In this document: piece after piece, positions 1 through 64,000 of the stretch
How positions within the stretch are numbered: the first letter of the stretch is position 1
How the letters are laid out: the number at the start of each line of letters is the position of its first letter
Assembly: GCF_000319385.1 (NCBI RefSeq)
Contig: NC_019566.1
Location: forward strand, 124,001-188,000
Length of the DNA: 64,000 nucleotides
Reading direction: 5' to 3'
DNA from: Candidatus Endolissoclinum faulkneri L2
GTDB lineage: Bacteria; Pseudomonadota; Alphaproteobacteria; Thalassobaculales; Thalassobaculaceae
Made by a program: the position numbers and the translations under genes
The notes under the pieces: model-generated
Seen by the model: only the letters and a program-made list of their open reading frames with translations
What the model was told of the DNA's origin: nothing
Databases searched by the model: none

Positions 1-2
1 TA

Positions 3-107
3 TTGATATCAATGAATTTTATCACTCTTGATAAGAAGAAAAGCAGATTTAGTATTACTATTTTAATTTGTTTTGCTGTATCAATATTATTATGGATTTA
101 TTTTTAG
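3..107 (+). CDS. Possible C-terminal end of a protein cut by the window edge, or a tiny membrane ORF
   Basis: A frame open from the left edge to a TAG at 105-107 reads through a basic stretch (KKKSR) and then about 20 hydrophobic residues ending in WIYF, which could be a C-terminal membrane anchor. If it begins inside the window, the ATG at 12 gives 31 residues. There is no recognisable family and no ribosome binding site before that ATG, so it may equally be chance reading in AT-rich DNA. Confidence 0.25.
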   Translation: MISMNFITLDKKKSRFSITILICFAVSILLWIYF

Positions 108-574
108 AACGCGATTATCGTAGTTATGTTTAATTATTCTTGAAAGAAAGTTGGACAAAAATGTAAATTTTAAAGTGATTCTTAAGTGTTTATCATATGA
201 ATAATATATAGAAATTATTTAATAGAAATAAGTAAAATTTATTTGTTAACTATATAAGCTTCATTGAAAATCTCTTTATTTTATTATAATAATATATTAT
301 TCAAAACAATTAATTCTGGAAAAGCATTAGAATAAATTAATTATTTATTAATCGTAATTAACTACATCAGTAAAAATAATTAGACTTAATTTAATCGGTA
401 AGTATATTTAATTACTTGCTTACTATATTTAAACAAATAGATTATGAAAAAAAATTCACATTCACGCTATTTCTTTGTTATAGGCAAGAAATTAAATTTT
501 ATACAAGTAAAATAACTATGATCAGCAAATAATAGTTTTGCTTTATTGTTGTATTTAGGCATTAGCATATCTAT
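108..574. other. Intergenic, no gene seen
   Basis: Very AT-rich DNA with stops in all frames. It holds only the upstream region of ugd. I see no RNA gene or gene remnant. Confidence 0.6.
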
Positions 575-601
575 AATCAATTATAACGTTTATAATTGAT
601 T
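575..601 (+). promoter_or_regulatory. Perfect 12-bp inverted repeat in the ugd leader
   Basis: AATCAATTATAA is followed by a 3-nt loop and its exact complement. It ends 7 nt before the AAAGG ribosome binding site of ugd. The position suits an operator or an mRNA hairpin controlling the ugd-manB pair, but the arms are nearly all A/T and chance palindromes are common at this base composition. Confidence 0.35.
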
Positions 602-620
602 CTACAACAAAGGTAGATTA

Positions 621-1970
621 ATGCGAATTGCGATCATCGGCGTAGGTTATGTCGGGCTGGTCACAGGTGCTTGTTTTTCTGAATTTGGCGTGGAAGTGGT
701 TTGCGTTGATAAAGATGTAGAAAAAATTCGCATGCTGCAAGAGGGCAAGATTTCAATCTTTGAACCTGGTCTAGAAGATTTGGTTGTCAATAACGTTAAG
801 GCTTGGCGCCTTTTTTTTACTACTGATATTGCAGAAGGAGTGAGCAGTTGCGATGCCGTTTTTATTGCTGTTGGTACTCCGCCGAGTAGACTAAGCGACG
901 GTCATGCTGATCTAAGCTTTGTCTATTCTGCTGCTACTGAAATTGCTGATAATATTGCTGAATATACGGTTATAATTACTAAGTCAACTGTACCTGTAGG
1001 TACTAGTCGTAAGGTTGAACATATTATTCGTGAGCGCTGTCCGAATTGTGATTTTGATGTTTGTTCTAATCCAGAATTTTTACGTGAAGGAGTGGCAATT
1101 GATGACTTTATGCATCCTGACCGGGTAGTGATTGGCGCTAGTAACGATCGTTCGCGCGAGGTTATGCGTCAAATTTATCGACCGCTGTTACTGACTGAGA
1201 CTCCAATTTTTTTCACTGAGCTAGAAACAAGCGAGATGATTAAGTATGCATCTAACACTTTTTTAGCAACTAAGATTACATTCATCAACGAAATGGCTGA
1301 CCTGTGTGAGCGGATGGGGGTTGATGTGCATGAAGTTGCTTTAGGCATTGGATTAGACGATAGAATTGGGCATAAATTTTTGCACCCAGGACCTGGGTAT
1401 GGCGGCTCATGCCTTCCTAAGGATGCTATGGCGCTAATTAAGACTGCGCAGCATTATGACTCACCGCTACGTATCATTGAAACTGTTGTGGATATTAATA
1501 GTAAACGCAAAAAGGCAATGGCTGCTCGAATAGTTGATGCGATTGGTGGTTCAGTTGCTGGAAAAACTATAACTTTACTAGGATTAACTTTTAAATCAAA
1601 TACTGATGACTTACGTAACAGCCCTGCGCTTGACATTGTACCGGAATTGGTAAAAGCTGGTGCTATTGTGCACGGATATGACCCTGAAGGTATAGATGAG
1701 GCGATTAAGTTGCTACCTGAAATAAAATACTATCAAAATGCTTATGAGGCTATGGATGGAGCTGATGCTGTTGCTATTATTACTGAGTGGAGCGAGTTTC
1801 GTGCGCTTGATGTCTTTCGCATAAAGTCTATGTTAAAAACACCAGTAATGATTGATTTGCGTAATATATATGACCCGCAAGTAATGAAGGATGTTGGCAT
1901 CACTTATATATGTATTGGTCGTAACTTACAATCTTCGAGTAATATAAGTGACAATTTTAGTGAGGCTTAG
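621..1970 (+). CDS. ugd: UDP-glucose 6-dehydrogenase
   Basis: Cytosolic enzyme oxidising UDP-glucose to UDP-glucuronate with two NAD+, a precursor for acidic surface polysaccharides. The 449-residue protein has the usual length. Visible signatures are the N-terminal Rossmann motif GVGYVGLV (residues 7-14), the STVPVGTS and NPEFLREG segments, and the active-site loop GGSCLPKD with catalytic Cys264. The C-terminal UDP-binding domain contains LGLTFKSNTDDLRNSPA. The ATG is supported by AAAGG at 609-613 with a 7-nt spacer. The manB/pgm gene follows after 3 nt, so the two probably share a transcript. UDP-glucose would normally come from GalU, but the only galU in this window is a pseudogene, so the substrate source must lie elsewhere. 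The family call is firm. UDP-mannose or UDP-GlcNAc dehydrogenase is less likely, given the motifs. Confidence 0.95.
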   Translation: MRIAIIGVGYVGLVTGACFSEFGVEVVCVDKDVEKIRMLQEGKISIFEPGLEDLVVNNVKAWRLFFTTDIAEGVSSCDAVFIAVGTPPSRLSDGHADLSFVYSAATEIADNIAEYTVIITKSTVPVGTSRKVEHIIRERCPNCDFDVCSNPEFLREGVAIDDFMHPDRVVIGASNDRSREVMRQIYRPLLLTETPIFFTELETSEMIKYASNTFLATKITFINEMADLCERMGVDVHEVALGIGLDDRIGHKFLHPGPGYGGSCLPKDAMALIKTAQHYDSPLRIIETVVDINSKRKKAMAARIVDAIGGSVAGKTITLLGLTFKSNTDDLRNSPALDIVPELVKAGAIVHGYDPEGIDEAIKLLPEIKYYQNAYEAMDGADAVAIITEWSEFRALDVFRIKSMLKTPVMIDLRNIYDPQVMKDVGITYICIGRNLQSSSNISDNFSEA

Positions 1971-1973
1971 GCT

Positions 1974-3362
1974 TTGACTGAGATGCATCAATTTGATCCT
2001 GCTATTCTACGCAAGTATGATGTGCGTGGTTTGGTTGGTAGTGAACTACAAATGGCTGATGCTTATGCGCTTGGAAAGTCTTTTGGGACGATTGTCATAT
2101 CGCGTGGTGGTGTTCGTGTAGTGGTTGGGCGTGACGGTCGTGTCTCTTCATCAGAGATAGCACACTATACCATTAAGGGATTGATAACTGCAGGAATAGA
2201 TGTATTAGATGTAGGGGTCTGTCCAAGTCCAGCATTGTATTTTGGAGTACATCATTTAGGCGTTGATGGCGGTATCATGATTACTGCTTCACATAATCCT
2301 TCAGATTATAATGGCTTTAAGATGATGTTGGGCACTGCACCATTCTTTGGATCTGATATACAAATTATGAGCCAAATTGCTAGGACAGGTAGCTATACAT
2401 CAGGTTTTGGAAAAGTAAAAAGTGTACCAGTTTTGGATGCTTATATATCTCGCTTACTAATGGATTATCGATTTGGCCGAGAACTTTCAGTAGTTTGGGA
2501 TTGTGGTAATGGTACAACTGGGCCAGTGGTGACCGCTATGGTTGATGCGTTGCCTGGTACTCATACAGTGCTTTATTCTGAAATAGATGGAACTTTTCCC
2601 AATCACTATCCAGATCCAACTTTACCAAACACACTCGGGGGTTTGCGAAGTGCCGTATTATCCTCTAAAGCAGATCTAGGCATAGCCTTTGATGGTGATG
2701 GTGATCGAATTGGCTTAATTGATGAAAGTGGCCAAGTAATTTGTGGTGATCAACTTTTAGCTATTTATGCGACTGAGATTCTTACTAAAAATCCAGGCGC
2801 CGCTGTCATAGCTGATGTAAAGGCTAGTCAAGTGCTGTTTGATCATGTTACTAATTTAGGAGGATTACCCTTGATGTGGTGTACTGGTCATTCGCTTATT
2901 AAGAATAAGATGATGAAAACTGGTGCTTTGTTAGCCGGCGAAAGAAGTGGGCATATCTTTTTTAAAGATTGTTATTATGGTTTTGACGACGCTCTCTATG
3001 CTGCTTTACGTATACTATCGCTGTTATCAACATCATATCGTTCACTTTCTGATTGGAATCAGGATCTACCAAACATGCTAAGTACACCGGAAATTCGATT
3101 TTCTTGTGCTAAGAATCAAATACTACCTGTAATTGAAAATGTTAAGTCATTGCTTGACGGTCGTGATGATATCTCAGTAAACAATATTGACGGAGTGCGA
3201 GTAAGCTCTAAAAATGGTTGGTGGCTACTGCGCGCTTCTAATACGCAGGACGTATTAGTTGCACGTTGTGAGGCTCAAAGTTTAGATACACTCGAATTAC
3301 TTAAAAACGAAGTTGTACGCGTTATCCGTACTGTTGGTTTGGAGAATATTCCGGTTTTTTGA
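1974..3362 (+). CDS. manB: Phosphomannomutase/phosphoglucomutase
   Basis: Alpha-D-phosphohexomutase that interconverts mannose-1-P/6-P and probably glucose-1-P/6-P, feeding GDP-mannose and UDP-glucose synthesis. The 462 residues cover all four domains. The catalytic phosphoserine loop is ITASHNP with Ser106, the Mg2+ loop is DGDGDR (residues 240-245), the sugar-binding loop is GERSGH, and the C-terminal phosphate-binding loop is RASNTQDVLVAR. In that last loop the usual Pro after TQ/TE is Asp here, a small departure. The TTG start at 1974 is preferred because GAGG at 1962-1965 lies 8 nt upstream; ATG at 1983 is the alternative. It is probably co-transcribed with ugd, and the unit ends at the hairpin at 3447-3504. 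Substrate preference (ManB versus AlgC/Pgm type) cannot be settled from motifs. Confidence 0.92.
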   Translation: MTEMHQFDPAILRKYDVRGLVGSELQMADAYALGKSFGTIVISRGGVRVVVGRDGRVSSSEIAHYTIKGLITAGIDVLDVGVCPSPALYFGVHHLGVDGGIMITASHNPSDYNGFKMMLGTAPFFGSDIQIMSQIARTGSYTSGFGKVKSVPVLDAYISRLLMDYRFGRELSVVWDCGNGTTGPVVTAMVDALPGTHTVLYSEIDGTFPNHYPDPTLPNTLGGLRSAVLSSKADLGIAFDGDGDRIGLIDESGQVICGDQLLAIYATEILTKNPGAAVIADVKASQVLFDHVTNLGGLPLMWCTGHSLIKNKMMKTGALLAGERSGHIFFKDCYYGFDDALYAALRILSLLSTSYRSLSDWNQDLPNMLSTPEIRFSCAKNQILPVIENVKSLLDGRDDISVNNIDGVRVSSKNGWWLLRASNTQDVLVARCEAQSLDTLELLKNEVVRVIRTVGLENIPVF

Positions 3363-3446
3363 TTGGTTACATAATTAATATTTTATAATCAGCAATTTAT
3401 TTATATCTGTGCTTGTGGTTAAATTTTATAGTCTATGGTATTTTCA

Positions 3447-3504
3447 CTGCTCACCTCACTGATATTATCAGTAATTTTTTTGATAATATCAGTGAGGTGA
3501 GCAG
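3447..3504 (+). terminator. Perfect 24-bp hairpin after ugd-manB
   Basis: Arms at 3447-3470 and 3481-3504 are exact reverse complements, with a 10-nt loop (GTAATTTTTT). It starts 84 nt after the manB stop. No strong U-run follows the stem on the plus strand, so it resembles a bidirectional or processing-type terminator more than a classic one. The GC-containing base of the stem (CTGCTCACCTCACTGA) stands out from its surroundings. Confidence 0.6.
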
Positions 3505-4664
3505 GTTTAATGCAGATGTTAATAATTTTGCTAATAGAAAATAGAACTTTGTTTCACCGTAAAAAGAAGATTATATTACATAAGCAATTAATTTAATTTT
3601 TAGCTTAACTCTTGTAAATAACTGTATGATATTGTGTTATATTACGCTTGCTCAGTAAAGACGTTATAGGCTATCTAATAGATGAGATATTAATTAGATT
3701 GAATATGCAGTCCGCCGGTCGCGATGCTACTGTCGAAATAAACCAAAAGATTATGCATGAATTAACAAAAAGGTTATGATCAAGTTTACAATGCTAAGGT
3801 CTAAGTAACATCTTTAGCTCTCTAAGAAAAGACTAAAAACCGCTGCCACGTCTCGCTTTGCTTTTTGAACATTTTACTAAAAATAGCAGAGTGGTTTTTG
3901 GCGTTAAATTGCTTAACGGAAGCTAATTCTATTCTCCGTTCGGATGGTATGTTTATTAGATGATTCTAACCTAGAGGAAATTGTTGTAATCAATAAAAAA
4001 AATTGTACCATTATTTTTAATTAAAGTAAAATTATTTATCTATAGTATAATTTACTTGTTATGCTTATGTATTGTTATAAAAAGAGCTTCTTAGTTTTAT
4101 TATAGGAACAGTTAATTGTATGTAGTGTTTTTTTATAAATATTTAAAGAATATATTTTGTGTAAAAACTTTGATAAACACATATCTGAAACTCCCTACGC
4201 GAATAGGTTAGTAACTTATGGATGAAAAATGTGAAATTATGCTAAAAAGATATTTCTTATGAACATCCAAGAGTAGAACTCGACAAAGTTTTTGGTATGA
4301 GATAAAAGTCAAATGTTAACTTTGCGGATTTTATTTAAAAGTATTATATATTATAATACCTAATTATATAGTCAATTATTAGTAATATAACAGTTGTCTA
4401 AAATTTCATCTCATTAAATTGCTCTATAATTATAGAACTTTAATATGCAAAACAAAAGCAAGCAACATTTACATATTTACAAATCGCAAATTTTATTAAG
4501 TTGAATAAGACAAAAATTAATTTATCAAATAATAAAAAGATAAGAACAATGCAAGTTTATCAAAATAAAAACATTATAAATAAATAAAGATCAAATCTAT
4601 TTTAAGAATCCCTGCTTTATAACAAAGCTCAATAGATAATTAGAAAACAATATTAAAAAGTTAA
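3505..4664. other. Intergenic with a slightly GC-richer patch
   Basis: No intact gene. Between about 3700 and 3960 the base composition rises and short coding-like stretches appear (for example MQSAGRDATVEINQK from 3705, and PRLALLFEHFTKNSRVVFG near 3845), broken by stops. This may be a decayed gene, but I could not assign a family. The remainder is featureless AT-rich DNA. Confidence 0.4.
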
Positions 4665-5024
4665 TTACTTCACTGAAGAAGAACGACGTTGAGACATGAA
4701 TTGCTCAAATTCAGCACGATCCTTTGATTGCCGAAGCTGTTCGAGGAACAACTTAAAATCTCGTTGTTCTTCTTCAAGCTGTCGAAGAGTTTCTGTTTTG
4801 TATGCATCGAATGCGCTGTTACCACTGGATCCATTATCGGAATGTCTAAACTTAGACCATTGATGATTTATAAAATCACAACAATTCATTCTTTTACTCC
4901 AAACCATGTAACAAAAAATTACCAATCCAATAGGCCATAAAAAAACAAAGCCAGCAAGCATTACTCCAATTAAAGGAAGCCTACCTATCTTATCTAACTT
5001 ATACATTAATTCCATAGTAATCAT
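4665..5024 (-). CDS. DUF2852 family small membrane protein
   Basis: A 119-residue protein. One or two hydrophobic segments lie at about residues 17-43 (IGVMLAGFVFLWPIGLVIF). A charged C-terminal half follows, containing the stretch FDAYKTETLRQLEEEQRDF and the end EFEQFMSQRR, which I recognise from DUF2852 proteins of alphaproteobacteria. The function is unknown; the C-terminal half is probably a helical coiled coil on the cytoplasmic side of the inner membrane. The ATG is supported by AGGA about 6 nt upstream in the minus direction. It stands alone, more than 1 kb from any other gene. Its intact frame in an eroding genome suggests it is still selected. The family call is from memory of the motif, not a search. 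Confidence 0.75.
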   Translation of the reverse strand: MITMELMYKLDKIGRLPLIGVMLAGFVFLWPIGLVIFCYMVWSKRMNCCDFINHQWSKFRHSDNGSSGNSAFDAYKTETLRQLEEEQRDFKLFLEQLRQSKDRAEFEQFMSQRRSSSVK

Positions 5025-5122
5025 TTAATTCCTAAAATTACCTAGCGATACATCGTCTTCCCCAGGCAGGGAAAAAGAAGAGAATCAATTATTTTTAATG
5101 CAAATTAAGACCTATCAAAAGA

Positions 5123-5165
5123 AAAGCCATACAAGCAGTTAATATATTGTTGTTTGTATGGCTTT
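5123..5165. terminator. 12-bp inverted repeat upstream of the DUF2852 gene
   Basis: AAAGCCATACAA at 5123-5134 pairs exactly with 5154-5165 across a 19-nt loop. It lies about 100 bp upstream of the minus-strand DUF2852 gene. It may be a terminator of a lost neighbour or a regulatory hairpin; neither is proven. Confidence 0.35.
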
Positions 5166-5430
5166 CATTCATTAACTGAATATTTTCAGCTAAACTATCA
5201 TTATCTTAATGCAGTAAAAATAATTCTACTTGGTCTAACAAGCCTTAGTTAACACAATAAAAAGCAGCTATTAAGACAGATCCATTAAATGAAGTAAGAA
5301 ATCATATGAATAGCTATTTATAATAGCTGCTAATAGAACAACTGTGCATAACTTACTTTATTAGAAAGCAGTGTTGAAAGCATAACGGTTAGGAAAGGAC
5401 CGCTAAAAACCATTTAGAAAGAATAGGAAC

Positions 5431-6140
5431 CAAGCTATCATGATAATTTACTCCATGGATAAAATCCTAAAACTCATCGAAATTTAAAGCTTTTAGGATT
5501 TGTTAAGTTTAGGTTATTGAGACTAAATAATTAGCCAGCACAACGTCTAAGAAAGGATATCTATCAACCATTCCAAAATATAAGGTAACGCTAAAATATC
5601 AGGTAACCAAGCCATGATAATTTACTCCATGGATAAAATCCTAAAACTCATCGAAATTTAAAGCTTTTAGGATTTGTTAAGTTTAGGTTATTGAGACTAA
5701 ATAATTAGCCAGCACAACGTCTAAGAAAGGATATCTATCAACCATTCCAAAATATAAGGTAACGCTAAAATATCAGGTAACCAAGCCATGATAATTCACT
5801 CCATGAATAAAATCCTAAAACTCATCGAAATTTAAAGCTTTTAGGATTTGTTAAGTTTAGATTATTGAGACTACATATAGCAATTAGCAGGTAAATTACA
5901 AACCCACCAACATAAAATAGCAACGATAAATAACATGATTATTTCACCATAAGGATAAAATCCTAAAACTCATCGAAATTTAAAGCTTTTAGGATTTGTT
6001 AAGTTTAGATTATTGAGACTACATATAGCAATTAGCAGGTAAATTACAAACCCACCAACATAAAATAGCAACGATAAATAACATGATTATTTCACCATAA
6101 GGATAAAATCCTAAAACTCATCGAAATTTAAAGCTTTAGG
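5431..6140 (+). repeat. Five-copy tandem repeat array with two unit types (174 bp and 148 bp)
   Basis: A core beginning GGATAAAATCCTAAAACTCA recurs at 5457, 5631, 5805, 5953 and 6101. Copies 1-3 are spaced 174 bp apart by one kind of spacer (type A, containing AATTAGCCAGCACAACG). Copies 3-5 are spaced 148 bp apart by a different spacer (type B, containing CAATTAGCAGGTAAATTAC). Copies within each type are nearly identical, and copy 5 is cut off after about 35 bp. Every complete core carries an 11-bp inverted repeat (AAATCCTAAAA / TTTTAGGATTT, at 5462-5472 and 5491-5501 in copy 1) around an 18-nt loop. No open frame runs through the array. The near-identity implies recent duplication or ongoing gene conversion. 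Confidence 0.9.
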
Positions 6141-7212
6141 CATGAAGTATTGACATTATAAACAATAACAAACCATACTTCAAGATTTATGGTATAAATT
6201 CATAACTAATTAAAACTCAATCAGAATAATGCAAATCGCATTAACATAATATTAGAATTAATCATTCTCCCACCAGCTGCCCGTACCTGGTCTACAACGT
6301 AGACATGCTTTATTTAAATAGCTTCAAGCTAAAAATTCCATAGATAAAATTTTTTTCTAAACGAAATACTTTAGCATGATTATCTTTAATTAAGAATTAT
6401 ACAGTAATAAAATTCCTAATTTATTTATTAATTTGCCAAAAAATAGTAATAAAGATTAAGTTAGCATTAATAATTAAATATAAAATTGTTTAAGAGATTT
6501 AGGCATAAAATAATTAACGATCAGGTTTATTTACATCTATCAATTGTGTTATCAAAAATACTATCTATAAACAACCCAACCAAATTGGATTACAGAAGAA
6601 TATTGCTAAATCATCAATAAATTAGTTTTAATTTTATAATTTTAGTTCACGGCGCGATAGCCTATAGATTCAAAAAAATGCTTTATTATTAACTTTTTAA
6701 CTAATAATAGACTTTAAATTGTTAGATTAAGAAGCGGGTTTTGCGGAAACAACCAACTAACATCTACTTGTTACTTTAGTCTACGGTTGATTTAGAATAG
6801 TATTGTATACTTAAATGATACTTAGTTGTAAGATAGCTTGTAGTAAGTAAGCTATTTAGCATTGAAGTCTTAGGATTATTTTATACTATCAATCGCAAGA
6901 CTATCAAATTCTGATCATCATAGTCCTGCTATAGTCTATAACATTAAGATATGTTTTGTGTGTTGCTGAGATGTTTGGACTATTGCATAGATCAATCTAG
7001 TACTAATAAGAATATTCAAGTATGCTTAAAGACTATTCTGACTGATCAGTTAGCAACTATAATTTTTGATTTAAATAATCTTACCTTATTGCAACGCGTT
7101 GCACAATCTTTTCTGCGTTAGTGTATTTCACTGCTAGTATTCACAATTTATTGAGACTTTGGTGTAAGAGAAGCATTGTGTTATTTAAATACTAGCTAAG
7201 GAGGGTATTGTT
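6141..7212. other. Intergenic upstream of glmU; possible trace of a lost phosphatase gene
   Basis: No intact gene. A short palindromic patch (GTCTACAACGTAGAC, near 6290) sits in a locally GC-richer stretch. Just before glmU, around 7050-7120, a frame reads TIIFDLNNLTLLQRVAQSFLR and then stops. This vaguely resembles the IIFDLDGT start of HAD phosphatases such as Gph, which precedes glmU in some alphaproteobacteria. The resemblance is weak. Confidence 0.35.
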
Positions 7213-8568
7213 ATGAGCGAACGAATTGCAGCAATAATCCTTGCAGCAGGCATGGGCACGCGCATGAAATCAGCCTTACCGAAAGTACTCCATCCAGTAG
7301 CGGGTAAGTCTATGCTTGAATGGGTGTTGGATGCGGTCGTCGATATTAATGCCGAGCCAATTGTAGTAGTAACTTCTCCTGCTCATAAATTTGTGCGTGA
7401 GGTTGCAAGTAAACGCGCTGTTGTTACCGTACAAGATTCACCTCTCGGGACTGGACATGCTGTGCTGTCTACAGCTAATGAGCTAGAGGATTGGTGTAGC
7501 TGTGGAGGTACTGTTTTGGTATGTTTTGGGGATACTCCAATGATCAGTTCCCACTCTTTGTCTAATTTAATTATTGCACGAAAAAAGATAGATAATCCAG
7601 CAGTAGTGGTTTTAGGTTTTGAACCAGAGGATCCTGCACTTTACGGACGGCTTTTATTCGCTCCAGATGGGACATTAGAACGAATAATTGAGGTACGAGA
7701 CGCAACTCCTCGGGTACTATCAATTAAAAAATGTAACGGTGGAGCGATGGCAATCGATGCTTCAGTTATGTTTGACATGCTGCGACAGATTAATGACAAA
7801 ACAAATAATTTCTACTTGACTGACTTAGTTCGTATTGCTCGTCTTGCTGGACGATATTGCGATGTGGTAAATTGCAATCCGGTGGAAACCCAAGGGGTTG
7901 ATTCTCGTATTGGTCTTGCTAGGGCAGAAAATGCGATGCAAGTTAGATTGCGCGCATTAGCAATGGATGGCGGTGTAACTATGAATGCACCGGACACAGT
8001 TTTTCTTAGCCATGACACCAAATTAGCACAAGATGTAACCGTTGGCCCACATGTGGTATTTGGATTAAAAGTAGTGGTAGAACAAGGTGCACAAATCTAT
8101 GCTTTCAGTCATCTAGAGAATGCACATGTTAACGTTGGTGCATCAATTGGGCCATATGCACGCTTACGATCCGGCACGCGAATCGGTGCTTCAGCACATA
8201 TAGGCAATTTTGTAGAAGTGAAAAACGCTGAGATTGAGTCATCAGTTAAAGCTAATCATTTAAGTTATATAGGTGATGCTAGGGTAGGCAGCGCTGCCAA
8301 TATTGGGGCTGGCGCTATCACTTGTAATTACGATGGGATCAATAAGCAATATACCAATATTGGAGCTGAATCATTTATAGGTTCAAATGCTGTGCTGATA
8401 GCACCCTTGATGATTGGTGATGGAGCTGTAATTGGGGCAGGCTCTGCTGTAACTAGTAATGTGAATAACGATGAATTATTAGTGGTGCGCGGTAAAAGTA
8501 AGACTATTCCTGGATGGGGAAAACGCTTACGCAAACGACATGTTATTAACAAGAAAACGAAAGACTAA
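7213..8568 (+). CDS. glmU: Bifunctional GlmU: glucosamine-1-phosphate acetyltransferase / GlcNAc-1-P uridyltransferase
   Basis: Makes UDP-GlcNAc for peptidoglycan and lipid A. The N-terminal pyrophosphorylase domain carries LAAGMGTRMKSALPKVL (about residues 10-26) and the GDTPM metal-binding segment. The C-terminal half is a left-handed beta-helix of hexapeptide repeats, with the catalytic His349 in KANHLSYIGDA and the acetyl-CoA region IGAGAITCNYDG. At 451 residues it has the family's normal length. The start is supported by a strong AAGGAGGG at 7198-7205. The stop is 4 nt before glmS, so the two are surely translated from one mRNA, placing GlcN-6-P synthesis and its final activation together. 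The intermediate mutase GlmM is not in this window. Confidence 0.97.
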   Translation: MSERIAAIILAAGMGTRMKSALPKVLHPVAGKSMLEWVLDAVVDINAEPIVVVTSPAHKFVREVASKRAVVTVQDSPLGTGHAVLSTANELEDWCSCGGTVLVCFGDTPMISSHSLSNLIIARKKIDNPAVVVLGFEPEDPALYGRLLFAPDGTLERIIEVRDATPRVLSIKKCNGGAMAIDASVMFDMLRQINDKTNNFYLTDLVRIARLAGRYCDVVNCNPVETQGVDSRIGLARAENAMQVRLRALAMDGGVTMNAPDTVFLSHDTKLAQDVTVGPHVVFGLKVVVEQGAQIYAFSHLENAHVNVGASIGPYARLRSGTRIGASAHIGNFVEVKNAEIESSVKANHLSYIGDARVGSAANIGAGAITCNYDGINKQYTNIGAESFIGSNAVLIAPLMIGDGAVIGAGSAVTSNVNNDELLVVRGKSKTIPGWGKRLRKRHVINKKTKD

Positions 8569-8572
8569 AAAG

Positions 8573-10396
8573 ATGTGTGGAATTTTTGGAGTATTGTCAG
8601 CTGATCCGGCTGTACCTTTGATTATAGATGCTTTAGGTCGTTTGGAATATAGGGGATACGACTCCGTAGGTATAGCGACGGTATTCGACGGCAAGCTATC
8701 TCGTCGCCGATCAGCTGGTAAGCTTAGTGCTTTACAGAGCTTACTAGAGCGCGAGCCATTAGAAGGCTTATCTGGTATTGGTCATACTCGTTGGGCAACG
8801 CATGGCCCGCCAACTCTAGAAAATTCTCATCCTCATGTCGCTGGGAGAGTTGCTGTTGTTCATAATGGTATTATAGAAAATCATGCTATTCTTAGAGATG
8901 AATTATCAGCAGCCGGTGTTACCTTTGAGAGTGCTACTGACACTGAAGTGGTAGCCCATTTACTAAACCGTGAGCTAATTGTTGGTGCTACACCGCACGA
9001 AGCTATGGCGCTGGTAATGCCTAGGTTAGTTGGAGCATTTGCTTTTGTTGTATTGATTGCCGGGGAGGAAGATTTATTATTAGCTGCCAGAAAAGCTTCG
9101 CCACTGGCTATCGGCATCGGTGAAGGCGTTGCCTACGTAGGTTCTGATGCGGTGGCATTAGCGCCACTTACTCGGCGCATTATTTATCTCGACGATGGTG
9201 ATTGGGCTGAGCTGCTTCGTTCTAGGATATCAGTTTTTGATTGCTATGGTGTAAAAGTAACTCGACCAGAATATGTGTCCACTGTTTCCACGGGAATGAT
9301 AGGTAAGGGCAATTTTCGGCATTTTATGGAAAAGGAGATTTATGACCAACCAGAGGCAATTGCCCATACTTTGCATGCAGTAATCGATCCTGGTACTTGG
9401 GTTGCGGCTTTGCCGGCTCCGTTGGATAATGTGAATGCAGTATCCAAAATAACTATTTTAGCAGCCGGTACTAGCTTTTATGCCGGTTTAACGGCGCGTT
9501 ATTGGTTTGAGAGCATTGGTGGCGTAGCTTGCGAAGTTGATCTCTCTTCTGAATTCAGAGATCGCAAAGCAGTTTTACCTGATAAGGGTGTTGTCATCGC
9601 TGTATCTCAGTCAGGCGAAAGCCTTGATACTTTGCTGGCTTTACGGCACGGTAAGAGATTTTGTCAAAAAACACTCGCTTTAGTCAACGTACCGGAAAGC
9701 AGTATTGCACGGGAATCTGATGCTGTATTATTGACGAGAGCGGGGCCAGAGTTTGCAGTTGCTTCGACTAAGGCTTTTACCGCTCAGCTTACTGCATTTC
9801 TTGGTCTTGCAATTGCTTTTGGTTGGGCAAGAGGCAATATTAAAGATTGTGATGCATTACGTTTAATAACTGCTCTGGAGGGCGTACCAAGCAGAATAGC
9901 TAGTGCACTAAAGGATATTAGTAAATATCAAAAGATTGTTCATGACTTATTACGGGTGCGAGATGTGCTTTATTTAGGGCGTGGTTTATCCTATCCTATT
10001 GCCCTTGAAGGCGCTTTGAAGCTGAAGGAAATCACTTATATTCACGCTGAAGGTTATGCAGCTGGAGAGATGAAACATGGACCAATTGCTTTAATTGACG
10101 AACATGCACTGGTAATTGTAGTAGCTCCAAGTGATGGATTGTTTGATAAGATTGCTTCCAACATGGCTGAAGTACGTGCGCGTGGTGGAAGAGTAATTTT
10201 GCTAACCGACGCAAAAGGTGCAGAAGAGTTAGGTATATCAGCTGATCATTTAGTCGTGCTGCCAGACATACAGCCAGAAGTTTCGCCGATTTTGTACGCG
10301 ATACCAGTACAGCTATTAGCATATTTAACCGCAGTTGAAAAAGGTACTGACGTTGATCAGCCGCGCAACCTAGCTAAAAGCGTAACAGTTGAATAA
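8573..10396 (+). CDS. glmS: Glutamine-fructose-6-phosphate aminotransferase (isomerizing)
   Basis: First committed step of amino-sugar synthesis: fructose-6-P plus glutamine gives glucosamine-6-P. The 607-residue protein begins MCGIFGVL, and the Cys after Met removal is the N-terminal nucleophile of the glutaminase domain. This forces the start to the ATG at 8573 and rules out the in-frame ATG 33 nt upstream. Further motifs are GHTRWATHG and HNGIIENH in the glutaminase half, two SIS sugar-isomerase domains with AAGTSFYAG, SQSGESLDT and STKAFTAQ, and the C-terminal end PRNLAKSVTVE that contributes the catalytic lysine. It follows glmU by 4 nt. Confidence 0.97.
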   Translation: MCGIFGVLSADPAVPLIIDALGRLEYRGYDSVGIATVFDGKLSRRRSAGKLSALQSLLEREPLEGLSGIGHTRWATHGPPTLENSHPHVAGRVAVVHNGIIENHAILRDELSAAGVTFESATDTEVVAHLLNRELIVGATPHEAMALVMPRLVGAFAFVVLIAGEEDLLLAARKASPLAIGIGEGVAYVGSDAVALAPLTRRIIYLDDGDWAELLRSRISVFDCYGVKVTRPEYVSTVSTGMIGKGNFRHFMEKEIYDQPEAIAHTLHAVIDPGTWVAALPAPLDNVNAVSKITILAAGTSFYAGLTARYWFESIGGVACEVDLSSEFRDRKAVLPDKGVVIAVSQSGESLDTLLALRHGKRFCQKTLALVNVPESSIARESDAVLLTRAGPEFAVASTKAFTAQLTAFLGLAIAFGWARGNIKDCDALRLITALEGVPSRIASALKDISKYQKIVHDLLRVRDVLYLGRGLSYPIALEGALKLKEITYIHAEGYAAGEMKHGPIALIDEHALVIVVAPSDGLFDKIASNMAEVRARGGRVILLTDAKGAEELGISADHLVVLPDIQPEVSPILYAIPVQLLAYLTAVEKGTDVDQPRNLAKSVTVE

Positions 10397-10419
10397 AGAT
10401 ATCTTTGCTTGAATAAAAA

Positions 10420-10452
10420 AGTGTTTTTATTCTTTGGCGAGAATAAATCACT
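10420..10452 (+). terminator. Probable terminator of glmU-glmS
   Basis: An imperfect hairpin starts 24 nt after the glmS stop: eight paired bases (TTTATTCT / AGAATAAA), a small bulge, then four more pairs, around a 6-nt loop. AT-rich sequence follows. The position is right; the fold is only moderately stable. Confidence 0.4.
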
Positions 10453-12381
10453 CTAAATAAGTTATTTTTAAGATTATGAATGATTAGGTATTCTACGGAT
10501 CAATAAATTGATCTCTGTTTTAATCTGTAAATTTTAAATAAAAAAACATGATTTATAAAGATAAGTGATATTATACTAGAATTTTTTCAGTTGAACATTT
10601 GTTTAAGATATTAATTTGATTAAAGCTATATTCATGTCAACTATATTGCTTATTACAGTATACCAATCGTTCTAACAAGAAGAATAAATATTTTTTATTT
10701 AGTTTTTGCTAAAAATAGCTTTACATTATGGATATTTATTCAGGTGACTGAGCTAATAGCGCTTGTTAGGTTATTGGGTAAGTGCTATGTCAAATAACAT
10801 GTTAATTTTGACTAATAAGCACGAAGATTTAATAGTATTCTTATTAAGTAAACTAGTTTATAGAATTACAATTTGTAAAAAAGTTAACAATTTGTACGAG
10901 CTAGCATGATTTAAATGTTTTTTCATTTGTAATGATTTGTGTAAGTAGTACCAGAGGAGATTTTATTTACTTAAAAATACAAATTATTAAGTTACTTATA
11001 AAGATAATCATTGTATAAAATGTGTAAAAATTATTGTAATGATTAAAAAATTAGCCAAAAGAATGCTGCTAGGATTATTAATACTCTAATTAAGTTTTAA
11101 GCAGTCAGAAATAAATTGTTCATTATAGCACAAAGCATTTAGTTAATTTACTTCAAAGTAAAGATTTTTGTGATAATTAAGAACAATTCAAATATCTCTC
11201 GCGAGTATTATTATTAATATAATAAAGCAATCATTTTACACTGGTTTTGATATTAACACATATTTATTGTACCAAAAGTAAAAAAACTCATCATTGTTAA
11301 GTTTTTATTAACGATATATATAATAAGTATTTCTATAATTGATATTATCGTTAATATGTATTAAGTTTATATGAAATATTGAGTTTAAAAATTGTGATTG
11401 ATTTTTAGAGTATATTGACGGTGATTTTTTATCAGTGTATACGAACCCTCAGCAATAGCTGATATAAAATTGAATTCGTAAGTAGACTAATTGCTTTGAT
11501 TATGATAAATTGAGCTTTTTCTTGACTATGTTACTCACTTATTACTTTAAATGTTTAGATTAACCAGCCAATTATTTGAGTAATTAATTTTTAATATGAA
11601 AAATACTCAAATAAGTATTATCTCTTTAGCACAAAAGCTTATTGTATTGTTAATATTAATTATTTACTAATCTTACGTTATTCGATACTCAATAATAAAT
11701 TTATACACTAAGTAAACTAATTTATACTGAATTATTGTGCTTTAGTTTTATTAAAAAAAATAAAATTATTTTTTCAAGTAATTTAGGCCGAGATTGTCTA
11801 TGCTATTAGACGCATCTGTTACAATAAAAATACGCTTATCGTTTTGATAATCTTAATGATGCTTATCTCTAGATATCCATCCGAATTTTGCTTAACATTA
11901 AATTGCTGTTTGTGTCCAAAGATAAATAACTATTGTTATATTTTACTTTGTGAATTAAACGATTAATCTATCGTAGTAGAATAAATCGTTTAATTATAGT
12001 TGGCCTATATGATTTTTTTTGAAAATATTTTGCATTATTGCAACAATATATTTTACTCATAGATCAATCAATAAGATCTTAAGATACTGATCTTATTTGC
12101 CAGAAATGAATATTATTTTTTGTGCTTACCGCTTGTAAGTAGCTTATTTAGTTTACTGAATACGGAAATTAGCATTTCACCACTTGTAAAATTGGGTCAG
12201 GAATATAAACTTTGATTATTAATCAACTTGATGGAATAGTTCTAATATGTTAGTTAAAGTAATTATATATTGCTTAACGCATAAGGCAGAGTAATAGCAA
12301 CCACCGAACTTGCGACTATAACGAGTTTCATATAGATAATCTTTTATTAAATAATTATTGAGTGGTGGATTATAATCACAA
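10453..12381. other. Long intergenic stretch, no gene seen
   Basis: About 1.9 kb of AT-rich DNA with dense stops on both strands. The only structure I noticed is a 12-bp inverted repeat, AATTAAACGATT at 11953-11964 with its complement at 11984-11995. It lies between converging units (glmS and purA) and probably represents erased genes. Confidence 0.5.
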
Positions 12382-13677
12382 TTATTCTGCAAAAGGATCT
12401 TTTATAATAATTGTATCTTCGCGTGCGGGGGATGTAGATAGAACCGTGATAGGAGAATCTACCAACTCCTCTACCCTTTTAATATATTTAATCGCAGCAG
12501 TTGGAAGTTGATTTAAAGAACGAGCCCCTTTGGTACTTTTGGTCCAGCCATTTATAGTTTCGTAAATTGGCTCTATCTTACTTTGTCTTGCTGTTTCCGC
12601 AGGGAAATATTTAATTACATTGCCGTTTATTCTATATCCTACGCAGACTTTTAAATGGGCGATACCGTCGAGCACGTCAAGTTTCGTTAAAGCAATACTG
12701 GTTATACCTCCTATGAGTATCGCCTGCCGTACCATAACAGCGTCAAACCAACCCAGCCTACGCGAACGGCCAGTAACTACTCCGAATTCTTGCCCCCGTT
12801 CGCTCAGTAATTTACCTATTTCATCCGTCAACTCGGTAGGCAATGGCCCTTCGCCAACCCGGGTAGTATATGCTTTGGCAATTCCTAACACATTTTTGAT
12901 TGAAGTAGGACCAATACCAGAGCCGGTAGCAGCTTGCCCAGCTACAGTATTAGACGAAGTAACGAATGGATAAGTACCATGATCAACATCAAGCATCACC
13001 CCTTGAGCACCTTCAAATAAGATGCGTTTACCAGCACGTTGGGCGTTTGCTAGCTGTTCAAAAATTCTGCATATATAAGGTAAGATTTTTGGAGCAATTG
13101 CAATAAGGTCTGATACCAACTTATTCGTATCGAGATCTGGCTGATTTAAGTAGTGCAAATAAGGGTTGTAGTATTCTGCAAGATATGCGACCTTGCTCTT
13201 CAAAGTTTCTGGTTCAGCTAAGTCACCTACACGTATTGCTCGGCGACCAACCTTGTCTTCATAAGCTGGACCGATTCCACGCCCTGTTGTTCCAATCTTA
13301 TTGCCCTCATGAGCACTTTTCTCACGTGCTTGATCAAGTATTCGGTGAACTGGCAGAATTAAGGATGCTACTTCAGATATTTGCAAATTTTCTGGTGTTA
13401 AAGTGATACCTTGCTGTTCGATTTTCTTTTTTTCATAGACGAAAGCCCAAGGATCGAACACTACTCCATTACCTATAACAGATAACTTACCTTTACGAAC
13501 AACCCCAGAGGGCAAAAGACTAAGCTTAAAAACTTGATTGTTAATCACTATGGTATGACCTGCATTATGGCCACCTTGAAAACGTACGACAACGTCAGCA
13601 TTTTCTGACAGTCTATCAACTATTTTTCCTTTACCCTCGTCACCCAATTGGACTCCAATTACTGCAATGTTGCTCAT
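12382..13677 (-). CDS. purA: Adenylosuccinate synthetase
   Basis: GTP-dependent joining of IMP and aspartate, the first step from IMP to AMP. The 431-residue protein has the P-loop-like [15 protein letters not shown] with the catalytic His, the [14 protein letters not shown] segment, [24 protein letters not shown]-type IMP loop, and [11 protein letters not shown]. The start is taken at the ATG at 13677, because AAGGA lies 8 nt upstream and the protein then begins [10 protein letters not shown] as in the family; an in-frame TTG 24 nt upstream is less likely. The normally conserved QWGDEGKGK reads QLGDEGKGK, Trp to Leu at residue 11. It follows hisZ on the same strand, a linkage common in Rhodospirillales. 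Confidence 0.96.
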
Positions 13678-13727
13678 ACCGTTATTCCTTATAGTGCTCA
13701 ATACTCAATATTCCTAGCAAATTAAGC

Positions 13728-14894
13728 TTAGTATTGGCTCAGATCGATCGTTTGTCCGTTAAGCAAAATAGACTTACACCCCATACGCTTAGCCTCAGCA
13801 TAATTATCAACGACTGGCGTTAATCCAGCTATCGTAATTTGACCTCTTGTACGTAAAGCCATTGATTGCTCGCGGGGAGTGCCGTAAGGTATGTATACAG
13901 TTGGCGTTTGTTGATGTTTAGGCAGGATTTGAAGTACGCGCTCTAAATATATAGTAAACCCTGTTGCTGTGCTTTTGGGATCTTTGTCAGATTGATAGCG
14001 TCCGCCACGCCCTATTTCATTTCTTCCACCACGGGCAAAAAGACTAAAAGCTATGCCAGTATGGTATTCAAAGCCCCTGTTTTCTGCTGGGTCTACAGTG
14101 ATGGACAAGTTCGGCTCAAAGTTTGTGATTAATTTAATTACTTCAGCTGGCCTAACCAAAAAATCACGAGCTTTATCAGGTAATTCAAGCTCGGATAAAG
14201 CCCGCATTGCTTCTTCGCATGGACCAAAAGCTTTAAGCAAACCCACTAATACAGATGATTTGCTATTAGCAAGCCTCTCCACTGTAGCTATATCTTTTTG
14301 GTTTATTGCCTGCCTAACAGCTGAAAAAATTTCCGCAGGTAATCGCATATCAGCTAAGACCAGTGGTACTAAAGCTGGAATCATTATGTCAAGTGAAATC
14401 GATTTCACACCAACTGTGTGTAATGATTCAATTGCCAATAAAATAACTTCGGCATCTGCATCGGCGGTTGAATTGCCAATTAGTTCTGCACCAATCTGCA
14501 CTAATTCACGCTCTGGATTAAGCTGATTTGTTGTGGTGAGCAAAACCTCACCTGCATAACAAAGTCTGACTGGCCGTGGAGCGTCTATCATTATTGTAGA
14601 TGCAATGCGAGCTGCTTGCGTTGTCATATCAGCGCGTAACCCTATCATATGCTGTGATATCGGATCAATCAGTCGGAATACTTGCTCAGAGATAGCGAGG
14701 CCAGGACCATTGAAGAGAGTGTTTTCAAACTCAACTAGCGTCGGCTTTACTCTCATGTAACCGTGGCTAATTGCGATTGACATAATAACATCGATCATTT
14801 TAGCTTCTGCATCGGCATGCGGAGATAAAATGTCACGAAATCCTATGGGTAATGTAACTATTTTTTCAGGATTTATGATAGAATCGTGAATCAT
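13728..14894 (-). CDS. hisZ: ATP phosphoribosyltransferase regulatory subunit HisZ
   Basis: A catalytically inactive paralogue of histidyl-tRNA synthetase that activates short-form HisG in the first step of histidine synthesis. It has the class II synthetase core: GLRADMTTQAARIA for motif 2, then RPVRLCYAGEVLL and ELVQIGAELIG. The C-terminal part includes GFEYHTGIAFSLF and GRGGRYQ. The length is 388 residues from the ATG at 14894; a GTG at 14903 could extend it by three residues, and neither has a clear ribosome binding site. It lacks the anticodon-binding domain of true HisRS. It lies about 50 nt upstream of the purA ATG and is probably co-transcribed with it. Its presence predicts a short HisG elsewhere in the genome. 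Confidence 0.93.
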   Translation of the reverse strand: MIHDSIINPEKIVTLPIGFRDILSPHADAEAKMIDVIMSIAISHGYMRVKPTLVEFENTLFNGPGLAISEQVFRLIDPISQHMIGLRADMTTQAARIASTIMIDAPRPVRLCYAGEVLLTTTNQLNPERELVQIGAELIGNSTADADAEVILLAIESLHTVGVKSISLDIMIPALVPLVLADMRLPAEIFSAVRQAINQKDIATVERLANSKSSVLVGLLKAFGPCEEAMRALSELELPDKARDFLVRPAEVIKLITNFEPNLSITVDPAENRGFEYHTGIAFSLFARGGRNEIGRGGRYQSDKDPKSTATGFTIYLERVLQILPKHQQTPTVYIPYGTPREQSMALRTRGQITIAGLTPVVDNYAEAKRMGCKSILLNGQTIDLSQY

Positions 14895-16951
14895 AGATAG
14901 CACTCTAAGCTCAATTTATATTATAACAATGATTCATTACTAAAATATATTGTAAAATTATTAAAGTTTTTTTTGAAAAATTATTATAATATAAAGTATA
15001 TAATTTATCTTGAGTTTTTGTCTTCAGCCAATATAGATCAATTCTATTGAAGATAGAGTTTACTATTATAATGTTCTAATATTTTATTTACTAAATTTTT
15101 GGGCGGTAATAAAAAAAACGACCTATTTCAATTTTATAATTGATCTTAGGGTTAGGCGTTTAATATCTTTAATATTAAAAGATATTGTCAAATTTTAAAT
15201 AGCTTAAAATAATTAAAAAACTATTTGGCTGTTCGACACCATTAACTTAATTAAATCTTATGAATAATGAGTATGTTTTTGCCAAGCACTTTATAAAGAT
15301 CTGCTTGAGTATTTTTTGTGATTTAATCAAAATTAAATTTGCTTTAAGCTAATTGTATTAATATTCATGAATTGGCAATTGTTTAATGCTTACGGAGAGG
15401 GTATTTGTTAGCTTTTTACCGATAAATAGTATAATTACGATGTATTGTTTTTGTGTGGAAGAATTATCTGCTCGGGTGCTTGATGAGATAGGCAATCAGG
15501 TTATCATTATTGAATAGCATTCATTAGGCAAGTATTATTAGAAATGAGATTTTTAAATTTAACATATTTCCGTTATAGTGAAGTATACTTATTCAAATTG
15601 GATTATCTTCTTGGTTTAAATTTTTCGTATGCTATTGGTAAACCATAATTTAGTTGGATTTTTTATTTAATTAAATCCTAAAAGACAAGCACCGATTTAA
15701 ATTAACAGGAAAAAATGTGAAGATCCTCGATGATTTGCAAGTGGTTTCATAATTAATTCGATGGGTGGGATATATTTAGAAGCTATATGATCATTGAAGT
15801 ATAGCCATTGAGCTTGTTCTAATGATGGCCGATATTTAATTTTGTTGCTATTAGGAAAACTAACATAAGTTATTGACTTAAAACAATCTATGTAGGCTAT
15901 TTTAATAGGTCATTACTAGGATTTATCTGCTTGTAATTTTAGGAAAAATCAATTCAAAGCTATTCGATCCTTGTGTGTTTGGTTTTTGCCAAATATTATG
16001 TAGGCAGTCCATCATCGAATAGCTGATTTTTGACAATTTAATTAAGATTAACATTAAAATATTAATTGACCAGATTGTTATTTGTTTCATTTTCTTTCAT
16101 GTACCGGTTTAACAAGCTCAAGCTACTTATAACTAATTTTAGCAATTATTTAAGTCTAATTTCTACTGGAAATAACATCAAATATGTATTTGTCCTCTCT
16201 TGAGATAAGCTATTTATACAATATGAGGTAATCTTTGACTAAGCTAAATCATATTTATCATGCTATTAGCTGTGCTTTAGCTTAAGAAAGCTTAATTTTG
16301 TATTCACTGAATAATCCATTAAAAATAGCACTTTATAAATGAGAAATTAAGTATGGTTGCAAATAATAGAGATTTTTTAGAATAATTAGGTAGTATGCTT
16401 GATGAGTAATATATTTTGCAAAATCAAAAGAATGTTATCCTCAGTATTCACCAGGAAAGCTATACTTAAATGTCATGCTAAATTGCAATGTTTTTTCTAA
16501 CAAATCTTGCAGAACGATAGCATCCTTTATTAGTAAATAAAATTATGTAAAATATTCAATAAGATAGAATGTTTCTGCGCGTATTCTGTAGCTGGTATAT
16601 GTGTAATCAATCTGATAAATTTAGAGTCTTTATTCAGTATCTACTTTTTTATATTTATCAAACTATAGATAATAAACTTTCTCTTTGGAAGAGCCGAGTC
16701 CCAATTAATACAAATAGGCATTTTACAAAATTTTGTGTTTGTGATTGTTAGTGTAGTACATAATTTAAATACAGATTAAGCAAGCGAATGATCTTTATAA
16801 AGATGCTATCAGTATAATTTATTGATTTTTACTCGATTGATTTTGCAGTTAATAGCATTAACAGCTAATTTTCTATCTTTACGGTTTTTTGCTTAAACAG
16901 TCTTTGTATTTAAATGAGCTATTATGTCTTAAATGAAACAAGAGGATAAAT
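14895..16951. other. Long intergenic stretch between divergent hisZ and glyQ
   Basis: About 2 kb without an intact gene. It must contain the promoters of hisZ-purA and glyQS, which I cannot pinpoint. A short coding-like frame near 15440-15516 (CVEELSARVLDEIGNQVIIIE, then a stop) could be a gene remnant but matches nothing I recognise. Confidence 0.45.
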
Positions 16952-17860
16952 ATGCCTAGTGGTAACGTGGAGAGCAGTGTTTACCGGGTAAACAACCATT
17001 TTCAAGCCATAATTTCGATGCTTCAATCCTACTGGGCTAGTAAGGGATGTATAGTTCTTCAGCCTTATGACATGGAAGTTGGGGCGGGTACCTTAGCCCC
17101 ATACACAACCTTAAGGTCGCTTAACCCGAATGAAATATGGCGCGCTGTCTATGTGCAACCTTCTCGTAGGCCTACAGATGGTCGATATGGAGAAAATCCC
17201 AATCGCCTACAGCGTTACTACCAGTTACAGGTTATTTTAAAGCCTTCACCACTTGACAGTCAAGATCTTTATCTTGGATCTCTTTCTGCCATTGGACTTA
17301 ATCCAATCCTTCACGACATTCGTTTTGTTGAGGATGATTGGGAAAACCTAACTCTTGGCGCTTGGGGACTTGGGTGGGAGGTTTGGTGTGACGGTATGGA
17401 GATATCTCAGTACACTTATTTTCAACAGATTGGTGGTATTGACTGTACACCAATTAGTTTGGAGGTAACCTATGGATTGGAGCGTATAGCAATGTATCTT
17501 CAAGGGAAAGATACTATATTCAACCTTGACTGGAATGGTATTCCAACTGAGGAGGGTGGCAAAACTTATGGCGATATTTACAAACAAGCGGAATTAGAGT
17601 TTTCAGCTTATAATTTTAAATATGCTGATATTGATCAGCTGCTTCGACGATTTGTAGATTGTGAGTTTGCTTGTCTCAAGCTAGTGGAAGTCAATCTTCC
17701 ACTACCAGCCTATGATCAGTGTTTGAAAGCAGTACATGCATTCAATTTAATAGATGCACGTGGTATAATTAGCGTAAATGAACGTCAAGCTTATATTAGT
17801 CGTATACGAAAATTAGCCAAGGCCTGCTGCGAAAAGTGGGTAGAGAATAGCACAGCATAG
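16952..17860 (+). CDS. glyQ: Glycyl-tRNA synthetase alpha subunit
   Basis: Catalytic-core subunit of the heterotetrameric bacterial glycyl-tRNA synthetase, class IIc. The 302-residue length is normal for the family. Recognisable parts are [17 protein letters not shown] near the N-terminus, [42 protein letters not shown], and [15 protein letters not shown]. The ATG is preceded by AGAGGA with good spacing. glyS follows after 44 nt, so the two subunits are made from one transcript. Confidence 0.97.
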
Positions 17861-17904
17861 AATGCTGGCAAAAATTAAGTTTAATCAGGCAATTAGGAGC
17901 CAGT

Positions 17905-20013
17905 ATGGCTGAGTTGCTTTTAGAGTTATTCTCGGAAGAGATGCCTGCAAGCATGCAGGTACAAGCGTCTAATGATCTAAAATTGCTTTTAATAAATAAG
18001 CTTTCCGCTACTAGATTAATTTTTTCTCGTGCTGACTCTTATGTAACTCCACGTCGATTAACTTTGGCGATTGACGGCTTGCCAAGTAGGCAGCCGAATA
18101 TAAGAGAAGAACGCCGTGGACCACGTGTAGGTGCATCGGAAAAAGCAATCAATGGTTTTTTAACTTTTAGCGGGGTGACTTTAGATCAATGTGAGCGACG
18201 TAACACCAATAATGGTGAGTTTTGGTTTGCAACAATCGAGAAAAGCGGTCAGATAACAGCCGATCTTTTGCCACAGATAATTTTGTCTTCTATTCAAGAA
18301 ATGCCTTGGAGTAAATCCATGCGCTGGGGGACAAATAACTTTCGCTGGATACGGCCGCTGCACCATATTCTAGCTGTGTTTGATGGAAGAGTATTAAAAG
18401 GTACTCTAGATTTAGGCAAGACGGAACTTACTTTTACCGATCGCACTAGAGGTCATCGTTTTTTAGCACCTAATGTTCGTGTAGTTAACTCATTTAAGGA
18501 ATATCGTACAGAATTACTCAATAGTTTTGTTATTATTGAACGAGAATACCGCAAAGATATTATTCTGAAAGATGCACGCTATTTGTGTGATTCCAACGGT
18601 TTAATTTTACGCGAAGACTCGGAACTTTTAGAGGAGGTTTGTGGCCTGGTCGAATGGCCAGTGCCTTTGATGGGTCGAATTGACCCTGAATTTATGTCTA
18701 TGCCACCGGAGGTGCTAATTGCTTCAATGCGAAGACACCAAAAGTGTTTCGCAGTCAATAAAAAAAATGGCACTTTAGCAGATAGATTTGTTATGGTATC
18801 TAACATGTCTAGTGAAATAACTCGTAACGCGACTATAGTAGCTGGTAACGAGAAGGTTTTACGAGCAAGACTAAGTGATGCGAAATTCTTTTGGGAGAAA
18901 GACCGAGCAATTAATTTGCTTGATCGGCGCAAGGCTCTACGTGAAGTGCAGTTTTATAGCAAGCTTGGTACTATGGCCGATAAGGTAGAACGGTTTGCTA
19001 TTCTAGCTGCCACAACTGCACCAATGGTTGGTGCTAATGCTGATAAGGCTTATCACGCTGCTCTTTTGGCCAAGGCTGACTTAACGACCAGCATGGTTAA
19101 CGAGTTTCCGGACTTACAGGGCATAATAGGACGTTACTACGCATTGGATGCAGGCGAAGATTTACATATAGCTGATGCTATTGCTGAACACTACTATCCG
19201 CGTGGTCCTAGAGACATATGTCCGACTTCTCCTATTTCCTTAGCCTTATCTATAGCAGATAAGGTTGATACTTTGATAGGGTTTTTTATTATTAACGAAA
19301 TACCAACTGGCTCTAAAGATCCATTCGCGTTACGCCGCACTGCTCTTGGTATAATTCGGATTATTATTGAGAACGGGCTACGGATCAAACTTCTTCCACT
19401 CTTCGCAAAAGCTCGTGCTTTAATTGCTATTGTTGACAGCGTAGCGGAAACTGATAAAAAGTTGCTAAGATTTTTAATTGATCGATTGAAGGGTTATTTG
19501 CGCAAAAATAGGATACCTCAAGATCTAATTACAGCTGTATTCGATTCTGGTAAAGAGGATGATTTAGTGCGTTTATTAACTAGAGTAGATGTGCTAAGAG
19601 ATTTTCTTAGCACCAAGGATGGCAGTAAGTTGTTATTCGGCTACCGCCGGGTGTTTAATATTTTGCGCGCTGAGGAAAAAGATTACATTCGTCAATGCAG
19701 TGCTTCTCATTTTGTTCTACCAGAATTGATCGATTTTTCGCACTTAGTCCAAACTGAGGAAATTAACCTTTATAACGCTTTGCAGACTATATCAACTAAA
19801 ATTAAAGTTTATTTGTCTAACGATGATTTCATTAATGCTACTGCTGCAGCGTATCTTTTAATAGAGCCAATAAATGCTTTTTTTGATAGAGTTAAGGTTA
19901 ACGCAAATGATGCTCTATTGAGAAATAATCGTCTGTCCTTACTCAATGCAATCAGAAAAGTAATGGATAATATTGCTAATTTTTCGCTAATAAAAACTAG
20001 TAGCTCTCCCTAG
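17905..20013 (+). CDS. glyS: Glycyl-tRNA synthetase beta subunit
   Basis: Partner of GlyQ that contributes tRNA recognition and the C-terminal anticodon-binding region. The 702 residues are full length. It starts MAELLLELFSEEMPASMQ, the standard N-terminus of GlyS. It continues with YVTPRRLT, SMRWGTNNFRWIRPLHHI, the MPPEVLIASMRRHQKCF segment, and a C-terminal helical domain with RRALGIIRI-like sequence. The ribosome binding site TTAGGAG lies just before the ATG. ppdK follows downstream in the same orientation, as in many alphaproteobacteria, but after a 1.4 kb gap that is probably enlarged by decay. Confidence 0.96.
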   Translation: MAELLLELFSEEMPASMQVQASNDLKLLLINKLSATRLIFSRADSYVTPRRLTLAIDGLPSRQPNIREERRGPRVGASEKAINGFLTFSGVTLDQCERRNTNNGEFWFATIEKSGQITADLLPQIILSSIQEMPWSKSMRWGTNNFRWIRPLHHILAVFDGRVLKGTLDLGKTELTFTDRTRGHRFLAPNVRVVNSFKEYRTELLNSFVIIEREYRKDIILKDARYLCDSNGLILREDSELLEEVCGLVEWPVPLMGRIDPEFMSMPPEVLIASMRRHQKCFAVNKKNGTLADRFVMVSNMSSEITRNATIVAGNEKVLRARLSDAKFFWEKDRAINLLDRRKALREVQFYSKLGTMADKVERFAILAATTAPMVGANADKAYHAALLAKADLTTSMVNEFPDLQGIIGRYYALDAGEDLHIADAIAEHYYPRGPRDICPTSPISLALSIADKVDTLIGFFIINEIPTGSKDPFALRRTALGIIRIIIENGLRIKLLPLFAKARALIAIVDSVAETDKKLLRFLIDRLKGYLRKNRIPQDLITAVFDSGKEDDLVRLLTRVDVLRDFLSTKDGSKLLFGYRRVFNILRAEEKDYIRQCSASHFVLPELIDFSHLVQTEEINLYNALQTISTKIKVYLSNDDFINATAAAYLLIEPINAFFDRVKVNANDALLRNNRLSLLNAIRKVMDNIANFSLIKTSSSP

Positions 20014-20043
20014 AATGAAATAATATTCATTGTAGCGCTTATT

Positions 20044-20060
20044 GCTTCTTAACAAGAAGC
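20044..20060 (+). terminator. Small hairpin after glyQS
   Basis: GCTTCTT-AAC-AAGAAGC, 7 bp with a 3-nt loop, 30 nt after the glyS stop and followed a few bases later by TATTTTG. It is a plausible weak intrinsic terminator. Confidence 0.4.
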
Positions 20061-21400
20061 GTACTATTTTGTAGTATATAGTGCTGTATTTTATTACTTT
20101 TTAGATAATGTTTTAGCTAATTAGCTTAATTGATACTTGCTTTGACTGCTACTAAAGAATTATTTTGTATAATAATCCATAAACTATCTTATTCATTCGA
20201 TGGCTTTATGTTTTTGTTGTGTTAATAATAGATTGGGTTTAATGATATTTTTATTAACAACGAAGGCTTGATACTTGTATCATATAACTTTTTCTAAAGC
20301 TCTGCAGGGTAGAGAGCTTTTTAATTATGGCTATAGATATCTTATGAATTTTATTGGTTTTTTGTTTAGTTGATTAATTTTTAAAAAAAAATTATTTCAA
20401 CCAATCTAGAATATATTGTATAGTTATAGAATAAAGGTGTGCATTTTATGGTAGCTATATATTGAGTACAAATTCTTAATTGCCAACTATCTCTGGTCAG
20501 AGAGTTGTTTGTTAGCCAAAAGTACGTAATGATAGTATTGCATGTTACATTAAAATTAGATGATTAATTCCGATTATTATTTTTGGGGTTAATTCCTCAA
20601 GGAATTAATTTCTTTATTAACGTAAACTATGGAAGAATTATGCTTAGATGATTGATTAAATAAGAATTTGAATTTGATTTAGTCAAATCTTGACATAAGC
20701 TATCTAAAAAAAATCATAAATAATAGATAATATTTGCTAGTCAACTTATTTAGTTTTTTGTAAATTTAGAATTTGTTAGTTATTTGCAAAATTTAATATT
20801 AATATGGTGTTAAGTTATAAAACTTATGCTTGATGCTTGATTCAAAAAGAATCAAGCAGTATTTGAAAGTGTTTATTCTTTTCTTAAAAGTAAAAGGAAG
20901 ATAATTGCCTTGAATTAAGGCTTTTGGTCAACTTAACCTTAACTTAAGCACTGCAGCAAAACTATAGTACAAACTATAACTTAATTAAATACTACACTAT
21001 TATCAGGCTAATTAGACAAGCGATTTTACTTTAAAAATTGACTCTACGTACATTCATTGTGAATTAAATTTATATGTATCCATAGGATGTACCCCTAATA
21101 CAAGTCGATTTCCTCCATATGATTGATTATCGTCTCGTTGTATAAGATACAGACTCTAGTAACTATTTCCTTCCTTATTGAGAAAATATACTTTTATCAA
21201 CTATTTATGGTGAATGCAGCAAGTAATAATTGTATTAGCAATAACACGATAAACAAGACTATCTAAGATTAATAAACTAAAATATAATATATTTATCTCA
21301 GCTTATCGTGCTATAAAATCATCGCGATTATTTTAGGTAATTTTACAATTTTTAATCACATTATATCGATGATATGCTAAACATCATTAAGGGAAAAAAC
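20061..21400. other. Intergenic upstream of ppdK with small hairpins
   Basis: No gene seen. Two tight inverted repeats are present: TTAATTCC-TCAA-GGAATTAA at 20589-20608, and TGCTTGATTC-AAAAA-GAATCAAGCA at 20834-20858, a perfect 10-bp stem. Either could be a leftover terminator. The promoter of ppdK must lie near the right end but was not identified. Confidence 0.45.
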
Positions 21401-24109
21401 ATGACAAAGTTGGTATATGTTTTTGGTGGAGGTAAAGCAGATGGTCGGGCGTATATGCGCAACTTGCTTGGTAGCAAGGGTGCTAATTTGGCAGAAATGA
21501 GTTTTATTGGACTTCCTGTACCTCCAGGCTTCACAATTTCCACAGAAGTTTGTGCTTATTATTACGAGAATAGTAAAGTCTATCCCGATGATTTTTCAAG
21601 TGCTATTGAAGTAGCGATTAAGAAGATTGAAGATGAAGTTGGAATGGTTTTTGGCGATGTTGATAACCCGCTGCTTTTATCTGTACGCTCTGGAGCAAGA
21701 GTTTCCATGCCTGGCATGATGGATACTGTGCTGAATCTTGGACTAAACGATAAAACTGTTAATGGACTAATTAAGCGCACTAATAACGCGCGTTTCGCCT
21801 ATGATAGCTATCGTATTTTTATTCAAATGTACGCTGATGTCGTTATGGGACTTGATCGCGGATATTTCGAAGAGATGCTCGATTTGGTTAAGGAGGAGAA
21901 TGGTATTTCTGTTGAAGCTGAGCTTAGTGCGGAAGATATGAAGACACTTGTCTACCGTTTTAAGGCAAAAGTGAAGGAAGAATTAAATAAGCCATTTCCT
22001 GAAGATCCTCATGAGCAGCTTTGGGGCGCTATTTCGGCGGTGTTTGGTTCATGGAAAAACCATCGCGCTAATGTTTATCGTAAATTGCATAGTATTCCTG
22101 AAAGCTGGGGTACAGCTGTTAACGTGCAATCCATGGTGTTTGGCAATATGGGTCAAGATTGCGCTACTGGGGTTGCATTTACTCGAGATCCATCAACTGG
22201 AGAAAACGTATTCTACGGTGAGTTTTTGCTAAATGCTCAGGGAGAGGATGTAGTTGCAGGCATTCGCACTCCGCAGAGTTTAACTCTTGCAGGCAAAAGA
22301 AAACATGCCTCTAATCTACCAGCGATGGAAGAGCTTATGCCGGAAGTATTCCAACAGCTTAGCAATGTACGTCTTACGCTCGAGTCGCATTACTGCGATA
22401 TGCAAGATATTGAGTTTACTGTGCAACAGAATAAATTGTATGTGTTACAAACACGCAAAGGAAAACGCACGGTTCAAGCAGCTTTGCGGATTGCTGTTGA
22501 TATGTGCGATGAAGGTTTGATCTCAGAGCGTGAAGCAGTTTTGCGTATCAAGCCACAAGAGATTGTTCAACTTCTACATCCAACACTTGATCCTTCGGCT
22601 CAACGAAATATTATTGCTAAGGGGTTACCAGCTTCTCCCGGAGCAGCTTCTGGTAAGGTTGTATTTTCTGCTGATCATGCGGAGGTTGCGGCCCGTAAGG
22701 GTGAGCGAGTAATCATGGTACGTATTGATACGAGTCCTGATGACATTAATGGGATGCAAGTTGCTGATGGTATCCTTACGACTCGTGGTGGAATGACTAG
22801 CCATGCAGCGGTCGTTGCTCGTGGTATGGGACGCCCTTGCGTATCGGGTGCTAATAATATTCGTGTAGATTACGTTAATAAGAAGTTTTTTGTTGATGAT
22901 ACTGAAGTAAAGGAGGGTGATTGCATTACTATTGATGGAAGTTTGGGGGAAGTGATGCTAGGTGAGGTTCCTACTGTTCAACCAAAATTTTCAGATAGTT
23001 TTTCTAGGATTATGAAATGGGCTGATTCTGTGCGTCGTATGCGAATACGCACTAATGCAGAAACTCTTTCTGATGCCCAGATTGCTCGTGATTTTTGTGC
23101 TGAAGGTATAGGTTTATGTCGTACTGAGCATATGTTTTTTGAAGGTAAACGTATAGTAGCTATGCGTAAGATGATTGTTTCTACAAATGAAACTGGCCGA
23201 CGGGAGGCTTTATCTACACTGCTACCTATGCAACGTGCTGATTTTATTCAGCTATTTTATATTATGGAAGGATTACCAGTTACTATTCGTCTACTTGACC
23301 CGCCTCTTCATGAGTTCCTGCCGCATACAGAGGAAGAGATGTTTGAGGTTGCTAAGGTAGCCGGAATGTCCGTAGAAACGGTGAAACGTCGAGCATCCGA
23401 ACTAAAGGAAAGTAATCCAATGCTGGGCCATCGCGGTTGTCGTTTAGCAATTAGCTATCCAGAAATCCCTGAGATGCAGGCGCGCTCAATATTTGAGGCA
23501 GCGACTGAAGTTGCTAAATGTAACCAAGCACCGTTTCCTGAAGTTATGATTCCGTTAGCCGCTACTGACGTTGAGGTTCGTTTGATAAAAACAATTGTTA
23601 ATCGAGTAGCTGATGAGGTGGCACAGGAAAGTGGTATAAAAATAAAATATTTAGTTGGTAGCATGATCGAATTACCGCGTGCCGCTTTACAAGCCGATAA
23701 GATTGCAGCGGAAGCTGAGTTTTTTAGTTTTGGTACTAATGATTTAACTCAGACTACCTATGGATTATCGCGTGACGATACTAATAGCCTTATCCATTGT
23801 TACGAAGACAAAGGAATCATCAAGAATGATCCATTTGTCAGTTTAGATCAACAAGGGGTAGGTGAATTGATGAAAATCGCTATTGAACGCGGTCGCTCTG
23901 TACGACCCAATATTAAACTTGGCATTTGCGGCGAGCATGGCGGTGATCCTTCATCTATTAGATTCTGCGAAGAGGTTGGTCTTGATTATGTAAGCTGTTC
24001 TCCATTCCGTATACCCATAGCACGGTTAGCAGCAGCTCAAGCAACCATTGCATGTGAGGATGTGAAGGATAATAATAAAAGTTTAGCGGATTATATTTGT
24101 AAAAATTAG
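21401..24109 (+). CDS. ppdK: Pyruvate, phosphate dikinase
   Basis: Interconverts pyruvate + ATP + Pi with phosphoenolpyruvate + AMP + PPi, giving PEP for gluconeogenesis or ATP from PEP. The protein has 902 residues, a typical length. The nucleotide-binding domain includes SVRSGARVSMPGMMDTVLNLG. The swivelling domain has the phosphohistidine motif GGMTSHAAVVARGMGRPCVSG with His468. The TIM-barrel domain has FGTNDLTQTTYG and CGEHGGDPSSIRF with Cys843. The start is the ATG at 21401, because AAGGG at 21389-21393 has a 7-nt spacer and the family N-terminus aligns there; an ATG 27 nt upstream is in frame but lacks support. It is downstream of glyQS, a familiar alphaproteobacterial order. Confidence 0.97.
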   Translation: MTKLVYVFGGGKADGRAYMRNLLGSKGANLAEMSFIGLPVPPGFTISTEVCAYYYENSKVYPDDFSSAIEVAIKKIEDEVGMVFGDVDNPLLLSVRSGARVSMPGMMDTVLNLGLNDKTVNGLIKRTNNARFAYDSYRIFIQMYADVVMGLDRGYFEEMLDLVKEENGISVEAELSAEDMKTLVYRFKAKVKEELNKPFPEDPHEQLWGAISAVFGSWKNHRANVYRKLHSIPESWGTAVNVQSMVFGNMGQDCATGVAFTRDPSTGENVFYGEFLLNAQGEDVVAGIRTPQSLTLAGKRKHASNLPAMEELMPEVFQQLSNVRLTLESHYCDMQDIEFTVQQNKLYVLQTRKGKRTVQAALRIAVDMCDEGLISEREAVLRIKPQEIVQLLHPTLDPSAQRNIIAKGLPASPGAASGKVVFSADHAEVAARKGERVIMVRIDTSPDDINGMQVADGILTTRGGMTSHAAVVARGMGRPCVSGANNIRVDYVNKKFFVDDTEVKEGDCITIDGSLGEVMLGEVPTVQPKFSDSFSRIMKWADSVRRMRIRTNAETLSDAQIARDFCAEGIGLCRTEHMFFEGKRIVAMRKMIVSTNETGRREALSTLLPMQRADFIQLFYIMEGLPVTIRLLDPPLHEFLPHTEEEMFEVAKVAGMSVETVKRRASELKESNPMLGHRGCRLAISYPEIPEMQARSIFEAATEVAKCNQAPFPEVMIPLAATDVEVRLIKTIVNRVADEVAQESGIKIKYLVGSMIELPRAALQADKIAAEAEFFSFGTNDLTQTTYGLSRDDTNSLIHCYEDKGIIKNDPFVSLDQQGVGELMKIAIERGRSVRPNIKLGICGEHGGDPSSIRFCEEVGLDYVSCSPFRIPIARLAAAQATIACEDVKDNNKSLADYICKN

Positions 24110-26010
24110 GTTTATTAGAGTGTTATCTTTTATTCCATAGTCAGTTTTTTTTGATGAGGAAGATGATGGTACACTTTTTAACAAAGCAATTCTCTGAAGA
24201 AAGTTTTTTATAATTTTAGCGATATTGCAGTTATTAATTTACTTTAAAATCTATTTAAATGTCATTGCATACTGTCATTCATTCATCTTGAATGATTATC
24301 TTTAACTTGTATAACCATAGTCTCATGGACGTTATTATACTTTGAGATGGTTGTATAATTTATAATTATATATGAATGCACGGAAATGCATTTTTTGTTT
24401 ACTTATCGAAAGGGATAAATTTTAGGGAATAGGCTTAAGTCGTGGACGCAGGTAAGTAATAGTAATTATTCGCCAACAAGTTTTCCATACTAGCTGATAC
24501 ATGATTAGTTATTGTTTGATGCTTTTATTGTATGATTTATCTGGAAATAAGAGATCCTTGGAAAGATTAAATCGAATATTAGGTTGATTTGAGTGAAAAG
24601 CAACTGAATTGATCGTACGATACTAAACCGATATTAAATTATACTTGTACTACATTTTATTGTGTAACAATACTGAGCTAGTGTTATTTTACTCAATTCG
24701 TCGTACTTTTAAGCCATTTTGCTAGTTTATGTTTATATAAATTTTTTTTTATTTTATAATCAAATATGGATTATTTATATAAATAATGGAAGTTATACCA
24801 ATCATAGTGTTATTTGGCAATTTACTTGAATATAAGTTTCTTAATTTTTTATTTAGTTTTCAAAAATAGTAGATAAAAGATACTGTAATTTTAACTTTAA
24901 CCCAAGAAAGCTTTCTAATTATTCTATTGCTTATCGATAAAAATAGCCTACTATAGAATTTAGCGTGTAAATTTTAGCTATTCACTAATAGTTAGTATTT
25001 TAATAAAAATCCTTTGTTAACAACATGTATAAATTTACATATGCAAGTATATATTTATATTATTTAGAATTAAACTTGTTGATATAAATAATTAAATATT
25101 TGCTAATACGTATGTTGCTTTTTATTAGTTAAGAAAATTTAATTTTGATTAAATCACTCTTAGTATTTCTTAATGCTCGAGCTTTGTGTATCACTTATGA
25201 TAAAATCGCATCGTTTGTCAGTTGATTAGAGCCAATACATATAATAAATAGATATTTATACTAATAATAAACAACAGGAAAAAGATAAAAGCCTTGATTA
25301 AAATAAGTTTTTTTTAGCATTTAGTAAACCAACTATACTAAATTGGTTTATATTTATCGGCATAATTGAAATGCATTAACAAGTAGTTTGTATCAAAGTA
25401 ACAACGGCATAGAATAAGATATATTCGGCAGATTATTAATGATAAATTATATACTATCTTTAAGATATTAAATGAGAAATAAACTTAAAAATATTATTTA
25501 ATCATACTTGCTGTTCTAGTATGAAAATATCTATATACTTCATAGGATTATATGTAGGTTTAGTTCTTTAACTTTTGCTTATACCTAAATACGTAAGTTT
25601 AGAGCTTGACAATAAGTTGATTGTGCAAGGATTGTTTATTAAAGTTACCACATCCCACAAGCATACTTAATATTTTAAGTATGTCGTAGTTAGATACTCG
25701 TTTATAGATAAGTTATGGAATTATAAATAAATAACAATTTACCTGATGCAAAAAATAAAGTATAGACAAAACAGGTAAAATTAGCTTAGCAAGGATTATT
25801 TTGACTGCTAAACAATACTATTGATAGGTATTCTAATTGTCCTAAATATTAACTTCCTCAATTAGGAAATATTTAATTTTGCAAGCTTTATACGTTTTTT
25901 ATAAAATTAATGTTATAAATGCAAAATATAGCAGTAAGCTTGTATTAACTGAGAAATGCTCTGTTGTTCCGCGTAAGTTAAAGACTTATGATTATTAAGT
26001 AAGATTTAAC
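24110..26010. other. Long intergenic stretch, no gene seen
   Basis: About 1.9 kb of AT-rich DNA with stops in every frame. A loose inverted repeat near 24310-24360 (TATAACCAT ... ATGGTTGTATA) is imperfect. I see no remnant of a recognisable gene. Confidence 0.5.
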
Positions 26011-26042
26011 TAGGTTTTAATTGTATATACAATTAAAACCTA
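26011..26042. promoter_or_regulatory. Perfect 32-bp palindrome upstream of corA
   Basis: The stretch from TAGGTTTTAATTGTAT to its mirror complement is symmetrical over all 32 positions, with no central spacer. It lies about 90 bp before the corA start, where an operator for a dimeric regulator or a transcribed hairpin could act. A contiguous palindrome of this length is unlikely by chance even in AT-rich DNA, but no regulator is known for it here. Confidence 0.45.
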
Positions 26043-26130
26043 TCATGCACAGAGCTTGGTTACTTTTTTTGAGTAGGGAGTTATTACAAGATTCCTTCTG
26101 CAAATTCTGGAAAAGTCAAGGCAGGCAAAT

Positions 26131-27264
26131 ATGGGTGCGATTAACCCGCGCCATATCGTGGCGGCTAGAGATTTGCGTAAAAGGTATTGCAGACGCACAC
26201 AAGTCGGCGCTTCACCTGGTACCCTAGTGGCGGATCCCAAAGCACAAGTTTCTACTGTTTATCTTGTGAGCTACGATACTAGCCAGTTTTTTGAGAAGAA
26301 TGATCTTTCTGCAGAAGAAATTAGCGTATTGAAAGGTAGAGGAAAAAACTTATGGATTGAAGTAGTAGGATTAGCAAATGTTACTATTATACAGCACATT
26401 GGTGCTCAGTTTGGGATGCATAGTTTGGCTATAGAGGATGTGATTAACACACATCAGAGACCTAAAATGGAGGCGTATGATCATCAAATTTTTATTGTAA
26501 TTCGTATTCCATCGATGGCTAGTGGTGTAAAGTTACGTCAGTTATCTATCTTATTAGGTAATGGTTTCCTTCTCTCTTTTCGAGATGATGTGGATGAATA
26601 TTTGAATCTCGTGCGAGATCGAATACGTTGGGAAATTGAAGAATTTCGTCAGCACGGATTAGATTATCTAGCATATACTTTGATTGATACAGTTATTGAT
26701 AGCTATTTTCCAATTCTTGAGGCTGTTGGTGAAGATTTGGAAAGATTGGAAGAGGCAGTGATCCTACATGCAAATGATGAACAGATATATGAAATTTATC
26801 GGTTGCGTTGTGATTTACTTGACCTACGCCGAGCGATATATGCTCAACGAGATATGGTAAAATCATTAATCAATGATGATAGTCGATTAATCACTGATTA
26901 TACTAAGATTTTCTTGCGTGATTGCTATGATCATTTAGCGCAGCTTGTGGACATTGTTGATGCTGAGCTTGAAATTGCCTCAAGTCTATTGGAAGTTTGC
27001 CATTTCTTCATGAGTGCTAGAATGAACGATGTCATGAAAACACCTACTCTAATAGCTACAATATTTATGCCTCTAAGCTTTATTGCGAGTCTTTACGGTA
27101 TGAATTTTGATCGATCTGTTTCAGCTTGGAACATGCCAGAGTTAGGCTGGAGATACGGTTATCCTTTTTCACTTGGCCTGATGGCGGTTTGTGGAATAGG
27201 GATGTTAATTTATTTCTTATGCAAGCATTGGATTAAACCACCTAAGGTTAAGCGTCGTCGTTAG
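26131..27264 (+). CDS. corA: CorA family magnesium/cobalt transporter
   Basis: Inner-membrane divalent cation channel. The 377-residue protein has a large soluble N-terminal domain that includes LWIEVVGL, FGMHSLAIEDVINTHQRPKMEAYD-type sequence and a long helical region (roughly residues 170-300). Two C-terminal membrane helices follow. The signature YGMNF loop closes the first helix and is followed by MPELGWRYGYP, as in CorA proteins that transport Mg2+. The tail is basic (KPPKVKRRR). The extended N-terminus (RTQVGASPGTLV) is also seen in alphaproteobacterial CorA. The start has a weak AGGCAGG about 6 nt upstream. It is a single gene, perhaps controlled through the palindrome at 26011-26042. 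Confidence 0.93.
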   Translation: MGAINPRHIVAARDLRKRYCRRTQVGASPGTLVADPKAQVSTVYLVSYDTSQFFEKNDLSAEEISVLKGRGKNLWIEVVGLANVTIIQHIGAQFGMHSLAIEDVINTHQRPKMEAYDHQIFIVIRIPSMASGVKLRQLSILLGNGFLLSFRDDVDEYLNLVRDRIRWEIEEFRQHGLDYLAYTLIDTVIDSYFPILEAVGEDLERLEEAVILHANDEQIYEIYRLRCDLLDLRRAIYAQRDMVKSLINDDSRLITDYTKIFLRDCYDHLAQLVDIVDAELEIASSLLEVCHFFMSARMNDVMKTPTLIATIFMPLSFIASLYGMNFDRSVSAWNMPELGWRYGYPFSLGLMAVCGIGMLIYFLCKHWIKPPKVKRRR

Positions 27265-29310
27265 TTATTTTATTGATATTAAAACAGCACGAGTAGACTA
27301 GTTTTTTATTTTTACTTGTTAATTCATTGATATATTCATTTCAAATATGAAGCACCAGTGATTACTTAAACTATTATCAATATCCTAAATAATAGTATGT
27401 AATGTTTGGTAATATAAGTTTAATTATATTAAGATTTAATTATTGTATGGTGGTCGATCAATAAATTGTGCTGAAAAATTTTAATTAACGCGAACTTTAA
27501 TAGGCTAAATGATGATTATATTTTATTTATATATATTATTAGTTAAATAAATCAACGTGTATATTTGAATACAAATATTATAATTTTTTGATATTTATTT
27601 ATCTCTATTGGGATTATTAGCGTATTGCGAATATTAACAATCTTGAATGCATATTCATATGCAAACTTTATGCAAAGTGCCATTAACAGACTGCTATCAA
27701 GCAGTCGATCTTCCAATAGAAAGTCTAGTGAATAGTTAATACATCAATCATAACTTATCTATAATTGCTATTTATAGTTTGTAACTATGTCTATTTAGTT
27801 CTATTCTAACTCAATTATCGATGACAAGCATATCAAATTGCATTAAAAATAATTTAATATTAAATTAATTATACTAAAGTACCATATATCATTAAACATA
27901 TATTAATAATTAATAGTATACTAACCTTCACCTAGATATCTTTTGGTTTATTTTTTTTTGCTTTATAGTATTATATTCCACAAGTTTTTTATTATGCTAT
28001 TTATGCAGTATTCTAGTTCAATAGCCTATTAAAGGCTACATTAGTTAATAATAATTTAATATTAACTTAAATTATTATATTGTTCATTCAATACTATTAT
28101 TGACATTAATTATTGATTGTCAACTTATTTGGATTTTGCTAACAACTGTATTATAGTACATCTTTTTTTTTAAACTGCAGTAAATAATAGGATTTTATTT
28201 ATTTAATATTAAAACTAATTTATTTGGATATTATTAAAAATAATAATATCCAAATAAATTAGCGCCATTGATAGTAGTTTGGCTAAGATTCCTTCTGTTA
28301 AAGTAAATTTTAGCATTTTTGCTTGAACGCAAAACCATACAATGGCCTCCTTTAAGGAAGATTATTAAAATCTTAATTACATGATTATGTGCATCAAATA
28401 ATGCAGTTAGTAAATTAATTTTTGTGATTTTTTTTGGATTATTTAATAATTTGTTATTTTACTCATATAGATGAGTATTATGTGTATATTGATAGTGGAA
28501 CTTGTTTTTTTTAGGTAGTTATTAACATATATTTTTTTGAATATGCACTTCATTTTGGTCCTTTTGTTAGTATAGCAATTAACAATAAAATCTCTTTCTT
28601 ATTACAATCAATCTAGTAAATATAAGTACTAGTTAATTTTTTATTTATTATTGATTTTCCTACTTCGTTTATTTTATTTGGTATTTGCAGCATAAGCAAC
28701 GTCAAAGATTTGTATACGAATACAAATGTAGATATTAGTATAAAATTGCTTTTTAGCTATAAGTTAATGATTTATTTTTTTAAATAAATACATATCAACC
28801 CTTTAAGTGTTATATTACTATGGATTATTTACTTATAAGATTTACATTAAACACAGTAAATTACTATGTTTAACTAAAGACTATTAGCAATTATTGTATG
28901 CATCTTCTATTTGGGATAATAATGCTGAACCATGTCATGTACTATGCCTGGACTTTCTATTGTAAATTACTAAATCACAGCCGATCAATTTTTAATTACG
29001 TTCAGTAAGATATTTATCTGTTTAAGGAGTTAAAAGGCAATTATTTTTTTGATATATACATTCTTGCAAATTTTATGCGACATAAATTAGCTTATCGCCT
29101 TTAAAGAAATTGGGGATATGTTTAGACATAGAACAGCTCTGTAATATTTTAAGTAGCGATTTTAGTATTGGAGTTTACAGCAATTATGATATCTTACTTT
29201 GATTTTAAAAGTCAGACTATTTAGTGCAGCTTCTTTTTTTGATGCGCAAAATAATCATACTTCACTATAATACTGGTAATAAAGTAAGATGCATAAGTAG
29301 TGAGTAGATA
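27265..29310. other. Intergenic, AT-rich, no gene seen
   Basis: About 2 kb without coding potential. Its one clear structure is the 22-bp hairpin at 28215-28262, listed separately. Confidence 0.5.
28215..28262. repeat. Perfect 22-bp inverted repeat, orphan terminator-like
   Basis: Arms at 28215-28236 and 28241-28262 are exact complements around an AAAA loop. It is about 950 bp from the corA stop and 1 kb before the galU pseudogene, so it serves no visible gene. It may be the surviving terminator of an erased gene, or a small structured RNA. Confidence 0.5.
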
Positions 29311-30162
29311 ATGCCTATATATTTTCGTAAGACGATATTACTTGTTGGCGATTTTGGTAGCAGATTTTTACCTGCAAATAAATCTATGCCCTAAGAGATG
29401 TTAGCTATTGTTGATAATCCTTTAATTCAATAAGCTCTAGAAGAAGCTGGTATTGAATAACTAATATTTGTTACGGGACGAGACAAAAGTGCGATGAGGA
29501 ATATTTTGATATCTCTTATGAGCCTCAAGAAATGCTGATCTCTTGGCAAAAAAAAATAATACGCTTCAATCTCTTTGCTTCACTATACCTTCACTAGGTA
29601 ACACTTGGTTTAAGGCACGCTGTGTGGTATGGTCGCAACTTTGTTGGTTCTGAACCTATCGCTCTTTGCTTCCCGAAGATTTAATTTTATTGAATGCTGG
29701 GTGTTTAAAGCAGATGATTGATGTTAATGATGAACTCGCAGGTATTGTAGTAGCTTTGTTGCAAGTTGCGGACAAATCTGTTTCCTGTTATAGTATTGTT
29801 AGGCTTGGCAATATCACCAGTAAATTAGTTGAAGTGTGTGGAATTGTAACACAAAGCTAAGGCCAGCCAGCCATAAGATGCGCTGTCAAAATACACTGTA
29901 ATTGGCCATTATATAGTGTAGCCTTTAGATCTTTAATGATTTTGGCCATATGCAGAGCTATGGTGGGTGGTGAAATTCAATTTACTGGCACTATCGCATG
30001 GTATGGTTTGCAGCATTTTAATGCAATGTTGTTTGATGGGAAGCGTTTAATTGTTGCAATAAAATAGGATTTATTGAAGCTAATCTAGCTTTTGCCTTAA
30101 CGCGGAAAGATATGCGCGATGATACTAAGATTTTGCTCAATCAGAATGCATATACTGCTTAG
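29311..30162 (+). pseudogene. galU: Broken UTP-glucose-1-phosphate uridylyltransferase (galU)
   Basis: Conceptual reading from the ATG at 29311 follows GalU closely: VGDFGSRFLPANKSMP, EMLAIVDNPLIQ, ALEEAGIE and FVTGRDKSA. It carries in-frame TAA codons at 29392, 29431 and 29458, where the family has sense codons. Beyond about 29490 the reading shifts frame repeatedly. Later recognisable pieces include PKDLILLNAGCLKQMIDV (about 29670-29725) and GFIEANLAFALTRKDMRDD just before the final TAG at 30160-30162. The enzyme made UDP-glucose from glucose-1-P and UTP. It is non-functional as read. The similarity is still strong, so inactivation is probably recent compared with the surrounding DNA. The loss matters for ugd at the left end of the window. 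Confidence 0.93.
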
Positions 30163-30535
30163 TATGGATCTTTAATGGTAACGCTTTCAGAATATAATTA
30201 ACTGAAGTTATCTGTATCATAACTGTTTGAGTCTCGTTGAGAGATATTAAACAATTTAGCTATTTTCTTTAAACAATATTTGTTCAGTAGTGGTAATAGT
30301 AGATAAAAATAGATTATTTACTAGCAAACTAGCTCAGTATTAATTAACTTTTTTATACCGTGTGCAATAACTAATCTATATATAATTTAACTACAATAGT
30401 AGCAAAAATCTGTATAAATTACTTAATACTTTTTATTATCAAAAGTAGAATAATAAGCTGTTTTAAATAAAAACTTTATATAATAAAGATAATAAGAGAT
30501 GCTGCTACTACATAATTAACATAAAAGTAAGCGGC

Positions 30536-30568
30536 GAATATACTCTCTATTAATTAGAGAGTATATTC
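30536..30568. repeat. Perfect 14-bp hairpin
   Basis: GAATATACTCTCTA pairs exactly with 30555-30568 around a TTAAT loop. It could be the old terminator of the galU pseudogene, about 370 bp after its end, or of a lost gene. Confidence 0.4.
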
Positions 30569-30643
30569 TAAACAGCAGTGATGCTTGTATAATTTGTATT
30601 ATATAGTTATCGGACAATCAGTATTACTGATAATACCAGACGA

Positions 30644-30683
30644 TTAATTAGTGCACGTTATTTGCTTAACATGCACTAATTAA
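30644..30683. repeat. Perfect 12-bp inverted repeat
   Basis: TTAATTAGTGCA at 30644-30655 pairs with TGCACTAATTAA at 30672-30683 across a 16-nt spacer. It lies 76 bp after the previous hairpin. The paired arms with a helical-turn-scale spacer could also be an operator. Function unknown. Confidence 0.35.
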
Positions 30684-31092
30684 ATTATTTTTATGGCTAA
30701 TTATTGTTCTATATATAATGGAGTTTGTATTTGTCTTATATTTAGATCTTTTTTTTTGAATTTTTTACAACTAAGGTATTGTATACTAACTAAAATTATT
30801 TTGGCGTATAGCGTGCTATTTTAATCCTTTAACCAATTTTAACAATCAGTATAAACGAAAGTATTTAGCTATGAATAAGATCGGCGTTTCATTGCATTTT
30901 GCTCTTTTTAACAAAAATATTGCTTATTATTAATAATTTAATAATATCCTTAATCTAATTAAGCTTTACAAGCTACTAGCAGTTAGTACCATAAAAAAAA
31001 TCATTAATGTAAGATTAAAAAATAATAATTTGAATCAATACGATTGCAGTCAATGCATTATTATAAAATAATAATCATCCATACAATATCTT

Positions 31093-31169
31093 TGGTGAGC
31101 GCGACAGGATTTGAACCTGTGACCGTCTGATTAAAAGTCAGATGCTCTACCGAGCTGAGCTACGCGCCC
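31093..31169 (-). tRNA. tRNA-Lys (anticodon TTT)
   Basis: Full cloverleaf on the minus strand. The acceptor GGGCGCG pairs with CGCGCTC (one G-U), the D-arm contains TAGCTCAGCTCGGTAGAGC, the anticodon loop CTTTTAA gives TTT, and the T-arm is ACAGG-TTCAAAT-CCTGT. The 3' CCA is encoded. It lies 90 bp downstream of coaD on the same strand. Confidence 0.97.
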
Positions 31170-31259
31170 ATCATAGACCAAGTAATTCTAGAAATACTCC
31201 AAGTTGTATCAAGTAAAAGAGAGAAAAATTAGAAAGTATAATACGTTATCGATTTATTT

Positions 31260-31802
31260 TTAGATAATTCTAGCTAATTCTTTGTTAAACTTATGCATTA
31301 ATCTTTTAGCAACGCTAGCAGAAACAAATTCCGAAATTTCTCCACCTAATTTGCTTATCTCCTTAACAAAACGTGAGGAGGTAAATTGGTGGCGATCCGA
31401 GGCCATTAAAAATGTAGTCTCGATCTTAGGATTAAGGCGAGCATTCATTCCAGCCATCTGAAATTCAGATTCAAAATCAGAGATTGCTCGCAAACCACGT
31501 ATTATTACGTTTGCTCCTCGAGATTGAGCAAAATGTATTAGTAATGAGTCAAATGTTTTTGCTTCAATTTTACCATAAAATTCATCTGCTTGATTGAGCA
31601 AAATAATTTCATCAATTGCTTCTTGTACCATTTCGACTCGTTCTTGTAAGTTGAATAGAGGCCTCTTGTCTGCATTTAGGGCAACAGCAATCAACAAGTG
31701 ATCTACGAGTTTGCTGGCACGTCGAACGATATCGATATGGCCATTGGTAATTGGATCAAAAGTACCAGGATAAATTCCCACGCGAATTGTTTTAGCAGTC
31801 AT
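31260..31802 (-). CDS. coaD: Pantetheine-phosphate adenylyltransferase
   Basis: Penultimate step of coenzyme A synthesis: 4'-phosphopantetheine plus ATP gives dephospho-CoA. The 180-residue protein has the nucleotidyltransferase motif YPGTFDPITNGHIDI with His22, RGLRAISDFESEFQMAGMN, and the FTSSRFVKEI segment that corresponds to the ISSTxxR motif. It is slightly longer than many CoaD proteins owing to a short C-terminal tail. The ATG at 31802 matches the family start. It follows gyrA by 108 bp on the same strand, a pairing widespread in alphaproteobacteria. Confidence 0.96.
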   Translation of the reverse strand: MTAKTIRVGIYPGTFDPITNGHIDIVRRASKLVDHLLIAVALNADKRPLFNLQERVEMVQEAIDEIILLNQADEFYGKIEAKTFDSLLIHFAQSRGANVIIRGLRAISDFESEFQMAGMNARLNPKIETTFLMASDRHQFTSSRFVKEISKLGGEISEFVSASVAKRLMHKFNKELARII

Positions 31803-31910
31803 TATAGCGCCTATTTTATTTATTTATATTTTATGTCAGCGATATATTATCTAATACTTAATATTTTCGTTATTTATTAAATAAATATGCTTTTAATTAC
31901 TTAACTCATC

Positions 31911-34508
31911 CTACACTACTTCTTCTTCACCAATCTCTCCAACCAATGAGACGGATACAATATTTTCTTCTTTCGCTACTCGGAAGAGGCAAACTCCTTG
32001 AGTTTGACGTGTAGTTTCGCGAAGATCTCTAATAGTGCAGCGAATTACTTGGCCCTTATCGGTGACTGCCATAATTTGATCGTTTTCACCCACCGAAAAA
32101 GAACCAGCGACTAATCCTTTTTTATCCGTAAGAGTGATATTAGCAATTCCTATTCCACCTCGATTGGTGAGACGGTAGTGCTTTATCATAGTTCGTTTAC
32201 CAAATCCCTTAGTAGTAACTGTCAGAATATGTTTGCGGCAAACTTTATCTGTCTTTGTAGCATTTTGTGTGCCGTTAGTTTCGCTAATATCAAAGTCAGG
32301 TAGTATTGACATAGATACGACTTTGTCCTTACCTAGCAATTTAATTCCGCGTACACCTATGGATGTGCGACTGTGAAATAGTCGCACATCCGTTACTCTA
32401 AACCGTATTGCTTTGCAATGGCTAGTTGCTAAGAATACGTTATCGGCATCAGTGCAAGGCATAGCTCCAATAAGGCGATCGTTTCCGTTCAGCCGCATAG
32501 CAAGTTTTCCATTCTTGCTTATATTGGTAAAATCATTGAGCGTATTACGACGCACGGTGCCTGCTTCAGTAGCAAACATTATATGAAGCTTATTCCAACT
32601 TTTTTTATCTGTTGGCATTGGCATAACGGTCTGGATCCACTCTCCCTCTGCTAGAGGCAAGAGATTAATCATAGGGCGACCACGGGATTGTGGGGTACCT
32701 TCCGGTAGGCGGTATGCTTTAATCTGGTATACTTGACCGCGGGATGTAAAAAATAGGATTGGTGCGTGTGAATTAGCTATAAACAATTGGCTGACGACAT
32801 CTTCTTCTCGAGTTGACATTCCAGATCGCCCCTTACCTCCGCGTTTTTGAGCTCGGTAAGTAATTAACGGAACACGCTTTATGTAGCCAGCATGACTGAC
32901 GGTAATTACCATTTTCTCACGTGGTATCAAATTTTCGATGTCGTGCTCGAATTCATTTTCTTCGATTTTAGTTCGACGTGGATTAGACAAGTTTTTTTTA
33001 GATTGCATAAATTCTTCACGCATCAAATCCAATAATCGTGGACGAGACGTTAAAATATTCAAAAAATCATTAATGTTAGAAGATGTTTCTTCTGCTTCTT
33101 TAATCATCTTGCTGCGTTCGAGCATACTTAAACGTTGTAGACGTAGCTCAAGAATTGCAGGTGCTTGAATGTCTGATAAAATATATGTTCCATCATCAAA
33201 TACTTTATGTTTCGGATCATCAATTAAATTTATAAAGGGAGCGATATCGCCTGCTGGCCAAGGTCTTTCACACAAACGGCGACGAACTTCATTTGCATTG
33301 GAAGATAAGCGAATAAGCTCGATTATTGAATCTAGGTTCGTAATGGCGATCATTAAACCAACCAAAATATGCGCTCGATCCCTAGCTTTGCGCAATAGAA
33401 ATCGGGTTCGCCTGGTAATCATTTCTTCGCGAAACCGAACGAAAGTGCAGATAACATCACGAAGATTCATTTGTTCTGGACAGCCAGAATTTATGGCTAA
33501 TATATTTACATTAAAACTTGTTTGCAGTGGAGTGAAACGATATAGCTGATTAAGAACGACCTCAGGTATGGCGTCACGTTTAAGTTCGATGACAACACGC
33601 ACTCCTTCGCGATCACTCTCGTCGCGTAGAGCAGCAATTCCTTCAATTGTTTTTTCTCGAACTATTTCGTGGATGCGCTCAATCATACGTGCTTTATTAA
33701 CTTGATACTGGATTTCAGTAACGACAATAGCCATACAATCCTTGCGGATTTCTTCAATTTCTGCTTTTCCACGCAATATTATTGAACCTCGGCCGGTATT
33801 ATACGCATCTCGTATTCCAGCTTGACCAAGAATCAAACCACCGGTAGGAAAATCTGGTCCAGGTAGATGCAGCATAAGTTCATCTACGGTGATATTGGGA
33901 TTATCAACCATCGCTAAGCATGCGTCAATCACTTCACCTAGATTGTGCGGGGGAATATTAGTCGCCATACCCACAGCAATTCCACCAGCACCATTGACTA
34001 GCAAGTTTGGAAATTCTGCTGAAAGCACCGAAGGCTCTTTTGTGGTATCATCATAATTAGCGACAAAGTTAACAGTCTCTTTATCAATATCGCGAAGCAT
34101 GCCTTCGGCTGATTTTGCAAGCCGCACTTCAGTATAACGCATAGCCGCTGGTGGATCACCGTCCATTGAGCCAAAATTACCTTGCCCGTCAATTAAGGGC
34201 AGACGCATGGAAAATTCTTGCACCATACGAACCATAGCATCGTAAATTGCACTATCGCCATGAGGATGGTATTGTCCCATTACCGCACCCACAATGTTTG
34301 CTGATTTGCGGTAGTGATGATTCCAATCGTATCCGCCTAGTTTCATAGTGTACAGAATACGTCGATGTACCGGTTTTAGACCGTCGCGAACATCTGGTAA
34401 AGCCCGGGCAACAATTACGCTCATAGCATAATCAAGATACGAGCGTGACATTTCGTCTTCAATAGAGACAGGAGCGATGTGTTGCGGACCGGGAGTTGTG
34501 TAAGACAA
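31911..34508 (-). CDS. gyrA: DNA gyrase subunit A
   Basis: Type IIA topoisomerase subunit that breaks and rejoins DNA during negative supercoiling, working with GyrB. The 865 residues include the winged-helix breakage domain starting [21 protein letters not shown], the catalytic Tyr125 in [10 protein letters not shown], and the six-bladed C-terminal domain. The gyrase-specific GyrA box reads [10 protein letters not shown], which separates it from topoisomerase IV ParC. The quinolone-determining region [10 protein letters not shown] keeps the usual Ser86 and Asp90. The likely start is TTG at 34508, because the next ATG would remove conserved N-terminal sequence; its ribosome binding site (GGA) is weak. 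coaD follows on the same strand. Confidence 0.97.
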
Positions 34509-36058
34509 CCAATAAATTCCGATCTTAAGTTTCGATTGATATCAATAATTATTTAGAAATAGAACAGAATTATATTCTAAGATAAATTATTACAATCTTA
34601 GAAAAAAATCACTTAAGTATATTTTAATAACTAACTAGCTTATACTATAAGTATAAAATATATTTTCTCTACATCAAAATAAGAGCTTGGCTAAAAAAAA
34701 AACAAAAGTGTTATAAATTTTTATCTTGTTTTTTTAATTAAAATAATTGCAATTCCTCACCAACAAATTTATCAGCGATATAAAATGACCCAAGGTGATT
34801 ATTTACTTTTATATAAAGTACTAATTTTAGAATATTCCTTAAGCCAAATAATTTATAAGCTGAGTACTAGTACAACTAATTTTAGCTAATTAGGCTTTTT
34901 TAAACAGATTAATTAAGTCTGATAATTACAATTTAACAAAACAAACCATTCAACTACAGCAAAATGCATTTTTCATTTACTTCCCTGATTTATATATCAT
35001 TGACAATAGTTATCTGTACTTTTTTAAGCAACAATAGGCATTATGTCAACTACCTATTTTGTTAAAAAAATTTTTAAATATATATATTAATATTAGTCAT
35101 GTTAAATTTACTTAAAATTGAGATGAATAAAATGTACAAAATAAAAGACAACATTTAATAGATTGCGCCAGCAAATATTATTTTATGTAGTATCAAGCAT
35201 TACTTGAATTTATTAATGATCTTATTTTTAATAAAGGTACAAGATTACAAGTAAATATCCAATAATAAATTATATGACGTCGTATAATTTATTTGTTATA
35301 CACTACCTGTATAACTTTATGTTTATTTAGTTCCGAAATTAATAGCCTTTAGTGAAAACAAACATTATATTATAGTCAAATAATTTATTCGGTAGATAAT
35401 CTAGAAATCTACTCTTATTGTAGTTAATATCAAAATTAACTTATTCATAAATATAATGATAAATTAACTAAGAATTACTGTATATTTAAATATTATTAAT
35501 ATTTATAATTAGATTTAAGAGATCTATCAAGAGCAAAATATTTCTCAGTTCACTATAATATTTTGTTAAATTAATTAACAATAATATCGTATCTCTTACT
35601 TCTAGTAGAATTTTAATGTGCTTAGATTAAATACATAACTAATCAATAAGATTACGTTAATTTTAGTGTTAAAATAAAAGTTAATTAAACTTGTGAATAA
35701 TTCACTTAATTATTAATATTTTTTAGAAATCATAATTAATAATAATTAAATTATCTATACTTAATGTTAGGATAATTAGTAGCTAACAAATTACATGTCT
35801 TAATGTTATTATAAAATTGATCTATTATTTATTTCTAATATCTATAATTGAAGATATTTACTTTATAAATTTTTATTAGTACAAAAATTAAGAAAAAAAA
35901 TCACAACTGTGTATGCAACATATAATTTTTATGCGATCAGCAAATAAACAACAAAACATTGAAATTGATCATAGGACAAAAATAACAAATTCCTTTAATT
36001 ACTTGGTACTGATCTAGAAAAAATAGAAATTTATGATTTGCTAAATTTGTGTGCAATG
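34509..36058. other. Intergenic, no gene seen
   Basis: About 1.5 kb of extremely AT-rich DNA between gyrA and the cysteine desulfurase gene, both minus strand. No open frame, RNA gene or repeat stood out. Confidence 0.5.
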
Positions 36059-37159
36059 CTATCGATTAATCCTATAACGGTCGCGCATTACCCCCCAGAA
36101 TTGCAAAAATTGATCAATATCTTCGCTAGTGCTAGCCCAACCAAGGCTGACTCTAATTGCTTGACCGGCAATCGAATCGTTTGGATACATAGCATCGAGA
36201 ACGTGTGATCGCTTTACTTTGCCCGAAGAACATGCCGATCCAGCGCTAACAGCTATACCATCTAGGTCTAATGCTATTACTTGATCTTCAGCAGCAACTC
36301 CAGGCAAAGCAATAGAAAGAGTGTTGCAAAGACATTCGGCTCGCATGCCTATCAATTGAACTTCTGGTGCGCGATTTAGCAGTTCGGTCACAATTCGATT
36401 ACGCATGTTCGTTAGACGAATCTTTTCTGTTTTCCTTTCCGCTTCTGCTACTGTTATAGCCATAGCAAAACCAGCAATACCGACATCGTTTTCAGTTCCT
36501 GCGCGCCAACCACGCTCTTGGCCACCTCCGGTGATAAGGGGGGAAAGAGTTAACCCATCTCTGATCAAAATGGCTCCAATGCCAGGTGGACCACCAATCT
36601 TATGAGCAGAGAGCGCTACAGAATCTGCTTCTTTGATAGTCAATGGATCAAGTCGACCAAGACCTTGAACTGCATCCACATGCAACAACCAACCAGCATT
36701 ATGAGCTAGGCGAGCAATTTCAGCTATTGGCTGCACGACGCCAGTTTCGTTATTAGCCCACATTACACAGAGCAAACCAGGCTTGCAATTAGCCAATAGA
36801 TCTTCCAAGACTGTTATATTGACAACACCGTTTTTCGTAACGGGTATTTGTTTTGCGTACGAAGCAGCAGATAACACAGCATTGTGCTCAATAGCCGAAA
36901 CCAACACATTGTTTTGTTTAAGACCTCTAATCGCTAATGCATCAGCTTCAGTTCCGCCGGATGTAAAAATAATGTTATCATTCGCTCTATCAAATATTGA
37001 AGCGATAGAGCTGCGAGCTGATTCTATAAGATTACGAACTTTTCGACCTGCAGCATGCACTGAAGATGGATTGCTATGAACATATGCAGCTTTTACCATA
37101 GCGTCAATTACGCAAGAACGTATGGGAGAAGTAGCATTATAATCTAAATAACAAACCAT
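36059..37159 (-). CDS. Cysteine desulfurase (NifS/IscS type)
   Basis: PLP enzyme removing sulfur from cysteine as an enzyme-bound persulfide for Fe-S clusters and tRNA thiolation. The 366 residues begin YLDYNATSPIRS. Motifs are TSGGTEADALA, ANNETG, HVDAVQGLG, SAHKIGGPPG with the PLP Lys187, and the mobile loop SAGSACSSGKVKRSHVL with the catalytic Cys310. This is the class I arrangement seen in IscS and NifS. No scaffold or sulfur acceptor gene (iscU, sufBCDE) is next to it here. In related genomes this gene and the alpha/beta hydrolase 1.6 kb away flank a suf cluster, which suggests local rearrangement or loss. I leave the symbol blank because iscS, nifS and paralogues cannot be told apart here. 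Confidence 0.93.
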   Translation of the reverse strand: MVCYLDYNATSPIRSCVIDAMVKAAYVHSNPSSVHAAGRKVRNLIESARSSIASIFDRANDNIIFTSGGTEADALAIRGLKQNNVLVSAIEHNAVLSAASYAKQIPVTKNGVVNITVLEDLLANCKPGLLCVMWANNETGVVQPIAEIARLAHNAGWLLHVDAVQGLGRLDPLTIKEADSVALSAHKIGGPPGIGAILIRDGLTLSPLITGGGQERGWRAGTENDVGIAGFAMAITVAEAERKTEKIRLTNMRNRIVTELLNRAPEVQLIGMRAECLCNTLSIALPGVAAEDQVIALDLDGIAVSAGSACSSGKVKRSHVLDAMYPNDSIAGQAIRVSLGWASTSEDIDQFLQFWGVMRDRYRINR

Positions 37160-38700
37160 GACCTAATTTTAGTTAACTTATAACTTTAATCAAAGTTATT
37201 ATTAATACTGCAGTGTAAAGATTTTAATCTAATGCTAACTAATTGAATTAGTCTGCTATAATCTTTTTTATTAAATACTCAGTATAGATAATTTGTTTAT
37301 GCAAATAAAAGCATATTTCTTTTCTTTAATTATCATCTAATTAAATGTTAAATATTTTAACAAATCTATAATTTAATTATAACTTACTTAAGCCTCGAAT
37401 ACTAATGTATTCAGAGATAAAAGATTTGTATTATAAACTTCGTTCATCAAATTATTAGTATAAAATTGATGAATCTACTTGTTAGATAGAGCGAAAGTGC
37501 TTATTGTTAAGTATGTTATAAAAATAGAATATCACATTCTATTGATAATAAAAATTATAAAGAAGTTTGTGACATTTAAATAAAAAATTAGCGCTTGAAA
37601 AGCTATCTAAATTAGGTTTTTGCACTTAAAGTGAGTAAGTTTATTTGATTTATTAGTTAAGGATAATAGCTATCCAAATAGCACTAGATTGTTGTAATAC
37701 AAAGTAGTATTGTGCACGGTTTAGATGCTTTTATCAATAAAATTATAACAATTGGTATTGTTTACGCCAGTAGTAGATTACTTACAAAAGGCATTTATCG
37801 TGCTACATCCACTAGCGAAAAATAATTTTAAAACATTATTGTCTATAAACTACTTTAGAATTTTTCACTTTTATGAAGTAAATACTGTTTTTTGAAAAAA
37901 TTCAAATATAGAAGTATCATGTATTTTGTTTTAGTTTTAGATTATTCGATTAAACATAGATAGTTTAAAAATTATGATTTGATCTTACATTAACTTGTTT
38001 TTCTTTAACTTTGTACCATCGATAACTGTAGAAATTTTAAGCGCATGCTTAGGAAGCGAATAATTACTTTCGAATATTTTATTAAGATCAAGTAATACTT
38101 CTTTATTTTCTAGATTGATAACAGGTTCTATTCATCTTAATAAAATAGCTCGCTATTACATTTATTTGGTTGTAGGTTTATTTAAGATAGTTTTTACTAT
38201 ACTCGCCAACAAGCGTTTTTTTCGTTAACTATCTTGGATAACTAAATTATTTTTTAACAGAGTATTTTTAAATTATCGGCTTAATGCAAAATATAGGTTA
38301 TTTGAAATATATTTTAGACTTTCTTGTTGGCTAAGAACTTTATAATAATTAACTAAAATTTATTAGAAGAAATATCTAAATAATTTTGCTTTGTTATTTA
38401 AAAAATAAATTAATTACTTGTTTTTTCTTTAATATTAAATTATAATTACGAAAGCATTTTATATGCACAGTAATACACATTACTTATAAATTTAATATCT
38501 TAATTTATTATAATTTTTTATAAAAAGTAATATAATACATCACACGATCAAGATAAGAAATCTAGGACTATAGATAGTTACTATGATAGAGATATATTTT
38601 AAATTATTGTGCATCTTTATTATATAAAAGAAATTAATCAATTTCTTAACTTAAAAATGATGTTTTTTTAAAAAATATTACATGCAATGCCCCATAAAAC
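37160..38700. other. Intergenic between divergent genes, no gene seen
   Basis: About 1.5 kb between the minus-strand cysteine desulfurase and the plus-strand hydrolase. Both promoters must lie here. No remnant of a recognisable gene was found. Confidence 0.45.
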
Positions 38701-38727
38701 ATCAATAGTACTTTATGTACTTTTGAT
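38701..38727 (+). promoter_or_regulatory. 11-bp inverted repeat in the hydrolase leader
   Basis: ATCAATAGTAC at 38701-38711 pairs with GTACTTTTGAT at 38717-38727 with one mismatch, around TTTAT. It ends about 20 nt before the ribosome binding site of the hydrolase gene. It is a possible operator or leader hairpin; the evidence is positional only. Confidence 0.3.
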
Positions 38728-38759
38728 CTAAGCTCTTTACTACGAAAGAGGTGATTAGA

Positions 38760-39410
38760 ATGCCTGAGATCATGATCAACGGCTTGGCAGGGCAGATCGA
38801 AGCGCGTTATTTACATTGTGAGAAAAAAGATTCACCAATTGCCTTGATTCTACATCCGCATCCACAGCATGGGGGCACAATGAATAATAAGGTAGTATAT
38901 TCCTTATATAAGACTTTTGCTGCTCGTGAATTTTCTACTTTAAGATTCAATTTTCGTGGTGTTGGTCGATCACATGGTGCGTATTCTGGCGGCGATGGTG
39001 AATTGTTGGATGCAGCTTCTGCGATAAATTGGCTACAAAGCAATAATCCAAATTTTCGATTTTGTTGGATTGCTGGCTTCTCATTTGGAGCTTGGATTGG
39101 AATGCAACTATTGATGCGACATCCGGAAATTAACGGTTTTGTTATTATTTCCCCCCCTGTCAGTTTGTTTGACTTTAACTTCCTTGCTTCGTGTCCAGTA
39201 TCTGGATTGGTAATCAACGGAGACAAAGACCACATAGTCTCCGTTGATTTGGTGAAGAAGTTGGTCGATAAGCTTTCGGCGCAAAAAGACATCAGGATTA
39301 CTCATAAAGTTATAAAAGATGCTAATCATCTTTTTGACCAGCAGATAATTAATCTTAGTCAGGCCGTTGGTGCTTATCTTGATATGAATGTTACAGGAAT
39401 ATCTACATAA
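38760..39410 (+). CDS. Alpha/beta hydrolase (COG2945-like)
   Basis: A 216-residue single-domain serine hydrolase fold. Its N-terminal part LHPHPQHGGTMNNKVV and FNFRGVGRSHG are typical of the small hydrolases annotated as COG2945 in proteobacteria. The nucleophile elbow is GFSFG (Ser108), the acid is Asp155 or Asp157 in NGDKDH, and the base is His190 in DANHLF, so the triad is complete. The substrate is unknown. The start is set at the ATG at 38760, because GAGGTG at 38748-38753 is ideally spaced at 6 nt; a GTG at 38751 would overlap that site. There is no signal peptide, so it is cytosolic. Confidence 0.88.
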   Translation: MPEIMINGLAGQIEARYLHCEKKDSPIALILHPHPQHGGTMNNKVVYSLYKTFAAREFSTLRFNFRGVGRSHGAYSGGDGELLDAASAINWLQSNNPNFRFCWIAGFSFGAWIGMQLLMRHPEINGFVIISPPVSLFDFNFLASCPVSGLVINGDKDHIVSVDLVKKLVDKLSAQKDIRITHKVIKDANHLFDQQIINLSQAVGAYLDMNVTGIST

Positions 39411-40218
39411 GATTATTTAACTATCGTTTGTTGATTGTTGATTTAAATATCCTTTCACTTTACACAACCAAAGCGATATTAAACGCACAGAAAGCTATCT
39501 AAGTTAAAGCACGAGCAAATAGATAGTTCTAGATGCTTCGTACTTTAACTTTAAAATGTTTGCTAACTAAACTGATTATGAAGTTTTCCGATAAAAAATT
39601 TTTTTATTTACTACTTTGAGCAATAATTATAAAGACGCTTCTAAAAATGATTTTTTGTTATATCTCGGCAGAATATATTACCTTAATTTTTATACAATAG
39701 CTAATATAATCTTACCTAATTATTTTTTAGAAGATTAATTGAGATGTTTAAATAACTAGTTTGCTTTAGCCAAGCATTGTAGTGCAGCTAATTACATCGA
39801 TCTTATTTTGCTATTAGTCCTTTATAATTTGCTTGGCTCAAGCTAGGTAATTCTTAAGATTTCATCGAAATTTTTAACCATAAAAGCATTACAGTCTGTG
39901 TAATTATCAGTATAAATTAATATATCAAACTATAGGCTATCATTTAAATTACATTTATCATCTGAACTGTTTCCATAGCAAAATAATTAATTAAAAATAT
40001 ATTATTGAATAATTAATCAGCTATTGTAATACAGATAAGTAAATTTCTATTTAGATAGATTAACTATTTTACCCTTCTTCTTAAACTGACCGCACTCCAT
40101 AATGTTAGATTAAGTTTTAAAAAAAACTATTTGATTACATTATTCTAATTTGATTAGAATGATTAGCACACATTATAGTGTATAAATTGGTTTTAATGGA
40201 AATAAATTGCCACTAATC
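39411..40218. other. Intergenic, no gene seen
   Basis: It holds an imperfect 13-bp inverted repeat soon after the hydrolase (AAGTTAAAGCACG at 39501 with 39539-39551, one mismatch), which may end that transcript. No gene or remnant is recognised. Confidence 0.45.
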
Positions 40219-40257
40219 TATGCTAGCTATTACTAGCATAGTGCAGCGATTTTTTTC
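40219..40257 (+). promoter_or_regulatory. Hairpin plus T-run in the tyrS leader, possible attenuator
   Basis: CTATGCTAG at 40219-40227 pairs perfectly with 40234-40242 around a 6-nt loop. It is followed after 8 nt by seven T (40251-40257), and tyrS starts 33 nt later. The arrangement resembles a terminator or attenuator, but the gap between stem and T-run is longer than usual. It could instead end an erased upstream gene. Confidence 0.35.
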
Positions 40258-40289
40258 CTAAAAAACTAATGTAAAATGAGGATTTGGCT

Positions 40290-41543
40290 GTGCTTATACC
40301 TAAATCAGATTATTTAAATGTGCTTATGGAACGTGGATTGCTTTACCAGTGCACTAATCTGGAAGCGCTTGATCAAAAGCTAACAAACAATAAAATTACA
40401 GCCTATATTGGTTTTGACTGCACATCCAATAGCTTGCATATTGGTTCACTGCTACAAATTATAATGCTACGTTGGCTGCGAAAAACTGGTAATGAGCCAA
40501 TTGTATTGATTGGAGGGGGTACTTCAAAAATAGGCGATCCATCTTTTAAGCTTGATGCACGCAAGTTGCTGAGTGAAAAAGAAGTATACAACAATAAATC
40601 CAATATAAAGAATATACTTGATAAGTGTTTAAGCTTAGGGGAAGTATCTCATGATGTTCTGATGGTTGATAATATAGAATGGCTTAATAAGTTGGAATAT
40701 ATTAAGTTTTTACGCGACTATGGAGCTCATATATCTGTGAATCAAATGCTCGGATTTGAGTCAGTTAAGCTTCGTCTAGATCGTGAATATTCGCTAAGTT
40801 TTCTTGAGTTTAGCTACAGTATCTTACAAGCTTACGATTTCTTAGAACTACATAGACGTTATGATTGTGTGTTACAAATGGGAGGATCTGATCAGTGGGC
40901 TAATATTGTACATGGTGTTAGGTTGATTCGTCGGGTTGATAATAATAAGGTTTACGGACTGACCTCACCTCTCATTAGCAGTTCTTCTGGGGTGAAAATG
41001 GGAAAGACTACAAAAGGTGCTGTTTGGTTAAACGAGGATCGGCTCAGTGTGTATAATTTTTGGCAGTATTGGCGTAATACAAAAGATATTGATGTTATCC
41101 GTTTTTTAAAGCTTTTTACCGAAATACCACTCGATGAAGTATCAAGATTAGCGGTTTTGGGTGGGACAGAGATTAATGAAGCTAAAAAAATATTGGCTAA
41201 TGAGGTAACTCAACTGTGTCATGGTAAGGCAGCTGCTAGCGCGGCTGCTGAAATCTCTCAACGTACTTTTGATTTTGGAGGTATTAGTGAAGGACTACCG
41301 AAGGTGGATATTGACCGTAGGAAGGTAGAAGCAGGCTTATCTGCAGTTAATGCTATAGTTTACGTTGGACTGGCTAGTTCCAAGAGTGCGGCTCGTCGGT
41401 TAATTCGTGATGGTGGCGTTCGTGTGAATAACTCAACGATTTTAAACGAATCAGTCGTCATAGCAGGTAAAGAAATTAATGATGCGGGCTTTGTTAAAAT
41501 ATCTATAGGCAAGAAGCGCCACGCGCTCTTACGGGTTATATAA
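40290..41543 (+). CDS. tyrS: Tyrosyl-tRNA synthetase
   Basis: Class I aminoacyl-tRNA synthetase charging tRNA-Tyr. The 417-residue protein has IGFDCTSNSLHIGSL (HIGH-type motif as HIGS), the tyrosine-binding LQMGGSDQWANI, and the KMSKS-equivalent KMGKT. The C-terminal S4 RNA-binding domain contains SKSAARRLIRDGGVRVNN. The GTG at 40290 is chosen because TGAGGA at 40277-40282 has a 7-nt spacer; the in-frame TTG at 40284 would sit directly against that site. It converges with the AsmA-like gene, with only 34 nt between the stops and no clear terminator between them. Confidence 0.96.
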   Translation: MLIPKSDYLNVLMERGLLYQCTNLEALDQKLTNNKITAYIGFDCTSNSLHIGSLLQIIMLRWLRKTGNEPIVLIGGGTSKIGDPSFKLDARKLLSEKEVYNNKSNIKNILDKCLSLGEVSHDVLMVDNIEWLNKLEYIKFLRDYGAHISVNQMLGFESVKLRLDREYSLSFLEFSYSILQAYDFLELHRRYDCVLQMGGSDQWANIVHGVRLIRRVDNNKVYGLTSPLISSSSGVKMGKTTKGAVWLNEDRLSVYNFWQYWRNTKDIDVIRFLKLFTEIPLDEVSRLAVLGGTEINEAKKILANEVTQLCHGKAAASAAAEISQRTFDFGGISEGLPKVDIDRRKVEAGLSAVNAIVYVGLASSKSAARRLIRDGGVRVNNSTILNESVVIAGKEINDAGFVKISIGKKRHALLRVI

Positions 41544-41577
41544 TCAAAAAATATAGCATATCTACTTAGTTTTTAGT

Positions 41578-44500
41578 TTAGCTTTCTAGCAGAAGTAACT
41601 GAAGGAATTCAATAAGCTGATTTTTTGAGATTCTTAGCATATTAAGTAAAAATTTTGAAGTTAGCGCAATAGAAGTATTAATCTTTATTTTTGGCTTTTC
41701 CAGGTTGCCTTTCAGAGCAATTTTTATTTGTAGCATACTATTGACTACTGACAGTAAGCTGCCGACTATTGGTATTTCTTTAGTCATTTTTGCTATTGGA
41801 TAGCATGGAGCTATCAGGCATACTATATCTACAATTTTGCTTGGCCACAAAATTGTTCCATTAATCTCGATCCTTAAGCCAGATCCATAAGCACTGGCAT
41901 TCTTGATTTTAATCTTGTTTAAAGTAAGCAATATATGTGCTGTGGTTTCAGCAAAACGTATACCATTTCCGGATAGTGCATCAAGCAGGCCACTGAAGGA
42001 TATTAACGATAAAAGGTGGGCAAAGAATGGTGGGTCAACAATATAAAAATTATCAATCCGCATAATCAGATCCATTTTATTATTATTTAGCCCTTGCGTA
42101 ATAAGTATACCATTAATTCTTAATCGGCCGCCTTTAATTGATTTAGTAATGCCTATTGCATTCAAAAATCTACCTACATTATTAGTTTCTGCTGTCAACA
42201 ATTGGCTGCCCTGTTCCTTTTGTATTAGCAGGCGCATTGGATTACCATTCACCTGTCCGATCAAGCTAAAATTATCTACATTAACGCCATTATGCTTTAT
42301 TGTCAGTATTCCTGGCATTAATCTAATGTCTCTAATTAAATAAATCCTCTCGGCAGCAAACTTTGCTTCTACTTTTTGTCCATTAAAGTCCAACATATTA
42401 TGTTGGCTATGTTGTTTCATTGTGAGGATTGGTACTAAGTCAATGCTCGGACCTTTGAGAAAAATTAGCAAACTACCATTTGCTTGGCGTTTTACAGTAC
42501 CTGTCGCTTTTGTGCGACCTAAGCAAAATGCTGATAATACGGCGTTTATTTCACCATTGATATGAAACGCAACCTTGCCAGCAGCGTACAGACTATTTGC
42601 ACGAAACTCAAATCTAGGAATAGTTAATATATTATTTTTATTGTGTGTGATATATACTTGAAAGCTGCCTTTGGCATCAATTGGCTTTGACCAACCTAGC
42701 TCAGAAGCAACAATGGAAGTTGACTGTAAATCACCTTTAATTGTTGCTGTTACATTGCCTGATAAATCCTTTAATACTAAGGCATTAAGAGATATAGGGC
42801 CATTTGCATAAGCACTCAGATCTAGACCAAATGTGGTAAAATTGGATACATCAGCAATAGCACTGACATAAGAACGAGATCGAAATGGGCGATTTGATTG
42901 AAACAGCTCATCATGTTTCAGAATTACTGGGATTTTACCAATTTTTGCCTTTCCTTTAATGCACATACCAAATCTATTGAGTTTTAATTCTAAATCGCCG
43001 TTTGTCAAAGGTGTGTCGTGTAGAATATTTGGGATCACAACTTTCTTTAAGTTAGCAGATACACTAAATCCGATATCATTTATATTGAAATTATTTATCA
43101 AAGGAACATCTAGCTTAACCTTAGCACCAAAAATACCTTCAATTTTTTGTGTATCTTTAGCAATTTTATTTGGGTAAGCTAACGCAATCACTTTTAAAGC
43201 TTCTCGAGTATTTCCCCGGATGTTTAGATTAACATGAGCATATTCTTTCTTGTTTTGATCTAAATTAACTAAAGCAATATTAAGGGACTCGATTGATAAG
43301 TCTCCCAAATGCCCGCTTTGAATAGTAGTTGTTATGCTTCTGTTATCGAATCTTACTAAACCTTTTGTTTTAGTGATGGGTGGTAATGGACGAAAATAGT
43401 AAGCATCTATGCCTTGGAATTTTATTGTGCCATAGATGATGTTGAGCGGATGCAAAATAGGCTTAGTGCTGTCAATTCGTCCTTTAGCTAATAGAGTAGC
43501 ATTTGTGATTTGACCATTAACTAGGTTGTTAGTAATCCATTTACGGGATTTGTCAGATAGTTGAAATGGCCAAAAATCTTTAATCAAGTTAACAGCAAAA
43601 TTAGATATTGCTGTATCTATAATTATTGCATAGCCAGCAGGATCACGAATTGCGTGTGTTTTGATTGTCAGTAATGCCTTTTTAAGCTCTAGAGAAAGAT
43701 AAACATAGATTTGTTTTGCATTTGGCGTGATTTTTAAACTGAGATTACCTCGAGAAACAGCTAGTGGAACAGGATTTATTTTAGAAATATTTATCCTGCC
43801 TTCGCCAAAGTTGAGCTTGGCATGGATCACTGGTGTTTTGCTATCTAATGTAGAATTAGCCGTTACTGTGCCAGAAATTGCTAGAACTATCCAGGATATT
43901 TCTCTTGGATGAGGGTGAGATGCCGTTAAGTTTACTGCTGATACTGTTGCGAACTGCATTTGAGCGCTGACACAGTTATTTTTAGGTTGATATTTTCCAG
44001 ACAATAAAATTGGAGTAGTCGTCGAATTAAACCATTTAGCATAACCTTTTATGTGAAAGTACGTATGAGTAGAAAATAGTTTAATATTAACAGATATTTT
44101 AGCCAGCATATCGGTTTGTATAAGTGCGTTATTTAGTAAACGAATGCGAGCGTCGCTAAACCTAGCCTCTCTTAGAAAATAAAGCATTCCTTTACTTGAT
44201 CGTTCTCCTAGTATCAACTTAAGCATACTATTTAGATTCAATGAGGTAATAGATTTACAACTACGAATGGTGTTATTCGTTAGCATAACATTTCCATTAG
44301 TTTTTTTTACTATATCAATAGTTGGGTTAATTATGCTAATATATCTTGGCCCTATCTTTCCTGCCAATAATGATTCGTAACTAAGTTGAAGTGAAATACT
44401 TTCGATTAGTGCGCTTACTAAATGATTACATCCTATAATTTTTATATCTTTGACAATTAAATCGATATTTCTGTCCTTAATATTAATCCGGAGACTAGCT

Positions 44501-44712
44501 TTGCCGATCTGCGTTGTAATTCCACAATACGTATGGTTTAGCGCATTTTCCAAATAGCTTTTCGCCCAATTAATCTCAATTTCTCGATGAGAGAAGAAGC
44601 AAGCAAATGCATAAATCCCAATTGCTAATGAAATAAATAGATTAATAAATAATTCTATAATAAAAATCATTGATTTGTTAAACAACAATCTATAGCTTTT
44701 CTTATAAATCAC
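41578..44712 (-). CDS. Large AsmA/YhdP-like envelope protein (AsmA-like C-terminal region)
   Basis: A 1044-residue protein with one N-terminal membrane helix (about residues 15-40, FIIELFINLFISLAIGIYAF) and a long beta-rich body with no catalytic motif. The general pattern and the C-terminal part (LLSLISFSGLLDALSGNGIRF, then IVDIVCLIAPCYPIAKMTKEIPIVGSLL) match the AsmA-like/DUF3971 proteins often found beside tyrS in alphaproteobacteria. Relatives such as YhdP and TamB are thought to form bridges carrying phospholipids from inner to outer membrane, anchored in the inner membrane. That role is inferred from the family. Retention of so long an intact frame argues for a functional double-membrane envelope. 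The start ATG lacks an obvious ribosome binding site. Confidence 0.82.
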   Translation of the reverse strand: MIYKKSYRLLFNKSMIFIIELFINLFISLAIGIYAFACFFSHREIEINWAKSYLENALNHTYCGITTQIGKASLRINIKDRNIDLIVKDIKIIGCNHLVSALIESISLQLSYESLLAGKIGPRYISIINPTIDIVKKTNGNVMLTNNTIRSCKSITSLNLNSMLKLILGERSSKGMLYFLREARFSDARIRLLNNALIQTDMLAKISVNIKLFSTHTYFHIKGYAKWFNSTTTPILLSGKYQPKNNCVSAQMQFATVSAVNLTASHPHPREISWIVLAISGTVTANSTLDSKTPVIHAKLNFGEGRINISKINPVPLAVSRGNLSLKITPNAKQIYVYLSLELKKALLTIKTHAIRDPAGYAIIIDTAISNFAVNLIKDFWPFQLSDKSRKWITNNLVNGQITNATLLAKGRIDSTKPILHPLNIIYGTIKFQGIDAYYFRPLPPITKTKGLVRFDNRSITTTIQSGHLGDLSIESLNIALVNLDQNKKEYAHVNLNIRGNTREALKVIALAYPNKIAKDTQKIEGIFGAKVKLDVPLINNFNINDIGFSVSANLKKVVIPNILHDTPLTNGDLELKLNRFGMCIKGKAKIGKIPVILKHDELFQSNRPFRSRSYVSAIADVSNFTTFGLDLSAYANGPISLNALVLKDLSGNVTATIKGDLQSTSIVASELGWSKPIDAKGSFQVYITHNKNNILTIPRFEFRANSLYAAGKVAFHINGEINAVLSAFCLGRTKATGTVKRQANGSLLIFLKGPSIDLVPILTMKQHSQHNMLDFNGQKVEAKFAAERIYLIRDIRLMPGILTIKHNGVNVDNFSLIGQVNGNPMRLLIQKEQGSQLLTAETNNVGRFLNAIGITKSIKGGRLRINGILITQGLNNNKMDLIMRIDNFYIVDPPFFAHLLSLISFSGLLDALSGNGIRFAETTAHILLTLNKIKIKNASAYGSGLRIEINGTILWPSKIVDIVCLIAPCYPIAKMTKEIPIVGSLLSVVNSMLQIKIALKGNLEKPKIKINTSIALTSKFLLNMLRISKNQLIEFLQLLLLES

Positions 44713-45869
44713 TATTTATATTAGTTTAATTAGTAATTTATATGTTAGCTATATAGAGCTATGGTAGCTACAAGCTATTTATGTTATCATAATCAAGGAA
44801 TTTTAGGGTGACATGGCATTCAGAGGATAAAATCTTATTATTCGCTTTGCTTAAATGATTGAGTTAAAAATTATTAGGTTTTTACCTTTTTTAGTGCAAG
44901 GATGCCATTTTTAGTTTATTGAGCAGTGAATTGTAATTCATACAATATGGGTACAAACATAATTTTATAGTTAACTATAAAATTGATAATACCGTATTAC
45001 TGCACAATGATAGAAAAATTATAACCAATAAGAATAAATGATAATCTGCATTATATAGCAAATCTACATTATGTTAGTAGTTATAATATACAATGAATTA
45101 GCGTTAAATTTATATTATCTAATTAGATTTTTGGTATAATATTCACTATAATCAACTAACAGATGGTTAAAAATTATTGTGTTAATAAACAATAATATTG
45201 TTTGTAGTTTATTTAAAGTAAACATAATGCATTGCATTATGTTTTGATAAACATTAGAGAAAATCGGTTTAACAAATAAGTTTGATAAAGGTTAGCGAAA
45301 TATTATTAGCTAATTTATTTTATGTTGATCCCATTATCATTAACAAGTCACTAAATTTTAATATTTTTTATTTAAACCATCAATTTATGTAAAATAATAA
45401 ATTTATTTTTTATAATAAAACTAAGATCTTCATATAGAATATTATAATATTCTGTTGCTTGACTGTATTTTTTACGAGATTAGATTTTTAATCTATTTGG
45501 GTATTTTGTAGTCAATTAGTTAAAATTATTAACATTGATTATGATATTACTGAAAAAATTTTTGAATGCTATTATATCTTCTTTATTCTCTTACTTATGA
45601 TCATACGCTTATTGTATTTACTAGAGAAGTTAATTAGAGTTATATTTAGCTATTAGATTGGTGATTGCATTTTACATATTTCTATCTAGAATCAAAATGT
45701 AAATTAGGACTTGTTCAAAAGAGCTTCTAGATTTGCAAAATATAGTAAATGACCTCACTTCTAGCAAAACTTAATAACTAAAGTTTAGTGGGTAACATGT
45801 AAATGATTCTTGGACATCAAATTAATTGCTTGGTTATTTAAGTTTTGATTCCTTTACGCTATTTTTAAC

Positions 45870-45909
45870 GTAAATAGTAAGAATAATGTAAATTATTCTT
45901 ACTATTTAC
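45870..45909. repeat. Perfect 18-bp hairpin with GTAA tetraloop
   Basis: GTAAATAGTAAGAATAAT pairs exactly with 45892-45909. The loop GTAA is of the GNRA class, which stabilises RNA hairpins. It is over 1 kb from the nearest gene. It may be an orphan terminator or a small structured RNA. Confidence 0.5.
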
Positions 45910-46531
45910 TGTCTTAGGCATAAGCAATTCCTTTAAGGTATTTTAAATATAATTTCGCTCTGTTTGGCATACTTATGGTTTAGTATTTAAAATAATTTTT
46001 GTGTTTAATTGCAGTAGTATATAAGCTATCATACTATAGTAGTACTCTATAAAATATATAAGTGCTTCAATTAAACAAACTAAAGAGTGTAGAAGTTTAT
46101 ACACTTAGAATAAATAATCTAGAATAAAGATAATTACTAGTGCACCATGTGAATGATAGGATCAAAGCATTAAAAAAAGATTATTTTATTTACATCATTT
46201 GTTGTATAATTATTAATGATTTTCTTAATATGTTAAGTATTATTATCTTAATATGATCTACTAAAAATTAAAGCGATGATTATTTATGGTGATAAATTAA
46301 TAATAATTAGATCAATAATAAACTTATAATAAGTATCTATTCACGATAGGTATGCATTATATAACATAGGATTATTATATATATCCTCTATATCATTTTG
46401 CATTAATTTACCAGAATATATTTGTGTATGTAATATGATTGATTAATCAAGTAATTTTTAATATTATTAAGAATAATAATAATTATAAATTTAATGATTA
46501 TTAGAGTGAGAAGATTAATCAAATTCGTGCT

Positions 46532-46578
46532 AATCACCCTGACAAGAATTATCTGTGATAATTCTTGTCAGGGTGATT
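46532..46578. repeat. Perfect 22-bp hairpin with GC-rich base
   Basis: Arms 46532-46553 and 46557-46578 are exact complements with a TGT loop. The base of the stem (AATCACCCTGACAAG) is markedly richer in G+C than the surrounding DNA. It lies about 900 bp before the tRNA and 1.8 kb from the AsmA-like gene, so no visible gene uses it. Confidence 0.55.
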
Positions 46579-47470
46579 TCCTTTGATGTTTATAATTTAC
46601 CATTACCCTTACAATCAAGGCTACGGAGTGATCTTTTAAACAGACTAATATTTTTAAACTATGACACAATACTATCTTAATAAAAAAATTTATAAAAGTC
46701 TAGTATAGACAATGTATTAATTTCTCGTAATAATCTTCATATCTTCGAAAATTGATAATTTTAGAATAGAATTAATATATAAGAAGATTACGTTTTGTCC
46801 TATTTTATCTGAAGTATTACTCTAGATTGATTAGACCATCATTAAATTAAAGTTTAGTGTCATTTTATCTGTAATTAGTTTAGATATTTTAGCAGTAACG
46901 CAATACAATGGATTATCTAAAATTAGATATTGGCCAGCTAAATAATTAGCATTCAATATTGATGCAAATTATAGGTAATTAATTTGCCTTTTCTTTTTTT
47001 CTCGAAAAGTGTTTTATCAAAAAAAAATAATCTTTATAGTTATTTGACTAAGTAATATAATAGGATATATAAAATAAAATTATTACAATTATCAATTATT
47101 CTAAATCATAATTTATAGTTTAAAACAAAGGCAATTATCCTAAGGTATAATAAATTTTACTATAATATAAAAATTTATATCAGTTAACTTAACTTTATTT
47201 ACTATTTTATGCTATAAGTATTTATAGTAAATTTCATCTATGACTAGAATCAATTACTATACATTTGATATTATCAATATAGCCTGACAATAATTGAGCT
47301 TTATAGTAAAAATGCATAAGCTTTTGTTTTATTATGCATCCAATTAGTTATATCTTTTATAGCGATATCTTAAAGATATAAAATAGTAAAAACTAAGTTA
47401 AGACTTACACTCTAAATGTTGCATCATAAAACTTGACAAATCTATCGCTTATCTTGTACTTGTGTGACTT

Positions 47471-47546
47471 TTGGCGGAGTAGCTCAGTTGGTCAGAGCAG
47501 CGGAATCATAATTCGCGTGGCGGGGGTTCAAATCCCTCCTCCGCTA
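47471..47546 (+). tRNA. tRNA with CAT anticodon, probably elongator tRNA-Met
   Basis: The acceptor GGCGGAG pairs with CTCCGCT, the D-arm is GCTCAGTTGGTCAGAGC, the anticodon loop ATCATAA gives CAT, and the T-loop is TTCAAAT. The sequence resembles alphaproteobacterial elongator tRNA-Met; the paired first acceptor base argues against initiator tRNA. tRNA-Ile2 (CAT modified to lysidine) remains possible. The 3' CCA is not encoded (the acceptor is followed by A and then ATAG), unlike tRNA-Lys in this window. The 3' boundary could be off by two bases. Confidence 0.9.
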
Positions 47547-48837
47547 ATAGTCTTACAAATATAATAAAATTAAACTACAAGTATTGTTTAAAAATACGAT
47601 ACTGCTAAAGTATTATACTTTGTACAGGTACTGCTATCGTAGTTGCAAATGATATAGAATAGTTATTTATTAAAATCTACTTGCATTTGCTTGTACTAAT
47701 TTTTATGTTAACTGCTTGTATAATGAGCCAAATAGATAATCCCTTAATTGTAAGTAAAATTGGTATCTCTATAAAAAATTTTTAATGCTTTACTAGATGA
47801 AATAAAGGTTAATTTGCTTCTTTCAGTTAGATTATAGTCAAATGCATATCTCATGCGTAAGGTTAGTATGATAGCAGATTAAGTCAATGCTTTTGCTATA
47901 TTTATTTTGTAAATAATCTAATTTTCTTGTCCATTTTTAGCTATTATTCCAGTATTATAGATAAAGGGTAGTAAATTCACTTCCCCGTACTACTGAAGAT
48001 AAGATTAATTTGATAATAATAAAAACTAGTATTGTTTAGTTACTGGTTGATATAAATTAAACATTTTTATTATAAGAATACATAAATTGCTGTTTATTAT
48101 TTAAGGTTAAGATCATTTATTAGATATTATACGCTATAAACCTTTCTTTGAGCATTATCGCAATAAGCTTAAATTACGATTTATGTATCTGCACTCTACA
48201 GCTGAAAATATTTTGTGTTTATCAAATAAAGGTACTAATTCTTTTTTAAACATCTTGCGAATTAGCTGTTTTCTAGTGTAATTAGTAAGATCTGACACTT
48301 CTTATAGAAGAAAAACTTATACCTAGTTTAGATGAAAACTGACTTAAATAAATCTAAGATTGATATATTAAAAAATCACTGAGATTTTTTTGTTAAAATT
48401 AGGATTTAATCTGCATTAATGCTCGATAGTTGTATATGCTGCATTTTTATCGGCTTATATTTTATAAACAATAAATAAAAAAATATATTAGCAAAAGATA
48501 ATTGGCAGTGCTTTAATAATAGTTAAAATAATTTATAATCATAAAACTAATCTAAGTTGATGCATAAAATTTAACATAATGACTTTTCTTCAATAACACA
48601 ACACTTAACATAAAATGTTGAAAATTGCCTAATCAACTTAGCGTTCAAGAATTTAAACTATTAAAATATTATTTAACAATGTATAATTAAAATAAGATAA
48701 CTTGTATTATGAAAATATGCTATTTCTTTTTAAGCAATACGCTTGCAACTGTCTTTAAAAACATTTTTAATGACTATGCAGCACAAAGTGCTTTAAAAAA
48801 AAATCAATATTATTTTTAGTATTTTACCTATTAATCA
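47547..48837. other. Intergenic, no gene seen
   Basis: AT-rich DNA between the tRNA and the 3' end of the glycosyltransferase gene. No terminator, repeat or remnant is recognised. Confidence 0.5.
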
Positions 48838-51153
48838 TTAACTGTTTTTCCTATCTACTGCTATCCAAGGCTTGATAGTCCGCGGTGGAAATGCCCATGT
48901 TGGAGTTTCATTATCTAGGCTGAGATTAGGATTAAAATATGGATCATAATCAAGTATCTTACCCCATTGATTTTGCATCCATTGCTTTTCGCTACAAAAA
49001 CGTTTTTGTTTTTTTATATTGTCCTCAAAACCACGTGACGCAGATTCGTGATGATATAGCTCAGCATAAGGAGTAACTAGGATGCGATACCCAGCATCGC
49101 GAATTTTTAAACACAAATCCACGTCATTAAACGCTACTTTTAAATTTTTCTCATTCATTCCACCGATTTGCTTATATATACTATGAGTCGTTAATAGACA
49201 TGCTCCTGTTACGGCAGTAACATTGTGGATTATCTGAGCTCTATTGAAATAGCCTGGAGCTGCGCGTGGCAAATGTTTATTAAAATGTCCTGCTACACCA
49301 CCAATACCAGTAGTTACACCGATATGTTGTATTGTATCATCGGGATAGTAAAGTTTAGCTCCGACTGCGCCAATGTCAGGCAGTTGAATCTGTCTAATCA
49401 TTTCTTCTAACCATTCTTTATTTATTGGCTCAACGTCGTTATTCAACAGCAATATTAGTGGGCCACTTGATTTGCTTACTGCAAGATTATTCAAACGCGA
49501 GAAGTTGAATGGTTCTTCATTTTGAAGAATAGTTATTCGCGTATCTTTTTTTATCTCGGCTAAATATCTAAGTGTACTTTCCTGCTTAGACTTATTATTA
49601 ACAATAATTAAGTCCCAATTTTTATAACTAGTTTTATTTAACAGACCTTCTATTAATACGCGCATCATATCTACCCTGTCACGAGTCAGAACAATGATGC
49701 TTATATGTGGTTTCTGGGTAGGTAAAGCCGGAACTACACGATGACTAAGGCCATCAATACCGGGAATTACTTTTGCTTTTATGCCACAGCGCTCCATATG
49801 CTCCATTATCGCTTTCCGGGCCGCTTTACAATGATGTGGCTTTGCATAGCAATTTAGTGCTACGCTGCCTGTAATTGCGCGCCAGTGATATAACACTATT
49901 GGAATATGTCTTATTCTATTTGGATTAGTTAATTCTAACACTCTAAATGCCATGTCGTAGTCTTGGCTACCCTCGAAGCCTTTACGAAATTGTCCAGCTT
50001 TTTGTACCAATGATCGGCGATAAGCTACTAAGTGATTAATCATGTTTTGTGAGAGGAATAGTTCAGGCGACCATTCAGGCTTAAAGTATGGATCAAATAC
50101 CTGCCCATTTTCATCGATCTTATCCTCATCTGAATATATGATATCAGCTTCTGAATCGTCCTCTAGACTGGCTGCTATACGATATAGCGCATCAATAGTT
50201 AGCTCGTCATCATGATCGAGCAGAACTATCCATTCGGCAGTAGCTAAAGCTAAAGCGGAATTACTTGCGACTGATATATTGCCATTAAACTCGCGAAAGG
50301 TGATTTTAATACGTCTATCACCAGCAGCATATTGTTTTAATATCGATCTAATTTCTGGATTTTTAGAAGCATCGTCAGCGATACAAAGTTCCCATGTCTC
50401 ATAAAGTTGTGCTTTTACGCTGTTAATCGCTTTTTTTAGTAGAGCTGGAGGAGTATCGTATGTTGGCATTATTATTGAAAAAATTGGTTTATTTTTCATA
50501 CGCAAAATATGCGCAAGGATAGCATTTTTTTCGGAGTTTGTTAAACTATAGAATGTACTACGCCAAGCAGAATATGTTACGTTAGGAGTTAACAGTTTTT
50601 TTATCAGATATTTTTTTAATCCTAATATGTTTCCTCGTTGTAGTTTTTGAATTATTGTTCGAATGCTATGACAAGAATAGGCCCTGTACGCTAGTACTAG
50701 CAAAAGTTCCATACGGCTAATTTCACGTGCTCTAATTGCAGTCTTTAAAAAATAATCTTTTCCGTTAAGCGAAATAATACACAAGTTTAGCACTTTATCT
50801 GGTAGGCGTACAAAGCATGTAACATAGGTTTTACTACAGTCCACGAATAAATTTTTGCAATTAATTTTCGTCATGCTAGAGCCATCGTCCGCTACTAGAT
50901 ACTGAATAAAGAAATTTTTTTCATTTTCAAGGTTATAAGTTAGTTTTACCCAACCAGCAGGCATTCGATTTTTGTTGGAACGCAAGACTATCGTTGGAGA
51001 ATTATCTGTTAACTCACATACATCTCCACATGCGTATTTGCCTTTGCACTTATTTTTTGCTGTTAGAATGTATGTGGTTTGAAATACAAATTGGCTGATT
51101 AATATTTTCGCTTCTTGCAAGATAAGTGCAACAGTATACTTGCTTAGTAGCAT
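48838..51153 (-). CDS. Two-domain family 2 glycosyltransferase
   Basis: A 771-residue protein with two GT-A domains in tandem after an N-terminal extension of about 220 residues of unknown role. The first domain starts near residue 223 (FSIIMPTYDTP) and has DDAS and the metal-binding DHDDE at 313-317. The second starts near residue 475 (ISIIVLTRDR) and has LLLNNDVEP and, further on, the acceptor-side motif FNDVDLCLKI. Such bifunctional GT2 enzymes often add two successive sugars to O-antigen or capsule chains at the cytoplasmic membrane face. The sugars cannot be predicted. It is the 3'-most of three minus-strand glycan genes (GT39, sulfotransferase, this one), separated by gaps too long for a tight operon. 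The start ATG has no evident ribosome binding site. Confidence 0.88.
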   Translation of the reverse strand: MLLSKYTVALILQEAKILISQFVFQTTYILTAKNKCKGKYACGDVCELTDNSPTIVLRSNKNRMPAGWVKLTYNLENEKNFFIQYLVADDGSSMTKINCKNLFVDCSKTYVTCFVRLPDKVLNLCIISLNGKDYFLKTAIRAREISRMELLLVLAYRAYSCHSIRTIIQKLQRGNILGLKKYLIKKLLTPNVTYSAWRSTFYSLTNSEKNAILAHILRMKNKPIFSIIMPTYDTPPALLKKAINSVKAQLYETWELCIADDASKNPEIRSILKQYAAGDRRIKITFREFNGNISVASNSALALATAEWIVLLDHDDELTIDALYRIAASLEDDSEADIIYSDEDKIDENGQVFDPYFKPEWSPELFLSQNMINHLVAYRRSLVQKAGQFRKGFEGSQDYDMAFRVLELTNPNRIRHIPIVLYHWRAITGSVALNCYAKPHHCKAARKAIMEHMERCGIKAKVIPGIDGLSHRVVPALPTQKPHISIIVLTRDRVDMMRVLIEGLLNKTSYKNWDLIIVNNKSKQESTLRYLAEIKKDTRITILQNEEPFNFSRLNNLAVSKSSGPLILLLNNDVEPINKEWLEEMIRQIQLPDIGAVGAKLYYPDDTIQHIGVTTGIGGVAGHFNKHLPRAAPGYFNRAQIIHNVTAVTGACLLTTHSIYKQIGGMNEKNLKVAFNDVDLCLKIRDAGYRILVTPYAELYHHESASRGFEDNIKKQKRFCSEKQWMQNQWGKILDYDPYFNPNLSLDNETPTWAFPPRTIKPWIAVDRKNS

Positions 51154-51502
51154 TATTTATTTTATAGCCTATAGTAGTCTGTACTGAAATTTATAAACAT
51201 AATCATATCGTTTTTTAGATAACTTCTAAAGTTAAATGTATAACTTTTACGAAGCTATATTATGCTCATTGGTTATTTGTTGTTTTCTGAGATTTTTTAA
51301 ACTTTCTTATCGAATTCACTCATAATTATTGTTTCAATGTGAAAAGTATGATTGCATTTTACAAATTTAATGATTAAATTACCAAAGATCTTTTGGATAC
51401 TTAGCTTATATTGTATAATGGGTAAAGAAAACATTTATATTTCTAAATACTAAGCTGTTATCATATTTACTGTTGAAAGTTAACAAAAGAATAAATTTTT
51501 TG
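51154..51502. other. Short intergenic gap between glycosyltransferase and sulfotransferase
   Basis: About 350 bp of AT-rich DNA. It may carry the promoter of the glycosyltransferase gene. Nothing specific is visible. Confidence 0.5.
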
Positions 51503-52405
51503 TTAAAAAACTACTGTAGCACAATTTATTTCCTCTTGGATTTTTTGAATACTTGCTAAGTAACTAGTGCTATTATTATTATTTATTAGCCTTATAGTAT
51601 TATATACTTTTTCAATCCAATTAGTTAATTTTAGTTCGATATTAAATTTTTTATTATCCATAGTGTGATGACGCAGTTTTTTATCAAGAAAAGTTTCTAT
51701 TTTGTCTGTTGCTTTGTCTATTTGGCAAATCAAACCCAAATTCAACTCGCTGTCAATTCGCTTAATTTCATTACGCCAATTAACCAACATTTGATCAAAA
51801 CTAGTCCAAGATTGTCTTATCCCATCGCTTGCACATAATGCTTCAGTCTGATACCTCAATAATAGCATTAATGCTTGTTCGTATGGCATCTTGTCGCGGC
51901 ATTTAAGAGAGCAAGCAATTTCCAAGGGATGACGAAGCATGTGCAAAACTGTTATTCGTGTTTTGAGCGTAGCTAACATTTTGCGCCATAAGGGCAGTAA
52001 GCGACACATGCGCGGATCTTTTATCCCCCATAAATTGGTTGTATTAAACTCATTATATATAATTGATTCTAGGTCGTTGCGCGCATCATCAGTAACAGAA
52101 TATTCAAGCCAACCCGATGGCATTTTTCGTATATCATCCCAGCGCATGTCAAGATCATTCAATAGTTTATCATGACGCTCGACTATTTTTCTATGTTCCC
52201 AAAAACCACGCTCGTTGTTATCTTTAGCGGCTTCCATTAAGTCCGTACCTAAGTTAACCCCAAGGAGATTGATAACTCGGGTGAGTGCTGATGTTCCACT
52301 GCGGTGCATTCCTAGTATAATAACAGCTGTTCGCTGTGGTTCGTATTGTAGGCGAATATTTGTATTTTCTTTTTTATCGTCAAGATAATAACTTTTTTTA
52401 GGCAT
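51503..52405 (-). CDS. Sulfotransferase family protein
   Basis: A 300-residue cytosolic enzyme predicted to transfer sulfate from PAPS to a carbohydrate or other acceptor. The 5'-phosphosulfate-binding loop is GMHRSGTSALTR (residues 32-43), followed by LLGVNLGTDLMEA and NERGFWEH. The 3'-phosphate-binding segment is HMLRHPLEIACSLK (about 158-172). Bacterial members with this layout usually sit in exopolysaccharide or Nod-factor-like clusters. Here it lies between two glycosyltransferase genes on the same strand, which points to a sulfated surface glycan; the acceptor is unproven. The ATG has GGAT about 6 nt upstream. PAPS-forming enzymes are not in this window. Confidence 0.86.
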   Translation of the reverse strand: MPKKSYYLDDKKENTNIRLQYEPQRTAVIILGMHRSGTSALTRVINLLGVNLGTDLMEAAKDNNERGFWEHRKIVERHDKLLNDLDMRWDDIRKMPSGWLEYSVTDDARNDLESIIYNEFNTTNLWGIKDPRMCRLLPLWRKMLATLKTRITVLHMLRHPLEIACSLKCRDKMPYEQALMLLLRYQTEALCASDGIRQSWTSFDQMLVNWRNEIKRIDSELNLGLICQIDKATDKIETFLDKKLRHHTMDNKKFNIELKLTNWIEKVYNTIRLINNNNSTSYLASIQKIQEEINCATVVF

Positions 52406-53750
52406 CTGATATCCAAAACTATGTGCTAATTACTTATGACGTAAGATTAGTAATATATTATTATTGAGTAATTAATTTATTATATTGAGTACTTAATTAG
52501 TTAGCATTAATATTCTAGTAAATAGATTAATGATGTTAAATTTTTAAATGCTTGGATAATCAATTTAAAAAAAATTTTTATGGTTATGGGCTTTTAGTTA
52601 GGTTGTAGTCATTTAAAAATATAGTACGCTTTAATTTAGCTTTTTAGAATTGCTTGATTGTGTATGCTAAATCAAGATAGTATTTAGTCCATTGTTGAGT
52701 TTTTTTAATTTTATTAACACTAAAATAGCATAAAGGCATGTATGTGGATCATAAATTATTACAAGATAGACTACTCTTTTGCTATTCTTTTTGATTATCA
52801 AAAATAAGGTATGCTACCTGCGTATTTAACTAGGTGCATATTAGATCTTGAGAAAAAATCATAAATTTATCTTCATACTTATTATGTGTGATTGCGAAGT
52901 TTGTTTGCTAAGTTGAAAAAAACAATTAGGATAATCAGTAGATAGTCAATTACTGAATGTATTACAGTTTTTTAATGAAGTTTAAGCTTATTTGATCTGC
53001 ATCCATTCACGATCACTCATTGAGTGTATTAGTGATTTGCCATGTATCTCAGCATGCTAGAAATAGATAATCCAACAGCAGTACAGCATAGTTTTATTAT
53101 CGAAGAAGGAAAGAGATTTGTTTATAGCATTAAATTATTATTATGTCATAGATAAGAAAATATCTATTATTAACAAAATAATCTCAATATAAAAATAATG
53201 CTACATCTTTGGATAATAATATAACATCGTTTGTTTTCTATCAAAAAATTATTAGTATTAGCATTAGCTAGATAAACAGTCACTTAATCTATTTTGGTGA
53301 TTTTTCTGATGTAATGATTTACGATTGCGGTCTTTAACATCTGCTTATTTATCGAATATTGCTCAGTGAATCGTTGAATCTATTATTAATATATTATTCC
53401 TAGATTAAACGTAATTGCTATTCGGGAATAGCAATTACGTTTTCAGTTATTACCTGGTGATTTGTTTTTATGTCTTTGAAAGTCGATGATTGGTTATATA
53501 TCTAAGTAGATTTTATTTTTTGCATGTAGAAAGCCTATATAAAACTAATTTAGCATCATTTTAAGCAAAAGGATTTTACGTTGATCTCAAATTATTTTAC
53601 AAAGGTTTCATAACCTGAACATAATTATACCAATGCCTTTATTTTATAAAAGTTTAATTGCACTATAGAGTATTTCAAGACGATAACGTATCGTCTATCA
53701 AGGGTTGATAAAAAAACAAGAGTTAAGGACGTTCTTATTGATTTTATCCT
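52406..53750. other. Intergenic between sulfotransferase and GT39 genes
   Basis: About 1.3 kb without an open frame. It contains the strong hairpin at 53407-53442 (listed) and must hold the sulfotransferase promoter. No gene remnant was recognised. Confidence 0.5.
53407..53442 (-). terminator. Perfect 17-bp hairpin, likely terminator of the GT39 gene
   Basis: AAACGTAATTGCTATTC at 53407-53423 pairs with 53426-53442 around GG. It is about 310 bp beyond the stop of the minus-strand GT39 gene. Runs of A on one flank and T on the other mean it could work in either direction. The distance is long for a dedicated terminator. Confidence 0.5.
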
Positions 53751-55247
53751 TTAATTTTTTGATACAAACCAAATCCTAAGCTTTTTAGTGCAACCAAATC
53801 TGGTGATAGATATTCTCCGGATATTTTTTTTTATGTCAAAATAGTTTAGTATAGAACTAATGTCTTCCTGAGTGCTTAATATTAGCATTCGGTTTTTTGC
53901 TGTTGGAATATACGATGCTATTAATTCATATTGATTATCTGGATGCTGATTCCAATCCCATATATAAACTGCTCGTTTACCTGGGTGTGATTTGCTGATA
54001 CTAAGCTGATCACGCATGTAATAAAGAAGTAATGACATGCTGATCTGATCAGTCATAAGAATGGGTAAATCTGGATTAGTAATAATCTCCAATCGAGACG
54101 TTTCTGCTATCTGTTCCCAACCAGTCAGACGCAAAAAATATTGATCTATAAAGGAAATACGTATTTTTGGCCAGCTGGCTAAAATTATTGACAAAGCAAC
54201 GCTAACAAATAGATGAGGTATTATCAATAGGTAATTAACCCAGCGCCTTGATAAAGATACTAGCCAAAGGGCAACAAGAATCGTGGCTGTGGGATATGTT
54301 GTTATTGCCCATTTAGCGTTAGCTTGAAATAGAAATGCTTGTATCGTACTTATCACTAGTGGTGGTATAGCAAAAGATAGAAGGAACTGCTCTTCTTGGG
54401 TAAGTCTTGCACGAATGCATAGGATAATTCGCCAAGCAAATATTATAAACGATATAGGACCAAATACACCAATCTGTTCAATTATAAATTGAAACGAATA
54501 AGATACGTGGAATTTTTGTGAAGGAGTATTATTTAGGTTTGCATCATCTCCAATATGGGCGATGATAGGAAAATGTTTGGTTGCATTCCAGTAAATATTG
54601 GGAAATATTATTAATAACGTTAATAATATAACCATTAGACCGCGTAAATTAAACAAGATCCATCGGTCGCGTGGACTTAGGATTATTTGTAGAGCAATAC
54701 CAAAAAATATGTATACCATATCATACTGGGCTAGCATACCAATGCCTATCGACCAACCGGTCGCGATTGCGAAAGCCCATGCTCGATTATTAAGTAAATA
54801 ACGATAAAATATTATTGCTAACGTCCAACAAAACAAAAGAGGTACATCAGTGGAAAAAATTAAGCTAGAAAATCCGACAGATGGTAGTGTGATCCAGATT
54901 ATTGTCGACCACATAGCGACTCGATTATCTGCTACCACTTTTCCAAGCCAGAAGAGTGCTAGTGCAGTACCAGCGTGTAGTATTGGGGATAATACTCGTA
55001 CGCATGCCTCACCGTTTCCACAAGTATTAGTGCTAGCTGCAATAAGCCATGCAATTAATGGTGGTTTGGCGAAATAACCAAGATCTAAATCTTGTGCCCA
55101 AGTCCAATATTGCGCTTCATCTTCATAAAGTTCCAAATCAGTAAATGCGTTTGCATACAGTCGTAGAGCGGTTAGGCTGATAACGCAAATTAATACAGTT
55201 TGCAGATAGGTTAATTTGCTAAATAATAGTTTGATGGTTGAAATCAT
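53751..55247 (-). CDS. GT39/ArnT-like membrane glycosyltransferase
   Basis: A 498-residue polytopic inner-membrane protein of the dolichyl-phosphate-mannose mannosyltransferase superfamily, using polyprenyl-phosphate sugars on the periplasmic side. The first periplasmic loop has the catalytic-type acidic motif YEDEAQYWTWAQDL (Glu42, Asp43, Glu44) and YFAKPPLIAW. About ten hydrophobic segments follow, and then a soluble C-terminal part. ArnT (aminoarabinose to lipid A) is the best-known relative, but many homologues act on other glycans, so no symbol is given. It lies upstream of the sulfotransferase and GT2 genes on the same strand. Confidence 0.85.
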   Translation of the reverse strand: MISTIKLLFSKLTYLQTVLICVISLTALRLYANAFTDLELYEDEAQYWTWAQDLDLGYFAKPPLIAWLIAASTNTCGNGEACVRVLSPILHAGTALALFWLGKVVADNRVAMWSTIIWITLPSVGFSSLIFSTDVPLLFCWTLAIIFYRYLLNNRAWAFAIATGWSIGIGMLAQYDMVYIFFGIALQIILSPRDRWILFNLRGLMVILLTLLIIFPNIYWNATKHFPIIAHIGDDANLNNTPSQKFHVSYSFQFIIEQIGVFGPISFIIFAWRIILCIRARLTQEEQFLLSFAIPPLVISTIQAFLFQANAKWAITTYPTATILVALWLVSLSRRWVNYLLIIPHLFVSVALSIILASWPKIRISFIDQYFLRLTGWEQIAETSRLEIITNPDLPILMTDQISMSLLLYYMRDQLSISKSHPGKRAVYIWDWNQHPDNQYELIASYIPTAKNRMLILSTQEDISSILNYFDIKKNIRRISITRFGCTKKLRIWFVSKN

Positions 55248-57055
55248 TACTTTTAGCAGTAAGGTGGATTAAGTATTTTTAATAGCATTATGCTTTTCAT
55301 AGCTTTGGATATGTAGATTAATGCTATGAATAAACTGTTTAACAAATTCTTATTATTTTTTATTTAAAATGAGATGGAAAGTTTACTAAAACTACAGTAA
55401 TACATTGAATTATATAGTTAAAACTATGAATACAAAATTTCATTTCTCCAGGTATCGTATTTTTTAACTAATTTTGACTGAAATAGGTTATATTTTTGCA
55501 AATAATTCTTGCACTGCACTAATTTATAAAATCTCATGTCTTTCTGATAATTTCACGAGAAAATGTTTTCAATTAGGCGATATGTTGACATAATATATTC
55601 TTGTGCTTTATCAACAAATTAAGGTAATCATATTATTAAATAGAGCTTGTATTGTATCATGTGATTTTGCAGAGCTTAAGATAATTGTACTAAGATTTCA
55701 GAATTAATAATTTTTTAGATTAAAATAGAAGATATACGATATAATAAGATACGATTTATAGCTATTAATTAAATAAAATGTTTTTTTTGTTTTGTTAGAG
55801 TATTTTTTTTATGTTTTCAGTTAATACAGCTTTTCACGCTATTTAAAATGATCTCTTACTTGTTAAGACAATTACGCAAAAAAATAATTGATTGTGATCT
55901 TACTTATAGCTCTTGCATCTAATAGATAGGGATCAGCCTGATTTTTTTGTTTGAAGTTTTATTGATAAGTTTGTCAACTATTTTTGTAGATAACTTTGAT
56001 ATAAGTGCCTTTTTTAATCATGTACCACAAGCAAATGATTGACAGAAATCATATCTTATAATGGATTGGATCAATTAGCAAACTTTGTTCTTAAGTGATA
56101 CGTAGCTAAGGATATATTTATTTATCTGTAGCAGAAGATTAGAAGAGAAATAATTTTTGGGACTAATTCAACAACATATATCTAATTTTATTATAGTTAA
56201 TTTTGATAAATACTCTTCATGCTAGTAGCATAGGTATTCAGTTGTGAATAGTACAATATTTATTTATGATTGAACTTTTTATTGAATCTTAAGGATCGCT
56301 TGTTCACTTCAAAATTGGAAATCTCTCTAATAGAGGATTTTGCATATCTATACTTTTAGCGTGCTATGTTATTATTAAATATAATGACTGGTTTCGTCGA
56401 ATAACTTGGTTTAAAGTAAAATTAATTTATTGATTCACTAAAGAAAGTATTAAAATTAATTATCAGTACTGATTCTAAGTGCTTTTTCTCTTATTTAAAC
56501 AGCTAAGTAAAAGAGAAGCGAATCTTTGCTAATGGGTAATAGGCTTTAGATTAATTATGATAAACTTATTACCAGTGAGTGAAGAATTAATTAATTTAAG
56601 TATATTTCTTAATATTAATTGCTTAATCATCTACAGAATATTTAGATTGCAGCTAAAATTAATTCTTCCTAGCAGAAGATTTTTGCTTCAGCTTGAAAAT
56701 TTAACTTTTTCGCAGATAGATTATTTTAAACTTTTTTTCCTAAAATAGGGTTTAAATTGTAAAATATCGTAGCTTGTTATTAAGTAACAGTTTTTGCTTT
56801 TTATTGTACAAACATCTCTGCTGTGGAGATGATTTTTTATTAAAAATACTCTATTGTTGCAAGTTAGATTAAATACGTCTTTTTGTATTATAAAATAACT
56901 CTTAAATATTTTAAATTAAATTATTCTATATCGTGCGTTGTAAAGTTCACCTGTTTAGGCTTATCACTTTTCTAAAGTGAATTTGCCTAATTCTTTCTTA
57001 GAAAAAATGTTATTTGTTTTATCGTTCGTAGAATTTTGTCGAAAAGATGATTACT
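55248..57055. other. Intergenic, no gene seen
   Basis: About 1.8 kb. A 63-codon frame at 56557-56748 is composed almost entirely of L, I, N and F residues and lacks a ribosome binding site, so it is judged spurious. No other structure stood out. Confidence 0.5.
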
Positions 57056-57100
57056 CATAATACACTTATAAATATTAAACATATTTATAAGTGTATTATG
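57056..57100 (-). terminator. Perfect 20-bp hairpin overlapping the end of the ThyX-like gene
   Basis: Arms 57056-57075 and 57081-57100 are exact complements with a TAAAC loop. The arm read first contains the last codons and TAA stop of the minus-strand ThyX-like gene. This makes it a convincing terminator fused to the coding end, although no long U-run follows. Confidence 0.65.
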
Positions 57101-58380
57101 TTTTGCATACCTCGTTTAACGTCGAGTGTATTTTTTTCTAAATCGCAATGTAGCTGGATGAATGGAAACTCTGTTTTGATTGCTTTGTGTAAATGGTGAG
57201 CAACGAAGCGAAGATTGGAGTGTACGGTTTTGCTTGAACGTAATTCTGCTACGTATACCATCTGCCGTAGATCATAAACTATTCGACAAGGAACTAGCAA
57301 GCCAAGTGGCAAATAGTTTTGGCGTTCTTCTTCGGTAATCTCTAGCTTGTCTGAAGCTTTCCGCAAATTTATTATGCGTGGAGCGACCGATGCCATGGTA
57401 GATTCTGGTAAATTATTTATATACCAAGGATGAAAGCCGTAAAACCAAGTTAGTAAAGGCATTTCACAATAACCGTTACGATGACGCTGAATATCACGAA
57501 AAGATCCAAAATCGAGTAAAAATCGGCACTCGAATGATGCGTATGACCCAACTATGCTTGGTAGTTGTTCGTATTTCGGTCTATTGGTAAAAATCTTTCG
57601 GTCTAATAAATCAATAGCAGTACGATTAGCCTCACATGTATAGTCAAAATTTGGATAATTTTCTTCTTGTTTAAGATAATAAGTTTTTAGTTTAGATATC
57701 ATTGCTCGATATGCAGATTGTTCTGGTCGATATTTCTGACTAAACGATACGGGATACTTTTTCTTTAGTTCTGTGAGAATCATTGCCGCTGTTTCACGGG
57801 TTTCAGACAAAGGATGTAGAGAAAGATTGCGTAAATGGTCAGCTGCTTGGCGCAAATTAGTTGTCCACGAAAGTTGGGATTTGACTCCAGCTGGAAGAAA
57901 TCCTCGCGAAATATCAAATGCTCGTGCTTCAAGGGTTTTTTTCCATATTTCTATTTTAACGCCATCTGGGCAGGGATAAGCGATAGTCAACTTTGCTAGG
58001 ATAGCTGAATGAACTTGGGTATAAATCTCGAGCCATCCAGATATGATTGCTTTTGACTGTGATGTACCGACAGGGTCGTTATATCCATTAGTGGAAAAAT
58101 TAATATAACGAGTAGATGTCTCTTGGCCAAAATACAATGGAGTATTTTGCACTGCTTTGCAGGTTAGAATGGAAACTTCTTCTATGAAGATTGTTGTGAA
58201 ACCACAGTCCCCTATTGATTCATGACCATAACCAACATAATATTCTTCCATAAATTTGCCAAATCCACGATCTTGGATACTGGCAAGATGTTCTATGACA
58301 CTTGATGATGATCGGCTGTATAGCGCCTGAAGCATAGAATTCGCCTCTGGTTTTAGGCCGTCTTCGATCAAGATGCGCAT
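57085..58380 (-). CDS. thyX: Double-length ThyX-like flavin-dependent thymidylate synthase
   Basis: ThyX makes dTMP from dUMP using FAD and methylene-tetrahydrofolate. Canonical proteins are about 200-300 residues; this one has 431 and looks like two ThyX folds in tandem. The first half has GYGHESIGD, then QETSTRY (residues 86-92), FLPAGVKSQLSWTTNLR and ETRE. The second half has QRHR (298-301), LPLGLLVP, DLRQMVYVAELRSS and HSNLR. The family signature RHRxxSxNExSxRY is divided: the SxRY part survives in the first half, where RHR is replaced by QNT, while RHR survives in the second half, where SxRY is absent. A CAGAGGAA ribosome binding site precedes the ATG. Activity as a thymidylate synthase is inferred, and another role is possible. 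Confidence 0.8.
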   Translation of the reverse strand: MRILIEDGLKPEANSMLQALYSRSSSSVIEHLASIQDRGFGKFMEEYYVGYGHESIGDCGFTTIFIEEVSILTCKAVQNTPLYFGQETSTRYINFSTNGYNDPVGTSQSKAIISGWLEIYTQVHSAILAKLTIAYPCPDGVKIEIWKKTLEARAFDISRGFLPAGVKSQLSWTTNLRQAADHLRNLSLHPLSETRETAAMILTELKKKYPVSFSQKYRPEQSAYRAMISKLKTYYLKQEENYPNFDYTCEANRTAIDLLDRKIFTNRPKYEQLPSIVGSYASFECRFLLDFGSFRDIQRHRNGYCEMPLLTWFYGFHPWYINNLPESTMASVAPRIINLRKASDKLEITEEERQNYLPLGLLVPCRIVYDLRQMVYVAELRSSKTVHSNLRFVAHHLHKAIKTEFPFIQLHCDLEKNTLDVKRGMQNIIHL

Positions 58381-59319
58381 TATTTATTTTCCTCTGTCCT
58401 TCCAGATTATTCTCAATTTTCTGCTTATTAACGTAATATTAAGTTCATTAATAAAGTTTTATGATATTTTATAGAATAGCTTATTTAAATTTTTTATAAA
58501 AATCGGCTTTATTATTTAAAGCAGTAAGGCCTAATCACAGCAGCTTTTTAATCTCGTGCTTGCATATTTTCTTAAATTGGAGATTTAATCACCGTATTTA
58601 CAAAAGTAATAAATAAAATCTTAGTTGTTATACTTAAGCTAATTTTAGGATTCATGTAGATAAAAATCATAAAGTTCTATTTTTTAGAAAATTATCGCTA
58701 CTTAATAAAGTAAGTTTTGTTTCAAGATAAAAAATTCTATCTCTTTAAAATATTAGTTGCCATCAATTCTCTCTCGGAGAGTTTTGGTTTTATTACAAAG
58801 TTTACATTTTATGTAAATTAATTCTTGTGTGATTTATTTGTATTAATACTACTTGCAGTTTAATTTTACAATTAACAGCTTATCTTTTTGATAAGTGATT
58901 GATTTTGTTTAAGAAGACTATATGGTTTATAATACTATTTCCTTAATGAAATATGACAATGTTATAATTAATTAATCAAAATTCATATTATATTATATTG
59001 CCCTCGAATGAGGGAAATTTATTTTTACAGGAGAACGCTACTTGTTTCCTAACTATTTTGGCTTATTCGTAAACTTAAAATTTGTGAGCATTCTTTTTGT
59101 AAGGTAATGACGATTTTTGTAATATGAATTGTTTCTTATTGATTTTCGATTGTTTGATAAACAATCCTGGGAATTTTTTATTTAGCAATACTGAGCCATC
59201 TGTTTTTTTTTAGAAAAAATTATATTTGTCCTGAGAATAAATGCATTTTTTTGTTTACTTAGAATTAAGTTGCTTAATAGCTTATTTTTATTAATCAATA
59301 GTGGAGAATATGTTTTATT
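58381..59319. other. Intergenic between divergent thyX and hisA
   Basis: No gene. A small CCCTC-GAAT-GAGGG hairpin lies at 59001-59014. A GGAG motif near 59030 has no convincing frame after it. In related genomes hisH often lies just upstream of hisA, but I see no trace of it here. Confidence 0.45.
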
Positions 59320-60054
59320 GTGATTCTTTATCCTGCAATTGACATAAATGATGGGCAGTGTGTTCGTTTGCTTCGTGGTGAAAAGAGTAGCGCTATAACA
59401 TACAGTGTTGATCCTGCTGTCCAAGCTAAGCATTTTCAGAATGCTGGTTGTAAATGGATACACGTAGTGGATTTAGAAGGCGCTTTTGCTGGTAAAGTAG
59501 TAAACGTGACAGCGGTGCGTTCAATATTATCAACCGTAGATATTCCTCTGCAGTTTGGGGGTGGTATTCGAAATCGTACCCATATTCATGATTGGATTAA
59601 CGCTGGCATTAGTCGTGTTATATTAGGTACAGTGGCTTTGTTTAATCCAAACTTGGTAGCAGCTGTTTGTCGCGATTATCCTGGCATGATTAGTGTTAGT
59701 ATCGATGTTCGTAACGGTAAACCTGCAGTTGAGGGATGGACTAAAACTTCTACAATAACTGCTAGGGATCTGGCATTAAAATTTGAGGATGTTGGAGTTG
59801 CGTCTATTATTTTTACTGATATTGATCGAGATGGTGCCATGCAGGGGCCTAACTTGGAGGAAACTAGAATATTAGCTCAAGCATTATCAATACCTGTTAT
59901 CGCTTCAGGGGGAGTGTCATCGATTGATGATTTATTACAATTAACTAAACTGAATAATGATGGGGTAGAAGGAGTTATTGTTGGCAGAGCGATATATGAC
60001 GGTCGAATTAATATGAATCATGCACTGCGTGTACTTGGCGGGGATAATACTTGA
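59320..60054 (+). CDS. hisA: ProFAR isomerase HisA
   Basis: Fourth step of histidine synthesis, an Amadori isomerisation of ProFAR to PRFAR in a (beta/alpha)8 barrel. The 244-residue protein has the catalytic Asp8 in YPAIDINDG and Asp129 in SIDVRNGK. The phosphate-binding loops are FGGGIRN and ASGGVSS, and [14 protein letters not shown] is also present. The GTG start at 59320 gives the family N-terminus; GGAGA at 59303-59307 is a somewhat distant ribosome binding site. The stop overlaps the hisF start by one base (TGATG). Confidence 0.96.
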
Positions 60055-60818
60055 TGTTAAAAGTGCGCGTTATTCCATGCCTAGACGTTAAGGGTGATCG
60101 ATTAGTTAAAGGAGTAAATTTCGTCGACTTGGTTGATACCGGCAATCCTGTGGCACAGGCTAAGTTTTATAATGACGAAGGAGCAGATGAACTATGCTTT
60201 TTAGATATTGCTGCTAGTCAGAAAGATCAGTATATAATATTTGATGTAATTAGTCGTGTTGCAGAACAGTGCTTTATGCCCCTAATGGTTGGTGGTGGGG
60301 TGCGAAACATTGAGGATATCCGCAAGCTTTTACTCATTGGAGCCGACAAAGTGGTCATTAATACTGCAGCGGTTAACAATCCAGAATTTGTTCGCCAAGC
60401 AGCCAATAAGTTTGGCAGTCAGTGCATTACAGTTGCCGTTGATGTTAAGCAAACGAGTGGAGGTAAATTTAATGTTTTTACACATGCTGGTCGCCAGGCT
60501 ACTGATTTAGATCCTGTTGTATGGGCACAACAAATGGTTGAATATGGTGCAGGTGAGATTATGTTGACATCTATTGATCACGATGGCACCAAACAAGGAT
60601 TTAATATATCGTTAACTAGGACTGTTTCTGATTCTGTACAGGTACCAGTTATTGCTTCGGGGGGAGTTGGTACACTGGATCATTTGGTGGAAGGAGTGCA
60701 TGCTGGTCATGCCAGTGCAGTCCTATCTGCTTCTATTTTTCATTCAGGTACTTATCGTATTAGCGAGGTAAAAAAAGCAATGTTTGCTGCCGGTATTGCT
60801 GTTAGACAGAGCAATTGA
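60054..60818 (+). CDS. hisF: Imidazole glycerol phosphate synthase cyclase subunit HisF
   Basis: Cyclase subunit that turns PRFAR and ammonia into imidazole glycerol phosphate and AICAR. The ammonia normally comes from the glutaminase HisH. The barrel of 254 residues has both catalytic aspartates, Asp11 in PCLDVKG and Asp130 in AVDVKQ, and the phosphate loops GGGVRN and ASGGVGT. The start is the ATG at 60054, which overlaps the hisA TGA by one base; the in-frame TTG just upstream is not needed. It is translationally coupled to hisA and followed by hisE after 7 nt. AICAR links this pathway to purine synthesis. hisH is not in the window. Confidence 0.97.
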
Positions 60819-60825
60819 GGATACT

Positions 60826-61116
60826 ATGAATAATAATCATGTTCTTGATCGACTTATTAATAAGATAGCATCGCGCCGAGAGGATAACTTAGAGACAAGT
60901 TATACTGCTAGATTACTGTCAAGTGGTCCCGTGAGATCTGCGCAGAAAGTCGGAGAAGAAGCTGTAGAAGTAGCTATTGAGGCAACGTTAGGGAATACTG
61001 ATACTTTGATTTCAGAAAGTGCTGATCTATTATATCACTTGTTGGTATTGTGGGTCTCCATGGGAGTAAGCTCGCATAAAGTTTGGGCTAAACTAGAAGC
61101 ACGCGAGAAAATTTAA
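60826..61116 (+). CDS. hisE: Phosphoribosyl-ATP pyrophosphohydrolase HisE
   Basis: Second step of histidine synthesis, releasing pyrophosphate from phosphoribosyl-ATP. It is a small all-alpha MazG-like protein of 96 residues. The conserved helices read SYTARLLSSGP, KVGEEAVEVAIEA and ESADLLYHLLVLW, with the acidic Mg2+-binding residues in place. The start is the ATG at 60826, with GAGG at 60817-60820; upstream in-frame starts would overlap hisF and lack similarity. It is a stand-alone HisE, not fused to HisI, as is usual in alphaproteobacteria. Confidence 0.95.
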   Translation: MNNNHVLDRLINKIASRREDNLETSYTARLLSSGPVRSAQKVGEEAVEVAIEATLGNTDTLISESADLLYHLLVLWVSMGVSSHKVWAKLEAREKI

Positions 61117-61179
61117 ACTAAATTCGATAAAACTACTGTTAGCTTGGAGCCTAAAAAATAATTAATTGGAAATTGCTCA

Positions 61180-61542
61180 ATGCTTTATGATGCCAATAAT
61201 ACTTTTGCTAAGATTTTGCGTGGTGATATTCCAAGTAATACTATTTACGAGGACGATTACACTCTTGCATTTAAGGATATCAATCCTTGTACTCCCTTCC
61301 ATGTCTTAATTATACCTAAGGGGGATTATGTTTCTTTATCAGATTTTTCTCAGAAAGCAAGCAATTCAGAAATAATTGGCTTTATTCGTGCTGTTGGCAA
61401 TATAATCTATAAATTTAATCTTGCGGAAAAGGGATATCGTATTGTGGCCAATAGCGGCTCTGATGCCAATCAAGAAGTATTTCATTTTCACTTACATATG
61501 CTTGCTGGCAAAAACCTTGGGAGCATTATCAAACCAATCTAA
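61180..61542 (+). CDS. HIT family nucleotide-binding protein (HinT-like)
   Basis: A 120-residue histidine-triad protein of the Hint branch, which hydrolyses adenosine phosphoramidates and acyl-adenylates. The fold markers are FAKILRGDIPSNTIYEDD at the N-terminus, HVLIIPK, and the catalytic triad HFHLH (His102, 104 and 106), followed by MLAGKNLG. It follows hisE by 63 nt, and a HIT gene at the end of hisA-F-E is a conserved alphaproteobacterial arrangement. The physiological substrate is unknown. The ribosome binding site is weak (GGAAA). Confidence 0.93.
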   Translation: MLYDANNTFAKILRGDIPSNTIYEDDYTLAFKDINPCTPFHVLIIPKGDYVSLSDFSQKASNSEIIGFIRAVGNIIYKFNLAEKGYRIVANSGSDANQEVFHFHLHMLAGKNLGSIIKPI

Positions 61543-63816
61543 GTGTGATTTTATGTGTATACTATTACTTACATTGAGCAAATAAAATTCGTTTTGACAT
61601 AAATACGATAAATTTAATGGTAAGTATAAATTAATCATTAATTGCATTAAATCTTAAATATAACATGTTTTAAAATTATTAAACTAATACATTAGCTATC
61701 AATTAAGTAAAAATTTTTTTAATTTTTGGCTATTAATGAATAAATAACTTTATTGTAGTTCTAATTTTATAGAATTGGTGGTTTGCTTATATTATAAATT
61801 GGTGTGAAAGTTTTAGTAGCTTGATTATCAAATCTGATCTTTTTTTTATTTACTATTATTGAATTGGTTTAAATTGATTTATTCTAATCCTTAATACTAA
61901 GAAAGCTTATCTATTTAATTGCAATAATTGAAAAGGCTAGTGATTTTTTGTAAAATTAACATCTTAATTAGTTAGATCTATTGTTAGATTGTATAGTAAA
62001 TATTTTTACTTTAAACATATAGTTGAATTATAAGTAATTAATCATAAAATTAATAAGAATATCTCTCTGTGTTTGGCTCAAGAATAAATAACTCGAAAAA
62101 ACTCAAATGGTATTTTTTAGAGAATTATTTTAATAAATATTAATTTTTTTAAAAAATATATTTAATTCAAAATCTATTTAATTCAATAGATGAAAATTAT
62201 AAAATCTTTAAGCATTTTGCAGTAAAATCTAAAATAACTTTGGAAGGAGCGAATTGCTTATAACAAGAATAAACTAACTACACATCTTTTGCTTAAAAAT
62301 TAAATGTATCGTACTTTGAATGATTTTTCTAAATAATTAATTTATCTTAATAAGATACATTATAGATCTAATTATTAAATAAATTACTTAACTATAGTAA
62401 AAGTATAATTTTATCAGTAATAACAATTATATCGCAATTACAGTATATTAAAAATCAATATAGTATTTCGTCATCAATCTGGATTATATAGAACAACTGT
62501 TATTAGTAAATATAGATTAGATGTAGCAAAATTAGTAGATGCAAAAAATTCTTCTTTTGTTTATTATCTTCAAAAATTATTAAATATCTAGTAATTATGA
62601 CATTGAAAGGAATTTCGTTTAACAGAAAGAGTAAATTTTACTACATTAAAACATTTTTAAAATACATTAAGCAAATGGTATTATTTACTAATAAAATTAT
62701 TTTTTAAGAAACGATAACTATAATATTTATAATTATTAGCCAAAAATACTCTCTGTCTACAGACAGGGCTAGATAAATTCTCTTACTATGTAAATATTCT
62801 TAGTTTAACAAAAAACTTATTTTGACTCATAAAATATAAAACTTTAATAATCATTATTGTTTTTTTTGGAAAACGTTCGCAGCTTAATTGCCTATAAGGC
62901 AGTTAGGCTGTTTTAATTCTCAATGTATAAAATGCAATAATTTTTTTTAAATGTTAGATCATTGGTGATGATTTAATTAGTGGAAAGTAAAAAGATTTTA
63001 CGCAGCAATATAGTGTAATTAATTTTCTAAAGGTATTCAGCACAATGAATACATGTAAATAAAATTCATTTATTCTTGTCAAAATATAAGATTAATGTAA
63101 TGACTACACATTGACTCAATGTAGGAAAAATAATAAATTTAACTTGTAACGACTTTTAATTAATTTTTTTTTAAAATGGATATACTATTATAACCATTAC
63201 AAGTAATGGTTATTGCTTCTTAATAAAAATACTTATCATGCACTACAACATTTTCTTATTTCCTATATCGAATGAGTTTTTAACCCGTTAGTTTTATTTA
63301 AAACGTACATTAAGGTCAAGTATTAGATAATTACACAAATAATACTAGCTGACTATATATTTGACTAATAGTCTCAGTGATTATTTGCCGTTAGAAAAGC
63401 TTTAATCTACTAGGTTAAATATATTATTAAGAAATTATTTGCTTCTGTAGTCTATTATAGTATGTGGTTCATACCAGAAAGAATTTTGAATAATATTCAT
63501 TTATGCTGTTAATGCTTGAAGCTATGATAACGATGTTGTGTTCATGTCTTTTTTAATGTTTATTATACTATGCGATAATCTTATGACTAAAGAATATTTT
63601 AACATAATTTTTATTACATGTAGGAAGATATTTTACTATAGATAAATTTGTTGTTTTTTTAATTAAAAATTTCTATGAAAAAAATAAACTTAACTATTAT
63701 GATTTTTTGCAGTAAAAATTCTATTAAGTTATTTGGATAATTTACATTTGTTTAGATTTTAGTATTAATTAAGTAATTGTAACTTTGTAACTAAAGTGTG
63801 AGGTAAACTTAGCAAG
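61543..63816. other. Long AT-rich tail of the window, no gene seen
   Basis: About 2.3 kb with no open frame longer than chance. A few short inverted repeats occur: CTGTCT-AC-AGACAG at 62753-62766, and ATAACCATTAC / GTAATGGTTAT at 63190-63213. I found no RNA gene or recognisable remnant. Confidence 0.5.
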
Positions 63817-63863
63817 TTGCAATATATACTCACTTATTACACTATAGTGAATATATATTGCAA
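63817..63863. repeat. 18-bp inverted repeat near the right end
   Basis: TTGCAATATATACTCACT at 63817-63834 pairs with 63846-63863 with a single mismatch, across an 11-nt loop. No gene lies nearby within the window; it may belong to a gene beyond the edge. Confidence 0.4.
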
Positions 63864-64000
63864 AAGTAAATTTAACTTTTAATAAATGTTCATATTATTT
63901 TTAGCTAATAGCTATAATTTTTTACTTACAGCTATTTCATATGGATGAATTTATCATAGGTCTTTTTCTAAAGAATGTGAGTTAGTCTAATTAATCTCAA

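Follow-up and report, generated by a model that had tools for sequence, protein, structure and literature searches.

The locus described here raises the question of how a thymidylate synthase could work when its signature motif is divided between the two halves of one chain. Within the window, a stretch of 64,000 nucleotides from Candidatus Endolissoclinum faulkneri L2 (contig NC_019566.1, positions 124,001 to 188,000), a single open frame of 431 amino acids plus stop runs on the minus strand from 58380 to 57085. In a Pfam search of this frame Thy1 (PF02511) was the sole family matched (53.9 bits versus a gathering threshold of 24.8, E 2.5e-14); at a loose threshold it covers two separate stretches of the protein, and no match to ThyA (PF00303) was found in the frame. 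With 28.3 bits the NCBIfam thyX equivalog TIGR02170 stayed below its cut-off of 87.9 bits. A sequence-only reading had described a double-length protein with ThyX-like elements in each half. This was borne out by two ThyX folds and by the motifs QETSTRY (86-92), LP...NLR (162-177) and ETR (193-195) in the N half and QRHR (298-301), LP...DLR (357-372) and HSNLR (387-391) in the C half.

Structure was addressed with an AlphaFold2 model of the whole chain, calculated from an alignment of 75 relatives (pLDDT 93.6, pTM 0.91). The high pTM suggests a defined mutual arrangement of the two halves. All 14 Foldseek matches at E <= 0.001 are ThyX. Using VIA-align, residues 5-223 of the model could be superimposed on M. 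tuberculosis ThyX (2af6_C; Z 11.5, rmsd 4.2, 201 residues aligned), by which the N-terminal ThyX domain was placed at residues 1-223 (57712..58380, minus strand). The C-terminal domain (residues 242-431; 57088..57657, minus strand) was placed by the match of residues 242-417 to T. maritima ThyX (3g4c_B; Z 10.7, rmsd 2.9 Å, 168 residues aligned). With this match the objection that the second half might be unrelated to ThyX falls away, and the model indicates that it is a genuine ThyX domain. Secondary structure is repeated in the model as well, with a strand-helix unit at 61-78 and 281-297 and a strand-helix-helix unit at 166-208 and 361-404. At the sequence level the relationship is faint. The single protein found no match among PDB sequences with phmmer, and these were reached only with a profile built from 76 family members; all 76 aligned members, the tandem protein included, match Thy1 (E <= 0.001). 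Direct comparison of the N half with the C half by hhalign gave a weak match, so the two are taken as homologous because each of them matches ThyX. The C half against canonical ThyX was likewise weak (71 columns, P 0.002), and the residue equivalence upstream of RHR thus rests on ungapped extension together with the fold match.

The ThyX site of M. tuberculosis is built from three subunits: RHR95-97 and Arg199 come from subunit A, Ser71 and Arg190 from subunit B, and the Gln103 backbone, Ser105, Arg107 and Tyr108 from subunit C (PMC6514825), referred to below as roles A, B and C. In the enzyme of PBCV-1, Gln75 and Arg182 stem from monomer A and Ser88 and Gln89 from monomer B (PMC3498832), in independent agreement with the mycobacterial map. 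Arg87 of the mycobacterial enzyme (role C) was left out of the comparison, as it is not universal in canonical ThyX. Across 53 canonical rows the RHR motif is conserved to 100/98/100% and the further role A arginine to 100%; Ser, Arg and Tyr of role C are each at 100%.

In the tandem protein these residues are distributed over the two halves. Role A is conserved solely in the C half (n = 90 close relatives), with R299-H300-R301 at 100/91/100% (57478..57486, minus strand) and R381, the equivalent of T. maritima R174 and M. tuberculosis Arg199, at 100% (57238..57240, minus strand). About 9% of the family C halves (8 members) carry RQR instead of RHR, always after a conserved Q. At the N-half equivalent of R381 the family is variable (Arg 42%, Lys 34%), with Ser in the protein itself. 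Roles B and C are confined to the N half of the same 90 relatives. Within G52-H53-E54-S55 (58216..58227, minus strand) S55, corresponding to mycobacterial Ser71, is found in 100%, as is H53, the counterpart of T. maritima H53, the histidine that stacks on folate/FAD. R177, the equivalent of mycobacterial Arg190, reaches 97% (57850..57852, minus strand), and the dUMP-binding ExSxRY is kept as QETSTRY (58105..58125, minus strand) with E87 at 98%, S89 and R91 at 100% and Y92 at 99%. The C-half equivalents of S55, R177, E87, S89, R91, Y92 and H53 are lost, apart from an Arg at the mostly Pro-occupied R177 equivalent in 9% of the family, including the protein's own R372.

Each half has therefore kept what the other lacks: RHR occurs in the C half only, SxRY in the N half only, and the contiguous RHRx7S is absent from either domain. 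The observation that the second half retains RHR and lacks SxRY was confirmed in full, the expected SxRY site at 309-312 being variable (L309 in 89%, T311; 57445..57456, minus strand). For the first half, the retention of QETSTRY and the loss of RHR held as well; the replacing residues had been given as QNT, but gap-free alignment to canonical ThyX back from SxRY places the site one residue later, at N79-T80-P81 (58138..58146, minus strand). The family consensus at this site is D-N/W-P (Asp 87%, Glu 7% and Asn 6%; then Asn, Trp or Thr; then Pro 80%). From this partition it follows that role A is open to the C half alone, and roles B and C to the N half alone. Taken together, the two halves hold the complete residue set for FAD and dUMP, with all three roles present.

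The same division is widespread. Among 140 tandem proteins nearly all share its orientation. In 90 of 91 close-family proteins SxRY lies in the N-terminal and RHR in the C-terminal half, the single exception being truncated at the end of a contig. Of 49 more distant tandems from Patescibacteria, 45 show this distribution too; the others are one truncated at a contig end, variants with RNR or RGR, and one outlier that lacks SxRY. Judged by these sequences, such a recurrence is not due to chance. An automatic alignment of 175 domains reproduced the residue partition, the distant Patescibacteria N halves showing S88, R90 and Y91 at 100% and the C halves RHR at 100% and R174 at 97%. In 69% of these N halves the equivalent of T. 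maritima H53 is Asp (GDDS instead of GHxS). Full-length relatives were found in Thalassobaculum, Magnetovibrio, Asticcacaulis, Micavibrio-like and other Alphaproteobacteria, in Gammaproteobacteria, Spirochaetota and many Patescibacteria, and also in viral contigs of IMG/VR. Vibrio jumbo phages carry tandem relatives at 30-31% identity. Plasmids in PLSDB gave partial, distant matches only. A 537-residue Thy1-like protein from Patescibacteria (L204) has RHR in its C half and SxRY nowhere, and may be a further-diverged or non-catalytic form.

An assembly artefact, or a fused gene pair annotated as one, was considered; nothing was found in its favour, and it is refuted to near certainty by independent genomes: intact frames of the same length occur in six genomes of the genus and about 140 others, among them isolates, MAGs and phages. 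The source genome is a single contig of 1,481,191 bases with an estimated completeness of 99.95%. In its nearest named relative, Ca. Endolissoclinum faulkneri L5 (NZ_CP006745), the ortholog is intact and the protein 87% identical, and the frame is also intact in four free-living genomes of the genus (68-71% identical). The gene has been retained in genomes of 1.5 Mb. Between the two E. faulkneri lineages dN/dS amounts to 0.14 for the N half and 0.12 for the C half, which places both halves under purifying selection.

This last observation bears on the possibility that catalysis belongs to one half, the other having decayed to a structural or regulatory partner, with sites forming only between like halves of different chains. 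Pseudo-enzyme domains are common after duplication, and most of the listed active-site residues do lie in the N half. Against this, RHR and SxRY are never united in one half, the full RHRx7SxRY being found in 0 of 140 tandems; the residues lost in one half are near-invariant in the other, and selection acts on both alike. We consider such a division into enzyme and partner improbable. The composite-site arrangement, in which a fused dimer rebuilds its sites from both halves as had been proposed for this locus, is well supported rather than proven: the split matches the published subunit map residue by residue, in distant relatives as well.

To serve as the thymidylate synthase of the cell, the tandem protein should stand in for ThyA. 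Searches of the source genome gave no match to ThyA (PF00303), no Thy1 besides the tandem gene and no thymidine kinase of the TK family (PF00265). A canonical thyA or second thyX elsewhere, which could have made the protein dispensable, was accordingly not found. DHFR is present, so the genome is not a case of the textbook pattern of thyX without folA. The absence of DHFR as an argument for a ThyX role was rejected on this ground, and its retention neither supports nor weakens the assignment. In the bacterial family, six genomes with the tandem gene (G001-G005 and G093) have no ThyA, whereas eight sampled genomes of other genera without it, and a ninth, have ThyA and no Thy1 (6 versus 8 genomes, Fisher 2e-4, the genomes not being phylogenetically independent). 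Of 50 genomes bearing tandem loci, 47 show no PF00303 match over the cut-off; in the other three the match is full length in one, from Asticcacaulis.

Patescibacteria offer a larger sample. Thy1 was detected in 100 of 287 genomes, 73 of which have an ORF of at least 400 residues, i.e. of tandem length, compared to 21 with a clear single-domain ThyX, as counted from the listed ORFs. The tandem form would thus be the majority form of ThyX in the sampled Patescibacteria. Full-length ThyA, taken as E < 1e-40 in our own count, occurs in 2 of the 100 Thy1-positive and in 121 of the 187 Thy1-negative genomes (Fisher 3e-29, an indicative value given that the genomes are related). In this group Thy1 and full-length ThyA almost exclude each other. 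Tandem ThyX replaces ThyA in its genome, and very likely it is the functional thymidylate synthase of the symbiont.

A ThyX-derived protein with a new function had been named as the alternative; it might, for example, be another pyrimidine C5 methylase like PolB, or a non-catalytic protein. The score below the TIGR02170 cut-off would fit this idea, and PolB structures are among the fold matches (residues 242-412, Z 9.7). PolB-type UMP/dUMP methylases share the ThyX fold, but they are single-domain proteins of antibiotic biosynthesis and rank level with ThyX in the fold comparison, not above it. By contrast, in a genome that is both complete and reduced, the tandem gene was the only candidate found for a thymidylate synthase, and its relatives take the place of ThyA. 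A new function is therefore disfavoured, and we rate it as a shade less probable still than a decayed partner half.

We thus favour, with a probability of about 0.83, a tandem-fused flavin-dependent thymidylate synthase with complementary halves and composite sites as the only evident dTMP source of the cell. The N half would bind dUMP and close the site through ExSxRY and His53, and would also supply the Ser and Arg given to FAD by a third subunit; FAD and uracil would be held by the C half through RHR and its conserved Arg. A pseudo-tetramer would result from the pairing of two fused chains. Applying three twofold axes to the published site, the role triplets would read (A,B,C), (B,A,D), (C,D,A) and (D,C,B). 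Since role A falls to the C half and roles B and C to the N half, C halves would occupy positions A and D and N halves positions B and C, which two fused chains could supply. Exactly two of the four sites would then be complete, each composed of one C half and two N halves. The other two, without RHR and SxRY, would be vestigial and are not expected to hold FAD or dUMP as known from ThyX. Geometrically the roles could be divided in other ways too; the evidence lies in the residues of one role always occurring together in one half. The chemistry is expected to be that of ThyX, the methylene group passing from CH2-THF via N5 of FAD to dUMP.

Compared to canonical ThyX/FDTS (PF02511; TM0449, M. 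tuberculosis ThyX), the fold of each half, the pooled active-site set and the exclusion of ThyA are alike. The tandem protein differs by carrying two ThyX domains per chain with RHR and SxRY in different halves, in contrast to RHRx7S in one, and by its predicted number of sites, two for every two chains where canonical ThyX has four for four. Judged strictly by the canonical criteria, a contiguous RHRx7S and TIGR02170, it falls outside standard ThyX; very probably it works in the same manner.

Regarding the origin of the fusion, the main group falls into two branches of the tree, one of N halves (SH-aLRT 99) and one of C halves (98), the pattern expected from one fusion. A second type of tandem ThyX from Patescibacteria (L158, L160, L163; approximately 540-600 residues) ends in a C-terminal CPEGxRWCG/CPEGDRYCG tail. 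This type shows the same split and sits apart in the tree, with its N halves near single-domain ThyX of Patescibacteria. Its position points to a possible separate fusion with the same split; a single clade of the N halves was not rejected by the AU test (p 0.39). A broader view would regard split-site ThyX as a widespread class of thymidylate synthase that is obligately asymmetric. Tandem fusion would have produced it on more than one occasion, each time with the roles divided alike, and the two vestigial sites of each assembly would have acquired another use, for example in regulation. We hold this to be rather unlikely.

No description of a fused, duplicated, tandem or split ThyX was found in the open literature searched, and nothing relevant on ThyX or dTMP synthesis in Patescibacteria/CPR was found there either. 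Judging from the sequences, a fused ThyX with complementary halves, each lacking the catalytic residues of the other, is found repeatedly: in symbionts, in jumbo phages and in the majority of the sampled Patescibacteria that carry ThyX. The chlamydial ThyX is unusually long, with about 529 residues, and has been assayed biochemically; its length would fit a tandem. Should it be of this type, a tandem ThyX has already been shown to be active and the novelty would be confined to the split. Annotation based on RHRx7S and TIGR02170 scores split ThyX poorly or overlooks it. ThyX is essential and a target for drugs, and it has been described as a homotetramer whose sites are each built from three subunits. 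A natural fusion would allow the contribution of each subunit to be tested directly, and one role at a time to be mutated in a single chain.

The gene neighbourhood is common to E. faulkneri L5 and not kept in Thalassobaculum, and the context therefore gives no functional hint. Both flanks, 55248-57084 (ca. 1.8 kb) and 58381-59319 (ca. 0.9 kb), contain short ORFs only and gave no Rfam match; they are probably decayed genes of the reduced genome. Further along, at 59320-61542 on the plus strand, hisA-, hisF- and phosphoribosyl-ATP pyrophosphohydrolase-like genes are followed by a HIT-family gene, as named by eye from the translations, and the order of the his genes is the same in E. faulkneri L5.
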